From Pyrinomonadaceae bacterium (GTDB taxonomy: Bacteria > Acidobacteriota > Blastocatellia > Pyrinomonadales > Pyrinomonadaceae): a DNA stretch of 64,000 nt. Location: positions 1 to 64,000 of the forward strand of contig JAJQRF010000010.1 in the NCBI GenBank assembly GCA_021228405.1. The letters are read 5' to 3'. Under the pieces are notes generated by a model. That model made no database searches, was not told the DNA's origin, and worked only from the letters and a program-made list of their open reading frames with translations. This document shows positions 1 to 64,000 of the stretch, piece after piece (the first letter of the stretch is position 1; each line of letters starts with the position of its first letter). A program made the translations under genes and the position numbers.

Positions 1-2223
1 ATACCAGACAAAATTCGACGGACGAAACACGCCGATGTCGGCACGACCGTCACCGTCGAAATCGAAACGTGTGCGGAACGGCATCACGGTGTTATTTAAT
101 CTTGCAACACCTAGTTTCGTGACGTTATTGACAGTGACAAACTCTCCGGCGACGAGAACTTTTCCGTCGGCTTGAAGATTAATGTCTAAAACCAACCCGT
201 CGGCTGTAGCGTTAAAAGTTGAATCGCGCGAACCATCAACATTAAGTCTTGCCAGTCGTTGCTGCAACGTGCCACCGACATTCGTGAAAGAGCCGCCAAT
301 CAAAACCTTGCCGTTCGATTGAGCTTTGACTGTTTGAACAACATTATCGACGCTTTGCGCAAATCCGGTGTCAAGACTTCCGTCTGAATTCAATCTGGCG
401 ACTTTATTGCACTGCGGATTACCGTTAATACTCCCGAAAGCACCGCCGATAATGATTTTTCCGTCCGTCTGCAGGTCCACATCGTAAATACCCGCGTCGG
501 CATCGGGGCTGAATGTGTTATCGAGTGTGCCGTCCGAATTGAAACGTGCAATCCTGTTGCGCGGAGAGCCCGAAATTTGTGTAAATTCGCCGACGATAAT
601 GATTTTGCCGTCCGGTTGAACCAAAACTCTGAAAACACGTCCATTGGGCGACTGATTTAAACTCGTATCCTGCGAACCATTCGCATTCAAACGCGAAAAG
701 ATCGGTGCGCCACCGAAAACCTCACCGACAATAATTATTTTGCCGTCCGTTTGCAATGCAAGATCATAGACAGCCGAGGATGCACTAAGGGTCGGATTAA
801 AGCTCGTGTCGCGTGTCCCGTTCGGATTCATCCGCGCTACTACCGCATAGTTGCTGAATGACACCAGAAGTTTACCGTCAGGCTGTTCGACCAATTGATG
901 AACGACAGGGTTAAAACCAAACTGTGTATTGAAAAAAGCGACAAATGAAGTGTCAACCTTTCCGTCGGGATTCAATCGTGCAAGAGATCGACTCTGATAA
1001 CCGTTTATCGTTGAAAACTCGCCTGCAACATATATCTTTCCGTTAGATGCAACGGTCGTTTTGCGAATCTTTTGAGCGAGAGCTTTTTGAATGTAAAAAT
1101 CCGGCACCTGCGAGCCGTCGGGATTGAGAGCTATATATGTAACTTGTAATTGATCCGTACTATAAAAAAAGCCTCCAAGCATTATTCTGCCGCCGCCGAT
1201 GATTTCTGCCCTGATTCCGGCAACATTTTCGACCCTGCCTGTATAGTTAAAGGAAGTATCGAGCGAACCGTCTGCATTCAGACGCGCCACTTTAGGCTTG
1301 GTAACGCCGTTATAACTGTCAAACCCACCCGTAATTATGATCTTTCCGTTGGGCAATACTTCCATATCATTAAGGAACGCATTAACTCCCGAACCGCCCG
1401 CATTAAAGGTCTGATCGAGCGAGCCGTCAGGATTAATCCGGGCGATGCCGCCGACGAACACGCTATTTACAGTAGAGAAATTTCCGGCAATCAACAGCTT
1501 TCCATCGGGCAAAGCTACCATTTTACGGACAGGGTTGCCCACATTAACCTGCGAAAAACTAGTGTCGCGTGTGCCGTCGGCGTTATGTCTGTAAAGATAA
1601 TTGAATGCAAACCCCGCACTGACGTAAACTTTGCCATCCGGCAATCCTAAGATGCTCCGCGCAGGCTCAAAATAAGGTTGATAATTGAACGTTTGGTCGG
1701 GAAAGCCGTTAGCATCGAATTTATAAACCGTTCCAATAAAGAAACTATCGTCCGGCTGAACGAAAATTTCTTCTCCATATTGCGGCAGAGGTGTTGCGAT
1801 ATAGTTAAAAGTCGTATCGAGTGAACCGTCGGGATTGAGCCGCGCAATATCTTCATATTGAGAGTTTTCAACTCTAAAATCGCCGCAGAGCAGGATTTTA
1901 CCGTTAGACTGCAAGCCGAAATTAAAAACTCTGCCTGTTTCTAAACGCGGCGCACGAAAGGAAGTATCAACGGTTCCGTCAGGATTGAAACGGGAAATTC
2001 CTTGCGCGGCGATGCCGTTGTTGACTCCGAATTCATATAATGCGACCAGCAGTTTCCCGTCCGGTTGAGCTTTTATTATCGGAGTTTCGCTATATCCGGG
2101 CAGTTGATAGGCGGCGGCATTAAACCCCGTATCGATCCCACCTGCTGCCCAAATTGTAGTGGTTAAAAAGACCAGAAGTGAAATAACCTTTAACCAGGAT
2201 TTACTTTTAAGAATCAAACTCAT
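1..2223 (-). CDS. Secreted delta-60 repeat protein, C-terminus cut by window edge
   Basis: The frame is open from an ATG at 2223 to base 1 (741 codons, no stop), so the C-terminus lies outside the window. An AAAGGAAA ribosome binding site precedes the start. Residues 1-31 form a signal peptide (MSLILKSKSWLKVISLLVFL and following, ending near WAAGG). The mature part holds about 13 repeats of 50-60 residues, each with a variant of RLNPDGSLDTSFN and a QxDGKILxxG strand; this is the delta-60 / beta-propeller repeat family. The last visible residues, RFDFDGDGRADIGVFRPS, match the FG-GAP/VCBS-like segment that often closes such proteins in Acidobacteria. A cell-surface or secreted adhesion or scaffold role is inferred; no enzyme motif is seen. 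Confidence 0.85.
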   Translation of the reverse strand, partial: MSLILKSKSWLKVISLLVFLTTTIWAAGGIDTGFNAAAYQLPGYSETPIIKAQPDGKLLVALYEFGVNNGIAAQGISRFNPDGTVDTSFRAPRLETGRVFNFGLQSNGKILLCGDFRVENSQYEDIARLNPDGSLDTTFNYIATPLPQYGEEIFVQPDDSFFIGTVYKFDANGFPDQTFNYQPYFEPARSILGLPDGKVYVSAGFAFNYLYRHNADGTRDTSFSQVNVGNPVRKMVALPDGKLLIAGNFSTVNSVFVGGIARINPDGSLDQTFNAGGSGVNAFLNDMEVLPNGKIIITGGFDSYNGVTKPKVARLNADGSLDTSFNYTGRVENVAGIRAEIIGGGRIMLGGFFYSTDQLQVTYIALNPDGSQVPDFYIQKALAQKIRKTTVASNGKIYVAGEFSTINGYQSRSLARLNPDGKVDTSFVAFFNTQFGFNPVVHQLVEQPDGKLLVSFSNYAVVARMNPNGTRDTSFNPTLSASSAVYDLALQTDGKIIIVGEVFGGAPIFSRLNANGSQDTSLNQSPNGRVFRVLVQPDGKIIIVGEFTQISGSPRNRIARFNSDGTLDNTFSPDADAGIYDVDLQTDGKIIIGGAFGSINGNPQCNKVARLNSDGSLDTGFAQSVDNVVQTVKAQSNGKVLIGGSFTNVGGTLQQRLARLNVDGSRDSTFNATADGLVLDINLQADGKVLVAGEFVTVNNVTKLGVARLNNTVMPFRTRFDFDGDGRADIGVFRPSNFVWY

Positions 2224-2331
2224 ACTTTATTTCCTTTAATGATTGAAAGTTCGGGAGAAAAGCCTCTGCAGTAAGTTGTTACGACGAATTTATTTCTTAC
2301 AAGTATCTGGTTTTTCGCATAATTTTGCAAT

Positions 2332-2373
2332 AAAAAAATGAAGGACGATAAGATGCCGTCCTTCATTTTTTTT
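2332..2373 (-). terminator. Rho-independent terminator after the C25 peptidase gene
   Basis: TGAAGGACG (2339-2347) pairs perfectly with CGTCCTTCA (2357-2365). A-rich and T-rich tails on both sides extend the stem and give a T-run on either strand. It lies just beyond the stop of the leftward peptidase gene and could work in both directions. Confidence 0.8.
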
Positions 2374-2394
2374 CGATTATTATTTATGCTCGAT

Positions 2395-4968
2395 TTATCT
2401 TACTTTGAGCATCGGATCGCCCATCAAAGCCCACGATAAACGGACATCACGCCCGCCGACGATGACGCTTTTCGCATCTTTGATCAAATCGCCGATGCGC
2501 GGAATCGAACCTTCTCCGAGCTTCGTATAATAACGCGTTGCCATTACTTCCTGAATGTCGGGAGTCGTTAATCCCGTCGAAGCCCACGCCGCAACCGCAC
2601 CGCCGTTCGGATATTTAACCAGATATTCCGCCAAACTTTCGCGCATCGGGTTCGGATCGACGAAATATCCGTTCAAACAGGTCAACAAAGTAAAGGTCGA
2701 TAATCTGTTCGCGTTGGTCAATTGCGGAACGACGCTGTAACCGAAGAATGATGAATTCACCCAATCTTTCGCGTTTCCGTGTCCGGCATAATTGATGTTA
2801 TAACGACCGGTATTCATATCGTTAAGCAATAACGTTTGCGGATTCGGCATTTCACGACCGACAAAAGTTCTCGTCACGTTTGCCGGAAGAACGGCGGCAA
2901 GTCTTTGGCTCACACCCTGAAAATCGTAGCCGTTCGGCAGATCGTAGGCGAACAAGAATCCGCGGTCGAATCCCGATGACGACGTATCTTCAAAATTCAT
3001 CACTTTGCTCAGGATCGTCGTAACTTCCGACGGAGTTCTGACCGAAAGTCTTCCGACGGAGAGTTCGGCTAAACCGTCGTCGTTAAAGTCCGCGAGCGTT
3101 TCATCGCTTCCCGTTTCGGTGTAAACCGTATCGACCAACTTCGTCGGGATAAAGTTTAATTCGCCGAATCCTAAATAATTTTTCGGGTCAAAAGAGCTGT
3201 CGCCAACCAAAAGAACGTATTTCGGAGCGGTTTGCCAGTTGTCCTTTGCATATTGCAGAAAAGCGCGAATCGCCAGCGAGTAATTTTCGCCGTAGCTGTA
3301 TTCGTCGAAAATATCCGCAATATCGACGACTTCGACGGTAGTTCCCTGTCCGCGGCGGTAATTCGCCCAATTTTCCGATACGCCGACAAAATCCTTATGC
3401 GAAATTATCACCAACTCGGCATTGTGCGCAGGCGTTGAAAGGGTCGAAGGAACGTTCGGCACAATTGCGAACGGTTGTTTGATCGCCGAATCTTCGACCG
3501 CATACATCACTCTTCCACGATGCCCCGGAAGCGTCACATTGTAGGTGCTTCCGTTTTGAATCGGCTGTAAACCCGTAATGAAAGTCGGTTGATCGGGAAA
3601 TGAAAGGTCTAAAACCCGCACATTCGCCGACGAAAACCCGGTCAGAGTCGATTTTTTGTAATTATTCGTGTAAAAAGAAAGTTTGTTTTCCTGTGCCTGA
3701 TAAAAACGGTTGTAGTTGACCTTGATCGATTCGACCATCGACGTTCCGACCGTCGATCTGAGCACCAGCGTGTTTACACCTTCACGCAGATATTGTGTGG
3801 AAATACGATAGTTGCCGTTAATCATAAACGGACCGACACCCGTGATCGGGTCGAGCGTTTCGCCGTTTAGGACGACGATGACGTTGTGCAGGGTCGAGGT
3901 CAATCCCTGCAGGTTCAAATCGACCGTGCATTTCGGATTATTAAAATCGATGCCGTCAAGATTGAAGTTGATGGTTGTGGTCACGAAGGTCGCCACAACG
4001 GGTCCGAAAAAATTTTCGCTTTCGCCGTTCAGCAAATTACCCGTGTAATCGAGCCTGTCTTTTTTGACGAAAGTTTGATTGTAATTCGTCCCGACGACAT
4101 TTCCCAAAGGACGAAGAATGGTTGAGCCGATACGTTTCCCGGCATTTCCGCCCGCCACCAGATAGTAAACGTGCTTATCATTTTCCGTTGATTCGGTGCC
4201 GGTGCCGTAAAATTCAATAAATGTTCCGTTTTCACTTACGTTTATCGACTGTTCGACACCTTGCAGATAAAGTTTCCAGGTGGTCGGGTCGCTGTTAACG
4301 TTAAATCCGGCATTTTCAAGTTCGGTTCGTGTCACGCGGTAAAACCCATCGCTTTTCACGAAGATTTTCACACCCGGCATTGCCGCGATCATACGTTGCG
4401 TGTTGATGTCGGCTAACGACCCGTTGGCTTCGACGGTCGCTTTAATGTCCTTCGGTAAATTCAGATTATTTTTTTCGATAATTCCGTTTCGATTGTTGGC
4501 TCTTTGCAGGTAAAAATCCGCCGACTTGCCGTTGACTGTGCTCAAATCCGTTACCTGACGCGGAGAAATGATCTGCGAGGTTTGATTTTTGCCGTTAACG
4601 TCGATGCTTTGAATGTAATAGGTCGAACCCAAATCTCCGGTCGGGTCAAAGAATTCATAGCGGTTGCCGGAAGAATTTGCGGTGCCGTTCTTAAAAAACT
4701 CACCGCCGACAAATGAATTCGGAATCGCTTCGGTTTTTCCGTCCTTGATACGAAAAACGATGAAACCGACGGTTTTGGTTTCGACATTGGTTTTCCAATC
4801 GATCAAAACACCGTTACCGTCAAAAAATGCCTGCGGACTGTCAAATTCGACTCCGGTTTTGACGGTATTTTCGGCACGGCTGATGCGGGCTGATTTCTGG
4901 GCAGTTGCCGGAATGCTCAAGATAAACGCTAGACACAATACAGCAAATAAACTAATGGCTCTCTTCAT
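2395..4968 (-). CDS. Gingipain-type C25 family cysteine peptidase, secreted
   Basis: An 857-residue protein with a signal peptide (about residues 1-23, ending ATAQ). The N-terminal half is beta-rich and unassigned. Residues about 515-857 are the C25 (clan CD) catalytic domain: LLVGDSSFDP, the catalytic His in YAGHGN (H730) and the catalytic Cys in LLTCLNGYF (C764), followed by GGAVAAWASTG and the family ending LMGDPMLKV. It should cut after Arg or Lys like gingipains, but specificity cannot be read here. Unlike Porphyromonas gingipains there is no C-terminal adhesin or type IX sorting domain: the protein stops right after the catalytic domain. It stands alone, divergent from ggt. Confidence 0.88.
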   Translation of the reverse strand: MKRAISLFAVLCLAFILSIPATAQKSARISRAENTVKTGVEFDSPQAFFDGNGVLIDWKTNVETKTVGFIVFRIKDGKTEAIPNSFVGGEFFKNGTANSSGNRYEFFDPTGDLGSTYYIQSIDVNGKNQTSQIISPRQVTDLSTVNGKSADFYLQRANNRNGIIEKNNLNLPKDIKATVEANGSLADINTQRMIAAMPGVKIFVKSDGFYRVTRTELENAGFNVNSDPTTWKLYLQGVEQSINVSENGTFIEFYGTGTESTENDKHVYYLVAGGNAGKRIGSTILRPLGNVVGTNYNQTFVKKDRLDYTGNLLNGESENFFGPVVATFVTTTINFNLDGIDFNNPKCTVDLNLQGLTSTLHNVIVVLNGETLDPITGVGPFMINGNYRISTQYLREGVNTLVLRSTVGTSMVESIKVNYNRFYQAQENKLSFYTNNYKKSTLTGFSSANVRVLDLSFPDQPTFITGLQPIQNGSTYNVTLPGHRGRVMYAVEDSAIKQPFAIVPNVPSTLSTPAHNAELVIISHKDFVGVSENWANYRRGQGTTVEVVDIADIFDEYSYGENYSLAIRAFLQYAKDNWQTAPKYVLLVGDSSFDPKNYLGFGELNFIPTKLVDTVYTETGSDETLADFNDDGLAELSVGRLSVRTPSEVTTILSKVMNFEDTSSSGFDRGFLFAYDLPNGYDFQGVSQRLAAVLPANVTRTFVGREMPNPQTLLLNDMNTGRYNINYAGHGNAKDWVNSSFFGYSVVPQLTNANRLSTFTLLTCLNGYFVDPNPMRESLAEYLVKYPNGGAVAAWASTGLTTPDIQEVMATRYYTKLGEGSIPRIGDLIKDAKSVIVGGRDVRLSWALMGDPMLKVR

Positions 4969-5357
4969 ACAATATAAACTCCTTCTCCTTTCGTGGGTGA
5001 ACAGGCTAAAAAATTAGGGCAAATTAATTTGATGTTCCAAATTTACTATATTTTTGAACCTTTTGCCAAGAAAATTGTTTCAAAATATATAGAACTAAAC
5101 TATGCCTTTTTTCAGAATCTCTTTTTATTAATTGACTTTTATCTGAGATTTTTTTGCAGTATAGCTGAAAATGAGAGTTATAAACTGCAAACTCAAAGGT
5201 TATTTCTTTATTCAAAGTGTAGAAATCAAATAAAAAATTCACCTTTCACAAATTTTTCGATTTTTCGATACTTTGGGCTGTCCGAAGCGCGGCGCGGACT
5301 TTTTTATCATAACAATTTTCGCTTGTCTTACACAATATTTTTGCTAAAGTTTCAATT
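4969..5357. other. AT-rich intergenic region between divergent peptidase and ggt
   Basis: This 389-bp stretch must hold the promoters of the leftward C25 peptidase gene and the rightward ggt gene. It is clearly more AT-rich than the flanking genes, especially 5030-5270. No convincing gene, RNA or repeat is seen, and no promoter could be assigned with confidence. Confidence 0.5.
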
Positions 5358-7091
5358 ATGTCTATGAAACTTCTGAAAAAATTCTTTGCGTTCTTTACGT
5401 TAATCTCCCTGCTTGGCGTTTTTATTCCCGCAAATGGAAAAATATTTGCGGCTTGGGCTGAACCTGTCCGTGCGAAAAATGCGATGGTCGCGTCACAGCA
5501 CGAACTGGCTTCAAAGATCGGCGCGGACATAATGAAACGCGGCGGAAACGCGGTCGATGCGGCAATCGCGGTAGGGTTGGCGTTGGCGGTCGTTTATCCC
5601 GAAGCGGGCAACATCGGCGGCGGCGGTTTTATGCTGATTCGTTTCAAGGACGGACGGACGACCTCGATCGATTACCGCGAAATGGCTCCGAAAGCCGCGA
5701 ACCGCGATATTTTTATCGGCAAGGACGGCAAAGTGATTTCGGGCGAAGGCGGTTCGACCGTCGGCTATCGTGCTTCGGGCGTTCCCGGAACTCCGGCGGG
5801 ATTTGATTACGCTTTCAAAAAATACGGTTCGGGCAAACTGAAATGGTCGGAACTCGTTGCACCTGCAAGAAAACTGGCGCAGGACGGCTACGTTTTATCT
5901 TACCGGCTTGCCGAACTTTTCAAGGCGTATAAAAACAATCTCGAAAAATATGCCGACAGCAAAAAGATTTTCCTGAACGGCGGAAAATATTACGCGGAAG
6001 GCGATCTTTTCAAACAGCCCGAACTCGCGCAGACGCTTTCGCGCATCGAACAGCAGGGCGCAACCGAATTTTACACGGGCAAAACCGCACAGCTTATCGC
6101 CGCCGATATGAAAGCGAACAACGGCTTAATCACGCTCGAAGATTTGAAAAATTACAAACCGAAGGAACGCGTTCCGCTCAAAGGAAATTATCGCGGACAC
6201 GAAGTCATCACAATGCCGCCGCCGAGTTCGGGCGGACTCGTAATGTTACAAGTTCTCGAAATGCTCGAACCTTACGACATCAAAAAAATGACGTATAATT
6301 CGGCGGAAAAATATCACGTTTTAGCCGAAGCCCTGCGCCGTTCGTTTGCCGATCGCGCCGAGTTTATGGCTGACCCCGATTTTGCCGAGGTTCCCGTTAA
6401 TAAATTGCTCGATGCCGATTATCTTTCGGCTCGCGGAAAAACCATCGATCTGAAAAAGGCTTCGTCGAGCCGCGACATCGGACACGGTAAAATCATCGGC
6501 AACGAACCGATGGACACGACGCATTACACGGTCGTCGATGCCGAGGGAAACGTCGTTTCAAACACTTACACGATCAACGATCTTTACGGTTCGGCGGTGA
6601 CGGCGAAAGGAACGGGCGTTTTGCTGAACGACGAAATGGACGATTTCGCGGCGCGCCCCGGAACGCCGAATCTTTTCGGGCTGATCCAGGGCGAACGCAA
6701 CAAGGTCGAAGGCGGCAAACGTCCGCTTTCTTCGATGACCCCGACAATCGTGATGCAAAAGGACGGAAAACCCTGGTTTGCGGTCGGCGCGCGCGGCGGT
6801 CCGCGCATCATCACGGCGGTTTTGCAGACGGTCATCAATATGATCGACCACGATATGAACATCCAGCAGGCGATGGACGCGCCGCGCATTCATCACCAAT
6901 GGTTTCCCGACGAAATCCGCGCCGAACCTTACGGAATGTCGCCCGACACGCAGAGAATTTTAGAATCGATGGGGCATAAATTTGGAAACGTCGGATATAA
7001 CGCGAGCGCGACGGGTATCGAAATCGACGAAAAGGGTGTCCGGCTCGGCGCGATCGATTCGCGCAGCGACGGGCTGGCTTTCGGTTATTGA
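5358..7091 (+). CDS. ggt: Gamma-glutamyltransferase (glutathione hydrolase)
   Basis: A 577-residue Ntn-hydrolase of the usual GGT length, with a signal peptide over residues 1-35. It cleaves gamma-glutamyl bonds of glutathione-like compounds in the periplasm or outside the cell. Visible hallmarks: ASxxxxASxIGADIMKRGGNAVDAA near the N-terminus, the self-cleavage site before T387 in DTTHYTVVD (T387 becomes the nucleophile at the N-terminus of the small subunit), NTYTIN after it, and RPLSSMTPTIV in the small subunit. ATG at 5358 and a second in-frame ATG at 5364 are equally possible; no strong ribosome binding site separates them. It appears to be monocistronic. Confidence 0.95.
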   Translation: MSMKLLKKFFAFFTLISLLGVFIPANGKIFAAWAEPVRAKNAMVASQHELASKIGADIMKRGGNAVDAAIAVGLALAVVYPEAGNIGGGGFMLIRFKDGRTTSIDYREMAPKAANRDIFIGKDGKVISGEGGSTVGYRASGVPGTPAGFDYAFKKYGSGKLKWSELVAPARKLAQDGYVLSYRLAELFKAYKNNLEKYADSKKIFLNGGKYYAEGDLFKQPELAQTLSRIEQQGATEFYTGKTAQLIAADMKANNGLITLEDLKNYKPKERVPLKGNYRGHEVITMPPPSSGGLVMLQVLEMLEPYDIKKMTYNSAEKYHVLAEALRRSFADRAEFMADPDFAEVPVNKLLDADYLSARGKTIDLKKASSSRDIGHGKIIGNEPMDTTHYTVVDAEGNVVSNTYTINDLYGSAVTAKGTGVLLNDEMDDFAARPGTPNLFGLIQGERNKVEGGKRPLSSMTPTIVMQKDGKPWFAVGARGGPRIITAVLQTVINMIDHDMNIQQAMDAPRIHHQWFPDEIRAEPYGMSPDTQRILESMGHKFGNVGYNASATGIEIDEKGVRLGAIDSRSDGLAFGY

Positions 7092-7107
7092 TAAATGATC
7101 TTATTTT

Positions 7108-7198
7108 GAACGCGAATCGGGCGGATTTGGCGAATTTTACGGATTAAGCATAAAATAAATCCGTTAAAATTCGCCCGATTCGTCCGATTCGCGTTCCA
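7108..7198. repeat. Intergenic palindrome, GAACGCGAATCGG family
   Basis: Left arm begins GAACGCGAATCGGGCGG and right arm, read on the other strand, begins GGAACGCGAATCGGACG; both continue with CGAATTTTA and ACGGATT. The pair forms an imperfect hairpin of about 40 bp per arm downstream of ggt. A second, more diverged member lies at 12609-12698. It may act as a terminator for ggt. Confidence 0.75.
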
Positions 7199-7221
7199 AT
7201 TTATAAGTTGATTTAAAGGTT

Positions 7222-7923
7222 ATGTTCAAATTTCCCGAAAACATTAATGAAATAGTTGAAATTCCGATTCTTCTGCACGAAAAGGTTTTGCTTCCCTTTA
7301 TGACATTGGATATTTCGATTAAACATCCGAAAAATTTACAGCTCGTCAGCGACATCGAATTCGGCGACCGTTATCTGGGGATGATGTGGCGCAAATTGAG
7401 AAAACCCGAAACGAATCTGCCGAGCGTCGGCGACATCGGCTGTATCGGCGAAATTACCGAAAACGACGGAAACGGGAAACTGAAAATCGAAGGCTTGGCG
7501 CGTTTCCGCGTGACCGAATTCGTCGCAACCGACAACCCTTATCCTGTCGCAAAAATCACATTATTTGAAGAAGAAGCGGGCGAGATCGAGATGGAAGAAG
7601 AAGATGCTCTGCGGGAACTCACGAACGAAACTTTTTTGAAACTGAAACAAGGCATCGGCATCTGGTTCAAAAACTTGGGTTTGAAAAGTAATTTTCCCGA
7701 AATTCAGCCGAATCCCTTTCCCGCTTCGTTTCTGAACGGGCAACTCTTCAGTTTCGGGCAGGAAGAACTTTACGAAATGCAGAAAATGACTTCCGCTCGT
7801 CAACGGCTCGAATACGCTCTCGAATGGATGACCGGCTTCGTAAAATCGGCGCAAAACGTCGCCAATAAACAGAAATTCCTCGTTCCCTACAAAGACCTTA
7901 GCAAAAACCCGAAGCTTAATTAA
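7222..7923 (+). CDS. LON substrate-binding domain protein
   Basis: A 233-residue cytoplasmic protein made almost entirely of the N-terminal, PUA-like substrate-binding domain of Lon protease (PF02190 family). It starts with the family pattern IPILLHEKVLLPFMTLDISI, then GDRYLGMMWR and GCIGEITENDGNGKLKIEGLARFRV. A helical part follows (about 115-220). The AAA+ and peptidase domains of Lon are absent, so it is a stand-alone LON domain protein; such proteins are widespread and mostly of unknown role. Start at ATG 7222. The stop codon is followed directly by a heptamer palindrome. Confidence 0.85.
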   Translation: MFKFPENINEIVEIPILLHEKVLLPFMTLDISIKHPKNLQLVSDIEFGDRYLGMMWRKLRKPETNLPSVGDIGCIGEITENDGNGKLKIEGLARFRVTEFVATDNPYPVAKITLFEEEAGEIEMEEEDALRELTNETFLKLKQGIGIWFKNLGLKSNFPEIQPNPFPASFLNGQLFSFGQEELYEMQKMTSARQRLEYALEWMTGFVKSAQNVANKQKFLVPYKDLSKNPKLN

Positions 7924-7925
7924 TA

Positions 7926-8017
7926 AGGGATAAGTGATAACGGATAGTTGATTGCGGATAGAGAAAAATACTATCACTTATCAACTATCCGTTATCAACT
8001 ATCCGTTATCACTTATC
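7926..8017. repeat. Heptamer-repeat palindrome (GATAACGGATAGTT type)
   Basis: The left arm (7927-7961) and right arm (7971-8016) share a 24-bp perfect inverted match, then diverge. Each arm is built of 7-bp words such as GATAACG, GATAGTT and GATAAGT. It starts 3 bp after the stop of the LON-domain gene and can form a long hairpin. Confidence 0.85.
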
Positions 8018-8041
8018 TAATCTTTCCATTTCGATATTAAA

Positions 8042-8272
8042 AATAATAGTCGGGATAAAATACTTATCCTTAGGGATTTATAAATTATCTTTTGGAATAA
8101 ATGTTTTGTTCTGACGAATAATTATTCAAACATAAAGAGTAAATATTACATTCTTTATGTTTATTGATTTGTTCTTTAGAATAAATATTAAATTAACAGG
8201 GATATTATCTTGCATATATAGGTTAAATATTTTATTCTGCCGGAAAAATGTTTTATCCCGACTACTATTATT
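8042..8272. repeat. Ten-unit 21-bp near-palindrome array with outer inverted repeats
   Basis: Units begin at 8053, 8074, 8095, 8116, 8137, 8158, 8179, 8200, 8221 and 8242, exactly 21 bp apart. Column-wise consensus is about GGATAAATATTTTATTCT; the ideal core GAATAAA-TAT-TTTATTC is a 7-3-7 palindrome. Position 1 is G in 9 of 10 units and position 4 is T in 9 of 10. The array is bounded by an inverted repeat: AATAATAGTCGGGATAAAA (8042-8060) and its near complement at 8251-8272. It ends 15 bp before the start codon of the next gene, leaving room for the GGAG ribosome binding site at 8274-8277. Confidence 0.85.
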
Positions 8273-8287
8273 TGGAGTGAGAGTAAT

Positions 8288-8986
8288 ATGCCGAGAATTA
8301 TTCCGCAAAGTAAATTTAAAAAGGTCGAGTTTTTGACCTTGTTCAAGACAAAGTTTCAGTCCGAAGGCGAGAGTTTGAGTTTTAGTTCGGATGAGATCGA
8401 AACCGCCGTGATTGCTTGTGAAACCATCATTTATTCCATAAAACTGGCAGATTTCGCAAAGGCATTTTCAAAGTCCTGCACCACTTTTAAGGAATCGAAA
8501 ACGAAAGGACTAATCAAAACCGAAACGGGCGGAACAATACCGACTTTTTCCGCGCCCGAACCGCCTGCCGTTATCTATAAAGGAAACGCGGTCGGCTATT
8601 TGCAGAAAATTTTCAAAAGAATAAAGGCACAGCCCGATTATTCGGAAGGTGTCGGGCTGAATCTGGGCATCATTCCGCCGAAATCCGCACCGCTTAACTT
8701 GCGCGAAGCCGCGCCGAAAGGATTGAAAATTCAATCGTTGTCGAACAGCGTTGTGCGGATAGACTGGCGCAAAGGAAAATTTGACGGCGTGATCGTAAAG
8801 TCGCAATTTTTGGGCGAAATCCAATGGTTTGAAATCGGACGCGATATTTACTCGCCGTTCATCGACACGCGTCCGCCGCGCGAAGCCGGAAAACCCGAAG
8901 TCCGCCGTTATCAGCTTTATTATATGCTCGACGATAAAGCCGTCGGCGAACCATCCGCGATTTTGGAAACGGCAACAAAACCTTAA
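8288..8986 (+). CDS. Unrecognised 232-residue protein behind a 21-bp repeat array
   Basis: I do not recognise this protein. It has no signal peptide and no membrane segment, so it is probably cytoplasmic. The N-terminal half (1-105) is helical and mixed. The C-terminal part (about 140-232) alternates strand-like segments (VVRIDWRKGKFDGVIVKSQ, RYQLYYMLDDKAVGEPS) in a way that resembles a fibronectin type III-like sandwich. Start at ATG 8288, with GGAG at 8274-8277. The 231 bp in front are a phased array of near-palindromes, which hints at unusual transcriptional control. It converges on the zinc-ribbon gene pair and is separated from it by a heptamer palindrome. Confidence 0.7.
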   Translation: MPRIIPQSKFKKVEFLTLFKTKFQSEGESLSFSSDEIETAVIACETIIYSIKLADFAKAFSKSCTTFKESKTKGLIKTETGGTIPTFSAPEPPAVIYKGNAVGYLQKIFKRIKAQPDYSEGVGLNLGIIPPKSAPLNLREAAPKGLKIQSLSNSVVRIDWRKGKFDGVIVKSQFLGEIQWFEIGRDIYSPFIDTRPPREAGKPEVRRYQLYYMLDDKAVGEPSAILETATKP

Positions 8987-9070
8987 TAGTGGATAGTGGA
9001 TAGTTGATAGTTGATAGTTGATAATTAATACAATCCACTATCCACTATCCACTATCCACTATCCACTATC
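8985..9070. repeat. Heptamer-repeat palindrome (GGATAGT type) between convergent genes
   Basis: The left arm has GGATAGT, GGATAGT, TGATAGT, TGATAGT, TGATAAT; the right arm has the complement, ATCCACT repeated five times, then a T-run (9071-9076). Loop about 6-8 nt. The right arm also encodes the last residues (DSG) and the TAG stop of the leftward zinc-ribbon gene. It probably ends transcription from both sides. Confidence 0.9.
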
Positions 9071-9607
9071 TTTTTTATCGAGCAGTTTGGTTGTGTTGTC
9101 GGTGACGCTGGTCGGGGTCAGTTCGTTGGTTTCACGCCAATTGCCTTGAGTCGGCGGAACGTAGTTGTTGACGGGAATCGATTGTTGCGGCGGAAGTTCG
9201 GCGGCGTTTTTCTTTTTATTCATCAATTTCTGCGCCGTTTCGACCACATTTTCTTCCAAAGTTTTATCATTCGGATTGCCCGATTCAAAGATCGCCGCAT
9301 AGATCAGACGCAGAAATCCCCCGAGAAAAAAGATGATCGCGGCAAGCCCGACGACATCGGTCGAAAACATAAATATATTTGAAAGAACACCCAACATCGG
9401 CACTATAAACGCGCCGAGCAGGATCATTGCACCGCCTTGTTTCACGCCTCTTTTGCGTGCCGACGGAGCTTTGGGCGTGTTATCGTAAACCTGCAGCACA
9501 CCGCCGTTGGCGACGATTTCCTGCATTCCGCTCATCAGCAGACCGCACCGCGAGCAAAATCTGGTTTGTTCCGAAATTTGTTCCTGACCGCAACGTGGAC
9601 AAAACAT
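9059..9607 (-). CDS. Zinc-ribbon membrane protein, paralogue 2
   Basis: A 182-residue protein. Residues 1-25 form a double-CxxC zinc ribbon (FCPRCGQEQ and FCSRCGLL). Two hydrophobic segments follow (about 59-80 and 85-110, MILLGAFIVPMLGVL and VVGLAAIIFFLGGFLRLIY), then a polar Pro/Gln-rich tail. It is a tandem paralogue of the gene at 9609-10178: same ribbon, same two membrane segments, same tail ending TTKLLxK. Its ATG (9607) follows the stop of the upstream gene by one base, so the two are co-transcribed and probably translationally coupled. The last codons lie inside a heptamer repeat. Function unknown. Confidence 0.82.
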   Translation of the reverse strand: MFCPRCGQEQISEQTRFCSRCGLLMSGMQEIVANGGVLQVYDNTPKAPSARKRGVKQGGAMILLGAFIVPMLGVLSNIFMFSTDVVGLAAIIFFLGGFLRLIYAAIFESGNPNDKTLEENVVETAQKLMNKKKNAAELPPQQSIPVNNYVPPTQGNWRETNELTPTSVTDNTTKLLDKKDSG

Positions 9608-9608
9608 A

Positions 9609-10178
9609 TTAAAATTTTTCCTTATTCAATAATTTTGTAGTATCTTCGACAACGCTTCGCGGCTGAACGAGTTCGCCCGTATCGGGAGATTTCCAGGAAC
9701 CTGCCGCCGGCGGCACGAAGGTCGAAACAGGCTGACTCTGTTGCGGCGGCAAGGCGTTCTGACTGGTTTGATAAATATTCTGCGGCGATTGGTTCGGGAA
9801 TTGTTGCGGAAATTGCTGTTGATTATTTTGAAAAGACGGATTTGCCAAACTTTTCTCGCTTTTCAAAAAAATCAACGAACCGACCAGCATCAAAAAACCG
9901 CCGAAAACGCCGAGAATCGCCATCACGCCCGCCACCTCGTCCGCATCGACAATCCCGAAAAACGGAGTCAGAATCAGCACGAACAAAACGAACCAGAAAA
10001 GCGACAGGAAAACGCCGTGCTTTTTGGTGAACTTCTTTTTCTTGTTCAGATCAGCCAACTGCGGCAGAAAACCGCCGTGCGCCAGAAGCTCCGACACCAA
10101 GCCGAGCGGAAAACCGCAACGCGAACAAAATCTTATTTCGTTTGAAACCTGCTGTTGACCGCAGTTTGGACAGTGCAT
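9609..10178 (-). CDS. Zinc-ribbon membrane protein, paralogue 1
   Basis: A 189-residue protein with an N-terminal zinc ribbon (HCPNCGQQQ, FCSRCGFPLG), two membrane segments (about 54-77, FLSLFWFVLFVLILTPFF, and 84-107, GVMAILGVFGGFLMLVGSLIF) and a Gln/Pro-rich cytoplasmic tail (QQQFPQQFPNQ, LPPQQSQPVSTFVPP). The segment ending EDTTKLLNKE is shared with its downstream paralogue. First gene of a two-gene leftward operon. The role is unknown. Confidence 0.82.
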   Translation of the reverse strand: MHCPNCGQQQVSNEIRFCSRCGFPLGLVSELLAHGGFLPQLADLNKKKKFTKKHGVFLSLFWFVLFVLILTPFFGIVDADEVAGVMAILGVFGGFLMLVGSLIFLKSEKSLANPSFQNNQQQFPQQFPNQSPQNIYQTSQNALPPQQSQPVSTFVPPAAGSWKSPDTGELVQPRSVVEDTTKLLNKEKF

Positions 10179-10295
10179 AAATTATTTCCCCGTTTTTACG
10201 AATTAATCGCGCAAGACTCAAAGGCTAACGAAACGCAAAACGAAAAAGTTCTCCAATCATACTAAAAATCCAACCCGAAATGAAATTTCAAAGCT

Positions 10296-10355
10296 CAGAG
10301 TCCCGCCTTCAGGCGGCTTTACGCCTGGGCGAAGCCGCCTGAAGGCGGGACTCTG
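10296..10355. repeat. REP-like perfect 24-bp stem-loop
   Basis: CAGAGTCCCGCCTTCAGG and six more bases (10296-10319) pair perfectly with 10332-10355 around a 12-nt loop. A short T-run follows on the + strand. It sits just past the stop of the leftward DinB-type gene. Half-copies of the same sequence occur at 12562-12587 and, shorter, at 31059-31070, so this is a dispersed element and not only a terminator. Confidence 0.85.
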
Positions 10356-10361
10356 AACTTT

Positions 10362-10838
10362 TTATATTCGCGGAAGCTTTTCATCGGAGATCATCTGAAA
10401 AACCGCAAATGCGCGTCCCTGAAAATGTTCGGCGCGGGAAACGGTTTCGAGCAGAATCTCGAAAATGGTTTTGATCTTTTCGGGCGCAGGCATCTGTTTT
10501 TTGAGGTCTTCGTCCGAAGTAAAAAACGTAAATCCCTTTTTCCGCGTCGCTTCGACTTCCGCAAGATATTCCCTGATTGCCGCAACGGTCGAAAGTTTTT
10601 CGGGCAAAGTCCATTCAAACGGATCGTCCCAAAGTCTGGTCGTGATGCCGCCGAAAGTCTGCTCGACCGCACCCGCCGAACGCAAAATATATTCGCCGCA
10701 GGAAAACATTGCAAACGATTGATGAAGCTCGCGCGGCTTTAGAAACAATTTCTCATCGGGAATCTTTTCGAGCAATTCCAAAGATTTCGACTGCAATTTA
10801 TCAAACTGTCTTTCGTAAACTTCCAGTAAATTTTTCAT
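10362..10838 (-). CDS. DinB-like fold protein
   Basis: A 158-residue, mainly helical protein starting MKNLLEVYERQFDKL. The pattern of four long helices, with SFAMFSCGEYILRSAGAVEQTFGG in the second and ETVSRAEHFQGRAFAVFQM in the last, fits the DinB/YfiT four-helix superfamily, but the usual three metal-binding His are not clearly present. An upstream in-frame ATG at 10883 would add 15 residues encoded by a terminator-like hairpin, so I place the start at 10838. No operon partner is evident. Confidence 0.65.
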   Translation of the reverse strand: MKNLLEVYERQFDKLQSKSLELLEKIPDEKLFLKPRELHQSFAMFSCGEYILRSAGAVEQTFGGITTRLWDDPFEWTLPEKLSTVAAIREYLAEVEATRKKGFTFFTSDEDLKKQMPAPEKIKTIFEILLETVSRAEHFQGRAFAVFQMISDEKLPRI

Positions 10839-10840
10839 AA

Positions 10841-10876
10841 AAAAGAACAGCAAGATTTTACCTTGCCGTTCGTTTT
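10841..10876. terminator. Terminator-like hairpin at the 5' end of the DinB-like gene
   Basis: GAACAGCAAG (10845-10854) pairs with CTTGCCGTTC (10862-10871) with one G-T pair; A-runs and T-runs flank it on both strands. On the leftward strand the T-run abuts the start codon at 10838. It may end transcription from the OB-fold gene upstream, or attenuate the DinB-like gene. Confidence 0.6.
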
Positions 10877-10894
10877 TTGTCATTCGATTGTAGA

Positions 10895-10998
10895 GATTCC
10901 AAATTCCGGATTCCGGATTCAGTTTGCCTAATTTGAAACCCGGAACTCGAAATCTGGAATCACTACCAATTTGGAGTTTGAAATCCGGAATCCGGAGT
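10895..10998. repeat. Heptamer-repeat palindrome (TTCCGGA type)
   Basis: The left arm carries TTCCGGA TTCCGGA TTCAGTTTG; the right arm, on the other strand, carries CTCCGGATTCCGGATTTCAAAC. Inner parts (GAAACCCGGAACTCGAAATC) are more decayed. It begins right after the stop of the leftward OB-fold gene. Confidence 0.8.
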
Positions 10999-11372
10999 TA
11001 TTTCCCGTTTCGCGTGCGCCGATCCTCTTCATACATTCCGAGTCCGTAGTTGCGACCGTTCCAGTTTACGCCGTTTTGAATTTTTCCTTTTACGCCGATC
11101 TGCGTTCCCTTGGTCGGGACGCTGTTTTGCGTGACGACCCAGATCGAACCCGTTCCGTCGCTGATCTTATATGCGCCGCCGCGAATGTTTGTCAACGGAA
11201 TGTTGATGCCGTAGGAATCCTGCACTGTGCCGGCAACCGCGATCGATTTATTCAAATACTTCGACGGATTTGCTTCGATGTCTGCAATGCTTTTTCTTTC
11301 CGGACAAGCCGCCGCAAATGCGACGACCGCAATCAATAATGTCAACAAAACCGCTTTTGTTCCGTTCTTCAT
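10998..11372 (-). CDS. Small OB-fold lipoprotein
   Basis: A 124-residue protein with an N-terminal hydrophobic signal and a possible lipoprotein cleavage site before Cys23 (AFAAAC; the -3 residue is Ala, so a weak lipobox). Residues 28-115 look like a small OB-fold of the tRNA_anti-like kind: IADIEANPSKYLNKSIAVAGTV, GGAYKISDGTGSIWVVT, GTQIGVKGKIQNG. Such proteins sit in the periplasm on the membrane; ligand unknown. It has its own promoter region (11373-11540), shared with the divergent gene at 11543. Confidence 0.75.
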   Translation of the reverse strand: MKNGTKAVLLTLLIAVVAFAAACPERKSIADIEANPSKYLNKSIAVAGTVQDSYGINIPLTNIRGGAYKISDGTGSIWVVTQNSVPTKGTQIGVKGKIQNGVNWNGRNYGLGMYEEDRRTRNGK

Positions 11373-11542
11373 TTTTTTCCTCTCTGTTTCTAAATTAATA
11401 AAAAATCGGGAGAGCCGTTTTCAAACTTACAGATTCATTTACGCGAAAAAAGTTTGCATTTTATTTAAAAGAATTCGCATCACAATTGTTTCAGGCAGAG
11501 AGCTTTGCTATATTCCAATTTTATTCTTTAGGAGAACATTTA

Positions 11543-12484
11543 ATGAAACATTTAATTTATGCGTGCGGACTTGCAGTTTTATTTGCCGCATTCAATATTT
11601 CCCTGTTTGCCCAGGAAAACCAGGCGAAGATCGACGATCTCAACAAGATCGCCAAGCTGACCAAATCGAAAAAGGACGAAGACCGCGAAAAGGCTTATCA
11701 ATTGGGCAAGGAATTCATCAAAAAATACGATAAAGGCGACAACGACGAACAGGTAAAAAAAGTTAAGGAATTTGTCGATAGCTATAAAATGTCGGTTTTC
11801 AACAAAAAACTCGACGAAAACAAAACCGCCGAAGCCTTTGCTTTGGGCAAGGAAATGCTTGTCGAAACGCCCGACGATCCTTATCTGACGATGAGCTTGG
11901 CTTACAGCGGCTTCGATGCCTTCATCAACCGCAAGGATAAAACTTTTGCCGCCGAATCCATCGCTTATGCGCGTCAGACGTTGAAATCGTTCGAGGCAGG
12001 AAAGTTTCCAAAATCGTATGCTCCTTTGAAAGATCAGACGGAAGCGACCGCGCTGATGTATTACGCGATCGGAACGCTCGAAACCGAATCGAATCTGGAC
12101 GACTCGGCTTTGAATTTTTATAAAGCCGTTCAATACGATTCGCAGTTCAAATCGAAAGCCTACCCGTATGAAGTGATTACTTATTATTACGAGCAAAAAT
12201 ATAATAAACTGGCGCAGGAATTTGTTACGAAACACGGCAGTAAAACGGCGGAAGATGCCGCGATGAAGGCAGATCAGGCAAAGCTCGAAAAGATTTTGAA
12301 CAATATGCTCGACGCTTATGCACGCGGTATCAAATATGCCGAAGCATCGAAGGATGCGGTCGCGGAAAACTGGAAGAAACGTTTTGCCGAGGTCTATCAA
12401 TTCGTCAATAAATCGGACACGGGCGCGGCTGATTTTCTTCTCAATCAACCGAACAAACCGTTGCCGAATCCGTCAGAGATTTAG
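11543..12484 (+). CDS. Secreted helical (TPR-like) protein of unknown function
   Basis: A 313-residue protein starting MKHLIYACGLAVLFAAF with cleavage expected after FAQ. The ATG at 11543 is chosen over an upstream frame extension because TAGGAGA (11529-11535) is correctly spaced and the signal peptide begins there. The rest is helical and rich in Lys, Asp and Ala, with TPR-like pairs (EAFALGKEMLVETPDDPYL, ALNFYKAVQYDSQF). A strong terminator follows at 12519, so it is a single-gene unit. No enzymatic motif is seen. Confidence 0.75.
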   Translation: MKHLIYACGLAVLFAAFNISLFAQENQAKIDDLNKIAKLTKSKKDEDREKAYQLGKEFIKKYDKGDNDEQVKKVKEFVDSYKMSVFNKKLDENKTAEAFALGKEMLVETPDDPYLTMSLAYSGFDAFINRKDKTFAAESIAYARQTLKSFEAGKFPKSYAPLKDQTEATALMYYAIGTLETESNLDDSALNFYKAVQYDSQFKSKAYPYEVITYYYEQKYNKLAQEFVTKHGSKTAEDAAMKADQAKLEKILNNMLDAYARGIKYAEASKDAVAENWKKRFAEVYQFVNKSDTGAADFLLNQPNKPLPNPSEI

Positions 12485-12518
12485 TTTTTCCCGTCCATCC
12501 GGTAAGTTTTTTGTTTTC

Positions 12519-12557
12519 AGCCCGAAAGTTTAGGATTCAAAACTTTCGGGCTTTTTG
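12519..12557 (+). terminator. Rho-independent terminator
   Basis: AGCCCGAAAGTTT (12519-12531) pairs with AAACTTTCGGGCT (12540-12552), a perfect 13-bp stem followed by a T-run. It ends the gene at 11543-12484. Confidence 0.9.
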
Positions 12558-12561
12558 CAGG

Positions 12562-12587
12562 CTCAGAGTCCCGCCTTCGGGCGGCTT
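12562..12587. repeat. Half-copy of the REP-like element
   Basis: CTCAGAGTCCCGCCTTCGGG and the following GCGGCTT match one arm of the stem-loop at 10296-10355 with one substitution. The second arm is missing, so no long hairpin forms. Confidence 0.75.
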
Positions 12588-12608
12588 AAATCGAAAATTC
12601 GCTTTATC

Positions 12609-12698
12609 GAACGCGGATCGGTCAGATTTAGCGGGTCAACCTGATTTTTTATATAACTAATCCGCACCGATTCACCCGAACTACCCGATCTGCGTTCC
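12609..12698. repeat. Intergenic palindrome, GAACGCGGATCGG family
   Basis: The left arm starts GAACGCGGATCGGTCAG; the right arm, on the other strand, starts GGAACGCAGATCGGGTAG. It is a diverged relative of the palindrome at 7108-7198. It lies about 100 bp before the CrtC-like gene. Confidence 0.7.
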
Positions 12699-12801
12699 TT
12701 TATTCTGAGCCTTCTCTTTGATTTTTTTGTAGTTCGATACGAATTTCGCTTGTTTTAGATCAGCCTTAAAATGTAACATCTTAACTTTAGAGAAATAAAA
12801 A

Positions 12802-13911
12802 ATGAACGAAGCGAAACCTGTCGTGAAAACTTCCTTTTCATTCAATTCATCGGTTGCCGACGACGTGTGGCACCCGAAGGACGGTGCGAAATCATACGAA
12901 TGGTGGTATTTCGACGCGCTTTCAGACGACGGAAAGGAATCGGTCGTCATTATTTTTCTCGATAATTTCGTATTTTCTCCGCGTTATAACACCGCCGCGC
13001 AAAAAAATAAATCCGGCGGTAAAAAAGCTGACGCTTCACTTCAAACGCCGAAAACTCCTGCCGTCGTTTTCGTTTATTACCGTGACGGGAAACCCGTCTA
13101 TCGGGCGATCAACGAATTTCCCGAATCCGATTTCAAAGCGAGTTTCACACAGCCCGAATGTCACATCGGCGACAATCACCTGGTTTTCAAAAGCGCGCCT
13201 TACGGTTCGGGTTATTTGATCGCGATCAACGCGAAACTCAGCAATAACCGGCGCATCGAAGCATTATTTGAATGGCTCGACATCGAATCCGATTTTATTC
13301 CCGAAGCCTCTGAACCGTCGAAAAGCTCGCATTACTGGAACCTCGTCGCACCGCGCACGGACGTTTCGGGCAGAATTTCGGTTTACGACAAAAACAGTAA
13401 GGAATCGGATGTCAAACATTTTCGCGGAACGGGTTATCACGACCACAATATCGACAACCGCTGGCTGCCCGAAACGGTGCGCGACTGGCACTGGGGCAGA
13501 GTTCACTATGCCGATGCGACCGCCGTTTTTTACCGCTACTGCGAAACGAACGACAACCCGCCGACCAATAAACTGCTTGTCGTCCGCGACGGCTTATTGA
13601 CCGGACGCGAGTGCAGTTACGTCGAAGCCGAACATACGCGCGACAAATTCGGCATCCGTTACCCGAAACGCCTGCGTTTCGAGTCGGAAGACGCGGTGAA
13701 ACTGCGTATCAATCATTTACAGATCATCGATTCGAGCTTTTTCTATTTGAGATTTCTGAGCGAGATGACGCTTTCACTGCGCGACGGCAAACCGCGTAAA
13801 AAGGTCGGTATCACCGAGTATCTCGCACCGAAGACCTTACGCTACCGTTGGCTCGACTGGCTGATTAATATGCGCATCGGACGTAATGGTAAAGGCTCGT
13901 TTTTGCCCTGA
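12802..13911 (+). CDS. Carotenoid 1,2-hydratase (CrtC)-like lipocalin-fold protein
   Basis: A 369-residue protein without signal peptide. It carries the CrtC/AttH superfamily marks: SYEWWYFDALSDDG near residue 30 (the family EWWYFD motif), the second-domain motif GYHDHNIDNRWLPETVRDW followed by HWGRVH (about 213-237), and a conserved ending. In CrtC this fold adds water to the 1,2 double bond of acyclic carotenoids. No other carotenoid gene is in the window, so substrate and even the hydratase reaction are uncertain. A low-complexity insertion (KNKSGGKKADAS) lies near residue 70. Start at ATG 12802; no strong ribosome binding site. Confidence 0.75.
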   Translation: MNEAKPVVKTSFSFNSSVADDVWHPKDGAKSYEWWYFDALSDDGKESVVIIFLDNFVFSPRYNTAAQKNKSGGKKADASLQTPKTPAVVFVYYRDGKPVYRAINEFPESDFKASFTQPECHIGDNHLVFKSAPYGSGYLIAINAKLSNNRRIEALFEWLDIESDFIPEASEPSKSSHYWNLVAPRTDVSGRISVYDKNSKESDVKHFRGTGYHDHNIDNRWLPETVRDWHWGRVHYADATAVFYRYCETNDNPPTNKLLVVRDGLLTGRECSYVEAEHTRDKFGIRYPKRLRFESEDAVKLRINHLQIIDSSFFYLRFLSEMTLSLRDGKPRKKVGITEYLAPKTLRYRWLDWLINMRIGRNGKGSFLP

Positions 13912-13918
13912 TCGGACA

Positions 13919-14065
13919 AATTCCGGATTTTAGATTTCGGATTTTTAATCATAATTCCAATGATTTGAAATGAAATTCCAATTGTTTGCACTTATAATCG
14001 AGAAGATTCGATTTATCGAATCTGTTTTATTAATCCAAAATCCAAAATCTAAAATCCGAAATCTA
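13919..14065. repeat. Heptamer-repeat inverted pair (CAAAATC / GATTTTAG type), long loop
   Basis: The left arm 13919-13950 (ATTCCGGATTTTAGATTTCGG) and right arm 14031-14065 (built of CCAAAAT and CTAAAATCC words) are complementary around an 80-bp spacer that holds its own small palindrome, GATTCGATTTATCGAATC. The right arm ends 4 bp before the next start codon, leaving no room for a normal ribosome binding site. Confidence 0.8.
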
Positions 14066-14069
14066 ACTG

Positions 14070-15173
14070 ATGCAAGAAAACCCCGAACTTAATAAAGAGA
14101 ATATCAATCGTTTTTTGTGCGAAAACTGCGGCGGCAATATGGTTTTCGACCCGAAAAAAGGCAAATTGGCGTGTCATTACTGCGGTTTTACCAAAGAAAT
14201 CGAAAACTCCGGCGCGGCAATCGAAGAGCGCGATTTTTTCGCTTATCTCCGTCCAGAAAATCAGCGTTTGCAGAAGATGGCGACCGATGCGATGCAGGTT
14301 TCGTGCGATTCGTGCGGCGCGACGGTCGTTTTCGTTCCGCCGACGACCGCTAAATCCTGCGATTTCTGCGGCGGCAAGATCGTCGCACAGCCGAAAGCCG
14401 CCGATCCTTTGCTTGCGCCCGAAAGCGTTCTGCCTTTTGCCGTTTCGGAGCGCGACGCGCTTTCACAGCTTAACGCGTGGACATCTTCGCGCTGGTTTGC
14501 GCCTTCGCAACTGAAAACAATGGCACAAGCCGATAAAGCGAGCAGTGTTTATCTGCCTTTCTGGACATTTGATACTGACGCTTCGACCGATTACACAGGC
14601 GAACGCGGCGACGATTACGAGGTCAGGGAAACATATTACGAAAACGGCGAGGAGCGCGAACGTTCACGCACGGAAACGGATTGGTCGCATCGTTCGGGAA
14701 ATGTTTTCAGACATTTCGACGACACCGCCGTTCCCGCGACGACCAGCGTTTTGCCCGCTTACATCGACCGTTTGAACTGGGATTTCGGCGAATTGAAACC
14801 CTATGAACCCGCGTATCTTTCGGGACATCTTGCGCAAACTTATCAGGTATCTCTGGAGGAAGGCTTTGAAAGATTTAAGCAGATCGCGCAAAACGTGATC
14901 GTCGGCGACATCAACCGCGACATCGGCGGCGACCGGCAAAGAATTCACAATATGCACACGAATTACTCGAATATCACCTTCAAACATCTGCTCGTGCCCG
15001 TTTACGCCGGGGCTTACAGATTCAACGGCAAGGTTTATCAGATCATCGTCAACGGAAAAACGGGCGAAGTTTACGGCGAAAGACCTTATTCGTGGCTCAA
15101 GATCGGTTGTCTGGTGACGGTTATTTTGATCGTGCTGATCGTAGTGATCGCGCTCATCTCGGCAACAAGATAA
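14070..15173 (+). CDS. Zinc-ribbon protein with C-terminal membrane anchor
   Basis: A 367-residue protein. Residues 17-41 hold one zinc ribbon (CENCGG and CHYCGF) and residues 78-101 a second (CDSCGA and CDFCGG). The middle domain (about 120-330) resembles the TFIIB/primosomal-type zinc-ribbon protein family: PFAVSERDALSQLNAW, VYLPFWTFDTDA, LVPVYAGAYRFNGKVYQIIVNG. A single membrane helix ends it (about 345-364, IGCLVTVILIVLIVVIALI). It is probably an inner-membrane protein facing the cytoplasm, of unknown role. The start codon directly follows a heptamer repeat with no visible Shine-Dalgarno sequence. Confidence 0.78.
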   Translation: MQENPELNKENINRFLCENCGGNMVFDPKKGKLACHYCGFTKEIENSGAAIEERDFFAYLRPENQRLQKMATDAMQVSCDSCGATVVFVPPTTAKSCDFCGGKIVAQPKAADPLLAPESVLPFAVSERDALSQLNAWTSSRWFAPSQLKTMAQADKASSVYLPFWTFDTDASTDYTGERGDDYEVRETYYENGEERERSRTETDWSHRSGNVFRHFDDTAVPATTSVLPAYIDRLNWDFGELKPYEPAYLSGHLAQTYQVSLEEGFERFKQIAQNVIVGDINRDIGGDRQRIHNMHTNYSNITFKHLLVPVYAGAYRFNGKVYQIIVNGKTGEVYGERPYSWLKIGCLVTVILIVLIVVIALISATR

Positions 15174-15180
15174 AAAGAAG

Positions 15181-15276
15181 GGATTCGAGATTCAAGATTC
15201 AAGATTTCAAATTTAAAGTCTAAAATCCGACTCTTAAATTTGGAATCTTGAATTTGAAATCTTGAATCTCGAATCC
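15181..15276. repeat. Heptamer-repeat palindrome (GATTCAA type) between convergent genes
   Basis: The left arm GGATTCGAGATTCAAGATT and the right arm's complement GGATTCGAGATTCAAGATT match base for base over the first 19 bases, then continue with TCAAATTT words. It lies between the stops of the zinc-ribbon gene and the thioredoxin gene and likely serves both as terminator. Confidence 0.9.
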
Positions 15277-15307
15277 AAATCGCCCCGCGTTTGCTTGCAG
15301 ATCAAAG

Positions 15308-16162
15308 TTATTTCCTGTTCTTTTCGAGCCTTGCCTGATTTAATTTATCTTCGGCAAAAGCGATGTTTTTCGATGAAGGAAATTCGGTTTTCAATTGCAG
15401 GAGATATTTTTCGGCATCCTTAAACTTGAAAAGTCTGGCATTTGCGACGGTCAGCATCGTCGTCATAACTTCCCGGTATTTTCCTTTCGGATATTCCTCC
15501 AGATAATCTCCCAGATATTTATTCGCAGACTTAAAATCTTCCGCCCCGTAATAGTTGGCGGCAATGATCGAGGCGATTCGTTCCACCTGTTCGGCATCCG
15601 ATTTGAGGGCATCCGATTTAACGGCGCGTTTATAGAAATCGTTGCTTAACGTGAACATACTCTTCGAGCGGTAAAAATCGGCGATCTTGAGCAGAGCCTT
15701 GCCGTCTTCCTTGTCTTTTTCGATCACGGCGTATTCGTATTTCAGGGAACTGAAATCGGTAGGCATCAGAGCGAATATTTCATTTAGTTCGGTCGCGTTC
15801 TTTTTTGAAAAACCGAGCCTGTAAGTAATCATATTGCCGAGCGGATCGGCGAAAACGACGAACGGGATCGCACGGATGCCGTAACGGTTGACGACGCTTT
15901 TATCGTTGTCGAAATCGACCTTTACGGCGATGAAGGGTTTCATCGCGGAAACCACGTCGCCGAGAACCCAAAACTCTTTATCCATCATCTGGCACGGTTT
16001 GCACCACGAGGCGGTGAAATCCAATAAGAGCGGTCTGCCCGTTTCCAAAGCCAACGCCTGCGCCTTTTTGAAATCCTTTTCCCAAACGATCTGCTGTTCC
16101 TGCGAAAATGCGCCAACGGCTAAAAAAACCGAAATAAATAAAGCGGTCAGTAGTTTTTTCAT
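15308..16162 (-). CDS. Secreted thioredoxin-family protein with C-terminal helical repeat domain
   Basis: A 284-residue protein. The start is set at ATG 16162 because the signal peptide MKKLLTALFISVFLAVGAFS begins there; a longer frame upstream is not convincing. Residues about 22-130 are a thioredoxin fold with the active site WCKPC (Cys54, Cys57), TGRPLLLDFTASW before it and the cis-Pro region YGIRAIPFVVF after it. The Cys pair suggests thiol-disulfide exchange in the periplasm. Residues 150-284 are helical and TPR-like (RIASIIAANYYGAEDFKSANKYL). No partner gene adjoins. Confidence 0.85.
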   Translation of the reverse strand: MKKLLTALFISVFLAVGAFSQEQQIVWEKDFKKAQALALETGRPLLLDFTASWCKPCQMMDKEFWVLGDVVSAMKPFIAVKVDFDNDKSVVNRYGIRAIPFVVFADPLGNMITYRLGFSKKNATELNEIFALMPTDFSSLKYEYAVIEKDKEDGKALLKIADFYRSKSMFTLSNDFYKRAVKSDALKSDAEQVERIASIIAANYYGAEDFKSANKYLGDYLEEYPKGKYREVMTTMLTVANARLFKFKDAEKYLLQLKTEFPSSKNIAFAEDKLNQARLEKNRK

Positions 16163-16623
16163 AATGAATGTTGGTGTCTGCTCCGAATATATTAAATTGA
16201 CGACAGCTATTTTAGAACGAAACATCGCTAAAAATGAAGCCTTATTTTGCGTGTTTAGGTTAAATCCGGGATTTCCGCGAAAATAAATTTACTTGTTCAA
16301 AACTTCGTCTATAAATTTTCAACGCGCCTCACGACGCTGAATTTGACGTTAACTGTGCGCATTTGATTCTATTTTTTGTAAATGTAAATCTAATCTGTTC
16401 GATTCCGGCATTAACTATGGAATCTTTACAGTTTCAAGTATTTACGAAAAGCTGTCCTTTACTTTTCCGGCTTACTTTTTGGTAAACTTGAAGTTGCCCG
16501 AAAGCAAAACTCAAAACAATTTCTTGCCGAATATTAATTATTTACTGCCAAGCAACCGATTTTGACTTTCACATCATCCTTTAGGGCGAAGTATCTATAC
16601 AAACTATTCAAGGAAATTTTTCT
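16163..16623. other. Intergenic region between divergent genes, no gene seen
   Basis: This stretch of 461 bp separates the leftward thioredoxin gene from the rightward DUF4139 gene and must carry both promoters. An AAGGAA ribosome binding site precedes the start at 16624. No open frame, repeat or RNA structure stands out. Confidence 0.5.
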
Positions 16624-18828
16624 ATGAGAATCCAACTCTTTCTTGCGCTCTTTTTGCTGTGTTCAATTTCGATGCCCGCACAGCTTCGCTCTAAAACTAA
16701 AACGCCTAATCCGCTCCCTGCAAGGGTATTTGACGAAAACCCGAATGCAACTCAACTTCCGATCAAGCGTGTCATCCTGTATTCAAACGGGGTTGCCTAC
16801 ATCGAACGCCGCGGCATCGTGTCGGGAAATGCGGAGATAAATCTTTCATTTAAACAATCGCAGGTTGACGACGTTCTGAAATCAATGGTGGTTCTGGATT
16901 TGGGACAGGGACGCATCGGCGCGGTTTCTTACAATTCATCCGCGCCGCCGAGCGCGAAAATGGCGGAAATTCCCTTTTCGGTCGATGCCCAGTCGGGCGC
17001 GGCAACGGGAATTGCAGGCGTTCTCGCACAGCTTCAGGGTGCAAAGGTCGCGGTTGCGGGCGCAAAAGGCACAGCTTCGGGTTCGATCCTGACGATCGAA
17101 AAGCGGCAGACCATTTTTGAAACGAATAAACCGCCGGTGACGAAAACCTTTCTCGTCATTGCAAGCGAAACGGGCGAGATTTCGAGTTTCGATCTCGATG
17201 ACGTGAAATCGGTCAAGCTTCTCGAAGAAGGAACGAAACGCGACGTGAACGAATTTGCGACGGCTTCGGCTTCGACCAGACGGCGCGATGCGAAAACCAT
17301 TACCGTCACGAGTTCGGGAAGCGGTGCACGGGAAATGCTTATCAGTTACACGATCGCCGCGCCGATCTGGAAAACGACTTACCGCGTCGTTTTGGATCAG
17401 GAAGGCAAACCTTTCTTTCAAGGTTGGGCGATTGTCGATAATGTTTCCGACGAAGATTGGAAGGATGTCAAACTTTCGCTTATTTCGGGCTTGCCGATCT
17501 CTTTTATCCAGCCCATCCAACAGCCTTTCTACCGCTATCGTCCCGTTGTTCCGATTCCGAACGATCTGAAATTGAGTCCGCAGGTTTATGACGAAGGCGG
17601 CAATCTGCAATCCGGCAATGGTTCGGGGTCGGGTTACGGAAGCGGCGTATCAAATCAGTCGGTGCAGAATTTGCCGATAAACGGTAGAAATCAAACAAGT
17701 CTTTTACAACTTCAAGGGAGCGCGGCAAGCCAAAATTCGTTTATCGTTGACGGTCAGGAGCTTCGGTCGAATTATCGTTCGGCACAAGGCGAAATTTCCG
17801 TCAGTTCGGCTTTATCGAGCGGAACGTCGGGCGTTGAAACTGCCGCTTCGGGCGAAGAATTGGGCGATCTTTTTGAATATCGGATCGAACAGCCGATGAC
17901 CGTCCTGCGCGACCGTTCGGCGTTGATTCCGATAGTGCAGACGAAAATGGACGGCGAACGCGCCGCGATCTATAACGAAGCCACGCGCCGCGACCGACCG
18001 ATGGGCGGAATGCTTTTGAAAAATCTAACTCCGCTCACGTTTGAGGGCGGAAGCCTGACCGTCATCGACCGCGACGCTTACGCGGGTGAGGCTTTGATGG
18101 AACGGCTCAAACCGAAGGAACAGCGGCTCATTTCGTTCGCTCTGGATTTAGGCACGAGCGTGCGCGTCCGAAATTCCGCCGACCGCGAACCCGCAAAGCT
18201 GGTCAAGGTCGTCAACGGCGTTCTGGAAATTCATTTCTTCCAGACGAACGAAAAGATTTATCAGATCGAAAATCAGACCGACAAGCCGAAGGTTCTATAC
18301 GTCGAATATCCCGTCCGCGAAGGCTGGACTTTGACCGACGACACGCCGAAACCCGATTATACGACCCAGCGTTATCACCGTTTCCGCGTCGAGTTGAAGC
18401 CGTTTGAAAAAACCGATCTGAAAGTCGGCGAACGGCAGGGATTAATGGAAACTTACGCGTTGACGAACATCACTCAAAACGAGATTCAGTTGTTTCTCTC
18501 GCGTAAATACATCGACGAGGCGATGAAACGGAAACTCGAAAAACTCGTTGACCTTCGCCAGCAGATCAGCCAGATCGAACAAAGAAAAGAGGCTTTGGAA
18601 GACGAAGAAGAAAAGATTTCCGCCGACCAGAAACGTCTGCGCGAAAACATCGAAGCCTTAGCCAAAACGCCCGAAGCGAAAACCCTCATCACGCGTTACA
18701 TTTCAAAAGCGAACGATCAGGAAACACGCCTCGAAGCAATCGAAAAGGAAACCGCGCAACTTGAAGCCGAACAGCAAAAACTTGAAAGAGAATTGGCGGT
18801 CGAGATCAGAAACTTTGAAATAAAATAA
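16624..18828 (+). CDS. DUF4139-type secreted protein with a receptor-plug-like insertion
   Basis: A 734-residue protein with a signal peptide (1-19, ending MPAQ). The architecture fits the DUF4139 family: an N-terminal domain (LPIKRVILYSNGVAYIERRG, then VDDVLKSMVVLDLG), a central beta domain (SYTIAAPIWKTTYRVVL, GWAIVDNVSDEDWKDVKLSL, the family core), and a C-terminal coiled coil (about 640-730, Glu/Lys/Gln-rich). Residues about 346-383 carry LPINGRNQTSLLQLQG and SFIVDGQELRSN, a wording otherwise typical of the plug domain of acidobacterial Oar-like TonB receptors. Function unknown; cell-envelope role inferred. Confidence 0.8.
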   Translation: MRIQLFLALFLLCSISMPAQLRSKTKTPNPLPARVFDENPNATQLPIKRVILYSNGVAYIERRGIVSGNAEINLSFKQSQVDDVLKSMVVLDLGQGRIGAVSYNSSAPPSAKMAEIPFSVDAQSGAATGIAGVLAQLQGAKVAVAGAKGTASGSILTIEKRQTIFETNKPPVTKTFLVIASETGEISSFDLDDVKSVKLLEEGTKRDVNEFATASASTRRRDAKTITVTSSGSGAREMLISYTIAAPIWKTTYRVVLDQEGKPFFQGWAIVDNVSDEDWKDVKLSLISGLPISFIQPIQQPFYRYRPVVPIPNDLKLSPQVYDEGGNLQSGNGSGSGYGSGVSNQSVQNLPINGRNQTSLLQLQGSAASQNSFIVDGQELRSNYRSAQGEISVSSALSSGTSGVETAASGEELGDLFEYRIEQPMTVLRDRSALIPIVQTKMDGERAAIYNEATRRDRPMGGMLLKNLTPLTFEGGSLTVIDRDAYAGEALMERLKPKEQRLISFALDLGTSVRVRNSADREPAKLVKVVNGVLEIHFFQTNEKIYQIENQTDKPKVLYVEYPVREGWTLTDDTPKPDYTTQRYHRFRVELKPFEKTDLKVGERQGLMETYALTNITQNEIQLFLSRKYIDEAMKRKLEKLVDLRQQISQIEQRKEALEDEEEKISADQKRLRENIEALAKTPEAKTLITRYISKANDQETRLEAIEKETAQLEAEQQKLERELAVEIRNFEIK

Positions 18829-18831
18829 TGT

Positions 18832-18900
18832 GAGTGGATAACGGATAATGGATAGTTGATAATTACTTGCTATCAATATCCATTATCCGTTATCACCTAT
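18832..18900. repeat. Heptamer-repeat palindrome (GGATAAC / GGATAGT type) between convergent genes
   Basis: The left arm GGATAACGGATAATGGATAG and the right arm's complement GATAACGGATAATGGATA match closely around a short loop. It separates the stops of the DUF4139 gene and the NagX-like gene. Confidence 0.9.
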
Positions 18901-18902
18901 TT

Positions 18903-20030
18903 TCAAACTTTGATGTAAATCTGTTTGCGGTATAAAAGCCACATCCAGAAGAGGAAGAAAAGAATAAAACAAATCGCAAACATCAACGAAGCATTGATCG
19001 GCGACGCGACGGAAAGAAAAAACGTTTCAAAAATCCAGCCCTGCAACGAAGTTTGTTCGCCGTCTGCGCCCGTTACTTTGATAACGCCCAAAATCCGTGC
19101 AAATAATCCCGAAAAAATGTATAAAGCGAGCGCATTGACACCGAATGTCACGAACGGTTTCGCCCATTTTTTGTAACCTTGAATATCGACCAGCCAGTAG
19201 CAAAATCCCAAAAAGCAAAGCGCAAATCCCGCCGTGACGACCGTGTAGGAACTCGTCCACAAGGCTTTATTGAACGGAAAAAAGAAGCTCCACGCCCAAC
19301 CGATTGCGAGCAATGTGACTCCGAAAAATAAGATTCCGCTGACCTTCTCCATATCACTTCGCTTCGATTTTATCCACGTCCCCGTCAGAACGCCTGAAAG
19401 TGTCGTCACGAGCGCGGGAAGCGTCGAAAGAATGCCTTCGGGATCGTAAACCTTCGCCTGTTTCCAGATATGATTCGGTCCGAAAACCTGCATATCAAGA
19501 TAAGCGGCAAGATTGCAGGCTTTGTCGTCGATCGTCGTGACCGCACAGCCCGGAACCGGAATATTAGTCATCAGAAACCAGTAAACCAATAAAATCCCGA
19601 TGCTGATGCCGAGTTGCTGTTTCCAGTTCGTATGCAGGAAAATGATCGAAACGATCGCGTAACAAACCGCGATTCGTTGTAAAACGCCCGGAATTCTTAA
19701 GTTTGCAAAATCGAAATAAGGAAAAAGATGCAGAAAAAGCCCGATCGCAAAGATCGTCGCGGCGCGCCGGAATATTTTCAGGTAAACATCGCGCGTGATG
19801 CCTTCCGCGATACGTTTGCCGAGGGCGATCGGAATTGCCACGCCGACAATAAACAAAAAGAACGGAAAAATAAAATCGGTCGGCGTGATGCCGTGCCATT
19901 CAGCGTGTTCGAGCGGGTCATAAATCGCGCTCCAAGTGCCGGGATTGTTGACCAAAACCATTCCCGCAATGGTCATCCCGCGAAAAACATCGAGCGACAA
20001 AAGCCGCGTTTTGACGATCTCTTCAGACAT
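18903..20030 (-). CDS. NagX/HGSNAT-like membrane acyltransferase
   Basis: A 375-residue membrane protein with about ten transmembrane helices. The start RLLSLDVFRGMTIAGMVLVNN, followed by HAEWHGITPTDFIFPFFLFIVGVAIP, is the signature of the heparan-alpha-glucosaminide N-acetyltransferase / NagX family (DUF1624/DUF5009), which moves acetyl groups from cytoplasmic acetyl-CoA to amino sugars across the membrane. The catalytic His of the human enzyme corresponds to the conserved H in AEWHG. It is the last gene of a leftward dnaB - YfiT-like - nagX-like run, 80 bp after the YfiT-like gene. Confidence 0.85.
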   Translation of the reverse strand: MSEEIVKTRLLSLDVFRGMTIAGMVLVNNPGTWSAIYDPLEHAEWHGITPTDFIFPFFLFIVGVAIPIALGKRIAEGITRDVYLKIFRRAATIFAIGLFLHLFPYFDFANLRIPGVLQRIAVCYAIVSIIFLHTNWKQQLGISIGILLVYWFLMTNIPVPGCAVTTIDDKACNLAAYLDMQVFGPNHIWKQAKVYDPEGILSTLPALVTTLSGVLTGTWIKSKRSDMEKVSGILFFGVTLLAIGWAWSFFFPFNKALWTSSYTVVTAGFALCFLGFCYWLVDIQGYKKWAKPFVTFGVNALALYIFSGLFARILGVIKVTGADGEQTSLQGWIFETFFLSVASPINASLMFAICFILFFLFWMWLLYRKQIYIKV

Positions 20031-20110
20031 TTAATTGTTTTCCTTTTTTCTCAGACAGATTTTATTCATCAAAACACAATTCCGAAAAATCTCAAAATAA
20101 AAAAGGCTTT

Positions 20111-20638
20111 CTACCAGCCTTTTCTCGTCCTTAAACTCGTAATATGTGCCGTGTGATGACGGCTGTGCCAACCGTAAAGCGCGAGAAACTGCTCGACCGT
20201 CCATTGTCCCGAATCGGGATGAATTAACGGTCGCTGAAAATCTTCTTCCGTAAACGAATTGAGCAAAGTCATCCAACGCAGATGAATTCCCTGCAAAATA
20301 TCGAGCGAAACCTGAACCGGCAATTTGTAATCTTCCGCCTGCGCCCAACGGTCTTCAAAATAAGGTCGAATAGTCGGATTATCCTCGGTTAAAGCAAGCT
20401 TGAAACGGCAGATCGAATTAATATGCGAATCGGCAACGTGATGCACGACCTGCCGCACCGTCCAACCGCCCGGACGATATTCCGTGTCGAGTTGTTCGTC
20501 GTTTAACCCTTCGACCGCTTTCGCCAAAGTTTCGGGCAAATCCGCAATAGTTTGTATGTTCGCTTTTCGCAGTTCAGGCGTTAATTCGATGTTTTTATCG
20601 AATTCGCCGATCGGGTAACTCAAATTATTCTCCGCCAT
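20111..20638 (-). CDS. YfiT/DinB-family metal-dependent enzyme
   Basis: A 175-residue four-helix protein of the YfiT branch of the DinB superfamily. It starts MAENNLSYPIGEFDK, like YfiT (xxLxYPIGxF). The metal triad is visible as the His in VVHHVADSH and the pair in WHSRHHTAH. Relatives act as thiol-dependent transferases (bacillithiol S-transferase type) or hydrolases. The ATG at 20638 is preferred to one 30 bp upstream because it matches the family N-terminus; it overlaps the 3' end of dnaB by 14 bp, implying translational coupling. Confidence 0.85.
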   Translation of the reverse strand: MAENNLSYPIGEFDKNIELTPELRKANIQTIADLPETLAKAVEGLNDEQLDTEYRPGGWTVRQVVHHVADSHINSICRFKLALTEDNPTIRPYFEDRWAQAEDYKLPVQVSLDILQGIHLRWMTLLNSFTEEDFQRPLIHPDSGQWTVEQFLALYGWHSRHHTAHITSLRTRKGW

Positions 20639-23291
20639 CGCTCTGATAATCTCCATAATAATTTTCAAACCTGGTAAATTCCTTCAAAAACGCCAACCGC
20701 ACCGTTCCCGTCGGACCGTTGCGCTGTTTCGAGATTAAAATATCCGCCACGCCCGCATTTTCCTCACTCGGTTTGTAATATTCCTCGCGGTAAATAAACA
20801 TCACCACGTCGGCATCCTGCTCGATGCTATTGTGAGCAATAAACCCCTTAGATACAAAGTTTGCGTAATCTTTAACAGTTAGATCGAAGACTTCGGTTTC
20901 ACCGTCGGGCGTAATAGAAATGATCTCATCCCAATAAACATCGCTTAGCGAAAGTTTGAGTAAATCATCAGAATTTATCGCTTTTGCAATTCTCAAAGCT
21001 CTATTGCGGCTGATATTTTGTTTATAAATCCGTGTTCCGCAATATCGCGTCGAAATCCGCTCGAACATTTGTCTGGTCGTCATTCCGTTCGTCTTCATCG
21101 CCGGAACGACATATTTTTGCCAAACTTCGTTGGGAATTGAATCCCGATTTGAATTAGCAGATGTTCGAGAAATAAAATTTTTAACCTTTTCCAATGATTG
21201 ATTTTTATATGCTCCGACGGCTTTTATAGTTTCGATAAACTTTTCAATATCGGATTTTCCGCTCACGATCACATGATATTGCATCATTCCTTTTGCACCT
21301 TGCGAAATTTCTCTTAATCTCGCATTGATACCGATACGCAAAAGTAGATTTTGAACGTCTTCCGCCAATTTTCGACTGCTCGAAGCGTAATAAATTCCCG
21401 GATGGTGATTTGATTTTTCATTTACCCAAATACAACCGTCCGTTGCCCAAAGATGACGTAAAAATAGTGCGACGGCTTCGGTTGGCTGTGTAAATATTTT
21501 CGACGGAACGAATTTTTCGTGCGAACGCAACCCCCAAATGCCTAGTTCGTCGAGCCATTCGGCAACTGCACTGCGGACATTGTGCGTGTGGCGGCGCGTC
21601 GATGAAAGATAAACTTGAAACCAAGTTCTTTCTTGTTTGATCTTCGGTAAAACTTCATCGCCGAAAACTTCGATTGCCAGATTTGCAACCGTTTCCGCCA
21701 AATCTTTTTCGCGCGTCGTGTATTGAATCGAATGACGTGGCAAAGTGCAGCCGTCGCCGATCAGATGCGCGAGCAAAGCGATTTCGGCATCCGTCATCGT
21801 TTGTTCGTTTTCGTTTCTGATCTCACGCGGAAGCGCGATACGGTCGCCGATCTTGAATTCGTCGAGCCGCTTCCAACCCGGGAAACCGAAAAATTTGTGA
21901 TTCGCCGTCGCACGAATTTCGCGCCCGAGCCGGGTTTTTAATTTGAAAACAAGCTTGATTCCCGTCGAAAAAGCGTTCGTCACTTCGGCTTTTACCAGAC
22001 CCCAATTTTGTTCGTTCAAAGCCCAAACGCGGAAACCTTTTTTGCCGACCAAATCTTTGATCGGAATTTCTTCGCCCGTATCAGCCAATGTGATCAGACT
22101 TTCACTTGCCAAACAACCCGATTCACGAAGATCGGACATCATCGGTTTCGGCGGATTTCTCGCCTCGGGAGCACGCGAAAGCTGTGAAAGAGCAACGACC
22201 GGAACTTGCAGTTCTTTAGCGAGAGCCTTTAATTCACGCGAGATTTGCGATACTTCCTGCTGACGCGATTCCGAACGCTTTCCGCCCGACATCAACTGCA
22301 AATAATCCACAACGATCAAATCCAGTCTTTTCTGTTCGGCAACCAAACGACGCGTTTTCGCCCGCATTTCCATCACCGAAATTCCGGGCGTGTCGTCGAT
22401 AAACACCTTCGATTCGGAAAGCGTCCCGATCGCCTGCGCCAATCTTCCCCATTCGTCACGCGTCAAATATCCCGTCCTGAAACGATGCGCGTCAACCTTC
22501 GCTTCCGACGAAAGCATACGCATCACAAGCTGTTCTTTCGACATTTCGAGCGAAAAAACCGCGACGACCGCCTTCTCCAAAATCGCCGCATTTTGGGCAA
22601 TCGTCAAACACAATGCCGTTTTGCCCATTGACGGACGCGCGGCGACAATTATCAAATCGGTTTTCTGCAAGCCCGACGTTTTTTCGTCAAAATCTCTGAA
22701 TCCGGTCGAAAGTCCGGTCAGTGCGTGCGACTCGCGTTTGGCATATTCCTGCACTTTGGCGAGAACGGTTTCGGCGATCGGTTGAATATGCGAAAAACCT
22801 TGCCGCGTGCGTTCGTCGGCAAGCGCGAAAATCATCGATTCGGCATTATCCAGAATGACTTCGGCATCGTCTTCTTCGGCGAGGGCTTCGCTCGTGATTT
22901 GATTGCAGACTTTTATCAAATTTCGCACGACCGATTTCGAGCGGACGACCTTCGTATATTCCTGCAAATCTGAAAAATGCGGCAGACCGTAAGTCAGATT
23001 CGTGATCGTCGCAATGCCGCCGATGGATTCGAGCGCGCCGTCTTTTTTCAGTTCTTCGCCGATCAGAATCGGGTCAATGCGTTTTGAAGCGTCAAAAAGC
23101 GCGAGCATCGCCTTGTAGATTTTTCGATGCAGAGGAGAATAAAAATCGTCGGGTTTGAGTTCTTCGATGGCTTGCGAAAGGAGAGCGTTATCGAGCAGAA
23201 TTGCGCCCAGAATCACACGTTCGCTCTCTTCGCTGCTCGGCAAAGGACGTTCGAGAAATTGTTCGCGTTTGTAATCCGTATATTGAGCCAC
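20625..23291 (-). CDS. dnaB: Replicative DNA helicase DnaB, split by an intein
   Basis: An 888-residue precursor; without the intein the helicase is 459 residues, the usual DnaB length. The N-terminal domain covers about 1-160. The RecA-like domain follows with Walker A (AARPSMGKTALCL, about 218-230), VVDYLQL (Walker B) and SQLSRAPE. The intein (residues 393-821) interrupts SDLRESG / SIEQDAD in the catalytic core, so splicing is needed for activity. A terminator (23391-23424) separates it from rplI upstream, so it may have its own promoter. The YfiT-like gene overlaps its 3' end. Confidence 0.97.
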   Translation of the reverse strand: MAQYTDYKREQFLERPLPSSEESERVILGAILLDNALLSQAIEELKPDDFYSPLHRKIYKAMLALFDASKRIDPILIGEELKKDGALESIGGIATITNLTYGLPHFSDLQEYTKVVRSKSVVRNLIKVCNQITSEALAEEDDAEVILDNAESMIFALADERTRQGFSHIQPIAETVLAKVQEYAKRESHALTGLSTGFRDFDEKTSGLQKTDLIIVAARPSMGKTALCLTIAQNAAILEKAVVAVFSLEMSKEQLVMRMLSSEAKVDAHRFRTGYLTRDEWGRLAQAIGTLSESKVFIDDTPGISVMEMRAKTRRLVAEQKRLDLIVVDYLQLMSGGKRSESRQQEVSQISRELKALAKELQVPVVALSQLSRAPEARNPPKPMMSDLRESGCLASESLITLADTGEEIPIKDLVGKKGFRVWALNEQNWGLVKAEVTNAFSTGIKLVFKLKTRLGREIRATANHKFFGFPGWKRLDEFKIGDRIALPREIRNENEQTMTDAEIALLAHLIGDGCTLPRHSIQYTTREKDLAETVANLAIEVFGDEVLPKIKQERTWFQVYLSSTRRHTHNVRSAVAEWLDELGIWGLRSHEKFVPSKIFTQPTEAVALFLRHLWATDGCIWVNEKSNHHPGIYYASSSRKLAEDVQNLLLRIGINARLREISQGAKGMMQYHVIVSGKSDIEKFIETIKAVGAYKNQSLEKVKNFISRTSANSNRDSIPNEVWQKYVVPAMKTNGMTTRQMFERISTRYCGTRIYKQNISRNRALRIAKAINSDDLLKLSLSDVYWDEIISITPDGETEVFDLTVKDYANFVSKGFIAHNSIEQDADVVMFIYREEYYKPSEENAGVADILISKQRNGPTGTVRLAFLKEFTRFENYYGDYQSDGGE
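20829..22115 (-). mobile_element. DnaB intein with LAGLIDADG homing endonuclease
   Basis: 429 residues (393-821 of the precursor), inserted between SDLRESG and SIEQDAD, the same site as the Synechocystis and Rhodothermus DnaB inteins. Splicing residues are intact: Cys1 in CLASESLITLAD (block A), TANH (block B), the block F/G ending FDLTVKDYANFVSKGF then IAHN with the penultimate His and terminal Asn, and Ser as +1 extein residue. A homing endonuclease domain lies in the middle with two degenerate LAGLIDADG motifs, LLAHLIGDG and FLRHLWATDG, both keeping the acidic residue. The element therefore looks complete and possibly still mobile. Confidence 0.95.
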
Positions 23292-23390
23292 AATTTTTAA
23301 TTAAATACTTTTTGACAGTCGGCTAACTCAAGCAAAAGCCGTAATTTCGGCTTTAACTTTGTCATCCGATGATTTTTTTGGAAAAAATTA

Positions 23391-23424
23391 AAGACTGCAA
23401 GTTCACCAAAAAACTTGCAGTCTT
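23391..23424 (-). terminator. Rho-independent terminator after rplI
   Basis: AAGACTGCAAGTT (23391-23403) pairs with AACTTGCAGTCTT (23412-23424), a perfect 13-bp stem. On the leftward strand it is followed by TTAATTTTTT. It separates the ribosomal protein operon from dnaB. Confidence 0.85.
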
Positions 23425-23480
23425 GATAATACTATTAACCTGAATTTCTGACAAAGAAATCAGATTAAATAATTTATGAA

Positions 23481-24011
23481 TTAGCTTTCGCTTTCTTCGG
23501 TCGCCGTTTCTTCGGCGGCAGGTTCGTCTGCTTTTTCGGCTTTCGGTTCTGCAACCGCGCCTTCAGCTGTTACGGTGACGGGAATATCGATCGAAACTTC
23601 GCGGTGAAGTTTGACGCTGACGGTGTATTCACCCGTTTCTTTGATCGCGTCTTTCAAAACGATCTTGCGGCGGTCGATCTCGTAGCCTTTTGCCTGAATC
23701 GCTTCGGCAATGTCCATCGAAGTAACCGAACCGAAAAGCTGTCCGCTTTCTCCCGCACGGCGTTCAAAACTGAGCGCGATATTGCCCATTTGCCCGGCTT
23801 GCGCTTCGGCGGTTGCTTTTTCGACCGCCGCTTTTTTCAGAAGCGAAGCACGTTCCTGTTCGATCTGTTTGACGTTTCCTTTCGTTGCCAGAGTCGCCAG
23901 ACCTTGCGGTAACAGGTAATTACGCGCATATCCGGCTTTCACCTTAACGACTTCGCCGCGACCGCCCAAGTTTTCAATGTCTTCTCTTAAAAGAATTTTC
24001 GTTGTTGCCAT
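23481..24011 (-). CDS. rplI: 50S ribosomal protein L9
   Basis: A 176-residue L9. The N-terminal rRNA-binding domain is typical (ILLREDIENLGGRGEVVKVKAGYARNYLLPQ split here as the L9 signature GRGEVVKVKAGYARNYLLP), followed by the long connecting helix and the C-terminal domain ending near residue 148. It is about 28 residues longer than common L9 because of an acidic Ala/Glu tail (EPKAEKADEPAAEETATEE). A strong AAGGAGG site precedes the start. Last gene of rpsF-rpsR-rplI. Confidence 0.97.
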   Translation of the reverse strand: MATTKILLREDIENLGGRGEVVKVKAGYARNYLLPQGLATLATKGNVKQIEQERASLLKKAAVEKATAEAQAGQMGNIALSFERRAGESGQLFGSVTSMDIAEAIQAKGYEIDRRKIVLKDAIKETGEYTVSVKLHREVSIDIPVTVTAEGAVAEPKAEKADEPAAEETATEESES

Positions 24012-24034
24012 AATTTTATAAAAACCTCCTTGAG

Positions 24035-24322
24035 TTAGTCTGCGACAAACGGGATCAACGCCATTGCGCGCGCACGTTTGATCGCTTTCGCGATACGGCG
24101 TTGGTCTTTTGCGGTGATGCCCGAAATACGGCGCGGCATAATTTTTCCGCGTTCGGGGATGAATTGTTTCAAATAATCAACATCCTTCCAATCAACGTAA
24201 TCAGGCACGACCTGACGCGGACGGCGGCGTTGAAAACGGCGCGGCATTTTTTCGATAAATTCCGAATCAATGCCTGTTTCAATATCTCTTTCGTCAATAA
24301 ACTCTCTTTCGTTATCTGCCAT
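24035..24322 (-). CDS. rpsR: 30S ribosomal protein S18
   Basis: A 95-residue S18. The conserved core is present: [19 protein letters not shown], then [20 protein letters not shown] and [11 protein letters not shown]. An acidic N-terminal extension of about 20 residues is added. AGGAGG precedes the start, and it sits 17 bp after rpsF. S18 binds the platform of the 30S subunit together with S6, whose gene is upstream. Confidence 0.97.
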
Positions 24323-24339
24323 TTTAACCTCCTATTGAA

Positions 24340-24741
24340 TTACTGGGCATCTGCCGTTTCCTGCGCCGCGTCTTCCGTGTTGCGGAAGCTGGCGCGTTTC
24401 TTCGATTTATTTTCGCGTTTCAGACGTTTTTTATCAGCCGCTTTACGGTCTTCGTCCACGCGAACCGTCATAAAGCGAATGATCGTTTCATTAACGCGCA
24501 TACGGCGTTCGAGTTCGGCAATTTCCTGTCCCGAGCCTTCGATCTCGAAAAGAACGTAATAGCCTTCTTTCTTCTTGTTGATCGGGTAAGCCATTTTACG
24601 CCGTCCCATATCGTCAACTCTGACGACGCTTCCGCCTTCCGTTTCGACTAATTTGCCGATTGCTTCATTTAATTTACCGATAGTTTCGTCCGATGTTTCA
24701 GGATCGGCGATAAACATTACTTCGTATACTCTATTTGCCAA
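24340..24741 (-). CDS. rpsF: 30S ribosomal protein S6, TTG start
   Basis: A 133-residue S6: RVYEVMFIADPETSDE, MGRRKMAYPINKKKEGYY and RRMRVNETIIRFMTVRV mark the family; the Lys/Arg-rich C-terminal tail is extended. The start is taken as TTG at 24741 because AGGAGG lies at 24750-24755 with 8-nt spacing and the family begins exactly here; a frame extension to 24789 would run through the ribosome binding site. There is no ssb gene between rpsF and rpsR, unlike many bacteria. Confidence 0.95.
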   Translation of the reverse strand: MANRVYEVMFIADPETSDETIGKLNEAIGKLVETEGGSVVRVDDMGRRKMAYPINKKKEGYYVLFEIEGSGQEIAELERRMRVNETIIRFMTVRVDEDRKAADKKRLKRENKSKKRASFRNTEDAAQETADAQ

Positions 24742-24813
24742 TTTCTTTTCCTCCTTTTGGCTCTCAAGCTTTATTTTTCGATAAAGCAAGAAGGTTTTGA
24801 GATTGTTTCATCT

Positions 24814-25392
24814 CTAGTTAAACTGCGCCATCGCTTTTTCGACTCCGTCCGAAACGACGGTACGAATTGCTTCGGCACTTTTGTCTAAAACTTCCTCGAT
24901 CGTGGCGGCTTCCGTCTTTGAAAAATTTTCCAACACGAAATTTCGCATACTTGCAAGCGGATGTTCGGGCTGGATTCCGATTCGTAAACGGGTGAATTCA
25001 TTCGTTCTCAAACAATTGATGATCGATTTGAGTCCGTTTTGTCCGCCGTCCGACCCCTTCGGTCGAAACCGAATCTTGCCGATCGGCAGGGCGAGATCAT
25101 CAGTTATCACGATCAATTTTTCAATACTTCGATTCGGCTTTTTCAGCAAACAACTGACCGATTCACCGCTTAAATTCATAAAGGTCTGCGGTTTGACGAG
25201 TTCGACGATTCTTCCGCCAATCTCGCCGCGTCCGATCAGTGCGCGGCATTCTTCGCGTTTGACTTGCGTTTGCAGTTCCTGCGCCAGCTTGTCAATCAGC
25301 ATAAAACCGAGATTATGCCGCGTTTTTTCGTATTGCTTGCCCGGATTTCCGAGTCCGACGATCAGCCAGTTTTTATCCGAAAGCGATTCCAT
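24814..25392 (-). CDS. pth: Peptidyl-tRNA hydrolase
   Basis: A 192-residue cytoplasmic enzyme that frees tRNA from peptidyl-tRNA dropped by stalled ribosomes. The family signature IVGLGNPGKQYEKTRHNLGF is at residues 11-30, with catalytic His26 and Asn16. FMNLSGESV and TDDLALPIGKIRFRPKGSDG supply the second Asn and the catalytic Asp; GGQNGLKSI follows. It is 45 bp downstream of rplY and upstream of rpsF, the conserved prs-rplY-pth order. Confidence 0.97.
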   Translation of the reverse strand: MESLSDKNWLIVGLGNPGKQYEKTRHNLGFMLIDKLAQELQTQVKREECRALIGRGEIGGRIVELVKPQTFMNLSGESVSCLLKKPNRSIEKLIVITDDLALPIGKIRFRPKGSDGGQNGLKSIINCLRTNEFTRLRIGIQPEHPLASMRNFVLENFSKTEAATIEEVLDKSAEAIRTVVSDGVEKAMAQFN

Positions 25393-25436
25393 AATTTGCT
25401 TCGATAAAATTTCTATCGAATATGCTTCCGAAAAAA

Positions 25437-26078
25437 CTATTCCGCTTCTTCTTCGGTCGTTTCTTCGCCTTCGACTTCGGGTTCGCTCGTTTCGAGTTGC
25501 GGTTCGAGTTCGGCTTCGCTGACGATGACGATTGACGCAACGACCGTATCAGCCGGTTCGTGAAATTCCATTCCCGAGCCCAGCTTCAAGTCCGAAACGT
25601 GGAGCGATTCACCGACTTTCAGCGACGAAACATCGAGATCGATCGAATCGGGCGTTTTCGCCGGTTCGCATAAAACCTTGATTTCGTGAAGCGGCTGATT
25701 CAAAACCGCGCCTTCTTCCTTCAATCCTTCCGCTTCGCCAACGAGATGAATCGGAACCGTCATTTCGATTTTTTCGCCCTTTGAAAAACGACGTAAATCC
25801 GCGTGAAGCAACCTTCCGTGAATTGCATCGATCTGACGATCCTGGAAAATCACATCATCAACACCGACTCCGGCAACATCGAGCGAAAACACGGTATTGA
25901 CACCTGATTCGGTTCTTAAAATCGCCGCTAAATCTTTTAAATCGGCAACCGCGGAAAAACTTTCTTGACCGCCGCCGTAAACTACGACGGGAATTTTTCC
26001 TTCGACACGCAAACGGCGCGAATCGTTTTTCCCACGGTTTTCTCTTTTTTCTGCTTTGACCGTAATTTTGTCTGCCAT
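25437..26078 (-). CDS. rplY: 50S ribosomal protein L25, CTC form
   Basis: A 213-residue L25/general stress protein CTC. The N-terminal 5S rRNA-binding domain (about 1-95: TVKAEKRENRGKNDSRRLR, GKIPVVVYGG, HGRLLHADLRRF) is followed by the TL5/CTC beta domain (about 96-190) and a very acidic tail (EGEETTEEEAE). It lies between prs and pth; a short heptamer repeat (26086-26114) occupies the gap to prs. Confidence 0.96.
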   Translation of the reverse strand: MADKITVKAEKRENRGKNDSRRLRVEGKIPVVVYGGGQESFSAVADLKDLAAILRTESGVNTVFSLDVAGVGVDDVIFQDRQIDAIHGRLLHADLRRFSKGEKIEMTVPIHLVGEAEGLKEEGAVLNQPLHEIKVLCEPAKTPDSIDLDVSSLKVGESLHVSDLKLGSGMEFHEPADTVVASIVIVSEAELEPQLETSEPEVEGEETTEEEAE

Positions 26079-26085
26079 AATTTTT

Positions 26086-26114
26086 TAGTAGTTAGTAGTC
26101 AGTAGTCAGTATCC
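26086..26114. repeat. Single-armed heptamer run (TAGTCAG type)
   Basis: TAGTTAG TAGTCAG TAGTCAG lies between prs and rplY, inside the core operon. No complementary arm is visible within 100 bp, so it is a half element. Confidence 0.7.
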
Positions 26115-26165
26115 GGCAGAAATTCAATTTTATATTCTTCCCTTACTTTTTACTTACCACTCAAA

Positions 26166-27122
26166 TTAAATAAATAATGATGAAACACTCGTTTCATCGT
26201 GAATTGATTTGATTCCCGTCGCCAACAATTTGGCGACGTTCAAAACTTCGATGCGTCCTTCATTCCGCAAAAGTTCGCCTTTATTGGAAAGCGGAATCGT
26301 GTTTGTCACGATAACTTTTTTAATGAATGAATTACTGATATTTTCAATCGCTCTACCCGACAAAACAGCGTGCGTGAAACAAGCGTAAATTTCATTTGCG
26401 CCTGACTTCGCAAGTGCTTCGGCAACTTTGCAAATCGTGCCGCCGGTGTCGCACATATCGTCGATAATCAGACAATTTTTGCCGTTGACATCACCGACGA
26501 TGTTCATCACTTCGGCAACATTCGCTTTTTCACGGCGTTTGTCGCAAAGTGCCAAACCTGCATTTAATCGTTTCGCGTAAGCTCTGGCACGTTCTGCTCC
26601 GCCCGTGTCGGGCGAAACGACAATTAAATTTTCAATCGGGTTTTCCCGAAAATATTCGACCACGATCGGTGCGGCGTATAAATGATCGACGGGAATATCG
26701 AAAAATCCCTGAATCTGCGAAGCGTGCAGATCGATCGTTAAAATTCTCTGCGCTCCGGCGGTCGTCAAAAGATTTGCGACCAGCTTTGCCGCGATCGGAA
26801 CGCGCGGACGGTCTTTTTTATCGGAACGTGCATAACCGAAATATGGAATCACCGCCGTTACTCTTTCCGCCGATGCACGTTTGAACGTGTCGATCATAAT
26901 CAGCAGTTCCATTAAATTCTGGTCGGTCGGCGGACAGGTCGGCTGAACGATAAAAACGTCTGTTCCGCGCACATTTTCACCGATCTGAAAATTAAATTCG
27001 CCGTCCGAAAACCTGTCGGTCGAACATTTCCCAAGATCGCAACTCAATTGGAGGCAAATGTCTTCCGCCAACAAACGGTGTGCATTTCCCGAAAAAACTT
27101 TAATACTGCCCGGAACACTCAT
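26166..27122 (-). CDS. prs: Ribose-phosphate pyrophosphokinase (PRPP synthase)
   Basis: A 318-residue class I PRPP synthase making phosphoribosyl pyrophosphate from ribose 5-phosphate and ATP for nucleotide, His and Trp synthesis. Signatures: IKVFSGNAHRLLAEDICLQL at the N-terminus, YFGYARSDKKDRPRVPIAAK (ATP loop), DLHASQIQGFFDIPVDHLYA (metal-binding DLH), VVSPDTGGAERA, and the PRPP loop CLIIDDMCDTGGTI. It is 131 bp downstream of tRNA-Gln, from which a terminator separates it. Confidence 0.97.
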   Translation of the reverse strand: MSVPGSIKVFSGNAHRLLAEDICLQLSCDLGKCSTDRFSDGEFNFQIGENVRGTDVFIVQPTCPPTDQNLMELLIMIDTFKRASAERVTAVIPYFGYARSDKKDRPRVPIAAKLVANLLTTAGAQRILTIDLHASQIQGFFDIPVDHLYAAPIVVEYFRENPIENLIVVSPDTGGAERARAYAKRLNAGLALCDKRREKANVAEVMNIVGDVNGKNCLIIDDMCDTGGTICKVAEALAKSGANEIYACFTHAVLSGRAIENISNSFIKKVIVTNTIPLSNKGELLRNEGRIEVLNVAKLLATGIKSIHDETSVSSLFI

Positions 27123-27198
27123 TTCGATTTTGAATTTCGATTTTGAATGTCGGATTTAATAAAATCCGGCAAAATCTCGTGCTAATAAAAAAAATAAA

Positions 27199-27228
27199 AA
27201 CGAGCATTTTATTGACAAAATGCTCGTT
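27199..27228 (-). terminator. Terminator between tRNA-Gln and prs
   Basis: AACGAGCATTTT (27199-27210) pairs with AAAATGCTCGTT (27217-27228); leftward it is followed by TTTATTTTTTT. It ends the ispE-tRNA transcript. Confidence 0.85.
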
Positions 27229-27252
27229 CCGATAAATATAGAATAAAAAAAA

Positions 27253-27327
27253 TGGCTGGGGCGGGAGGGATCGAACCTACGAATGCCGGATCCAAAAACC
27301 GGTGCCTTACCACTTGGCTACGCCCCA
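27253..27327 (-). tRNA. tRNA-Gln(UUG)
   Basis: 75 nt including an encoded CCA. The acceptor stem TGGGGCG/CGCCCCA is perfect and has the weak U1-A72 pair typical of glutamine tRNA. The D arm GCC..GGC, anticodon loop TTTTGGA (anticodon TTG) and T loop TTCGATC are present. Two mismatches stand out: U31-U39 at the bottom of the anticodon stem and U50-C64 in the T stem; base 37 is G instead of the usual A. Its place between ispE and prs is a conserved arrangement in many bacteria. Confidence 0.9.
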
Positions 27328-27362
27328 ACAAAAAATTTTCTAAGAAACTGATCGGAAACGAA

Positions 27363-28262
27363 CTAAAACACTTTTTCAAGCGTCGCACGATATTGATCGC
27401 GCGAAATAGTCGCTACGGCAAACATTCGCCAATGTTTTACATTTCTCAGGGCTTTAATAGTCGCTTGCCGTGTTTCTTGTTTGTCAAATACTGCAAAAAC
27501 GCTCGCACCGCTTCCGCTTAAAAGTGCCTGAACCGCGCCGCATTCAAGTAATTTTCGTTTTACTCTTGCAATTTCGGGTTCGATCGCAAAAACGCTTGCT
27601 TCAAAATCGTTTTTCAATTCCGTCTGCCGCAGATCGAGCTTTGACGCTTCGTTTCGGCAAATTTTGAGAATACTTTTTGAGTCAAAATTTGTCAAGCGCG
27701 GTGCATTTAATCTCTGGAAAGCCTCGCCCGTCGGCACATCGACCGACGGCGTAACGATCAGTAAATTCTGTTCTTCGATGTCGTCAAGTTCAATGATTTC
27801 GGTCCCGCGACCCGTTCCGAGCAGTGTTCCGCCGTAAAGGAAAAGCGGCACGTCCGAACCGAGATTTTTCCCGATCTCGTGCAATTCTTCTAATGAAATT
27901 TCCAACTTCCAAAGTTTTCTTAATCCAAGTAAAGCAATCGCCGCATTGGATGAACCGCCGCCGAGTCCGCCGGGCGCGGGAATGTTTTTTTCAAGATGAA
28001 TCTTTGCGCCTGTTGTAATCTTAAATTTTTCGCGTAAAACGTTAGCCGCTTTGATAATTAAATTCGTTTTATCGGTCGGGATTTTTTCAAGATCGCAGAT
28101 CAGCGTCAGATCGTTCGCTTGCGCAAAAGTTAAATTGTCGTGAAGCGAAACGGTTTGGAAAACGGTGCAAAGTTCGTGAAATCCGTCCGCGCGTTTGCCG
28201 AGAACGCGCAGATTCCAATTAATTTTCGCAAAGGACGGAAGCGTAAAGCCGTTTTCGTTCAT
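27363..28262 (-). CDS. ispE: 4-diphosphocytidyl-2-C-methyl-D-erythritol kinase
   Basis: A 299-residue GHMP kinase of the MEP isoprenoid pathway. Residues 8-30 give SFAKINWNLRVLGKRADGFHE with the catalytic Lys and the family FH; PAPGGLGGGSSNAAIALLGL (about 92-111) is the ATP-binding GHMP motif; GSDVPLFLYGGTLLGTGRG follows with the catalytic Asp; LSGSGASVFAVF near the C-terminus is the third GHMP motif. It heads the leftward ispE-tRNA-Gln-prs-rplY-pth block. Confidence 0.96.
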   Translation of the reverse strand: MNENGFTLPSFAKINWNLRVLGKRADGFHELCTVFQTVSLHDNLTFAQANDLTLICDLEKIPTDKTNLIIKAANVLREKFKITTGAKIHLEKNIPAPGGLGGGSSNAAIALLGLRKLWKLEISLEELHEIGKNLGSDVPLFLYGGTLLGTGRGTEIIELDDIEEQNLLIVTPSVDVPTGEAFQRLNAPRLTNFDSKSILKICRNEASKLDLRQTELKNDFEASVFAIEPEIARVKRKLLECGAVQALLSGSGASVFAVFDKQETRQATIKALRNVKHWRMFAVATISRDQYRATLEKVF

Positions 28263-28280
28263 CGCCTTAGATTAAAAAAA

Positions 28281-28316
28281 GAAAAGGGACGAAGCAAATT
28301 TGCTTCGTCCCTTTTC
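28281..28316 (-). terminator. Strong terminator after the CAP-domain gene
   Basis: An 18-bp perfect palindrome (GAAAAGGGACGAAGCAAA and its complement) with no loop beyond the centre, followed leftward by CTTTTTTTAAT. It isolates the CAP gene from ispE. Confidence 0.9.
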
Positions 28317-28338
28317 CTGCCAATCTTGTGTAAACTTT

Positions 28339-28950
28339 TTATTTTCGCACCAAAAATACCTGCGTAAAATAATATGCGCCGTCGTTTGCGACCGCCACGC
28401 CGATGCCCGATTCCTTCCAGCGATTGTCAAGCAGATTTTGTTTGTGCGAAGCCGAAAGCATCCAGCGTTCGACCGCAAATTCGCAGGGATTTTCGTAACC
28501 GCGATTGAAGGCGATATTTTCGCCGATCGAGCTCCATTTGTTGACACCGAGTTTAGCGGCGCGATCGTTTACCATTTTCCCGTCTATCCCAACGTGACTG
28601 AAAAATTTGTAATTCGCCATATTCTGCGAATGAACGCGGGCGATTTTGGCAACATCGTCATTCCACTCGAGCGGCGGCAAACCCTGTTCGGCGCGTTTCT
28701 CATTGATGAGCGCAAAGACCTTTTTTTCGAGCGAAAACGTCGAACTTGTGATTTCGGGCTTTGTTTCGGTTTTCGGCTCGACCTTTGTCGGAACGATGCG
28801 CGGACGCGAAGGCATCACGCTTTTTTCATCGTCATTGAGATCGAATTTTATGTTGATCTTTTTATCGCTTGCGCCGAGTTGAGCGTTTAAATTTCCGGCA
28901 CAAATGAAGATGAAAACAAAAATTGGAAAGAGTTTTGATAATTTTTTCAT
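28339..28950 (-). CDS. Secreted CAP (SCP/PR-1-like) domain protein
   Basis: A 203-residue protein with a signal peptide (about 1-24, ending NLNA) and a low-complexity linker to about residue 80. Residues 82-203 form a bacterial CAP domain: LINEKRAEQGLPPLEWNDDV, ARVHSQNMANYKFFSH (the conserved His), GENIAFN, VERWMLSASHKQNLLD (second His) and the closing YFTQVFLV. Bacterial CAP proteins are extracellular and largely of unknown activity. Single-gene unit, closed by a strong terminator. Confidence 0.9.
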   Translation of the reverse strand: MKKLSKLFPIFVFIFICAGNLNAQLGASDKKINIKFDLNDDEKSVMPSRPRIVPTKVEPKTETKPEITSSTFSLEKKVFALINEKRAEQGLPPLEWNDDVAKIARVHSQNMANYKFFSHVGIDGKMVNDRAAKLGVNKWSSIGENIAFNRGYENPCEFAVERWMLSASHKQNLLDNRWKESGIGVAVANDGAYYFTQVFLVRK

Positions 28951-29200
28951 TTTAACCTCACTTCGACAGCCCGACTTTCCCGGAAATTTCCGGAGAATCG
29001 CGGCTTTGCGCCTGTTTATCTTGAGAAAAACAGTTGCCCTTTCGGATAAGGTGCAAACTTTCGTTCGCTTTATTTCAATTTGCAGTCATTTGACGAACGG
29101 AGATTCGTCATTAGTAAAAAATGGCTAAAAAGGTTTCTTTTCCATTTTTTTCAAAAATTAATTCCTGATATAAAATTGATATTTGAAACTGAATATTCAT

Positions 29201-30406
29201 ATGAAAAAATTTAAAATCATTGCATTAGTCATTTCGGTTTTTCTGGCTGTTTCCTGCAAAACTGAAGTTAAAACCAACCAAAATACGGCGGCTGAAAAGC
29301 CCGAAGTTCTCAAAACGGGCAAGCCGATCGTGACCGAAAACGGCGTTTACTCGATCGATCTGAAAACGAATCCGACCGAGGTCAAAGCCGGCGAAGACAC
29401 GGTACTGACGTTTGAAATTAAAAGTCCCAAAGGCGAAATAGTTACAAATTTCGAGATCGTTCACGAAAAACCGATGCACCTGCTGATCGTTTCGAGCGAT
29501 CTCGAAGAGTTTTATCATCTGCACCCTGAAATTCAGCCCGACAGCTTGTTTAAAACCAATTTCAAATTTCCGAACGGCGGAAATTATCAGGTTTATGCCG
29601 ATTTTACGATGACATCTCTGCCGCAAGCCGTGCAGGATTTTACGGTCAAGGTCAGCGGAAAGGAACGCGCCAAAGTCGAATTGAAACCCGATCAGAAATT
29701 CGAGAAAACGGTCGACGGCTTGCGTTTCGTAATGAAACCGAGCGGCGAATTGATTTCGGGAAATGAATTGATGCTCGATTACGAAGTTTTCGACGAAGCG
29801 AACAAACCCGTTACCGATCTCGAAAATTATCTCGGCGCAAAGGCGCATTTCGTCATCATCAGTCAGGATTTGAAGGAATTCGTCCACGCGCACCCGATGT
29901 CTGTCGACAACGTGAAATCCGAAGAACATTCGCACGGCGGCGGTCACGAAAACCACGAAAAAATGGCAAATCCGGCAAATTCAAACAAAGTTTCGGCGCA
30001 CGTTGCCTTTCCGAAGGCTTCGATCTACAAAATCTGGGCGCAATTTCAGCGCGGAGGCAAAGTCATCACGGTTCCCTTCACGGTTGACGTGAAAGCCGGA
30101 AGCAAGGAAAAAGGCGTTGATATGTCGAACGTGAAAATTCCCGAAGGCGCAATGAAGATCGTCGTTTCCAAAGACGGTTTCGCGCCGCAGGAAATCACCT
30201 ATAAAAAAGGACAGCCGTTAAAGCTCGCCTTTTACCGCGCCGACGACGACACCTGCACCGAAGAAGTTGTTTTCAAAAGCCTCAATATCAAGCAAAAACT
30301 TCCCGTTAATGAAGTCGTGACAATCGATATTTCGACCGAAAAATCGGGCGAACTGAATTTCGCCTGCGGAATGAATATGCACAAGGGCAAGCTGATAATT
30401 GAATAA
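29201..30406 (+). CDS. Metal-handling lipoprotein with C-terminal cupredoxin-like domain
   Basis: A 401-residue lipoprotein: signal MKKFKIIALVISVFLAVSC with Cys19 as lipidated residue. The ATG at 29201 is preferred to a TTG 18 bp upstream. Two beta domains of FixH/YtkA-like character follow (VYSIDLKTNPTEVKAGEDTV; HLLIVSSDLEEFYHLHPE; HFVIISQDLKEFVHAHP), with a His-rich linker (HSHGGGHENHEKM, about 247-260). Residues about 315-401 are cupredoxin-like (KIVVSKDGFAPQEITYKKGQ), with Cys in DDTCTEEVVF and CGMNMHKGK as likely copper ligands. The loop lacks the CxxxHxxxM order of blue copper proteins. It precedes a MerR gene and a copper ATPase, so a copper-binding role is inferred. Confidence 0.8.
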   Translation: MKKFKIIALVISVFLAVSCKTEVKTNQNTAAEKPEVLKTGKPIVTENGVYSIDLKTNPTEVKAGEDTVLTFEIKSPKGEIVTNFEIVHEKPMHLLIVSSDLEEFYHLHPEIQPDSLFKTNFKFPNGGNYQVYADFTMTSLPQAVQDFTVKVSGKERAKVELKPDQKFEKTVDGLRFVMKPSGELISGNELMLDYEVFDEANKPVTDLENYLGAKAHFVIISQDLKEFVHAHPMSVDNVKSEEHSHGGGHENHEKMANPANSNKVSAHVAFPKASIYKIWAQFQRGGKVITVPFTVDVKAGSKEKGVDMSNVKIPEGAMKIVVSKDGFAPQEITYKKGQPLKLAFYRADDDTCTEEVVFKSLNIKQKLPVNEVVTIDISTEKSGELNFACGMNMHKGKLIIE

Positions 30407-30407
30407 A

Positions 30408-30499
30408 GTCGAACAAACTTCAGTTTGTTCAATTTTCCGTTTATAAAAGAAACGAATTTGAAATTGAACGGCTGCGGAACAAACTGAAGTTTGTTCGAC
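30408..30499. repeat. Inverted pair of 23-bp palindromes (GAACAAACTTCAGTTTGTTC)
   Basis: The left copy (30408-30430) and right copy (30477-30499) are exact reverse complements over 23 bp, and each is itself nearly palindromic. A nested pair (GTTCAATTT / AAATTGAAC) lies inside. The right copy ends 15 bp before the MerR start codon, where its promoter would be expected, so it may be an operator or a REP-like insertion. Confidence 0.85.
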
Positions 30500-30514
30500 A
30501 CTTTTAGAAAAAAT

Positions 30515-30928
30515 ATGCTGACCGCAAGCGTTTTAGCCAGAAATCTCAATGTTCCGGTCTTTACGGTGCGCTATTACACGCGCATCGGTCTGCTTCAACC
30601 GCACAAACAAACGTCGAACGGCTACAAAATTTATCAGCCTTCGGACGCGACACGTTTGAAGTTCATTTTATCGGCAAAAGATTTGGGCTTTACGCTTGCG
30701 GAGATCACGCAGATTCTCGAAAAGGCGGAACACGGCGAATCACCTTGCCCATCCGTCCGCAAGATCATCGTGCATCACATCGAAGAAAATAAACGTAAGA
30801 TTCGCGAGCTTCAAAAACTCCAGAAAAAGATGGAAAACGCCCTCAAAGACTGGGAAAATCTCAATGATTCGATGCCGAACGGCACTTCCGTCTGTCATCT
30901 CATCGAATCGGTCGCCGCCGAGCAATAA
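30515..30928 (+). CDS. MerR-family metal-responsive regulator
   Basis: A 137-residue regulator. Residues 1-70 are the winged HTH: LTASVLARNLNVPVFTVRYY, TRIGLLQPHKQTSNGYKIY and LKFILSAKDLGFTLAEI. A dimerisation helix follows (about 75-120). Cys in GESPCPSV and SVCHLIE near the C-terminus match the ligand positions of metal sensors of the ZntR/CadR/CueR group. ATG 30515 starts the HTH; a TTG 24 bp upstream lies in a palindrome and is less likely. It sits between a cupredoxin lipoprotein and a copper ATPase, whose promoter has MerR-type geometry. Confidence 0.9.
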   Translation: MLTASVLARNLNVPVFTVRYYTRIGLLQPHKQTSNGYKIYQPSDATRLKFILSAKDLGFTLAEITQILEKAEHGESPCPSVRKIIVHHIEENKRKIRELQKLQKKMENALKDWENLNDSMPNGTSVCHLIESVAAEQ

Positions 30929-31019
30929 AATTTCCCGATGAGCAACGAAGATATTATGATGAGCAATATATTTTTCCGATGAGTAATACAAATATGCCGA
31001 TGAGCAGTTTGAAAAACTT
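30917..31019 (+). repeat. Five direct repeats of about 20.5 bp (GATGAGCAATA)
   Basis: Units start at 30917, 30937, 30958, 30978 and 30999 (spacing 20, 21, 20, 21). Each begins GATGAGCAA or a close variant (GCCGAGCAA, GATGAGTAA, GATGAGCAG) and goes on with an AT-rich tail ending CC. The first unit lies in the last codons and stop of the MerR gene; the last ends about 80 bp before the copA promoter. Confidence 0.8.
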
Positions 31020-31058
31020 TCATAGTTCCTTCATCAGAAGAATTTTCATTTGAACATA

Positions 31059-31070
31059 GCCGCCTGAAGG
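31059..31070. repeat. Short remnant of the REP-like element
   Basis: GCCGCCTGAAGG equals the inner part of the stem at 10296-10355. Only 12 bp remain, so the link is tentative. Confidence 0.4.
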
Positions 31071-31098
31071 TGAAACCAAAAACATTTAACTTTCCTGC

Positions 31099-31130
31099 TT
31101 GACCTGACACTTGCTGACAAGTTGTAGAAT
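31099..31130 (+). promoter_or_regulatory. MerR-type stretched promoter of copA
   Basis: TTGACC (31099-31104) and TAGAAT (31125-31130) are separated by 20 bp, longer than the 17 bp of normal sigma-70 promoters. The spacer holds a dyad, ACTTG-CTGA-CAAGT (core of 31109-31122). This is the geometry MerR regulators untwist on metal binding. The start codon follows 18 bp downstream of the -10 element. Confidence 0.75.
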
Positions 31131-31148
31131 TGATTTGTGGAGAACATT

Positions 31149-33644
31149 ATGGACACGAATCAAAGAAGCGAAACATTTACCGACCCGATCTGCGGAATGC
31201 AGGTTGCGCCCGAAACCGCCGCCGCAAAAATCGAACATAACGGCGAAATTGTCTATTTTTGCTCAAAATCCTGCTTGGAAAAATTCAAAAAACAGATCGA
31301 AACGCCGAAATTCCAACCGCAAATGGTTCAGCTCGGACGCAAAAAGGTTTCGGACGCGGATTTTGAAATGCACGTCGATCCCGTCTGCAAAATGCTCGTC
31401 AAACCCGAAACCGCCGCCGCAAAATTCGATTACAAAGCGAAAACGTATTATTTCTGCGCCGTTTCATGCCAAAACAAGTTTCGCCAAAATCCCGAAAGAT
31501 TTCTAAATTCCGAAACGAAAGCCGAACCGATGTCCGCGTCCGAAGGTGTAGAATATACCTGCCCGATGGACCCCGAGATCGTGCAGATCGGTCCCGGCAT
31601 CTGTCCGATTTGCGGAATGGCTTTAGAGCCGAAAACTTTCACGCTCGACGATAAACCCGATCCCGAATTCGTCGATATGAAACGCCGTTTTGCAATCGCG
31701 GCAGTTTTGACGATTCCCGTTTTCATTCTTGCAATGGCGGAAATGTTCGTCGATTTCAACGCGCTTTTCCCGTCGCTTCCGCATGGTCGCGCTTCGCAGA
31801 TTTCGCTCTGGCTTCAATTTATCTTAGCCACGCCCGTCGTTTTTTATTGCGGACTTCCCTTTTTTGAACGCGCGCTGATTTCATTTAAAAACCGTGCGCC
31901 GAATATGTTCACTCTCATCGCCGTCGGAACCGGCGCGGCATATCTTTTCAGCGTTTCTGCTTTGCTCTTCCCGTCCGTTTTTCCTGCTTCGATGCGCGAT
32001 TCGCACGGGATGATTCACGTCTATTTTGAATCGGCGGCGGTCATCACGACGCTCGTTTTGCTCGGTCAGGTTTTGGAATTACGCGCCCGTTTACAGACTT
32101 CTTCAGCAATCAAAGAATTGCTCGGACTCGCGCCGAAAACCGCAACCGTCGTTTTTGAGAACGAAACGGAAGCCGAAATCCCGCTCGAAGACGTGCAGAT
32201 CGGCGCGGTTTTACGAATCAAAGCCAACGAAAAAATCCCGACCGACGGCGTAATTATTTCGGGCGAAACCGCGATTGACGAATCGATGATCTCGGGCGAA
32301 CCGATTCCACTCGAAAAACGCATCGGCGACAAAATTTTCGGCGGAACGCTCAACGGCAACCGCACGATTTTGATGAAAGCCGAAAAAGTCGGCAATGAAA
32401 CTCTGCTCGCGCAAATCGTCCGGATGGTCGGCGAAGCGCAACGAAGCCGTGCACCGATCCAGAAACTCGCCGATGTCGTTTCGGGCTATTTTGTTCCGGC
32501 GGTCGTGCTCGTCGCGCTCATTTCGTTTGTCGTTTGGCTGTTTTTCGGCAGTTTTGCCTCGGCGATCGTCGCGGCGGTTTCCGTTCTCATCATTGCTTGC
32601 CCGTGCGCTTTGGGCTTGGCAACGCCGATGTCGATTATGGTCGGCACGGGTCACGGCGCGAGAAACGGCGTGCTGGTCAAAAAAGCCGAAGCGTTGGAAA
32701 CACTGGAAAAAGTAAACGTCGTCGTGGTCGATAAAACGGGAACATTAACCGAAGGAAAACCCGCGCTTTACAGCGTAATTACGAATTACGAATTACGAAT
32801 TACGAATGACAATCTTTTACAAATTGCCGCGTCGCTTGAAAAATCGAGTGAGCATCCGTTAGCGAATGCGATCGTGAAAGCGGCAGATGAAAAAAATCTC
32901 GAATTATTGAAAGTCGAAAATTTCAGATCGGAAACAGGCATCGGCATTACGGGCGAGATCGACGGGAAAACTTATAAAGTCCAAAAACCAAAGTCCAAAG
33001 TCCAAAGCATTGAAACCTTGCTCAATGAAGGAAAAACCGTCGTTGAGGTGTTTGAAAACGAAATTTCGCTCGGTTTTCTGGCGATTGCCGACGAGATCAA
33101 ATCTTCCGCAAAATCGGCGATCGAAGAATTGCATCGTAACAAGATCGAAGTCGTGATGCTGACGGGCGACAATCAGAAAACGGCGCGCTTTGTCGCCGAA
33201 AAACTCGGCATAGATCAGGTTTTTGCCGAAGTTGCGCCCGCCGACAAAGCAAATAAAATCAAAGAACTTCAAGCCGGCGGAAAAATCGTCGCGATGGCGG
33301 GCGACGGCGTGAATGATGCACCTGCGCTGGCGCAGGCAAACGTCGGAATCGCGATGGGAACGGGAACGGATGTGGCGATCGAAAGCGCGGATATTACGTT
33401 GCTGAAAGGCGATCTGCGCGGGATTTTGAAGGCGGTCACGCTGTCGCAAAACGTGATGAAAAATATCCGTCAAAATCTGTTTTTCGCGTTTATTTACAAT
33501 CTTGTCGGCGTTCCCGTCGCGGCGGGCGTTTTATTTCCCGTTTTCGGCATCTTGCTTTCACCGATGATCGCGTCCGCCGCGATGACTTTCAGCTCGGTTT
33601 CGGTGATAACCAACGCTTTGCGCTTGAGAAATTTAAAGTTGTAA
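31149..33644 (+). CDS. copA: Copper-type P1B ATPase with two YHS domains
   Basis: An 831-residue heavy-metal exporter. N-terminal metal-binding modules: YHS domain 1 (DPICGMQVAP), YHS domain 2 (DPVCKMLVKP), then a heavy-metal-binding domain (YTCPMDPEIVQIGPGICPIC). Eight membrane helices follow. Catalytic motifs: TGE-type ISGE, CPC at C484-C486 in helix 6, phosphorylation site DKTGTLT at D528, SEHPLAN, and GDGVNDAPALA. Two runs of 7-bp repeats sit in frame in the nucleotide-binding domain, encoding VITNYELRITND (about 543-554) and KVQKPKSKVQS. GGAGAA precedes ATG 31149; a GTG 12 bp upstream is less likely. Copper export is inferred from the CPC motif and MerR context. Confidence 0.95.
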   Translation: MDTNQRSETFTDPICGMQVAPETAAAKIEHNGEIVYFCSKSCLEKFKKQIETPKFQPQMVQLGRKKVSDADFEMHVDPVCKMLVKPETAAAKFDYKAKTYYFCAVSCQNKFRQNPERFLNSETKAEPMSASEGVEYTCPMDPEIVQIGPGICPICGMALEPKTFTLDDKPDPEFVDMKRRFAIAAVLTIPVFILAMAEMFVDFNALFPSLPHGRASQISLWLQFILATPVVFYCGLPFFERALISFKNRAPNMFTLIAVGTGAAYLFSVSALLFPSVFPASMRDSHGMIHVYFESAAVITTLVLLGQVLELRARLQTSSAIKELLGLAPKTATVVFENETEAEIPLEDVQIGAVLRIKANEKIPTDGVIISGETAIDESMISGEPIPLEKRIGDKIFGGTLNGNRTILMKAEKVGNETLLAQIVRMVGEAQRSRAPIQKLADVVSGYFVPAVVLVALISFVVWLFFGSFASAIVAAVSVLIIACPCALGLATPMSIMVGTGHGARNGVLVKKAEALETLEKVNVVVVDKTGTLTEGKPALYSVITNYELRITNDNLLQIAASLEKSSEHPLANAIVKAADEKNLELLKVENFRSETGIGITGEIDGKTYKVQKPKSKVQSIETLLNEGKTVVEVFENEISLGFLAIADEIKSSAKSAIEELHRNKIEVVMLTGDNQKTARFVAEKLGIDQVFAEVAPADKANKIKELQAGGKIVAMAGDGVNDAPALAQANVGIAMGTGTDVAIESADITLLKGDLRGILKAVTLSQNVMKNIRQNLFFAFIYNLVGVPVAAGVLFPVFGILLSPMIASAAMTFSSVSVITNALRLRNLKL
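32775..32810. repeat. In-frame heptamer run (AATTACG x4) inside copA
   Basis: AATTACG occurs four times in tandem (32777-32804) and then AATGAC. It is read as NYELRITN, right after the phosphorylation domain motif. It keeps the frame. Confidence 0.9.
32976..33007. repeat. In-frame heptamer run (AAAGTCC) inside copA
   Basis: AAAGTCC AAAAACC AAAGTCC AAAGTCC AAAG, read as KVQKPKSKVQS. It is a second insertion into the nucleotide-binding domain of the same gene, of a different heptamer word. Confidence 0.88.
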
Positions 33645-33688
33645 AATGGAAAGGCGTAGATTTTTTATTTCTCAAGGGGTTTGATTGA

Positions 33689-34339
33689 ATGGCAAAAGCT
33701 GATTATATTCCGGCGTTGCGTTTCGAGTTTTTGACAAGATTTTACGATCCGCTCGTTCGTTATTCGACGCGCGAATTCGCTTTTAAGAACGCGCTTTTGA
33801 AACAGGCGAATCTGAACGAAAACCTGAAAATTCTCGATCTTGCCTGCGGAACCGGGACGCTTTCGATCACCGTCAAGAAAAAATTTCCGAAGATCGAGAT
33901 CACGGGTTACGACGTTGACGATGAAATCCTGAAAATAGCGCGGCGCAAAGCGCGCATCGCACACGCGGAAATCGATTTCGAGCAGGGATTTTCCGACGAT
34001 CTGCCGTTTAAAAACGAAACTTTCGACCGCGTTTTTTCGACGCTTTTCTTTCATCACCTGACGCTCGAACGCAAGCATCGAACCTTAAAGGAAATTCTGC
34101 GCATACTGAAACCGCACGGCGAATTTCACCTGGCGGATTTCGCGCTTCCGCGCAACAAATCGCAATTCGTCCTTTCAAAATGGATTCGTCTGATCGACGG
34201 TTTTGAAACGACACACGACAATCTGCGCGGTCGTTTGCTGGCTCTGATGCAGGAAAACGGTTTTGAAAAGGTCGAAAGAACGGGATATTTTAAAACGATC
34301 ATCGGCACGATCAGGCTTTTTAAGGCACTCAAAAAATAA
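33689..34339 (+). CDS. Class I SAM-dependent methyltransferase
   Basis: A 216-residue cytoplasmic methyltransferase. Motif I is ILDLACGTGTLSI (about 48-60), motif II YDVDDEIL, motif IV FDRVFSTLFFHHL, followed by ILRILKPHGEFHLADF. The fold and the N-terminal RFEFLTRFYDPLVRYS resemble UbiE/COQ5-like and arsenite-type enzymes, but the substrate cannot be told. It lies 44 bp after copA on the same strand and 4 bp before the isoaspartyl peptidase gene, so the three may share a transcript. Confidence 0.88.
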   Translation: MAKADYIPALRFEFLTRFYDPLVRYSTREFAFKNALLKQANLNENLKILDLACGTGTLSITVKKKFPKIEITGYDVDDEILKIARRKARIAHAEIDFEQGFSDDLPFKNETFDRVFSTLFFHHLTLERKHRTLKEILRILKPHGEFHLADFALPRNKSQFVLSKWIRLIDGFETTHDNLRGRLLALMQENGFEKVERTGYFKTIIGTIRLFKALKK

Positions 34340-34343
34340 AATT

Positions 34344-35312
34344 ATGGCAAAAATAGCATTGGCAATTCACGGCGGCGCGGGCACGATTCTGAAATCGGAA
34401 ATGACCGCCGAACTAGAAAAGGAATACCGCGGCGGACTAGAAAACGCGTTGCGAACGGGTTGGGATATTCTTTCAAAAAACGGTTCGTCGCTAGACGCGG
34501 TCGAAGCGGCGGTCGTTGAACTCGAAAACTTTCCGCTTTTCAACGCCGGACGAGGTTCGGTTTTCACGCACGAAGGCAAAAACGAACTCGATGCGTCGAT
34601 AATGGACGGAAAAAATCTTCGCGCCGGCGCGGTCGCCTTTGTGAAAAACGTCAAAAATCCGGTTAAACTCGCGCGGCTCGTGATGGAAAAAACCGAACAC
34701 ATAATGCTCGGCGGCGAAGGCGCGAACGAATTTGCCCGCCAGATGAACGTCGAATTTGCGCCCGACGAATATTTTTTCACCGAACACCGCTATTTACAGC
34801 TTATGAAAGCGATCAAAGCGAATAGGATTCAACTCGATCATGCAGATGAAATGGAAAATGACACAGAAAATCCAAAATCTAAAATCCAAAATCCAAAATC
34901 GCTTGGAACTGTCGGCGCAGTCGCGTGCGATTCAAACGGAAATCTCGCCGCCGCGACCTCGACGGGCGGAATGACCAATAAAAAATTCGGTCGCATCGGC
35001 GACACACCGATCATCGGTGCGGGAACTTATGCCGAAAACGCCACTTGTGCGGTTTCCTGCACCGGGCACGGCGAATTTTTTATGCTCGGCGCAACCGCTT
35101 TCGACGTTTCGGCGCGAATGAAATATAAAAATCTATCGCTTGAAGAAGCCGCGCAGGAAACCATCAATTACCAGACCGAAATTGGCGGCGAAGGCGGTCT
35201 GATCGCGGTCGATAAGCTCGGAAACATCGCTTTGCCCTTTAATTCCGACGGGATGTATCGCGGCTTTATTCAAGCGGACGGTATGATAACTATTTCTATC
35301 TATCGAAACTAA
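34344..35312 (+). CDS. iaaA: Isoaspartyl peptidase / plant-type L-asparaginase
   Basis: A 322-residue Ntn-hydrolase. The N-terminus IALAIHGGAGTIL and GSSLDAVEAAVVELE are typical. The self-cleavage site is G-T189 in LGTVGAVACDSNGNLAAATS; T189 becomes the nucleophile. GRIGDTPIIGAGTYA and SCTGHGEFF follow. It hydrolyses isoaspartyl dipeptides, including beta-Asp-Arg released from cyanophycin, which fits the cyanophycin synthetase and cyanophycinase genes 1-5 kb away. A run of five heptamers (34867-34901) lies in frame just before the cleavage site, read as NPKSKIQNPKS. The start ATG 34344 begins the conserved fold. Its stop overlaps the convergent gene by 3 bp. Confidence 0.94.
   Translation: MAKIALAIHGGAGTILKSEMTAELEKEYRGGLENALRTGWDILSKNGSSLDAVEAAVVELENFPLFNAGRGSVFTHEGKNELDASIMDGKNLRAGAVAFVKNVKNPVKLARLVMEKTEHIMLGGEGANEFARQMNVEFAPDEYFFTEHRYLQLMKAIKANRIQLDHADEMENDTENPKSKIQNPKSLGTVGAVACDSNGNLAAATSTGGMTNKKFGRIGDTPIIGAGTYAENATCAVSCTGHGEFFMLGATAFDVSARMKYKNLSLEEAAQETINYQTEIGGEGGLIAVDKLGNIALPFNSDGMYRGFIQADGMITISIYRN
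34867..34901. repeat. In-frame heptamer run (AAAATCC x5) inside the isoaspartyl peptidase
   Basis: AAAATCC AAAATCT AAAATCC AAAATCC AAAATCG. It covers about residues 175-186, in the linker that ends at the self-cleavage site before T189. Length 35 bp; flanking bases keep the reading frame. Confidence 0.9.
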
Positions 35313-36097
35313 TGGACAATTTCACGGGCAAAAGTGCAGATTTTCCCATCGTCGCATTTTTTGATGCCGTATTGGATAAAAATTCTTTGCGAAACAGGTT
35401 GACCACCGAGTAAAGCAGGTTTGAAGATGATTTTTTTGACTGCCCGAATGACTCTGTCTCCCATTCCATTTTTGAGAAACCCGAGCATAACTATATTGTT
35501 TACTGTTCCGTCAGCAGACAAAATAACCTGGATTTCCATTGTTTCGGGAGCAAAATTTTGAACAGCTTCAGGAGTTAATTCAGGGACGGGTAAGGCAGTA
35601 ATTATTGCAGGTTCATCCGTTTCATATTTCCCGTAGTAATCTCTGGTTTCCTGTTGAGGAGTTTGTGGAGATAATATTGTTTTCAAATCTGCGGGCGATG
35701 TCTGAGATGAACACCTTCGGTCTTTGAACGAAAATTCAAATTGAACTTTATCGCCGCTTGAATATACCCGAAGTATAATTTTTTCATAATGCTCAATGTA
35801 GGCATTTCGCCACCCGTTCGGAACAGATGCGGTTTCACTACTTAAAAAACTTCCTCTTTGCAAGTTTGGATAAATTTTTTCAGCATTTTTTCGGACATCG
35901 AAACTTTTTCCGATCATTTTCAAACGGCAAATATTTCCGTCAGAAGCATATTCCGCAACCAGTAAAACGTCCTTATCCGCTTGAAATATTTCAGAAGCAG
36001 GTTGACCTAACAGTTCCTTTAAATCCGATGAAGTTTGTCCGAATACGGTCGCATAAACTGAAAAAACGAAAGCTAAAATAGAAACAGCACTTTTCAT
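35309..36097 (-). CDS. Secreted protein with TonB C-terminal-like domain
   Basis: A 262-residue protein with a signal peptide (MKSAVSILAFVFSVYATVFG). ATG 36097 is chosen because AGGAG is 10 nt upstream; a TTG 6 bp earlier is spaced too tightly. Residues about 170-250 resemble the TonB C-terminal fold used in acidobacterial secreted proteins: EIQVILSADGTVNNIVMLGFL, GDRVIRAVKKIIFKPALLGG and QRIFIQYG. No membrane anchor or Pro-rich linker is seen, so a true energy-transducing role is doubtful. The start codon lies in a 12-bp inverted repeat. Confidence 0.7.
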   Translation of the reverse strand: MKSAVSILAFVFSVYATVFGQTSSDLKELLGQPASEIFQADKDVLLVAEYASDGNICRLKMIGKSFDVRKNAEKIYPNLQRGSFLSSETASVPNGWRNAYIEHYEKIILRVYSSGDKVQFEFSFKDRRCSSQTSPADLKTILSPQTPQQETRDYYGKYETDEPAIITALPVPELTPEAVQNFAPETMEIQVILSADGTVNNIVMLGFLKNGMGDRVIRAVKKIIFKPALLGGQPVSQRIFIQYGIKKCDDGKICTFAREIVH

Positions 36098-36144
36098 TTG
36101 CAAGTAACTCCTGTGATAAGAATAACTTTAAGATGAAAAGTGCT
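36086..36144 (-). promoter_or_regulatory. Possible mRNA hairpin sequestering a start codon
   Basis: In the leftward transcript, AGCACTTTTCAT (36133-36144) is a perfect 12-base complement of ATGAAAAGTGCT (36086-36097), the first four codons of the TonB-like gene. The 35-nt loop holds the AGGAG site. Folding would hide the start codon. Confidence 0.45.
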
Positions 36145-36170
36145 AATCAAGTGTTGGTTCAGCGAATTTT

Positions 36171-38813
36171 TTATTTTTCAGCCTGCGCCTTTAAAAATTC
36201 GTCCCGATATTCGTTGACGTATCCGATGTCTTTCGGCACCAGATCAGCCAGCGTCACGATGAGTTCGCCTTTGCGGGCATTTTTGATCGCGTGGCGAATC
36301 GCATCGCGGCTTTCGGGAATGATGCGGACTTGCGGTTTGTTTTCGCTTTGCGCGATTCCTTCCTGCAAAAGTTGGAACATTTCTTCGGGCGTTCGACCGC
36401 GCAGATAATTTCCCTGACGAATCACGATCCGGTCGAACGTATCGGCGGCGATTTTGCCGAATTCGCGGATGTCGTCGTCGCGGCGGTCGCCCGTGCCGTT
36501 GAGCACGACGCTTCGATGTTTATATGAAAGTTTCGAGATGAAATTCTTCAAGCCCGTCAAACCTGCCGGATTGTGCGCGTAATCCATCAAAACGGTTGCG
36601 TCACCGATCTCGACAAAGTTGAGCCGTCCCGGAGTTTGCGCGGTTCCCGCATTGAACGTCGTCAGCCCGACGCGAATATCCTCGAGCGAAACGCCGTGAA
36701 TGAAACAGGTCAGCGTCGCCGCCAAAACGTTCTGGATCATAAATTCAGCGCGTCCGCCGTAGGTCAGCGGAATGTTGACGACCTTTTCGACGCGGACTTT
36801 CCATTTTCCTTTTAAGATCGTCACGAACCCGTTTTCAAAAACGCACGAAACGCGGTTTCGACGCGCCTGACGTTCGATGTTCGGATGGTTTTCGTCCATC
36901 GAAAAATAGACAACCGAACCGTCAACAAGTTCCTTCATCCTGTAAACGTGTTCGTCTTCGGCATTCAAAACGGCAAAGCCTTTTTTGGAAACCGCACGCG
37001 GCACGACCGATTTCACCCGCGCCAAATCTTCCAGCGTGTTGACATCTTTCAAGCCGAGATGGTCGGCGGCGATGTTCGTCACCACGCCGATGTCGCAATA
37101 ATCAAAACCCAAACCCGAACGAATAATACCGCCCCGCGCCGTTTCCAGAACGGCAACTTCAACCGTCGGGTCTTTCAAAACGAGTTGTGCGGAAACGGGT
37201 CCCGTGTTGTCGCCCGAAACGATCTGCTGATTTTGAATATAAGTTCCGTCCGTCGTCGTAAATCCGACCGTTTTTCCGCTTCCCTTGATGATATGCGCGA
37301 TCAAACGCGTCGTCGTCGTTTTCCCGTTCGTTCCCGTCACCGAGATGATCGGAATCCGCGACGGCGCACCCGGCGGGAAAAGCATATCGACGACGTGTTC
37401 GGCGACGTTGCGCCCGATGCCTTCCGACGGCGCAAGGTGCATCCGGAAACCAGGCGCGGCGTTTACTTCGATGATTCCGCCGCCGCTTTCGTCCAATGGT
37501 TCGCTCACGTTGGTGGCGATAATATCGACTCCCGCGATGTCCAACCCGACGATGCGCGCAATTCTTTCAAAAAGAAAAACGTTTTTCGGGTGAACTTCGT
37601 CCGTCCGGTCGATTGCCGTTCCGCCCGTCGAGATATTCGCGGTCGTTTTCAAATAAAGGATTTCGTCCTTTTCCAAAACAGTTTCAAGCGTGTAGCCCCT
37701 CGCCTTTATCAATCTTTCGCTTTGCCCGTCGATGTCGATCTGCGTCAGAACGTTTTCGTGCCCGTAACCGCGCCGAGGGTCTTCGTTGATCTTATCGACA
37801 AGTTCTTGAATTGTCGATTTTCCGTCGCCGACAACGTGTGCGGGAATGCGTTCGGCAACTGCAATAAGACGATTATTCACGACCAATGCGCGAAAATCGT
37901 TTCCGATCAATTGTTTTTCGACAATTATCCAACGCGAATATTCCTTCGCCTTGTCAAACGCAACTTTCGCATCTTCGAGCGAGTTAATGCCGACCGTCGC
38001 GCCTTTGCCGTGATTTCCGTCGAGCGGTTTGATGACGAGCGGAAATCCGACGCGTTCGAGCGTGACTTCCAAATCTTCTTCATCGCGAATTCGGTAGCCT
38101 TTCGGAACGGGCACGCCCATTTCGCCGAGCAGTTTTTTCGTCGCGCTTTTGTCGCCCGCGATGTCAACCGAAATCATATTCGTGTTCGAGGTCGTCGTCG
38201 CCTGAATCCTGCGCTGGTGAACGCCGTAACCGAGCTGGACGAGCGATTGATCGTTCAAACGGATAAATGGAATATCGCGCGATTCGGCTTCTTCGACGAT
38301 CGAGCCGGTCGAGGGACCGAAACGCACATCTTCGCGAATCTCGCGCATTTCCTGAACGTCGTCCGCGATCAGCTTTTTGATCTCCTCGATCGATGTTCCT
38401 TCCGCCAGTGCCAGAAACAGACGAACGCCCGACCGCGCAGCGAAACGCCCGACTTCTTCTTCAAAATATGCAAAAACGACGTTGTAAATTCCCTTTTCGT
38501 TGGTTTCACGCGTTCTGCCGTAGCCGACATCCATTCCGGCAAGCGTTTGCAGTTCGAGCGCGAAATGTTCGATCGCGTGACCTGCCCACGTTCCTTCTTC
38601 GACGCGTTTCAGAAAACCGCCTTCTTCCTGATAACTGCATCCGTGCGTGACGATGCTCGGCATCACTTCGCGCAATCTGTCCGTAAAACCCTCGATCTTA
38701 TTGGTCGGTTTATCCTCATATTCGCCAATGTCGAGGCGCATCACGATCAATTTCTTCCAATAACCGCTCCAATAGTTTGGTCCGCGTAACGTTCTGATCT
38801 CTTGAATTTTCAT
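36171..38813 (-). CDS. cphA: Cyanophycin synthetase
   Basis: An 880-residue enzyme, the usual CphA1 length. It builds multi-L-arginyl-poly-L-aspartate from Asp and Arg with ATP. Three parts are visible: an N-terminal domain (1-160, LRGPNYWSGYWKKLIVMRLD at the start and HAIEHFALELQTLAG), an ATP-grasp domain (about 210-480, PLDGNHGKGATVGI and VNAAPGFRMHLAPS), and a Mur-ligase-like domain with the P-loop VTGTNGKTTTTRLIAHI (about 490-510) and YAHNPAGL. It is a storage system for nitrogen in the cytoplasm. The cyanophycinase gene lies upstream on the same strand, split off by a decayed insertion. Confidence 0.97.
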   Translation of the reverse strand: MKIQEIRTLRGPNYWSGYWKKLIVMRLDIGEYEDKPTNKIEGFTDRLREVMPSIVTHGCSYQEEGGFLKRVEEGTWAGHAIEHFALELQTLAGMDVGYGRTRETNEKGIYNVVFAYFEEEVGRFAARSGVRLFLALAEGTSIEEIKKLIADDVQEMREIREDVRFGPSTGSIVEEAESRDIPFIRLNDQSLVQLGYGVHQRRIQATTTSNTNMISVDIAGDKSATKKLLGEMGVPVPKGYRIRDEEDLEVTLERVGFPLVIKPLDGNHGKGATVGINSLEDAKVAFDKAKEYSRWIIVEKQLIGNDFRALVVNNRLIAVAERIPAHVVGDGKSTIQELVDKINEDPRRGYGHENVLTQIDIDGQSERLIKARGYTLETVLEKDEILYLKTTANISTGGTAIDRTDEVHPKNVFLFERIARIVGLDIAGVDIIATNVSEPLDESGGGIIEVNAAPGFRMHLAPSEGIGRNVAEHVVDMLFPPGAPSRIPIISVTGTNGKTTTTRLIAHIIKGSGKTVGFTTTDGTYIQNQQIVSGDNTGPVSAQLVLKDPTVEVAVLETARGGIIRSGLGFDYCDIGVVTNIAADHLGLKDVNTLEDLARVKSVVPRAVSKKGFAVLNAEDEHVYRMKELVDGSVVYFSMDENHPNIERQARRNRVSCVFENGFVTILKGKWKVRVEKVVNIPLTYGGRAEFMIQNVLAATLTCFIHGVSLEDIRVGLTTFNAGTAQTPGRLNFVEIGDATVLMDYAHNPAGLTGLKNFISKLSYKHRSVVLNGTGDRRDDDIREFGKIAADTFDRIVIRQGNYLRGRTPEEMFQLLQEGIAQSENKPQVRIIPESRDAIRHAIKNARKGELIVTLADLVPKDIGYVNEYRDEFLKAQAEK

Positions 38814-38821
38814 AAGTTATT

Positions 38822-39260
38822 TGCGATTTTCGATTTGCAATTTGCAATTTAACCGTTGTTTTTTGCTAAATTTTCGATGCCGCCATAATTTTCGTAATTT
38901 CGACGGCTTCTTGCAATTTATTCTCAACTAAATTTCTCTTTAATAATTCACTTTCTATAATTAATTCCATCCAGAATGCGCTTTCGTCTGCTTCTTCCGC
39001 GACGATTCCGGGTTTGGCAATAAATTCCGCCTTTGAACGTTCCCGGCAAGCCGCCCGATAATTCGCAGTAACCGATCTGTCCCCGAACGAATTAATTGAT
39101 CCCCGATTTTTCGACCTGCAATGATAATTGGTAAAGCATTTACCAATTCGATAATTCTCAAAGCAAAATTTTTAGTTCCCTGTAAAAGTTCATTTTCAGT
39201 TATAAACTTAATTCCCCAAACTAAAGACAATCGCAAATTGCAAATCGAAAATCGAAAATG
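38822..39260. mobile_element. Heptamer-repeat arms flanking a decayed S23 gene
   Basis: The left arm (38822-38851, GATTTTCGATTTGCAATTTG) and right arm (39230-39260) are inverted copies of each other, made of TTTGCAA and TTTCGAT words. Between them lies only the broken four-helix-bundle gene. The unit of about 440 bp sits between cphB and cphA. This looks like a gene-bearing member of the same repeat class that elsewhere forms short palindromes. Confidence 0.6.
38866..39203 (-). pseudogene. Four-helix-bundle (S23/IVS-type) protein gene, frameshifted
   Basis: The reading frame begins TENELLQGTKNFALRIIEL, then GRKIGDQLIRSGT, and breaks there. Removing two extra bases at 39076-39077 restores SVTANYRAACRERSKAEF, then GIVAEEADESAFWMELI and a normal ending at the stop 38866-38868. 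This is the hallmark of the four helix bundle family also found in 23S rRNA intervening sequences. The expected start codon before TENEL is ATA, not ATG. So both start and frame are damaged. It is flanked by inverted heptamer repeats. Confidence 0.85.
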
Positions 39261-39261
39261 T

Positions 39262-40116
39262 CTATTCTATATCGGGTAACAAAAACTCATTCGGCGGCTG
39301 GAGCGGGTGGCGACCGAAATAATCGTAGATTAAGCCGTCGCCCAGAATGTGTAACTGCACGCCGCACACGCTGAACGCTTCGTTATCCGAAACTTCAGCT
39401 ATTTCATTGAAGGTTATCTGCGAACCGTCAACGATAGTGACCGAACCTGCGCCGAAAACTTCCAGAATCCCTTCATTATCCAAAATGATCGCCGTATTTT
39501 CGTCGATCCCGACTCCGAGATTATACGGATTATATGAAACCGCCGTGATAAGACGCGAAATTCGTCCGCGCTCGGTAAAATGTTGGTCGATGATGATATT
39601 TTTCAAAAATCCGAGTCCGGGCGAAAGCCTGACCGAATTTTTGTGCGGGTGCGAGCTGGCTTCGCCGCGCACGATCATCGAAGCCGACATTCCCGCCGCG
39701 CCCGCGCTCGTTCCGGCTAAAACGACATTTGTTTCCGTGACCATTTTGCGCAGGATTTGCGAAAATTTCGTGCCGCCCAGGATCGAAACGAGCCGCATCT
39801 GGTCGCCGCCCGAAATGAAAACGCCCGTTACGCCGTCGAGCAATGCCTCGGCATCGGATTGGAAAACATCCTGCCGTGAAGTTGCGCGGAGGACGCGCGG
39901 ATTTGCCACCCCCAGTTTGCGAAACGCCTGAACGTAAACGTCCGCCGCAAATTCGGGAAAGTCCGAGGCGACGGGCACGATCAGGATTTCGGCGTTTTCG
40001 CCGCCCGCAAGCTGGATGAATTTCTTTAAAATCCGGCGTTCGTTGTATTTATCTTCCGCGCCGCCGATTATCATTAAGTGACCGCCGATAATCTCGCGGT
40101 GAATTCTTTCTGTCAT
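39262..40116 (-). CDS. cphB: Cyanophycinase
   Basis: A 284-residue serine peptidase (S51-related) that cuts cyanophycin into beta-Asp-Arg dipeptides. GGHLMIIGGAEDK starts the fold; the nucleophile is S137 in AGTSAGAAGMS, matching the family position; GGDQMRLVSILGGT and LGVGIDENTAII follow. Start at ATG 40116 (MTERIHREIIGG); 13 further codons upstream look like non-conserved leader. Together with cphA and the isoaspartyl peptidase it gives a full synthesis and breakdown route. Confidence 0.95.
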   Translation of the reverse strand: MTERIHREIIGGHLMIIGGAEDKYNERRILKKFIQLAGGENAEILIVPVASDFPEFAADVYVQAFRKLGVANPRVLRATSRQDVFQSDAEALLDGVTGVFISGGDQMRLVSILGGTKFSQILRKMVTETNVVLAGTSAGAAGMSASMIVRGEASSHPHKNSVRLSPGLGFLKNIIIDQHFTERGRISRLITAVSYNPYNLGVGIDENTAIILDNEGILEVFGAGSVTIVDGSQITFNEIAEVSDNEAFSVCGVQLHILGDGLIYDYFGRHPLQPPNEFLLPDIE

Positions 40117-40278
40117 TTTGGTTTTTAAGTTATTGCAAAAGCGGAAATTGGTCAAGAAAAAAATATTCCGACAATTTTGTTGAATTGCATTAATTTTCGG
40201 CTTATCATCAAGCCGTTAAATATTTTCGGTAAAAGCTAAGTGTAAGAATACATAACAGAACTAAATTTTTCCAAATCT

Positions 40279-41403
40279 ATGTATAAAAAAGTTTTGATTT
40301 TATCGGCGGCGGTCGGTGCGGGACATCTGCGGGCGGCGGAAGCGGTCGAAAAGGAATACAAAAGACAATTTCCCGAAACCGAAGTTAAAAATATCGACGT
40401 GCTCGATTATACGAATCCGCTTTTTCGCAGACTTTACGGCAAAGCCTATCTCGATATGGTCAACACGATGCCCGAAGTTCTCGGCTGGATGTATGATTCG
40501 CTCGATAAACCCTGGGAAAACGAACGCCGACGGCTCGCGCTGGACCGGCTCAACACACAGCCTTTCATCAGTTTGTTGAAAAAGGAAAAGCCCGATCTGG
40601 CGATCTGCACACATTTTTTGCCGTCGGAAATCATCTCGTGGTTGAAGGCGAAAGGAAAAGCGAATTTTCCGCAAGCAATCGTCGTGACGGATTTCGACGC
40701 GCACGCGATGTGGCTTTGTCATAATTATGAAAAATATTTCGTCGCGCTCGATGAAACGAAAATCCATCTTTCAAAGATCGGGATTCCTGCCGAGAAGATC
40801 ACGGTGACGGGAATTCCGATCGATTCCGTTTTCGCCGAAGTGAAGGATAAAAGTGCGATGCGCGAAAAATTCGGGCTTGAAAAGGACAAATTGACGATTC
40901 TCGTTTCGGCGGGCGGTTTCGGAGTCGGAAATATCGAACATCTTTTGCAAGCCTTGAGCGATCTGCAAACGCCTTCGCAAATTATTGCCGTTTGCGGTCG
41001 CAACGAAGAATTAAAAACGAAGCTCGAAAAGTTCGCCAGGCAGAAGTTAAATAACGAACGCGTGACTTTCAAACCGATCGGATTTACGCGCGAAATGGAC
41101 GAATATATGTCAGCGTCCGATCTAATCGTCGGAAAACCCGGCGGTTTGACCACTTCCGAGGCTTTGGCGAAAGGTTTAATTTTCTGCATCGTCAACCCCA
41201 TTCCCGGTCAGGAAGAACGCAATTCCGATCATCTTCTGGAAAAAGGCTGTGCGATCCGCTGTAATAATCTGCCTGTTTTAGCTTATAAAATCGATGAATT
41301 GGTAAATGATAACGCGCGTTTTGAAACGATGAAGGCAAACGTCCTGAAATTTGCACGTCCGAACGCGGCACGGGAAATCGTCGAAAAAGTGGCTGAAATT
41401 TAG
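40279..41403 (+). CDS. MGDG synthase-type glycosyltransferase (GT28)
   Basis: A 374-residue family-28 glycosyltransferase. The N-terminus KVLILSAAVGAGHLRAAEAV and LDYTNPLFRRLYGKAYL match the monogalactosyldiacylglycerol synthase / processive diacylglycerol glucosyltransferase group. The nucleotide-sugar site is seen in LVSAGGFGVGNIEHLL, VIVGKPGGLTTSEALAKG and NPIPGQEERNSDHL. It likely transfers a sugar to diacylglycerol at the inner membrane; glucose or galactose cannot be told. Divergent from cphB. Confidence 0.88.
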   Translation: MYKKVLILSAAVGAGHLRAAEAVEKEYKRQFPETEVKNIDVLDYTNPLFRRLYGKAYLDMVNTMPEVLGWMYDSLDKPWENERRRLALDRLNTQPFISLLKKEKPDLAICTHFLPSEIISWLKAKGKANFPQAIVVTDFDAHAMWLCHNYEKYFVALDETKIHLSKIGIPAEKITVTGIPIDSVFAEVKDKSAMREKFGLEKDKLTILVSAGGFGVGNIEHLLQALSDLQTPSQIIAVCGRNEELKTKLEKFARQKLNNERVTFKPIGFTREMDEYMSASDLIVGKPGGLTTSEALAKGLIFCIVNPIPGQEERNSDHLLEKGCAIRCNNLPVLAYKIDELVNDNARFETMKANVLKFARPNAAREIVEKVAEI

Positions 41404-41409
41404 AGGAAA

Positions 41410-41510
41410 TTTTGCCCACGAAATACACGAAAATCACGAAAAATAAAAAAGAAATTTATTTTTTCTTCTTCAACTTATCTTCGTTTCTTTCGCGTATTTC
41501 GTGGGCAAAT
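41410..41510. repeat. Inverted repeat (CACGAAATACACGAAAATCACG type) between convergent genes
   Basis: TTTGCCCACGAAATAC at 41410 onward recurs inverted at 41495-41510, followed by CGAAA words. AT-rich centre. It separates the stops of the glycosyltransferase and the PepSY gene and likely terminates both. Confidence 0.85.
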
Positions 41511-41514
41511 CCTT

Positions 41515-42654
41515 TTACAAGGCACGTCTGCCCCGCCACGCCGAGAATCTGCGTAGTGAAAGAGCGATGCCCGTGTAAACCAAAACCGCGCCGCCGATGC
41601 AGGCGATAAATCCGATCAACTGCCCGATAAATCCGCCCGTTTCGCCCGTATGCGTAAACCGTGCCCACGAACGAAGCTGTCGCGCCGCATTTTGTTCGCC
41701 ATATGATTCAAATTTTGCAACCTGCGCCGTTTTCGCATCGACGGTCAGCGTCGAACGCGCAAAAATATTCCAGTATTTTCCCTCATCGATCGTGAAAACC
41801 GCCGCGTCCTTTGCAATCGGCAAACGCAATGCGATCGATTTCCATGAGCCATAATTTTCCGCCGTTTTCAGCGAATCTTCAAGATTTTCGGGTAAAACGA
41901 AGGCTTGTTCGTTTTGCTGATTCGGCACGTTCGGCGGTTGTTGCTGTTGTTGTTGCGGAAGCTCGTTGCCCGTCAGGGTGTAGAGCAGATTTCCCGCCCA
42001 TTGATACGAAATTATCACGCCCGTCAGCGTCAAAATTATCAAAACGAACGAAGTCCAGAAACCGATCGTGTTGTGCCAGTTAAAATCACGCGCTTTACCC
42101 GAATTGGTTTTGCGAAACCAGAGAATCTGCGCGAAATGTTTGCGCGTGAATTGACGCGGAAACCAGATGTAAACGCCCGAAATCGCCAGAAATAAAAACA
42201 AAAGATTCGCCGCATCATTCAACGATTTCCCGACCTGACGGCTGTTTCCCGACATTAAAAGCCAGCGGTGCAGATCGGTATTGAAACGGAAAAAACTACG
42301 CCAACCGCTCGCGCCTTCGCCCGTGATTGCACCCGTATATGGATTCACGAAAACCTGTCCTTCACGTCCGAGCGCGACCGTCACCGCCGCCGTTTTATCG
42401 TTGACAAAGGTGATTGCTGACGGCTTTGCGTTCGGTTTCGCTTCCAAAACCTTCCCGACAAGTTCATTGACCGAAAGCCTTTGCCCATTTTCCGGCGGTG
42501 CGGCAACGGCGCGCATATCACGCTCGGCAAATTCGACGATATTTTTCTCGAAGGAGAGAAGCGCGCCCGTGACGCACATTATAAATATGAAAATTCCGGC
42601 TGTAACACCCGCAACCAGGTGAAGCCAAAAAAGTATCTTTCTGAAAGTTTGCAT
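41515..42654 (-). CDS. PepSY-associated membrane protein of an iron-uptake locus
   Basis: A 379-residue membrane protein of the PepSY_TM family: helix 1 at about 10-35 (LVAGVTAGIFIFIMCVTGALL), PepSY-like periplasmic segments (VLEAKPNAKPSAITFVNDK, VFVNPYTGAITGE), helix 2 near 150 (LFLFLAISGVYIWFPR), helix 3 near 205 (FVLIILTLTGVIISYQW) and a last helix near 350 (LIGFIACIGGAVLVYTG). A Gln stretch lies near 240. Such proteins accompany siderophore receptors and may reduce or process ferric siderophores. Third gene of a leftward set with the TonB receptor. Confidence 0.88.
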   Translation of the reverse strand: MQTFRKILFWLHLVAGVTAGIFIFIMCVTGALLSFEKNIVEFAERDMRAVAAPPENGQRLSVNELVGKVLEAKPNAKPSAITFVNDKTAAVTVALGREGQVFVNPYTGAITGEGASGWRSFFRFNTDLHRWLLMSGNSRQVGKSLNDAANLLFLFLAISGVYIWFPRQFTRKHFAQILWFRKTNSGKARDFNWHNTIGFWTSFVLIILTLTGVIISYQWAGNLLYTLTGNELPQQQQQQPPNVPNQQNEQAFVLPENLEDSLKTAENYGSWKSIALRLPIAKDAAVFTIDEGKYWNIFARSTLTVDAKTAQVAKFESYGEQNAARQLRSWARFTHTGETGGFIGQLIGFIACIGGAVLVYTGIALSLRRFSAWRGRRAL

Positions 42655-42695
42655 AAATCCCGATTAATTTGAAATTGTTTCCAGCCCAGTCCTTT

Positions 42696-42947
42696 CTAAG
42701 AAACCAACCCGAGTTCAAAATATTTTTGTTCCTGTTTCAGCAATTCCAAATTCGCTTTCCCGTATAATTCACCAATGATTGCCGATAGATCAAGAAATTC
42801 TTGCGGCGAAAATGTCAGTAAAATTTCGCCAACGCTAAAATGAAAAGAATGACATTTTTCACAATGCCAGATATTCAAGTTTTCCTTTCTGCCGCAGTGT
42901 TCAGACGATTTTTTCAAATTTTCCATTTTTTTCATAAATGCGGACAC
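42696..42947 (-). CDS. Small Cys-containing protein in the iron-uptake operon
   Basis: An 83-residue protein I do not recognise. It has HCGRKENLNIWHCEKCHSFHF (Cys18, Cys29, Cys32), a likely zinc or iron site, followed by a helical part (FSPQEFLDLSAIIGEL). It lies between the TonB receptor (44 bp) and the PepSY gene (41 bp) on the same strand, so it belongs to that operon. ATG 42947, 42935 or 42926 could start it. Confidence 0.65.
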   Translation of the reverse strand: MSAFMKKMENLKKSSEHCGRKENLNIWHCEKCHSFHFSVGEILLTFSPQEFLDLSAIIGELYGKANLELLKQEQKYFELGLVS

Positions 42948-42991
42948 GGAAAAGAGCTTTCACCGCATCCGCAATTCTTTCAGGTTACTTC

Positions 42992-45484
42992 TCAAAAATT
43001 AAACGTCGTTCTAAACGTCGTCGTGCGCGGCGCGGCAACTTCGATGCTCGAACCGACCGACGCGTTCACGAAAATCACCTCGTCAAACAAATTTTCGACA
43101 TTCATCGCGAAATTGACATATTTATTCAGACGATAGAACAGAGCCGTATCGACGCGCACGAACGAAGGCAAAACCAGCGGATCGGGCGCGGCAAAAGTCT
43201 GCGCGCCGTTGCTTCCGATGCGTTTCCCCTGATAGATCATCCCGAACCCCGCACCGAAACCTTTCAAATAACCTTCCGCACGGTCGTAGCGCGAATAAAG
43301 ATTGTATGACCAGCGCGGCGATTTTTCGGCTTGCGAATTCGGCAGGGGCGAACTCGTCGGCGGTTGACCGTTGACCGTCAAACCTGCCGGAAAGCCTTTG
43401 TAGATCGCGTCCAGATAACTCACGCCGCCCGAAACGCGTAAATCCTGCCTCACCTGAAATTCGCCCGTAAATTCCGCTCCTCGGGCACGACGCGTTCCGG
43501 CGGGAACGTAAAAACGGTTGCCGCGCGGATTTAGAACATTTACGTCAGATTGAACGAGCGCGTTTTCGATCTGATTCCGGAAAAGCGCGAAAGCCAGATT
43601 GACACGGCGATTCAGCAGATCGTATTTCGCGCCGACTTCAAAATTTTTACCTAAGGTCGGCGAAAACGTTCCGCGATTTCCCTGCACGTCTTCGAGATCG
43701 GGATCGGTCGGGTTAAAACTCGTCGAATAACTTCCGTAAACCGCGATTTCGGGCGTAACGTTGAAAACTACGGAAGCATTCGGCATTAGATCGCTTTTGC
43801 GAACCGTTCCGACCGCCGGGTCGTTCTGCCCGTAATTTGCACCGACTGTTACATTAACACGCCCGTCTGCAAGCGACGTGCGGTTTTGCACGAAAGTATT
43901 CCAGATTTTGTCGGTTCCCCACGCGCCGAAAGCAATCGGCGGAAAAGTATCGCGAAGCGGCGAAGCGGCAACGCCCGTATAAATATTGATCGGCGATTGC
44001 GCCGCCGGAATCGTGCCGTTTGCAGTGGTTGCACGCGACCGCAGATTTCTTTGGTAATACCCGATTTGCGTCGTATTTTTCCACCAACCCGCATTTTTCC
44101 ATTCGTAGATCGCGTCGGCATTGAAATTGTTGTAGTCGCGCTGTGTGAGGCTTTTTGCCTGAATTCTCGAAACGACATTTTGCGTTTGCAAAGCGGTAAT
44201 TTGTGCGTTTGATGTGACTTGCGGCGTGAACGAATTGATGTCCGTATCGAATGAAACGTATCTGTAAGCCGCATTAACGCGGATTTTTTCGGTCACGACA
44301 CCGCGAAAATCCAAACCGCCCCAAGCCGTTTCTTCAATGCGTCTGCCGCCCGAAAGATTCACGTCGAGCGGCGAAAGATCGTTTTCGTTTATTTCGCGCA
44401 AACCGTCGTTCGTGCGAAGCGAAGTGGTCGGCGAAACGATGATTCCGCCGCCGTATGGTCGGAAATAACGCGTCCATTGCACGCTCGGCGTGAGCAAATA
44501 ACGTCCTTCCTTATCCAATTTGATCGCCACCGAAGCATTCGCATAACGATTGCGGTCGAGCGTGTCTTTCGTGAAATAATTCATATTTTCGACCGTGAAA
44601 AGCGTGCGGTAGAGAAATCGGTCATTGCCGAAAATCTTTCCCGTCGAGTCGAAATCGACACCGAACATCGGACGCTCATCGAGCGAAACGCCGTTCCCGT
44701 TGTAACCGCCGCCGCGCAGATCGACGCGTGAAAAGTAATTTTCCTGCGGCTTTTTTGAAACAAGATTTATCAAACCGCCGGGCGAACCCGTCTGCCCGTA
44801 AACCAAACCCGCCGGACCGCGTAAAACAACCGCTTCTTCGATGCCGAACATACTCGCGCCGAAACCGCCGCCGCCGACATTAATTCCCGCGAAACCGTCG
44901 AGCCGCGTGTCGTCGGGCGACATTCTGTAACCGCGTGAATAAAAATGATAACTGCCGTTGCGGTAACTGTTTTGCGTCGTTCCGGGCACGTAATTCAAAA
45001 CGTCCGAAACCTGTCTGAAATTTTGCTCCTTGATTCTTTCCGAGCCGACAACCGTCAGACTGCGCGGCGTTTCGTGAATCGAAACGGGCAGTTTCAAGGT
45101 GGATTCGACCGCGATTTCCGCGCTGTCCATCACGATCGTCACGGTTTCGCTCACCGCTCCCGCAGACATCGTCAGGTTTGAACTATTCATTTCGGCGTTG
45201 AGCACGATCTCGCGCTCGACCTTTGAAAATCCTTCTTTTTCAACCACCAGAAAATACTTGCCGAATGCCAGATTTCCGAACGAAAAATTGCCGTTCAAAT
45301 CCGAAACCGTTTCAAAAACCGCACCTTTTTCATCGCGCAGAATTAATCGTGCTTCGGGAATGATAGCTTTGTTTTCATCGGTTACAATGCCCTGCAAAAT
45401 ACCCGTTCCGGTCTGGGCGGAAATCGAAATAATTGTAAATACGAATATAAATATGACGCTGGAAACGCGTTTCAATGTTTTCAC
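42992..45484 (-). CDS. TonB-dependent siderophore receptor
   Basis: An 830-residue outer-membrane receptor. Signal peptide 1-23 (ending ISAQ); carboxypeptidase-regulatory-like beta domain at about 27-105 (GILQGIVTDENKAIIPEA, GNFSFGNLAFGKYFLVVE); plug at about 125-250 (SIHETPRSLTVVGSERI, VLNYVPGT, RGPAGLVYGQTGSPGGLIN); then a 22-strand barrel ending with aromatic residues (FRTTFNF). The siderophore-receptor subtype is suggested by the VSDVLNYVPGT plug wording. Its leader of about 500 bp upstream is unusually long. Confidence 0.93.
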   Translation of the reverse strand: MKTLKRVSSVIFIFVFTIISISAQTGTGILQGIVTDENKAIIPEARLILRDEKGAVFETVSDLNGNFSFGNLAFGKYFLVVEKEGFSKVEREIVLNAEMNSSNLTMSAGAVSETVTIVMDSAEIAVESTLKLPVSIHETPRSLTVVGSERIKEQNFRQVSDVLNYVPGTTQNSYRNGSYHFYSRGYRMSPDDTRLDGFAGINVGGGGFGASMFGIEEAVVLRGPAGLVYGQTGSPGGLINLVSKKPQENYFSRVDLRGGGYNGNGVSLDERPMFGVDFDSTGKIFGNDRFLYRTLFTVENMNYFTKDTLDRNRYANASVAIKLDKEGRYLLTPSVQWTRYFRPYGGGIIVSPTTSLRTNDGLREINENDLSPLDVNLSGGRRIEETAWGGLDFRGVVTEKIRVNAAYRYVSFDTDINSFTPQVTSNAQITALQTQNVVSRIQAKSLTQRDYNNFNADAIYEWKNAGWWKNTTQIGYYQRNLRSRATTANGTIPAAQSPINIYTGVAASPLRDTFPPIAFGAWGTDKIWNTFVQNRTSLADGRVNVTVGANYGQNDPAVGTVRKSDLMPNASVVFNVTPEIAVYGSYSTSFNPTDPDLEDVQGNRGTFSPTLGKNFEVGAKYDLLNRRVNLAFALFRNQIENALVQSDVNVLNPRGNRFYVPAGTRRARGAEFTGEFQVRQDLRVSGGVSYLDAIYKGFPAGLTVNGQPPTSSPLPNSQAEKSPRWSYNLYSRYDRAEGYLKGFGAGFGMIYQGKRIGSNGAQTFAAPDPLVLPSFVRVDTALFYRLNKYVNFAMNVENLFDEVIFVNASVGSSIEVAAPRTTTFRTTFNF

Positions 45485-45643
45485 TTCCTTAAAACTCCTG
45501 TTCGATTATTGGATAAAAGACGTGACCAATCGCCTGTTTTGAAACGGTTTCGCGGTAATTCTAAATTGCGGTTTGAATGTGCTAGAATTTGTTTGCACAT
45601 TAACCGTTTCCGGTCTTCGCTGGACTGACGTTTTTTGTGTTTC

Positions 45644-45676
45644 AAGCCTTTAGCGTTGCCGCGCTAAAGGCTTTTC
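45644..45676 (+). terminator. Orphan terminator-like hairpin
   Basis: AAGCCTTTAGCG (45644-45655) pairs with CGCTAAAGGCTT (45662-45673), perfect 12-bp stem, 6-nt loop, then TT-rich bases on the + strand. No + strand gene ends before it. Confidence 0.5.
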
Positions 45677-45834
45677 CGATTTTTTGCCTATATTATTAAA
45701 AAACTGAAACGATCGTATGTGCCAAAACCATCGCCGAAAGTATTAAAAAAATAAGTTTGTATTCAATAAATGCACGGCTTCGACCTGAAAAATAAGGTTT
45801 CATACGATTGTTTTTCTCTTTTTAATCACTGCTT

Positions 45835-45853
45835 ATTGAAAATGACTTTCAAT
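45835..45853. promoter_or_regulatory. Fur-box-like dyad (tentative)
   Basis: ATTGAAA-ATGAC-TTTCAAT is a perfect 7-5-7 dyad. It recalls Fur sites and lies about 350 bp upstream of a siderophore receptor, but the distance is large and no promoter is seen next to it. Confidence 0.25.
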
Positions 45854-45932
45854 TTCGCTCATCCAGTTTCAAATTGTAGGTTGATTAACTCTAATGGTCA
45901 AGCCTTGCCGACATTTTTTTGATTTGGAAACG

Positions 45933-45968
45933 AAAAAGCGGAGAATTTCATCGAATTCTCCGCTTTTC
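45933..45968 (-). terminator. Terminator after the M1 peptidase gene
   Basis: AAAAGCGGAGAATT pairs with AATTCTCCGCTTTT (14-bp perfect stem, 6-nt loop), followed leftward by a T-run. Confidence 0.88.
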
Positions 45969-45989
45969 TTTCTGAATTAAAGCTCAAAT

Positions 45990-47666
45990 TTACAAAGCCC
46001 GTAAAAGCCAACCGTTCGGGTCGATCTCGTAAGCCGCATTTTGCGGAAGCGGCAGACTTCCCTTCCCGTTTTTCATTTCGATGCGCTTTGTCTGACCTGC
46101 GATTTTCACTTCGACAGACAGCGGAAACGGCATATTATTGGGCGTTTCCCAACTCAAGTCGAGTTGATTCGCTTTCTTTTCGACGTTCAGTTTAGGCAAT
46201 TGCGGTTGACGCAGATATACCTCAAAAAACCAGTCGAGTTTCTTGCCCGATTCCTTTTCTGCAATGCGCAGAAAATCGTCGGTCGTGCGAAAATGGACTT
46301 GTTTGCCGTTGGTGATCTTTTCGGCATTCTTGTCGTCATAACACATTTTCAGCAAACTTCGGAAAAACGCGTCGTCGCCGAGGTAGCCGCGCAGACTGTT
46401 CAAAACCAACGCGCCTTTCCCGTAAATGTCGCCGTCGCCGCGCACGTAATCGGGCGGGATGAGATACATTTCGGTCGTCGTTTTCGGTTCACGCGGCGCG
46501 ACGGGTTTCAGGTTTTTGGTTGCTTTTATCCGGTTCGGCAAACTCTCGATAAACGACTGTCTGCCGACCAGTTTTTCGGTGTAAAGCGCGTCCATAAACG
46601 ATTGGAAACCTTCGTGAATCCAGAAATCGTTCCAATCGGGCGCGGTGACGAGGTTTGCCCACCATTCGTGACCGAGTTCGTGGAGCATCAAACCGTCAAC
46701 GCCGTTTTTGTCGTATTTGAACTCGTTTCCGTAAGCCGTGATCGACTGGTGTTCCATCCCGAGATGCGGCGTTTCGGCGATGCCGAGTTTGTCGGCGCGA
46801 AACGGGTATGGTCCGAGATATTGCTCGAAAAACCTGACGTAATCCTTCGTTTTATTGATTAATTCCTGCCCTTTGTCGAAATGTTCGGGCAAAACGTAGA
46901 ACTTCATCGGGATCGTATCGCCCGAAACGGATTTCATACTGTCTTCGATCAGTTTATACGGCGCGACGTTAAGCGCGATGTTGTAATTGGAGATCGGTTG
47001 CGAGATAAACCAGTTAAAGGTTTTCGTGCCGTCTTTGTTGTCCGTCACCGATTCCAGTCTGCCGTTCGAGGCGGCGGTCAGATTCGCAGGAACGGTGAAA
47101 TGCAGATTCGTCGTTTCGGCTTTATCCGACGGATGATCTTTGACGGGAAACCAGAGGTCTGCACCGTCGTTCTGCACGGCGGTTGCAAACCACGGTTGAC
47201 CGTCCGCCGTCTTCGACCAGACGAACCCGCCGACCCACGGCGGAGTCGGCGCGACCTTCGGTTTGCCGCTGTAAGCGACGCGCACATTGACGATCTCGTA
47301 AAGTTTCATAGCGCGCAGATACGAAATCTTGATTTGTTTATCCGTCCGCTCGAACTTCATCGGTTCGAGCTTTCCGTCCTTTTCCAGCTGCACCGATTCG
47401 ACCTTAAAAGGCGTGTCGAGATCGAGCACCATCTTGTCTTGCAATCCTTTGATCTGTGCGCGGACGGTCAAAACGCCTTTGATCGTTTGCGCGGTCGGAT
47501 CGACGCTGACTGCAAGATCGTAATGCTGAACGTCAAACGCCGCCTGTTCAGGCGATAACACACCGCCCGATTCGGTCGGACGCGCCGCCATCTGCCTCTG
47601 CCCGTAAACCGCCGTCGAAAATACGAATGCCGCCGCCAAACCGCCTGCGACTAATTTCTTAAACAT
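45990..47666 (-). CDS. M1-family zinc metallopeptidase, secreted
   Basis: A 558-residue aminopeptidase with a signal peptide (about 1-22). The beta N-domain covers about 40-220. The zinc site is complete: H329-E330-L-G-H333 and E352, 18 residues on (HEGFQSFMDAL). The exopeptidase motif appears as GMEHQS instead of the usual GAMEN; the Glu that anchors the peptide N-terminus is kept. YGKGALVLNSLR and FLRIAEKESGKKLDWFFEVY follow. The C-terminal domain is short, so the protein is smaller than classical PepN. Periplasmic peptide trimming is inferred. Confidence 0.92.
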   Translation of the reverse strand: MFKKLVAGGLAAAFVFSTAVYGQRQMAARPTESGGVLSPEQAAFDVQHYDLAVSVDPTAQTIKGVLTVRAQIKGLQDKMVLDLDTPFKVESVQLEKDGKLEPMKFERTDKQIKISYLRAMKLYEIVNVRVAYSGKPKVAPTPPWVGGFVWSKTADGQPWFATAVQNDGADLWFPVKDHPSDKAETTNLHFTVPANLTAASNGRLESVTDNKDGTKTFNWFISQPISNYNIALNVAPYKLIEDSMKSVSGDTIPMKFYVLPEHFDKGQELINKTKDYVRFFEQYLGPYPFRADKLGIAETPHLGMEHQSITAYGNEFKYDKNGVDGLMLHELGHEWWANLVTAPDWNDFWIHEGFQSFMDALYTEKLVGRQSFIESLPNRIKATKNLKPVAPREPKTTTEMYLIPPDYVRGDGDIYGKGALVLNSLRGYLGDDAFFRSLLKMCYDDKNAEKITNGKQVHFRTTDDFLRIAEKESGKKLDWFFEVYLRQPQLPKLNVEKKANQLDLSWETPNNMPFPLSVEVKIAGQTKRIEMKNGKGSLPLPQNAAYEIDPNGWLLRAL

Positions 47667-48050
47667 AATTTCCCTTTTTCTCCCCTAATTGAATATTATT
47701 CCTGAAGGATTTTCAAAGATTATACCCGGAACAGCGGATAACCGATAGTGAATAACGAAAAGCGGATAACCGATAGTGAATATGACGGAAAATCATATCG
47801 GAGTAAACGGTTCAAGTGGTTTACGAAAACGATTACGCCTAAATTCCGGTATTCTCACCCCTCGCCAACGGAAGATTTGCTATAATCTTATGAAATAAAT
47901 TATAGGTTTATTTTAATTCAAGATTGAAGTTTGATCGATATTTTTTCGCAAAGCGGGCAGAATACGGAACTGATTTATAATTATTGGAAATAATGGAATT
48001 TTGGTTATTTTATGCAATACGGGCAGGAAGCTGTCAGCGGGGTTTAGAAT
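47667..48050. other. 384-bp intergenic region between divergent genes
   Basis: Besides the direct repeat at 47733-47782 no gene, RNA or terminator is seen. Promoters of the leftward M1 peptidase and the rightward methyltransferase must be here. Confidence 0.5.
47733..47782. repeat. Direct repeat of 22 bp, period 28
   Basis: AGCGGATAACCGATAGTG plus AATA occurs at 47733 and again at 47761. The period is four times seven, and the words (GGATAAC, GATAGTG) belong to the heptamer family, but here the copies are direct and have no inverted arm. Confidence 0.8.
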
Positions 48051-49052
48051 ATGATTATTTTCAAAGACAGTAATGGCGAAGTAACGATTGCCGAGGAGCA
48101 GAACGGACTCAAAAAGATTTCCGTCAAACCGAAAAATAATGCCTTTATACCGTTCCGGGAATGTGCGACAAATTATCCTCTTGAACTGATCGAACTGATC
48201 TTTCAAACGAAGGGAGCGGATTATCTGTGCGACGAAGTTCTCAGGGACATTGACAGCAATTATGTTCAGCGCGATCTCGCAGAAGATTTGACCGCTTATT
48301 TTACCGCACAGGATTTCAAGGGCAAAAGGATTCTCGATTTCGGATGCGGCAGCGGAGCTTCGACGATGATCCTGGCGCGGATGTTTCCCGATTCCGAGAT
48401 CGTCGGCATCGAATTAGAAGAAAAATTGCTGAAAATCGCCAAAGCCCGCCTCGAATTTTACCGTTACGACAATATCGAATTTCACACATCGCCCAACGGC
48501 GACGAGCTTCCCGCCAATATCGGCGATTTCGATTTCGTGATTATGAGCGCAGTTTACGAGCATTTACTGCCCGATGAAAGAAGAGCAATTATTCCGAAAA
48601 TTTGGTCGGTCATCAAACCGGACGGTCATTTTTTCCTGAATATGACTCCGCACCGCTGGTTTCCCATCGAACATCACACGACGGGTTTGCCGTTATTAAA
48701 TTATTTTCCGTCAAAACTTGCTTACTTTGTCAGCCGGAAATTTTCCAAGCGGACAAATCCGAACGAGTCGTGGGAAGTGCTCCTGCGGCGCGGCATTCGC
48801 GGGGCGACCGAAAACGAAATTCTCAAGACTTTAAAGCAAACCTCGAATACGCCGATCCTGCTCGAGCCGTCGCAAAAAAACCTGAAAGACCGAATCGATC
48901 TGTGGTATTCGCAACTGAATCAGAAGAATAAAGTCGCCCTGAAAAAAGCACTCAAAACCGTCTTGAAAACCGTCAAACTTTTCAGTGGTATGACGCTGGT
49001 TCCTAACCTTTCGCTCGTTTTCCGCAAGGAAAAAATACGGCTCAGAGATTAA
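48051..49052 (+). CDS. Class I SAM-dependent methyltransferase
   Basis: A 333-residue methyltransferase. Motif I is ILDFGCGSGASTMILA (about 94-109), motif II GIELEEKLL, motif IV FDFVIMSAVYEHLLPDE, then IWSVIKPDGHFFLNMTPHRW. An N-terminal segment of about 85 residues (NNAFIPFRECATNYPLELI) precedes the fold. The overall pattern resembles methyltransferases of surface polysaccharide or lipid synthesis, but nothing nearby supports a substrate. Single-gene unit with a shared terminator. Confidence 0.87.
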   Translation: MIIFKDSNGEVTIAEEQNGLKKISVKPKNNAFIPFRECATNYPLELIELIFQTKGADYLCDEVLRDIDSNYVQRDLAEDLTAYFTAQDFKGKRILDFGCGSGASTMILARMFPDSEIVGIELEEKLLKIAKARLEFYRYDNIEFHTSPNGDELPANIGDFDFVIMSAVYEHLLPDERRAIIPKIWSVIKPDGHFFLNMTPHRWFPIEHHTTGLPLLNYFPSKLAYFVSRKFSKRTNPNESWEVLLRRGIRGATENEILKTLKQTSNTPILLEPSQKNLKDRIDLWYSQLNQKNKVALKKALKTVLKTVKLFSGMTLVPNLSLVFRKEKIRLRD

Positions 49053-49079
49053 TAAAGTTAATTTACATCGAAAAATATC

Positions 49080-49113
49080 AAAAGTCCGATGCGGCAATCA
49101 CATCGGACTTTTA
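49080..49113. terminator. Bidirectional terminator between methyltransferase and carB
   Basis: AAAAGTCCGATG pairs with CATCGGACTTTT around a 9-nt loop. A and T runs on both sides serve both convergent genes. Confidence 0.9.
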
Positions 49114-49132
49114 ACTTAGCTCTTTTCCGGCT

Positions 49133-52100
49133 TTACTCGGCTGTCAGACGTTTGCTGTTGTGAATTTCCTGCAAGCTTCTGACCTTGATCTTTTCCTGAT
49201 TCTTTTTCGTCGCGATCGCTTCGATCAACGCTTCGGCTCCGGTCATCGTCGTGACGGTCGGAACATTGAACTGTAACGCAGATTTGCGAATCGCCTGTTC
49301 GTCGTAATGCGAGGTTCTGCCCAGAGGCGTGTTGATGACGAGCGCGATTTCGCCTTGTTTGATGTAATCGGCGATGTTCGGGCGACCTTCGTTGACCTTG
49401 AAAACGGTTTCGCATTCCAAGCCGACTTCCTGAAGGCGTTTGGTCGTGCCGTAGGTGGCGACGAGTTCAAAGCCGAGTCTGTTCAATCTTCGCGCCAGGA
49501 TTACAGCTTGTCCCTTATCGGAATCATTGACTGAAATAAAGGCTTTGCCCTCCATCGGCAAGGTTAAAAACGCGCCTTCCATCGCTTTCCCGTAGGCTTC
49601 GCCGAAGGTTTCGCCGACTCCCATTACTTCGCCCGTCGAGTGCATTTCGGGTCCGAGAATCGGGTCAACGCCCGCGAATTTTTTGAATGGGAAAACGGGT
49701 GATTTGACGAAGATTTTCGGAACGGGCAAAACGTCGGGCAAGTTAAAATCTTCCAGCTTTTTCGCGCCCGACATAATCAACGACGCAATTTTTGCCAGCG
49801 GAACGCCCGTCGCTTTTGCCACGAACGGAACGGTTCTCGATGCGCGCGGATTTACTTCGATAACATAAACGCGGTCGTCCTTGATCGCCAATTGCAGGTT
49901 CATCAAACCGATAACTTTCAAGGCTTTAGCGAGATTTCGCGTGTAATGCCTGATGGTTTCGAGATGTTCCTCGGCGATTTTCTGCGCGGGCAAAACCGAC
50001 GAAGAATCGCCCGAATGGATTCCCGCTTCTTCGATGTGTTCCTGAATTCCGCAGATGACGACCGCCGTTTCGTCTGCCAATGCGTCAACGTCTATTTCGA
50101 CGGCGCGTTCCAGAAATTTATCAATTAAAATTGGCTTTTCGGGCGAAGCGTCAACCGCCGAACGCATATAATCGTTGAGCGTCTGCTCGTCGTAAACGAT
50201 CGCCATCGCGCGACCGCCCAAGACGAACGAAGGACGCACGACAACGGGATAGCCGAGTTTGTTCGCAATCGCTTTCGCTTCTTCGGGCGACACGGCAGTG
50301 CCGTTGGCGGGTTGCGGAATGTTCAATTCCTGAAGTAATGCGCTGAATCGTTTGCGGTCTTCCGCCAGATCGATCGAATCGGGCGACGTGCCGATGATCG
50401 GAACTCCGGCGTGGTGCAATCTGTCCGCCAGATTGAGCGGCGTTTGACCGCCGAACTGGACGATCACGCCTTCGGGTTGTTCGGTTTCGACGATGTTCAT
50501 CACGTCTTCAAATGTCAAAGGCTCGAAATAAAGTCTGTCCGAAGTATCGTAATCGGTCGAAACGGTTTCGGGATTGCAGTTGACCATAATCGTTTCAAAA
50601 TCCGCATCGCGCAATGCAAACGAAGCGTGACAACAGCAGTAATCAAACTCGATTCCCTGCCCGATGCGGTTCGGTCCCGAACCCAAGATCATAATCTTTC
50701 TGCGCTCGGTCGGTTCGGCTTCGTTTTCTTCTTCATACGTCGAATACATATACGGCGTATTCGATTCAAACTCCGCGCCGCAGGTGTCAACGCGTTTGTA
50801 AACGGGCGAAATATTCAGGTTTTTGCGCCGTTCGCGCACCAATTCCTCGGTCGAATTCGTGAGATATGAAATGCGTCTGTCCGACAGTGCAAACTCTTTC
50901 GCCATCCGCAAAACTTCGCTCGGCACATCGTTCAGATTGCGTCCGTCGATGCGCGCCTGTAATTGCATAACTTCCTGCAATTGTTCCAAAAACCAGGGAT
51001 CGATCCTGGTCAAACGATGGATTTCGGCAATCGAAAACCCGTTTCTTAAAGCGTAGGTCAGGTATGAAAAACGGTTGGAATTGGGACGCGCAAGCTTTTG
51101 CTGTAAAACGTGATCGGGAACGCCTTCGAGCCGCAGAGGTTTAACGGCTTCGAGCGAACGCAAGCCTTTGAAAAGAGATTCCTTGAACGTGCGTCCGATC
51201 GCCATTACTTCGCCGACCGATTTCATCTGCGTTCCGAGAACGTCTTCCGAGCCGGGAAATTTCTCGAACGCCCATTTCGGGATTTTTGTAACGACGTAAT
51301 CGATAGTCGGTTCAAAGCTGGCGGGAGTTTTTCTGGTAATGTCGTTCGGAATTTCGTCCAGCGTGTAGCCGACCGCAAGTTTGGCGGCGATCTTCGCGAT
51401 CGGGAAACCCGTCGCTTTCGATGCCAGCGCACTTGAACGCGACACACGCGGATTCATTTCGATGATGCGCACGTCGCCGTTTTCAGGATTGACGGCGAAT
51501 TGGATATTCGAGCCGCCCGTTTCCACGCCGACTTTGCGGATGCACGCGATCGACATATCACGCAAACGTTGATATTCAACGTCCGTCAGGGTTTGCGCGG
51601 GCGCGACCGTGATCGAATCGCCCGTATGAACGCCCATCGGGTCGAAATTTTCGATCGAACAGATGATGACGACGTTATCGTTCAGATCGCGCATCACTTC
51701 GAGCTCGTATTCCTTCCAGCCGAGAATCGATTCTTCGATCAAAACCTGTGAGATCGGCGATGCCGACAACCCGCGCTCGACGATTTCCTCGAATTCTTCG
51801 GGATTGTATGCCGTTCCGCCGCCCGTTCCGCCCAATGTGAACGCCGGACGAATGATCGCCGGATAACCGATTTCGTCAACGATCTTTTTAGCTTCTTCCC
51901 AAGTATGTGCGAAACCGCCTTTGGCGGACGGAATCCCGATCTCGTCCATCGCTTCCTTGAAAAGTTCGCGGTCTTCGCCGACCTTGATCGATTCGACGTT
52001 TGCGCCGATCAGCTTCACGCCGAATTTGTCTAAAATTCCCTTTTCAAAGAGTTCGACCGAAAGATTCAAACCCGTCTGACCGCCGACTGTCGGAAGAAGC

Positions 52101-52354
52101 GCGTCGGGGCGTTCTTTTTCGATAATGGCTGAAACGGTTTCGACCGTTAACGGCTCGATGTATGTTTTGTCGGCAATTTCCGGGTCGGTCATGATCGTCG
52201 CCGGATTTGAATTGACTAAAATGACCTCGAAACCCTCCTGGCGAAGTGCGCGGCAAGCCTGCGTTCCCGAATAATCGAACTCGCAAGCCTGACCGATGAC
52301 AATGGGACCCGAGCCGATGATTAAAATTTTCTTGATGTCTGTGCGTTTTGGCAT
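49133..52354 (-). CDS. carB: Carbamoyl-phosphate synthase large subunit
   Basis: A 1073-residue protein of normal CarB length. It makes carbamoyl phosphate for pyrimidines and Arg, using ammonia from the small subunit. First ATP-grasp half: [49 protein letters not shown]. Second half from about 560: [54 protein letters not shown]. The C-terminal allosteric MGS-like domain is at about 940-1073. No carA is adjacent. Arg made via carbamoyl phosphate would also feed the cyanophycin route. Confidence 0.98.
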
Positions 52355-52812
52355 TGATGTAATGAAAAGTTTTCAAAAATTATAACTCATAACCAAATCT
52401 TCCGAAAATATCGGTTCATCAAAAAATTATCCGCATTTTTTGATAATCCTGTAATTTTTCAGGCGAAAAAAACACAATTAATCAGAGAATCTTTCCCAAG
52501 ACATCCGCGGCTGAAAATTAATCGTGAGCGCGGAAATCCTTCGGAAAGTTTTTTGAATCTGTGCGCTAAAAATGCACGTAATCTGATACAGGAACGGCTT
52601 GTGTTTTGAAACTCTTCTTGATTTTGCCGCTTAAGATCGCGACTCGGAACGTTTGAGTTGATGTTTACGACAACTTTTGTTTTTTTTGCGTTGGAAATCA
52701 CAAAATACATATACAATATTCGGCTTTCCGTGTTATCGTTTTCCCACACAGCTCAAAACGCGGCTTTACCTGACTTTTTATTGAAAAAATTCTTAAGGAG
52801 AAGAACTATTTT
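52355..52812. other. 458-bp intergenic region between carB and the C11 peptidase
   Basis: Divergent promoter region. An open frame over 52459-52749 on the minus strand has no family resemblance and no ribosome binding site, so I do not call it. AAGGAG lies before the C11 start. No repeat found. Confidence 0.5.
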
Positions 52813-54546
52813 ATGGCTGAAAAAAAAGAATGGACGATCATGGTCTATATGGCTGGGGACAATAATCTGAGTGAAGATATGATTACTGCTCTCAAGGGAA
52901 TGATGGGTTTCGGCGAATCGGCAAACATCAATCTGGTCGCGCTTTATGACGGATGTTACCCTTTTGCACCGATCAAATTTTATAATTTTACGAAAACGGC
53001 TCTCCGCACTTCCGCCCGGCGCGGAAACCGTGATCTCCTCGATGATTTTCAGGACGAACTCGAAGAAAAAACGCCGCCAAGCACCGATGCCGCGCGAATT
53101 TCGGCAACCGATGCGGAAAAAACACCGGAAACAAAATCGGTATTAAACCACGAACTTCTCAAACTGGAACATTTCGTTCCGTTGGTTATGAAAAAATTTC
53201 CGGCTGAAAAATATGCTCTCATTCTTTCCGGGCACAGCGACGGTGTGATCGGCAGGCGTTTACTGCCCGACGGCGACACCGACGTGAAGCTGAACCTCAT
53301 CAGTCTGCGCAAAATTATGGAACGAGTTTTGGGCAAACTCGAAAAGGATAAAAACGGGAAACGCCGTAAATTCGATATTATCGGCTTCGACGGCTGTCTG
53401 ATGGGAATGATCGAAGTCGGCTTCGAGATGCGTTCGATCGCCAAATATATGGTTGCCTCGCAAGGAAATATCCCGACCTCGGGCTGGGTTTACGAGGATA
53501 TGCTTGCCGAATTAATCAGCAAAGAAGGCAAAATCGAACCGAAGGAACTCGTAATTTCGATGGTTGACAGCTACGTTGATTATAACGAAGATTTTGCGAT
53601 CGGCGGTCGCTCGGTCAATATCAGCGCGTGCGATCTGCAAACACTTTACGGTGCAGACTCGATCTATCAGCAGATTTTGAGGCTCGCCAGACTGTTTCTC
53701 GATATTCTCAATCTGCCTGTCAGCCTCGAAAAGGCAAAGGAAAATTCCGAAAACGGCAACGGGGATTCCGCCGCGAAAGACCCCGAATTGACCGATGAAC
53801 AAAAACGGACTTTTGCCGAAAATCTGGTCATCCGCGAAAAATTCATCGATTGGATGATCCTGAGCCATTACCGTTCGCAGACATTTATGCACAGCCAGGC
53901 GGTCGACGTGATCGATTTTACCTATAATATCCTGCTTCATTTCCGCAAATGGCAGGCTGAAAATGAAATTATCGGAACGATCCGCACGGAAGGCGGAAAC
54001 AAAAAGAGCACCAACCGAACCGTCAATAAAATTCAAGACCGGATCGAAGAAATTTTCACGGAGTTCATCAACATCAACGAATCGATCAGAAAGGAAAACC
54101 AGGCTTATATTCTGCGGTCGTGTTCAATCGGGGCTGAATACCAGTTTTCGCAGGGCGTTTCGCTTTTTCTGCCGTGGTCGCGAATGGCTTACAATATGCT
54201 CAAAAACCGCTATTCTCAGCTCAATTTCAACGATGATGAAGCGTGGCTTAATTTTATCGATAAACTGACGGCACTGACGATGCGGGCTTTCCACGAAGAA
54301 CCGCTTTTCAACGAAAACATCAGTTCGCTCTACGACCTGCCTTTTTCAAAGATCAGTCACCGCGAAGTCGGCGGTCGTGAGGTCGGCGGTCGTGAGGTTG
54401 GCGGTCGCGAAGTCGGTGGTCGCGAGGTTGGCGGCAGAGGCATTTCAGATGAATTTTATTTCTACTTTTCGCAGTTTAGAAACTATCGACCCGACGTGTT
54501 CAAGAAGGTTTATGTTGACCGGGACAGCTTTATTAAAAATACTTAA
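52813..54546 (+). CDS. Clostripain-type C11 cysteine peptidase
   Basis: A 577-residue clan CD peptidase. KEWTIMVYMAGDNNLSEDM opens the C11 fold; the catalytic His is H141 in ILSGHSDG and the catalytic Cys is C195 in FDGCLMGMIEVGFE; VASQGNIPTSGWVYEDML follows. No signal peptide is seen, so it is probably cytoplasmic, unlike secreted clostripain. Near the C-terminus (517-541) five exact copies of REVGG are encoded by 15-bp repeats. The 3' end overlaps the start of the TPR-CHAT gene by 35 bp, which suggests coupled translation and joint action. Confidence 0.9.
   Translation: MAEKKEWTIMVYMAGDNNLSEDMITALKGMMGFGESANINLVALYDGCYPFAPIKFYNFTKTALRTSARRGNRDLLDDFQDELEEKTPPSTDAARISATDAEKTPETKSVLNHELLKLEHFVPLVMKKFPAEKYALILSGHSDGVIGRRLLPDGDTDVKLNLISLRKIMERVLGKLEKDKNGKRRKFDIIGFDGCLMGMIEVGFEMRSIAKYMVASQGNIPTSGWVYEDMLAELISKEGKIEPKELVISMVDSYVDYNEDFAIGGRSVNISACDLQTLYGADSIYQQILRLARLFLDILNLPVSLEKAKENSENGNGDSAAKDPELTDEQKRTFAENLVIREKFIDWMILSHYRSQTFMHSQAVDVIDFTYNILLHFRKWQAENEIIGTIRTEGGNKKSTNRTVNKIQDRIEEIFTEFININESIRKENQAYILRSCSIGAEYQFSQGVSLFLPWSRMAYNMLKNRYSQLNFNDDEAWLNFIDKLTALTMRAFHEEPLFNENISSLYDLPFSKISHREVGGREVGGREVGGREVGGREVGGRGISDEFYFYFSQFRNYRPDVFKKVYVDRDSFIKNT
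54361..54435 (+). repeat. Five 15-bp coding repeats (REVGG)
   Basis: Units at 54361, 54376, 54391, 54406 and 54421, consensus CGCGAGGTCGGCGGT. They differ only at synonymous sites, so all five encode REVGG exactly. Confidence 0.95.
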
Positions 54547-57500
54547 AACTTTGTTTCTTTTGTCTTTTTTCGTCACGCTTCCAACGATCTGTTTTACTTC
54601 AAACATTTATGCCGCAACGCCGAATGAAACTGAAATAAAACAGATCGAGGATGAAGCCGGACAATTAGCGTCGGTATGGAATGAGAATTCCTACCGGCGC
54701 GCCTTTACGCTCTTTCAAAAATCCGCCCGGAGCTGGCGCGAAAACGGAAATTACCGCAAATACGCCGAATGCTTGCGTGAAGCCGCCCGTTTGAGTATGA
54801 GTTTGAACGAACCGTCGGAAGCCTGGGAAATCCTGAATGAAGCCCTGCTTGCCGAACGAAAAGCCGGAAATGTCGGCGGCGAATCCGAAACTCTTTCAGC
54901 CCTGACACTGATCGCGCTCTGGAAAAAAGACCTCAAATCCGCTGAAAAACTGCAAAAGGAAGCGGTTAGTTCAAGCGAGATCAGCAAACAGCCCGCGGCA
55001 ATTGCCAAAGCCGCTTTTGCTTCAGCCGAATTTTTTTACCGTAACCAGCGCAATCTGCCGTTAATGAACTCGTTGCAGGAAAAATCGCTGCAATTCTTCC
55101 GCGAAGCCGACGATCTTTCGGGACAATCGCAAACTTTAACGATGCTCGCATATACGGCAGTAATGAATAACGACCGGGCGAAGGGTCAGGTTTACGCCGC
55201 CGAAGCCATCGAACTGGCGCGCAAAAATAACAATCAGAGAGATTTGGCTTTCGCGCTCATCGCTTCGGGCGATGCACGGCAACGGATGGGAAACTGGGAA
55301 GAATCATTTGAGGCTTTTAAGGAAGCGGAATCGATCTATCCCGAAAATCTCGACCACACGGAAAAAGCCATTCTTTATGTCCGATTCGGTTTTCATTTCG
55401 AGGCTTTCGGCGACCTTATTCAGGCACGTTCGTATTTCCAGAAAGCCCGTGAATTATTCATCAAAAGCGGAAATTTATACGGAAATTCGGAATTAGCGAC
55501 GCGAGTCGGGCAGATTTCCCTGCAATTGGGTGAAAAAAATCAAGCCCTCGCCAATTTTAACGAAGGGCTCGAAATCGGCTTGCAGGCAAACGATAAATAT
55601 TCGATGGCTTATGCTTTTGAAAATATCGGCGAATTGTATTTTGCCGACGGCAACCAGCAAAATGCGCTCACTTATTATCAAAAGGCTCTGATTAATTTTA
55701 ATACGATCGGCATCAAACACGCCGTCGCATCTGTCAAGGAAAAGATCGGGAAACTTTATTTACAGCAGAACAATTTCAGAAACGCCGAACGTTTTTTTAA
55801 CGAAGCTTTACAAGTTCATCGTGAGATCAGCAGTAAAAACGGGCAAGCCTCCAGTTTCTACAATCTCGCGAAAATGTATCAAGCCGAACAAAATTACGAA
55901 GCCGGTCTGCAAAACATCGAAAATTGTTTGAAACTTACCGACAATATCCAGAATCAAACTGCCAACCGCAAACTGCGGCAGAGTTTTATGGCTGATATTT
56001 TCGACCGTCACGAATTGTATATCGAGCTTTTAATGCACAAGCACCGACAGTTTAACGATCGGAATTACGCGCTTTCCGCTCTGCAAGCGGCGGAAAAATC
56101 GCGGGCAAGAGCCTTTTTGGAAAATCTGTATTTTGCCGAAGCCGATTTTTTCAAAGATGCCGACGCGGATACCGTCAAACGCGAAAACGAAATCCGCGTT
56201 TTGCTCAATGAAAAAGCCGATATTCTGACCGATTTGTTAAGCCAGAACGCCGCCGCAAACGAAACAGAAAAGATCAGCGGAGAGATCAACGAGCTCGAAA
56301 ACGAAATCGAGGAGATCAAAGCCAAACTAAAACAGCAAAGCCCTCTATATTCGGCAATAAAAAATCCGGCTCCATTCGATATTTCCGAATTTCAGCAAAA
56401 TATCTTGGATGAAGATTCGATACTGCTGGAATTTTCCTTCGGCAAAAACGAAAGCTATCTGTGGCTTATTGAAAAAGATTCTTTCAGTTCCTACGTTCTG
56501 CCGCCGCGTCGGGAAATGGAAATTCACATCGGCAAACTGCGCGAATTGCTCAATTCGCGGGAGATGAAAAAGGATGAAACTTTGGAAGATTTTCAAAAAA
56601 GATCGCAAGAAGCCGAAATTCTGTATCAAACCGAATCACGCACCTTGAGCGATCAGCTTTTGGGACAGATCGCAGATAAAATCGCCCGTAAAAGATTGAT
56701 CGTTATTCCCGACGGAAATCTTCATTATTTTCCGCTTTCGGCGTTGCCATTCCCGAACTCAAGCTCCGACGAACCGCTCCTGACCACCAACGAAACCGTC
56801 TATGCGCCATCGGCACAAACACTCTTGACGCTTGAAAAAAGTCGCCGGGCATATGAAACGCCGAAAAATCTCCTGATCTTCTCAGACCCGATCTTCACTG
56901 CCGGAGATGCGCGTTTCCCGGCTTTTGCCAGAGTTCCCGATTCAAACATCGAAACGGCGCAAAAGGAAAATTTCCGCTATGTCCGGTCGCTCAATTCGCT
57001 TCAGCGTTTAAGAGGTTCAAAAACCGAAAGCGATTCGATCCTCGAAATTGTCGGTTCTTCAAAGACCGACAGTTTTTCGGGTTTTGATGCGAGCCGTGAA
57101 CAATTGCTGAAAACCAATGTCGGCAATTACAAGATCATTCATTTTGCAACCCACGGATTGACCGATGAAAATCGTCCCGAACTTTCCGGCATCGTGCTTT
57201 CACGCTTCGACGAAAAAGGTCAAAAACGCGATGAATTTTTTCGGATGCACGACATTTACGGGCTTACTCTGAATGCCGATCTGGTTGTCCTGAGCGCGTG
57301 TGAAACGGGTGTCGGCAAAGAAGTAAAAGGTGATGGTTTGATGAGTTTGAACAACGCTTTTCTGCAAACCGGCGCAAAAACGGTGATGGCAAGTCTTTGG
57401 AAGGTCGAAGATACGGCGACGCTTGAACTGATGAAAAGTTTCTACGCCGGAATCGCGAATGAAAATCTGACTCCGTCGCAATCGCTCCGCCAAGCCCAAT

Positions 57501-57697
57501 TAAAATTGCGGCAAAATCCTCAATACAAATCGCCTTTCATCTGGGCGGCTTTTACCGTCAACGGAGATTTTAGAAATATTCCGAAAATCTCCGGCAACTT
57601 TGGAAGCTCAAATTATGTTTTAGCCTTTATTCCTTTGATGCTCGTCGGATTTTATCTTTTCCGTAAACGGAAACTTTTCTTTCGGCGTTCACGCTGA
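54512..57697 (+). CDS. Membrane-anchored TPR-CHAT protein
   Basis: A 1061-residue protein. Signal or anchor helix at about 9-30 (LKTLFLLSFFVTLPTICF). About ten tetratricopeptide repeats fill 50-530 (for example AYAFENIGELYFADGNQQNA, ASSFYNLAKMYQAEQNYEAG). A coiled coil lies near 555-610. The caspase-like CHAT domain covers about 690-1020 with catalytic His881 (IIHFATHGL) and Cys930 (VVLSACETGVG), followed by MASLWKVEDTAT and SPFIWAAFTVNGD. A C-terminal membrane helix (YVLAFIPLMLVGFYLF) and a basic tail end it. ATG 54512 has AGAAGG upstream and overlaps the C11 gene by 35 bp. An exported, membrane-bound peptidase is inferred. Confidence 0.9.
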   Translation: MLTGTALLKILKTLFLLSFFVTLPTICFTSNIYAATPNETEIKQIEDEAGQLASVWNENSYRRAFTLFQKSARSWRENGNYRKYAECLREAARLSMSLNEPSEAWEILNEALLAERKAGNVGGESETLSALTLIALWKKDLKSAEKLQKEAVSSSEISKQPAAIAKAAFASAEFFYRNQRNLPLMNSLQEKSLQFFREADDLSGQSQTLTMLAYTAVMNNDRAKGQVYAAEAIELARKNNNQRDLAFALIASGDARQRMGNWEESFEAFKEAESIYPENLDHTEKAILYVRFGFHFEAFGDLIQARSYFQKARELFIKSGNLYGNSELATRVGQISLQLGEKNQALANFNEGLEIGLQANDKYSMAYAFENIGELYFADGNQQNALTYYQKALINFNTIGIKHAVASVKEKIGKLYLQQNNFRNAERFFNEALQVHREISSKNGQASSFYNLAKMYQAEQNYEAGLQNIENCLKLTDNIQNQTANRKLRQSFMADIFDRHELYIELLMHKHRQFNDRNYALSALQAAEKSRARAFLENLYFAEADFFKDADADTVKRENEIRVLLNEKADILTDLLSQNAAANETEKISGEINELENEIEEIKAKLKQQSPLYSAIKNPAPFDISEFQQNILDEDSILLEFSFGKNESYLWLIEKDSFSSYVLPPRREMEIHIGKLRELLNSREMKKDETLEDFQKRSQEAEILYQTESRTLSDQLLGQIADKIARKRLIVIPDGNLHYFPLSALPFPNSSSDEPLLTTNETVYAPSAQTLLTLEKSRRAYETPKNLLIFSDPIFTAGDARFPAFARVPDSNIETAQKENFRYVRSLNSLQRLRGSKTESDSILEIVGSSKTDSFSGFDASREQLLKTNVGNYKIIHFATHGLTDENRPELSGIVLSRFDEKGQKRDEFFRMHDIYGLTLNADLVVLSACETGVGKEVKGDGLMSLNNAFLQTGAKTVMASLWKVEDTATLELMKSFYAGIANENLTPSQSLRQAQLKLRQNPQYKSPFIWAAFTVNGDFRNIPKISGNFGSSNYVLAFIPLMLVGFYLFRKRKLFFRRSR

Positions 57698-57789
57698 TTT
57701 CAGTTAGTTTTAATTTAAAGAATTTATTGACTCGAAATATCGATTTAGCGAATATATATCTGATCCACTTTTACCGATCAACCGAATAT

Positions 57790-58932
57790 ATGAAAAGATT
57801 TTTTTATTGCCTCTTTCTCGTTATCGCTTTTTTTGCCTTGAATGTTCACGCGCAAAACCAGAAAGCCGCCGACTTTTACAATCGCGGACTCGACCTGCAA
57901 AATGCGGGAAATCTTGACGCGGCTCTCGCGGAATATGAAAAAGCGATTGCCGAATATCCGAAATATGCCGATGCTTACAACAACCGCGCAAATATCAAAT
58001 ATTCACGCGGCGACATTGAAGGCGCACTCGCCGAATACACGAGAATTCTGCAAATCGATCCGAAATACTCGATCGGCTATTACAATCGCGGCGTAATGTA
58101 TCTGGAAAAACAGGATTTCGATGCCGCGATCAACGATTTCACAAAAACCATCGAAGCGATCCCTCAATACGCAATGGCATATAACAACCGAGGCAACGCC
58201 AGAAAAAGCAAAAAAGACTTTGAGGGCGCAATGGCTGATTACAGCAAAGCCATCGAACTTTTTCCGAAAATTTTTGAAGGATATTACAATCGCGGCATCC
58301 TGAAACAGGAACAAAACGACATTCAGGGTTCGATTCTCGATTTTTCGCAGGCGATAAAAATCCGTCCCGATTACGTCGAAGCGATCGCCGCCCGCGCCTA
58401 TTCGTATAAACTCAAAAAGGATTTTGCCAGTGCGATCTTAAATTACAATAACGCGATCAAATTAAACCCGAACGAATCGACTTATTATCTTTATCGCGCG
58501 CTCTGCCAAATGGAACGCGGAAACAAAGATTCGGCTCTCGAAGATTTTAAGAAAGCTTCCGAACTGAACCCGACCGACCCGACCCCCTATATCAGTTTGG
58601 CAATGATCTACTCGGAAAATAAACAAAACGACCTGGCAATCGAAAATTTCTCGAAAGTGATCGAATTAAAACCGACGGAAACATTCGCCTATATGAATCG
58701 GGCGATCTTGTTTGAAGAAAAAAAGGAATTTGCCAAAGCGAGTGCCGATTACACTAAAACGATTGAAATAGACCCGGCAAATGCGCAGGCGTATGCTCGC
58801 CGCGGATTGATCGAACTCAAGCAAAACCGCCGGGCGGAAGCCCGCAAGGATTTGGAAAAAGCGATCCAACTCGACCCGAATTTGAAAAAGGATTACGAAG
58901 CCTTTCTGATCGAAGCCAAAAAGACGAAATAA
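57790..58932 (+). CDS. Secreted TPR protein
   Basis: A 380-residue protein with signal peptide MKRFFYCLFLVIAFFALNVHA and about ten canonical 34-residue TPR units (for example AYNNRANIKYSRGDIEGALA, AYNNRGNARKSKKDFEGAMA). It has no other domain, so it is probably a periplasmic or surface scaffold. The ATG at 57790 begins the signal peptide; a TTG 63 bp upstream is unlikely. It follows the TPR-CHAT gene by 92 bp on the same strand and a strong terminator closes the set. Confidence 0.9.
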   Translation: MKRFFYCLFLVIAFFALNVHAQNQKAADFYNRGLDLQNAGNLDAALAEYEKAIAEYPKYADAYNNRANIKYSRGDIEGALAEYTRILQIDPKYSIGYYNRGVMYLEKQDFDAAINDFTKTIEAIPQYAMAYNNRGNARKSKKDFEGAMADYSKAIELFPKIFEGYYNRGILKQEQNDIQGSILDFSQAIKIRPDYVEAIAARAYSYKLKKDFASAILNYNNAIKLNPNESTYYLYRALCQMERGNKDSALEDFKKASELNPTDPTPYISLAMIYSENKQNDLAIENFSKVIELKPTETFAYMNRAILFEEKKEFAKASADYTKTIEIDPANAQAYARRGLIELKQNRRAEARKDLEKAIQLDPNLKKDYEAFLIEAKKTK

Positions 58933-58934
58933 TA

Positions 58935-58974
58935 AAAAGAGGCTGAGTTTCTGTTAAAAAAACTCAGCCTCTTT
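58935..58974. terminator. Bidirectional terminator
   Basis: AAAAGAGGCTGAGTTT pairs with AAACTCAGCCTCTTTT (16-bp perfect stem, 8-nt loop). It ends the rightward TPR gene and the leftward haloperoxidase gene. Confidence 0.93.
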
Positions 58975-58989
58975 TCGATTTACGGTAAA

Positions 58990-60699
58990 TTACACCGTGA
59001 TTGTTGTTCCGTCGAATTTCGTTAACGAAAATCCGTTGAAGACTTCGTTGTAGCAGCTCTTCTGATCTTTCAAAACGCTGATCGCAAGTGCCTCGCCGAG
59101 CAGCATCGACTCGGTTCCGTCCGAACGCCAATGAACGCCCGCCGTATTTCTTCCGAGCGCGACGTTGGAAGCGAGTTTATTGAGTTCGCCGCCGACCGTC
59201 AGAGTGTCGCCGCCCGTGTATGGAATCAGAGCCGTTCCGCTTGAATCGGGCATTAACGGGTTTTGAATGACTGTATTTTCATTAAACCAAGCCTTCAAAA
59301 TAGTCACACACGCGCCCGCAACGGTAGCGTGTCCCGCGCCGTAAGCCGGATGCGTTGGCGAGCCTTCGGGAAATGCCATCGGCAGGAGCGCGTTTCCCGA
59401 AGGAAGATAGCCGCCGAGCCTCGAAGCCGTCGTTACGGAGTTCAAAATTTCGGGATGAACCGGATAATTTGCGCTGTGATAAGCCGTCCGGTCAACTCTT
59501 TCGGCAAATGCTTCGGGACGCAAACGGCGATGAACGAACCATTTCTGATTCCAGACGGTTTTCAGTGCGCGCGTCGAAACTTCGCATAAAAGCGTCGCAA
59601 TATGCGGACCGCCGAAGGTTCCGAAACCGATCTGCGTTGCCGAATTGTTATACGGATTACCCGCATCACTCGGCACACCCAAACCCGCAATGATTAGAAA
59701 TGCCTGAAAATAAGCTTGAAACAAAACGTCGATGTGAACCCATTGCCCGATGTCGCGCCCGTTTCTCATATAGCGAAACGTCGGGTCGAAAATGTCGGTC
59801 TGCGTCGGCGTAACGCCGTTTTGAACGGCTAACCAACTACTGAAATCGGTCATATAGTTCTGCCCGCCGTCGCCGACACCGCGAACCGTGCGAATTTTCT
59901 GATTCACTTCATTCGCGCCGAAAAAGCACGGTTGATAGAAAAATTGTGAAAGATACGGTCCGGCTTTATCGCCCGCCGTCACCCCCCGAAACAAAACACG
60001 CGGCGTAACCAGTCCGTTCGTGTCTTTTGCGCCTTTGAAATCCGCGCCGAATTGCGTCAGATCGGCGGCGGCGGCGGCGGCAATCGAATTTGCCTCGTAA
60101 TCCGCATAAGGAACGTCGCGCAAAATCGCCATCCAGTAATTTTCCGCGATCTCAGCCGCAATCTCTTTGGTCGAAAACGCGGGCGGAGCTTTTTGAACAA
60201 AACTGAACGCGTCCGCGCCTTCCATATCGAACGCCAAACCGCATTGCGGATTCGTCAGCTTACGGTCTCCGCCCATCGGAATCTGCTCGAACAATGTCGG
60301 ACTTCCCGTTTTCAAAGCATTTAACAACGCATCATACGCCGCCGGAACAACTTCACCGTTCGATTGATGAGGCAAGCCTTTTGAATAACTGCCGATCCGA
60401 TTCGGATATTGCAGTTCGTCGCCGTTGTTGTCGCGTGTAAGATACATCGAAATCGCATTGAGATTCGCGTGCGCCGCATCTACGCGCAGGTTATAGCATT
60501 TGTTCGCTCTCTGCATCACGCTGTTCAAACCGCGTTGTGCCGAAACTTTGAAGGATTTTTCATCGGCAATCGGCGCAACTGTGCCGATTGCCGCCGCCGC
60601 AACAGCCGTTTTTCCGAGGTTTCCTAAAAACTTTCTTCTGTTTACATTTAACGAAGGTTCCGATTTTTGTCCATTTTCACTAATTTTCTCTTTTTTCAT
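58990..60699 (-). CDS. Vanadium-dependent haloperoxidase, Tat-exported
   Basis: A 569-residue protein. A twin-arginine signal is at about 21-45 (NRRKFLGNLGKTAVAAAAIG). The helical vanadium haloperoxidase / PAP2 core lies in the C-terminal half: FVHRRLRPEAFAERV, SPTHPAYGAGHATVAGA (with the catalytic His in GAGHA) and RNTAGVHWRSDG (the vanadate-binding RxxxGxH motif). The usual SGH is AGH here. Such enzymes oxidise bromide or chloride with peroxide, and some act as phosphatases. Halide choice cannot be read. It stands alone. Confidence 0.87.
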   Translation of the reverse strand: MKKEKISENGQKSEPSLNVNRRKFLGNLGKTAVAAAAIGTVAPIADEKSFKVSAQRGLNSVMQRANKCYNLRVDAAHANLNAISMYLTRDNNGDELQYPNRIGSYSKGLPHQSNGEVVPAAYDALLNALKTGSPTLFEQIPMGGDRKLTNPQCGLAFDMEGADAFSFVQKAPPAFSTKEIAAEIAENYWMAILRDVPYADYEANSIAAAAAADLTQFGADFKGAKDTNGLVTPRVLFRGVTAGDKAGPYLSQFFYQPCFFGANEVNQKIRTVRGVGDGGQNYMTDFSSWLAVQNGVTPTQTDIFDPTFRYMRNGRDIGQWVHIDVLFQAYFQAFLIIAGLGVPSDAGNPYNNSATQIGFGTFGGPHIATLLCEVSTRALKTVWNQKWFVHRRLRPEAFAERVDRTAYHSANYPVHPEILNSVTTASRLGGYLPSGNALLPMAFPEGSPTHPAYGAGHATVAGACVTILKAWFNENTVIQNPLMPDSSGTALIPYTGGDTLTVGGELNKLASNVALGRNTAGVHWRSDGTESMLLGEALAISVLKDQKSCYNEVFNGFSLTKFDGTTITV

Positions 60700-60991
60700 A
60701 TTCTTTATTGGTTTACAGCACGATTTTTGAGAAACCCGAATTAACTGATTTCAAGAAAAATTGCCGGAATTACTTACAATTTTTCCGTCTATGGCGGAAT
60801 TTTATTTTGATAGGGTAATTTTCCAAGTAAAACAAAAGGCTCGTTTTGTTGCGGGAAATAAAAAACGGCGCAATGTTTTTACTCGAAAGTATTAAAACAC
60901 AGTTCCGTTTTTGCGACAAGAAAATTTTCCGCAATTTTCTTATTTATTTTTTCTTCAATTTTGAGTTGTAATTTTCGTCTTTTATGTAAGA

Positions 60992-62047
60992 TCAATTAGT
61001 TGCAAATCCGACGAAAACAGGCTCGGGAATCAGCGCGATTCCAAATTTCTCGCGGACGTTTTGCTGGATCAGATTTTTGAGTTCGATTACATCTTCGGAG
61101 CCCGCTTCGCCAAAGTTCACGATCGCGAGCGGATGATTTTCGGAAAGTCCGATGTTCCCTTTTCTGAAACCTTTATAAAATCCTGCGTTTTCGATCAGCC
61201 ACGCGGCGGGAATTTTGACGTTGTCGGCATCGACGGAAAAAAACGGGACTTCAACATTGAAAGATTCCTTGATTTTTTCCAGTTTTTCTTTTGAAACGAT
61301 CGGATTTTTGAAAAATGAACCCGCGCTTCGTGAATTTACGTCGTTTTCGTCGATCACCATCGATTTCGCGCTTCTGATCTGCAAAACCGCGATCCGCGCT
61401 TCGCTTAAATCAGGCGTTTTGCCTGAAAAATGTTCGCGCAAATCTTTATAAACTATTTTGGGCTCGCCGTTTTGTCTAAGCAAAAAAGTAACGGCTAAAA
61501 CGATGAAACGATTTTTCTCGGTCGAATTGAAAATGCTCGTCCGATAGGAAAATTTGCAATCCGCATTGCTCAATTCCAAAAGCTCGCCCGATTTGCGGTC
61601 GAAAACCCGCACCGTCGAAATCGTTTCCGCCACCTCCTGCCCGTATGCGCCGACATTCTGCACCGGGGTTCCGCCGATAAGTCCCGGAATTCCGCTCAAA
61701 CATTCCAAACCTTGCAGATTTTTTTCAACACAAACTTTTACGAATTCGTCCCAATCTTCACCCGCACAGGCTTTGACTTTAACGATTCCGTCTTTTTCCG
61801 TTCCGAATTCGATTCCCCTTAAGGCAATTTGCAAAACCAAGCCGTCAAAGCCTTTATCCGAAATCAAAACGTTGCTTCCACCGCCGAGGACGAAAAGATC
61901 GAAGTCGTTTTCGACGGCAAATTTCACGGCGGAAACAACCTGTTTCTCGCTTTCTGCTTTGACGAAAAGCCGCGCCTTTCCGCCGATCTTTAATGTTGTG
62001 AAAGGTGCAAGCGAAATGTTTTCCTGCACCTGAATTGTTTTAGGCAC
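60992..62047 (-). CDS. murB: UDP-N-acetylenolpyruvoylglucosamine reductase
   Basis: A 351-residue flavoenzyme of peptidoglycan synthesis, reducing enolpyruvyl-UDP-GlcNAc to UDP-MurNAc. NISLAPFTTLKIGGKARLFV, LGGGSNVLISDKGFDGLVL (FAD site), GIPGLIGGTPVQNVGAYGQE, CKFSYRTSIF and AGSFFKNP (catalytic Ser) are present; YKDL/HFSG insertions match the type I form. GTG at 62047 is taken as start: a TTG at 62089 lies inside the terminator of the upstream TPR gene. Far from other mur genes. Confidence 0.94.
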   Translation of the reverse strand: MPKTIQVQENISLAPFTTLKIGGKARLFVKAESEKQVVSAVKFAVENDFDLFVLGGGSNVLISDKGFDGLVLQIALRGIEFGTEKDGIVKVKACAGEDWDEFVKVCVEKNLQGLECLSGIPGLIGGTPVQNVGAYGQEVAETISTVRVFDRKSGELLELSNADCKFSYRTSIFNSTEKNRFIVLAVTFLLRQNGEPKIVYKDLREHFSGKTPDLSEARIAVLQIRSAKSMVIDENDVNSRSAGSFFKNPIVSKEKLEKIKESFNVEVPFFSVDADNVKIPAAWLIENAGFYKGFRKGNIGLSENHPLAIVNFGEAGSEDVIELKNLIQQNVREKFGIALIPEPVFVGFATN

Positions 62048-62075
62048 TTTTATAAAAAATTGATTTAAATAAAAC

Positions 62076-62115
62076 AAGCGAAAATCCAAGCTGTAGAAGC
62101 TCCTGATTTTCGCTT
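62076..62115 (-). terminator. Hairpin after the large TPR gene
   Basis: AAGCGAAAATC (62076-62086) pairs with GATTTTCGCTT (62105-62115) around an 18-nt loop that has its own weak stem. It sits between the TPR stop and the murB start. Confidence 0.65.
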
Positions 62116-62126
62116 GCCGGTCGTTT

Positions 62127-63953
62127 CTATTTTGCGTTCAGCATCAAAACTTCGAGTTTTTGAGCTTCGCCCGGCGCAAGATTTTTCAATTTGTCGATTA
62201 TCTTTTGCGCTTCCTTTTTATTTTTGTTGCGAATTTGCGATTCGGCTAAACCAGACCACGCCGCGACATAATTCGGGTCTTTATCGACCGCCTTTTGAAA
62301 ATACGTGATCGCATTCGGAACATCGCCGTTTTTACGGTAAGCTACACCGAGTGCGTAAAGTGCAAACGTCCAATCTCCGCGTTTATCCGTAACCTGCTTC
62401 AAAACGTCGATTGCCGCCGGATATTCGGCGAGGTCGATATAAATACTTCCCAGATTTACGAGCGGTGCTTCGACAAATTTCGGATTCAACGAGATTGCCT
62501 TCAACAACGCAACTTTTGCTTTTTCAAGCTTCGGTTTGCCTTCCGCTTCATTTCTCGAAGCCATATCGATACGTCCCGCGCTGTAATATGCCCAGCCGAG
62601 ATTGGTGTAATCAGCCGCGTTCGGACTTAATTCGACGGCTTTTTCCAGACTCGTGATCGCCGTGTTCCACTTGCAACGCACCGCTTTGCGCATATTTATT
62701 TCGCATTGTCTGCCGATTACGTAACCGATCTTGCTGTAAATCTCGGCGGTTTCATCCTTGCTGTAATTCGGGTCGCGCTGGATGAAAATGGTTGCCATAT
62801 TATAATTGCTTTCGGCATTGTTGTAATCGGGAATCTGACGATAAGCGTCGCCGAGATTGACGTAAACATCGATGTTATCGTTTTTTAATTTCTTCGCGGC
62901 TTCAAACGCCTTCACCGAATCCGTGTATTTGCCTATTTCATAATAAATATTTCCGAGTTCAAAATTAGCTTCAAAATACTGCGGTTTAAGTTTAACGGCT
63001 TCACTGAACGCGATGGCGGCATCTTCATTCTGATTCAATCTTTGCAGTGCTTCACCGACCCTGAAATGTAATTCGGCATTGCCCGAATCGGCTTTGAGAG
63101 CCTGACGAAACGCAGTCAGGGATTCCTGATTGCGATTTTGTGCATAGCGAACCAATCCTAAAAAGTATTGCGTATCGGCATCATCGGGCGACACGGCAAG
63201 CGCGCGGGATAAAAACGTATCGGCTTTGGCGATTTCGCCTTTTTGGTAATAAAGAATGCCGAGCGGGACGTTGATTTCCGTCAAATCCTTATCAAAGGAT
63301 AAAGCCTTTTCATAATTTGCAATGGCTTCGTCGTCTTTTTCAAGTGCGGAATAAACTTCGCCCAGTCCGAAAAACGCAACTGCGTTTTTCGGGTTATTCG
63401 TCAAAGCTTCTTCAAAATATCCTTTTGCCGTTTCGGGCTTTTCTTCCACAAGGAAAGAATTTCCCTTTAATGAAAGAGCTTCGCTCAAACCTGATTTTGC
63501 ACTCGCATTTTTAGCGTCGAGCGTGACGGATTCACGGAAAAATTCGATAGCCTTATCCGTGTTTTCCTGATCGATATAATATTCCCCGACTCCTGCAAAT
63601 ATTTTTGAGGCTTCCGCTTTCGGCATCGAATTTGTGGCAGCCGGAATATTATTCGGATCGAACGACTTGGTTCTGGAACGGCGCGGCGTTACTTTGGCGA
63701 TAGCGACAAATTGTTTCGTTACTTTTCTGGCGGTTTCAACCCGTTGCGCCTTCGTTCGTTTCACTTTTGCCGTCGAAACAAACTTTCTCGGCGCGGATTT
63801 AGCCGACGATCTGAAAACAAAGACGCTCGAACCGCCCGTAATGTCACTTACCGAAACAAGTTCCTGTCCTTTCACCGGTAAACTTCCGATAAAAAAGCTG
63901 AATACCAAAAAAGAACCGATGAATCCTTTCTGCCAACCGAATTTTTTGTGCAT
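62127..63953 (-). CDS. Large secreted TPR protein
   Basis: A 608-residue protein. Signal peptide at about 1-29 (GFIGSFLVFSFFIGSLPVKG). A basic low-complexity segment (about 50-100, KFVSTAKVKRTKAQRVETAR) follows, then about twelve TPR units from 115 to the end (AVAFFGLGEVYSALEKDDEA, AYYSAGRIDMASRNEAEGKP with a longer unit near 450). No catalytic domain. A periplasmic or outer-membrane-associated scaffold is inferred. It is the first gene of a leftward run before murB. Confidence 0.9.
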   Translation of the reverse strand: MHKKFGWQKGFIGSFLVFSFFIGSLPVKGQELVSVSDITGGSSVFVFRSSAKSAPRKFVSTAKVKRTKAQRVETARKVTKQFVAIAKVTPRRSRTKSFDPNNIPAATNSMPKAEASKIFAGVGEYYIDQENTDKAIEFFRESVTLDAKNASAKSGLSEALSLKGNSFLVEEKPETAKGYFEEALTNNPKNAVAFFGLGEVYSALEKDDEAIANYEKALSFDKDLTEINVPLGILYYQKGEIAKADTFLSRALAVSPDDADTQYFLGLVRYAQNRNQESLTAFRQALKADSGNAELHFRVGEALQRLNQNEDAAIAFSEAVKLKPQYFEANFELGNIYYEIGKYTDSVKAFEAAKKLKNDNIDVYVNLGDAYRQIPDYNNAESNYNMATIFIQRDPNYSKDETAEIYSKIGYVIGRQCEINMRKAVRCKWNTAITSLEKAVELSPNAADYTNLGWAYYSAGRIDMASRNEAEGKPKLEKAKVALLKAISLNPKFVEAPLVNLGSIYIDLAEYPAAIDVLKQVTDKRGDWTFALYALGVAYRKNGDVPNAITYFQKAVDKDPNYVAAWSGLAESQIRNKNKKEAQKIIDKLKNLAPGEAQKLEVLMLNAK

Positions 63954-64000
63954 TATTTTCCTCTTCCAAGTTTTTACTACTTTCTCATTCGTAAAACAAG

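Follow-up and report, generated by a model that had tools for sequence, protein, structure and literature searches.

A decayed S23 gene between inverted heptamer arms at a cphB-cphA junction is probably a copy of a small mobile element

Several described systems resemble the element considered here. The intervening sequences (IVSs) in 23S rRNA of Leptospira and Coxiella carry a gene of the same protein family and size, S23, with complementary borders that form a stem around the ORF. IVSs have been named parasitic or selfish and their ORF is often decaying, and S23 proteins have a solved structure and no known function (PMC4990558). The IVSs described so far occupy rRNA helix 9, 25 or 45, and RNase III removes them from pre-rRNA. 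In RAYT (TnpA-REP)/REPIN systems, inverted repeats around a gene match many dispersed short palindromes, and protein and repeat covary. The Avd protein of diversity-generating retroelements (DGRs) belongs to the same fold family as S23 and is a pentameric four-helix bundle. Finally, dispersed heptamers and STRR consist of 7-bp tandem words in intergenic DNA, often as inverted pairs. Examples are TAACTGA in Beggiatoaceae, cyanobacteria and Bacteroidetes (PMC4679880), the GGGAATC of Xanthomonas and the GGGGATT of Nostoc (PMC4692102). A word like the AGTTATC of locus L117 reads as TAACTGA on the opposite strand. Across very diverse prokaryotes, tandem heptamers are reported to be the short periodic repeat that is most abundant in intergenic DNA, and nothing clearly points to a function for them (PMC6344855). 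The study of GGGAATC and GGGGATT saw no link to mobile elements (PMC4692102). Unlike the units described below, dispersed heptamers have been presented without a link to S23 or to mobility. Our search found no open-access paper joining S23 and heptamers; subscription papers and preprints lay outside it.

The window (the whole 64,000-nt stretch of DNA analysed, from a Pyrinomonadaceae genome of 5.7 Mb) contains a feature (Table 1) that is probably a small mobile element in decayed form; we call such an element an S23 unit. As an earlier sequence-only reading had proposed, two inverted arms of heptamer words bracket an S23 gene and nothing else. The arms are 31 nt long (38819-38849 versus 39229-39259), 94% complementary and separated by 379 nt; each is a period-7 array of ~7-bp words. 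Across 400 kb of the same genome, 15 heptamer inverted pairs were found in the real sequence and 0 after local shuffling. The gene is split over two frames. Its C-terminal part matches PF05635 (E 3e-6) and TIGR02436 (E 6e-11), and its N-terminal part matches TIGR02436 (E 0.003). For the C-terminal part, the TIGR02436 score of 42.6 bits is over the curated cut-off of 24 and the PF05635 score of 27.8 bits is under the cut-off of 33.8, the gene being broken; intact S23 units score 65-141 bits in the profile search. The bAvd and DivGenRetAVD profiles match the window gene weakly. The proposed decay was likewise borne out: ATA stands at the start position, and the two frames join near 39076, where the window reads 'IRSGTD|RSVTANYRAACR' and the intact paralogue L009 reads 'LLRSGTSVGANYRASCR'. 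The unit does separate cphB from cphA, the cyanophycinase and cyanophycin synthetase genes that flank it in the same direction. A second decayed, frameshifted S23 unit, with the protein type of the window and arms of ATTGCGG, lies at L070:8178-8750 in another genome (G037). Other long-gap heptamer pairs without S23 were considered as further units and rejected, being adjacent same-word palindromes or arrays beside ordinary genes.

Table 1 Coordinates of features in the window
Feature	Position	Strand	Description
Arm adjoining cphA	38819..38850	.	~4.5 heptamers, ATTTGCG/ATTTTCG/ATTTGCA reading inward
Arm adjoining cphB	39229..39259	.	cphA-side array inverted, 94% complementary
Decayed S23/IVP gene	38866..39203	-	stop TAG 38866-38868; start position 39201-39203 is ATA; frameshift near 39076
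Whole S23 unit	38819..39259	-	in cphB-cphA junction, co-directional with both genes
cphB (cyanophycinase)	39262..40155	-	stop codon 39262-39264, 2 bp beyond S23 unit
cphA (cyanophycin synthetase)	36171..38813	-	start ATG 38811-38813, 5 bp beyond S23 unit
Closed heptamer palindrome without S23	7929..8017	.	loop 23 nt
Closed heptamer palindrome	8986..9069	.	loop 10 nt; word GATAGTT, as in S23 unit L004 of the source genome
Closed heptamer palindrome	10902..10999	.	loop 62 nt
Closed heptamer palindrome	13920..14062	.	loop 91 nt
Closed heptamer palindrome	15189..15275	.	loop 31 nt
Closed heptamer palindrome	18837..18894	.	loop 22 nt

Set beside the described systems, the window unit shares with IVSs an S23 ORF with complementary borders and, as regards excision by RNase III, shows a predicted stem: in the predicted transcript the arms form the closing stem (z -4.3). 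It lies, however, between two protein-coding genes and not in rRNA, and no Rfam match was found at the locus. Unlike IVSs, S23 units sit in protein-coding operons and have arms of many tandem words, cognate palindromes and target duplications. They differ from RAYTs and REPINs in having no Y1/HuH domain, no fixed palindrome core and arrays of clade-specific words; there is no Y1 gene in the unit, and 20 Y1 loci were nearly devoid of heptamer palindromes. In contrast to DGRs, the units contain no reverse transcriptase (RT), TR or VR, and an RT is absent from the source genome.

The association between S23 genes and arms extends well beyond the window. The source genome has 11 distinct PF05635 genes, all 11 surrounded by inverted word arrays, and each gene has its own arm word (AATTACG, GATAGTT, GATCTTC, AATTAAA, GATTTGG, AAAGTCC, AGTGGTC and others). 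S23 was present in 50 of 60 genomes of relatives, with arms on about 73 of 79 units; the period was mostly 7 and sometimes 8, 9 or 10, and the words, read inward, had a common polarity with a consensus near AGTNGTC. A further set of 80 named loci covered over a dozen phyla (Bacteroidota, Patescibacteria, Planctomycetota, Clostridia, Pseudomonadota, Desulfobacterota and others). Inverted flanks at a score of at least 15 were present at 66 of these loci, compared to 4% for a null of mismatched flanks; 50 of the 66 were clearly periodic (35 at 7, 14 at 8 and one at 9). The expectation that arms would be commoner at S23 genes than at other small genes received strong support, with arms at 23 of 40 S23 genes versus 2 of 273 other small ORFs under a stricter arm test.

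Four S23 genes had no arms (L077, L080, L081 and L108:5734), which counts against the explanation by S23 units. Two of the four belong to a subfamily that is divergent, has an extended C-terminus and is possibly domesticated. XCC0516 (PDB 2GSC), an S23 gene of Xanthomonas campestris, was sought for GGGAATC arms; neither 369 gammaproteobacterial genomes nor the family that gave the best hit contained a close copy, and a limited query of phage records did not find S23. A GIY-YIG gene was rejected as a second passenger: its single match in the source genome sits in a 611-aa frame and is therefore probably UvrC.

The arm-gene-arm unit moves as a single block whose limits are the arms. Two copies in the same genome, L072 and L074, share 95% identity across a 447-bp stretch that coincides exactly with the arm-to-arm unit, and their flanks are unrelated; the same is true of L107 and L111, at 83% identity. 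Plasmid C of Trichormus variabilis has a 428-bp insertion with GTAAT repeated at both sides; Aulosira, Tolypothrix and other plasmids whose flanks are 97% identical lack it. On pNsp_a of Nostoc ATCC 53789, a unit lies between copies of TTCTA, which the paralogous empty site of pNsp_c has once; pNsp_c has its own unit at a junction that is empty elsewhere, within an overlapping TAATG stop-start. The target duplication is GTAAT in the filled/empty pair L278 versus L282/L286 and TTCTA in L289 versus L294, and further filled/empty plasmid pairs were L294 versus L295, L276 versus L301/L302, L291 versus L299/L300 and L288 versus L298. Because the empty sites carry no arms, the arms must arrive together with the unit. 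Occurrence at unrelated sites and filled/empty pairs with a target duplication are both features of transposable elements in general, and S23 units show both. The duplication was 5 bp and exact in two pairs and partial in a third. In the four pairs other than the two exact ones, the spacer was replaced or diverged, or held a repeat of 3 bp at most, and a global search by arm ends, where unit boundaries are fuzzy, gave no significant excess of flanking repeats; both results count against the explanation by S23 units.

S23 units insert at the stop codon of the upstream gene between co-directional operon genes, and most of the plasmid units lie between co-directional genes. Some of these junctions belong to CRISPR operons. 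In Picosynechococcus PCC 7003 (L288), a unit separates Cas10/cmr2 from cmr3 (III-B) and none is present there in PCC 7002, and in Anabaena sp. 90 pANA02 (L279) and Pseudanabaena galeata (L292) units separate cas6 from cas4 in type I-D operons. S23/IVP figures in lists of CRISPR-associated genes (PMC10910872), which may be explained by mobile insertion and not by partnership with Cas proteins.

Arm words follow the protein. Covariation was assessed on 6,856 pairs without homologous flanks, with arms permuted 2,000 times. Pairs with at least 65% protein identity had arm words in common in 37.6% of cases, compared to 4.1% after permutation (permutation maximum 12.0%), and sharing rose from 1-4% under 60% identity to 50-60% over 70%. 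Neutral arms that share descent with S23, and are not bound by it, could also give such covariation. The protein itself is under purifying selection between copies, with dN/dS between mobile copies of 0.02 (11 synonymous changes and 1 replacement) and 0.10-0.14. The median arm is 35 nt, or five words. Five chains are likewise present in each of the solved relatives, 2GSC and 2RLD, and 2GSC is described as a pentameric toroid (PMC4990558). An average of five words per arm thus matches the S23 pentamer and suggests one protomer per word.

The best reading of these results, and one we regard as probable, is a mobile element without a transposase, in which the S23 pentamer recognises the arms of its own unit. 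Each unit has a left array of some five words, mostly of 7 bp and in some cases of 8 or 9 bp, followed by a single S23/IVP four-helix-bundle gene and by that array inverted. The pentamer would bind its own arms with about one protomer on each word and, once bound, would direct copying or integration by a nuclease or polymerase that belongs to the host or has yet to be recognised. In the mRNA, the arm stem is probably cut by RNase III, by analogy with rRNA IVSs, and the operon would be spared as a result. Short palindromes of the same word would be trans products or by-products of the S23 process, not collapsed units. We know of no catalytic domain in S23, which counts against this explanation, and no catalytic partner was identified among the RT and Y1 candidates.

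The units might instead be MITE-like passengers mobilised in trans by another transposase or RT, with S23 as cargo. S23 is not a known enzyme, target duplications imply staggered cutting, and the number of S23 copies correlates with that of Y1 transposases in 60 genomes (rho 0.72). Moreover, Avd, a relative of S23, works with an RT (PMC10053308). Against this, an RT is missing from 13 of the 26 genomes with at least five S23 copies, including the source genome, and Y1 is absent from two genomes whose S23 copies number 6 and 7; neither enzyme is required for S23 units. Y1 genes lack heptamer arms, the end sequences vary among units to a degree that a transposase with fixed TIRs would not tolerate, and cargo status sits poorly with the purifying selection on S23. 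On balance, we consider trans-mobilised passengers unlikely. As a separate observation, Y1 (REP-associated) transposase number tracks S23 number in G000 and 60 relatives without physical linkage.

Heptamer arms also occur closed over short loops without S23. About ten such palindromes had been reported in the window; six exist (Table 1), and five other arrays, at 26087, 27121, 32777, 34867 and 47729, are unpaired. The last of these (47729-47782) is an isolated 28-bp tandem repeat (GAAAAGCGGATAACCGATAGTGAATAAC) with heptamer-like words. In sampled stretches of genomes, many S23 carriers had a palindrome density of 3-16 per 100 kb, two more had 1.2 and 1.4, and G040 had none; 9 of 10 sampled S23-less genomes had no palindromes. 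The words of palindromes matched S23 words of their own genome at 0.656 versus 0.533 +/- 0.030 (0 of 2,000 shuffles), with base composition as a possible confounder. A dose relation with S23 copies was rejected, as G001, the tenth of the S23-less genomes (88% complete; L215-L218), has 14.7 palindromes per 100 kb and no S23 gene found, and G040 has one S23 gene and no palindromes; this absence of scaling counts against the explanation by S23 units.

The sequence-only reading suggested that the palindromes could be emptied S23 units, on our understanding by internal deletion. Its view of arms plus S23 as the complete element stands, as does the sharing of words within a genome; the scarcity of palindromes in S23-less genomes and a half-deleted unit, L285, which keeps one arm and part of the gene and is the only partly deleted unit seen, also favour emptied units. 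The part concerning relics is otherwise not supported. Loops are unrelated to one another, even under identical arms, and no S23 sequence was found in them (one high-scoring match proved to be arm sequence). The gaps between paired arms are bimodal, with 81 pairs under 150 nt, 4 at 150-350 nt and 30 at 350-550 nt, leaving almost no intermediates, and the palindromes have no core or termini in common with an autonomous element, as those of MITEs or collapsed transposons do. The empty palindrome predicted at matching S23-less sites also failed to appear: between the sister species G009 and G033, orthologous sites without the unit held no palindrome of the same word, and at one site the first of the two species to be compared carried an S23 unit with the word AGTGATG, the second a palindrome without S23 and with a different word, AGCAAAC. 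Emptied units are therefore quite improbable. With unrelated, S23-free loops and no same-word palindrome at S23-less sites, the palindromes look like separate insertions from the S23 system. Two S23-less orthologous junctions of G033 (L125 and L122) carry non-heptamer palindromes, of the CCGCGGATTACACAGAT type and the GCGGAAAGGC type, which suggests that these operon junctions are general insertion hot spots.

The reverse order of events, in which S23 genes are guests inserted into the loops of pre-existing heptamer palindromes like IVSs at the tips of rRNA helices, is very unlikely and already largely refuted. IVSs do replace rRNA tetraloops (PMC4990558), and palindromes far outnumber S23 genes with the same words and polarity, but gene and arms arrive together at plasmid sites that had no arms, copies at unrelated sites have the same arms, and arm words track the protein clade and not the site. 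Earlier work, of which PMC4679880 gives a summary, put forward slippage as an origin of heptamers, and array copy numbers that differ among orthologues are consistent with it. Neutral polymerase slippage, with S23 genes merely tolerating the arrays, is hardly credible and already refuted as the sole cause, since it fails to predict inverted pairing at one gene family, fixed polarity, covariation of word and clade, or insertion of whole units.

The transposase-less S23 unit is apparently an undescribed and widespread kind of mobile DNA, and it may explain much of the so far unexplained heptamer-repeat DNA scattered across bacterial genomes. More tentatively, and with somewhat less than an even chance of being right, S23/IVP genes could be central to mobile elements of a new class that encodes no known recombinase. 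In it, a ring-shaped four-helix-bundle protein would recognise a tandem word array, each protomer reading roughly one word, and would copy or insert whole units as well as bare arm pairs; the class would be the source of much of the unexplained heptamer DNA in bacteria, with rRNA IVSs as one specialised branch. The link between S23 and heptamers makes two puzzles directly testable, through binding of S23 to its own word and S23-dependent movement. If true, it would mean that a mobile element can lack a recognised transposase, have ends that vary and match its protein, and enter operon junctions, including those of CRISPR operons.
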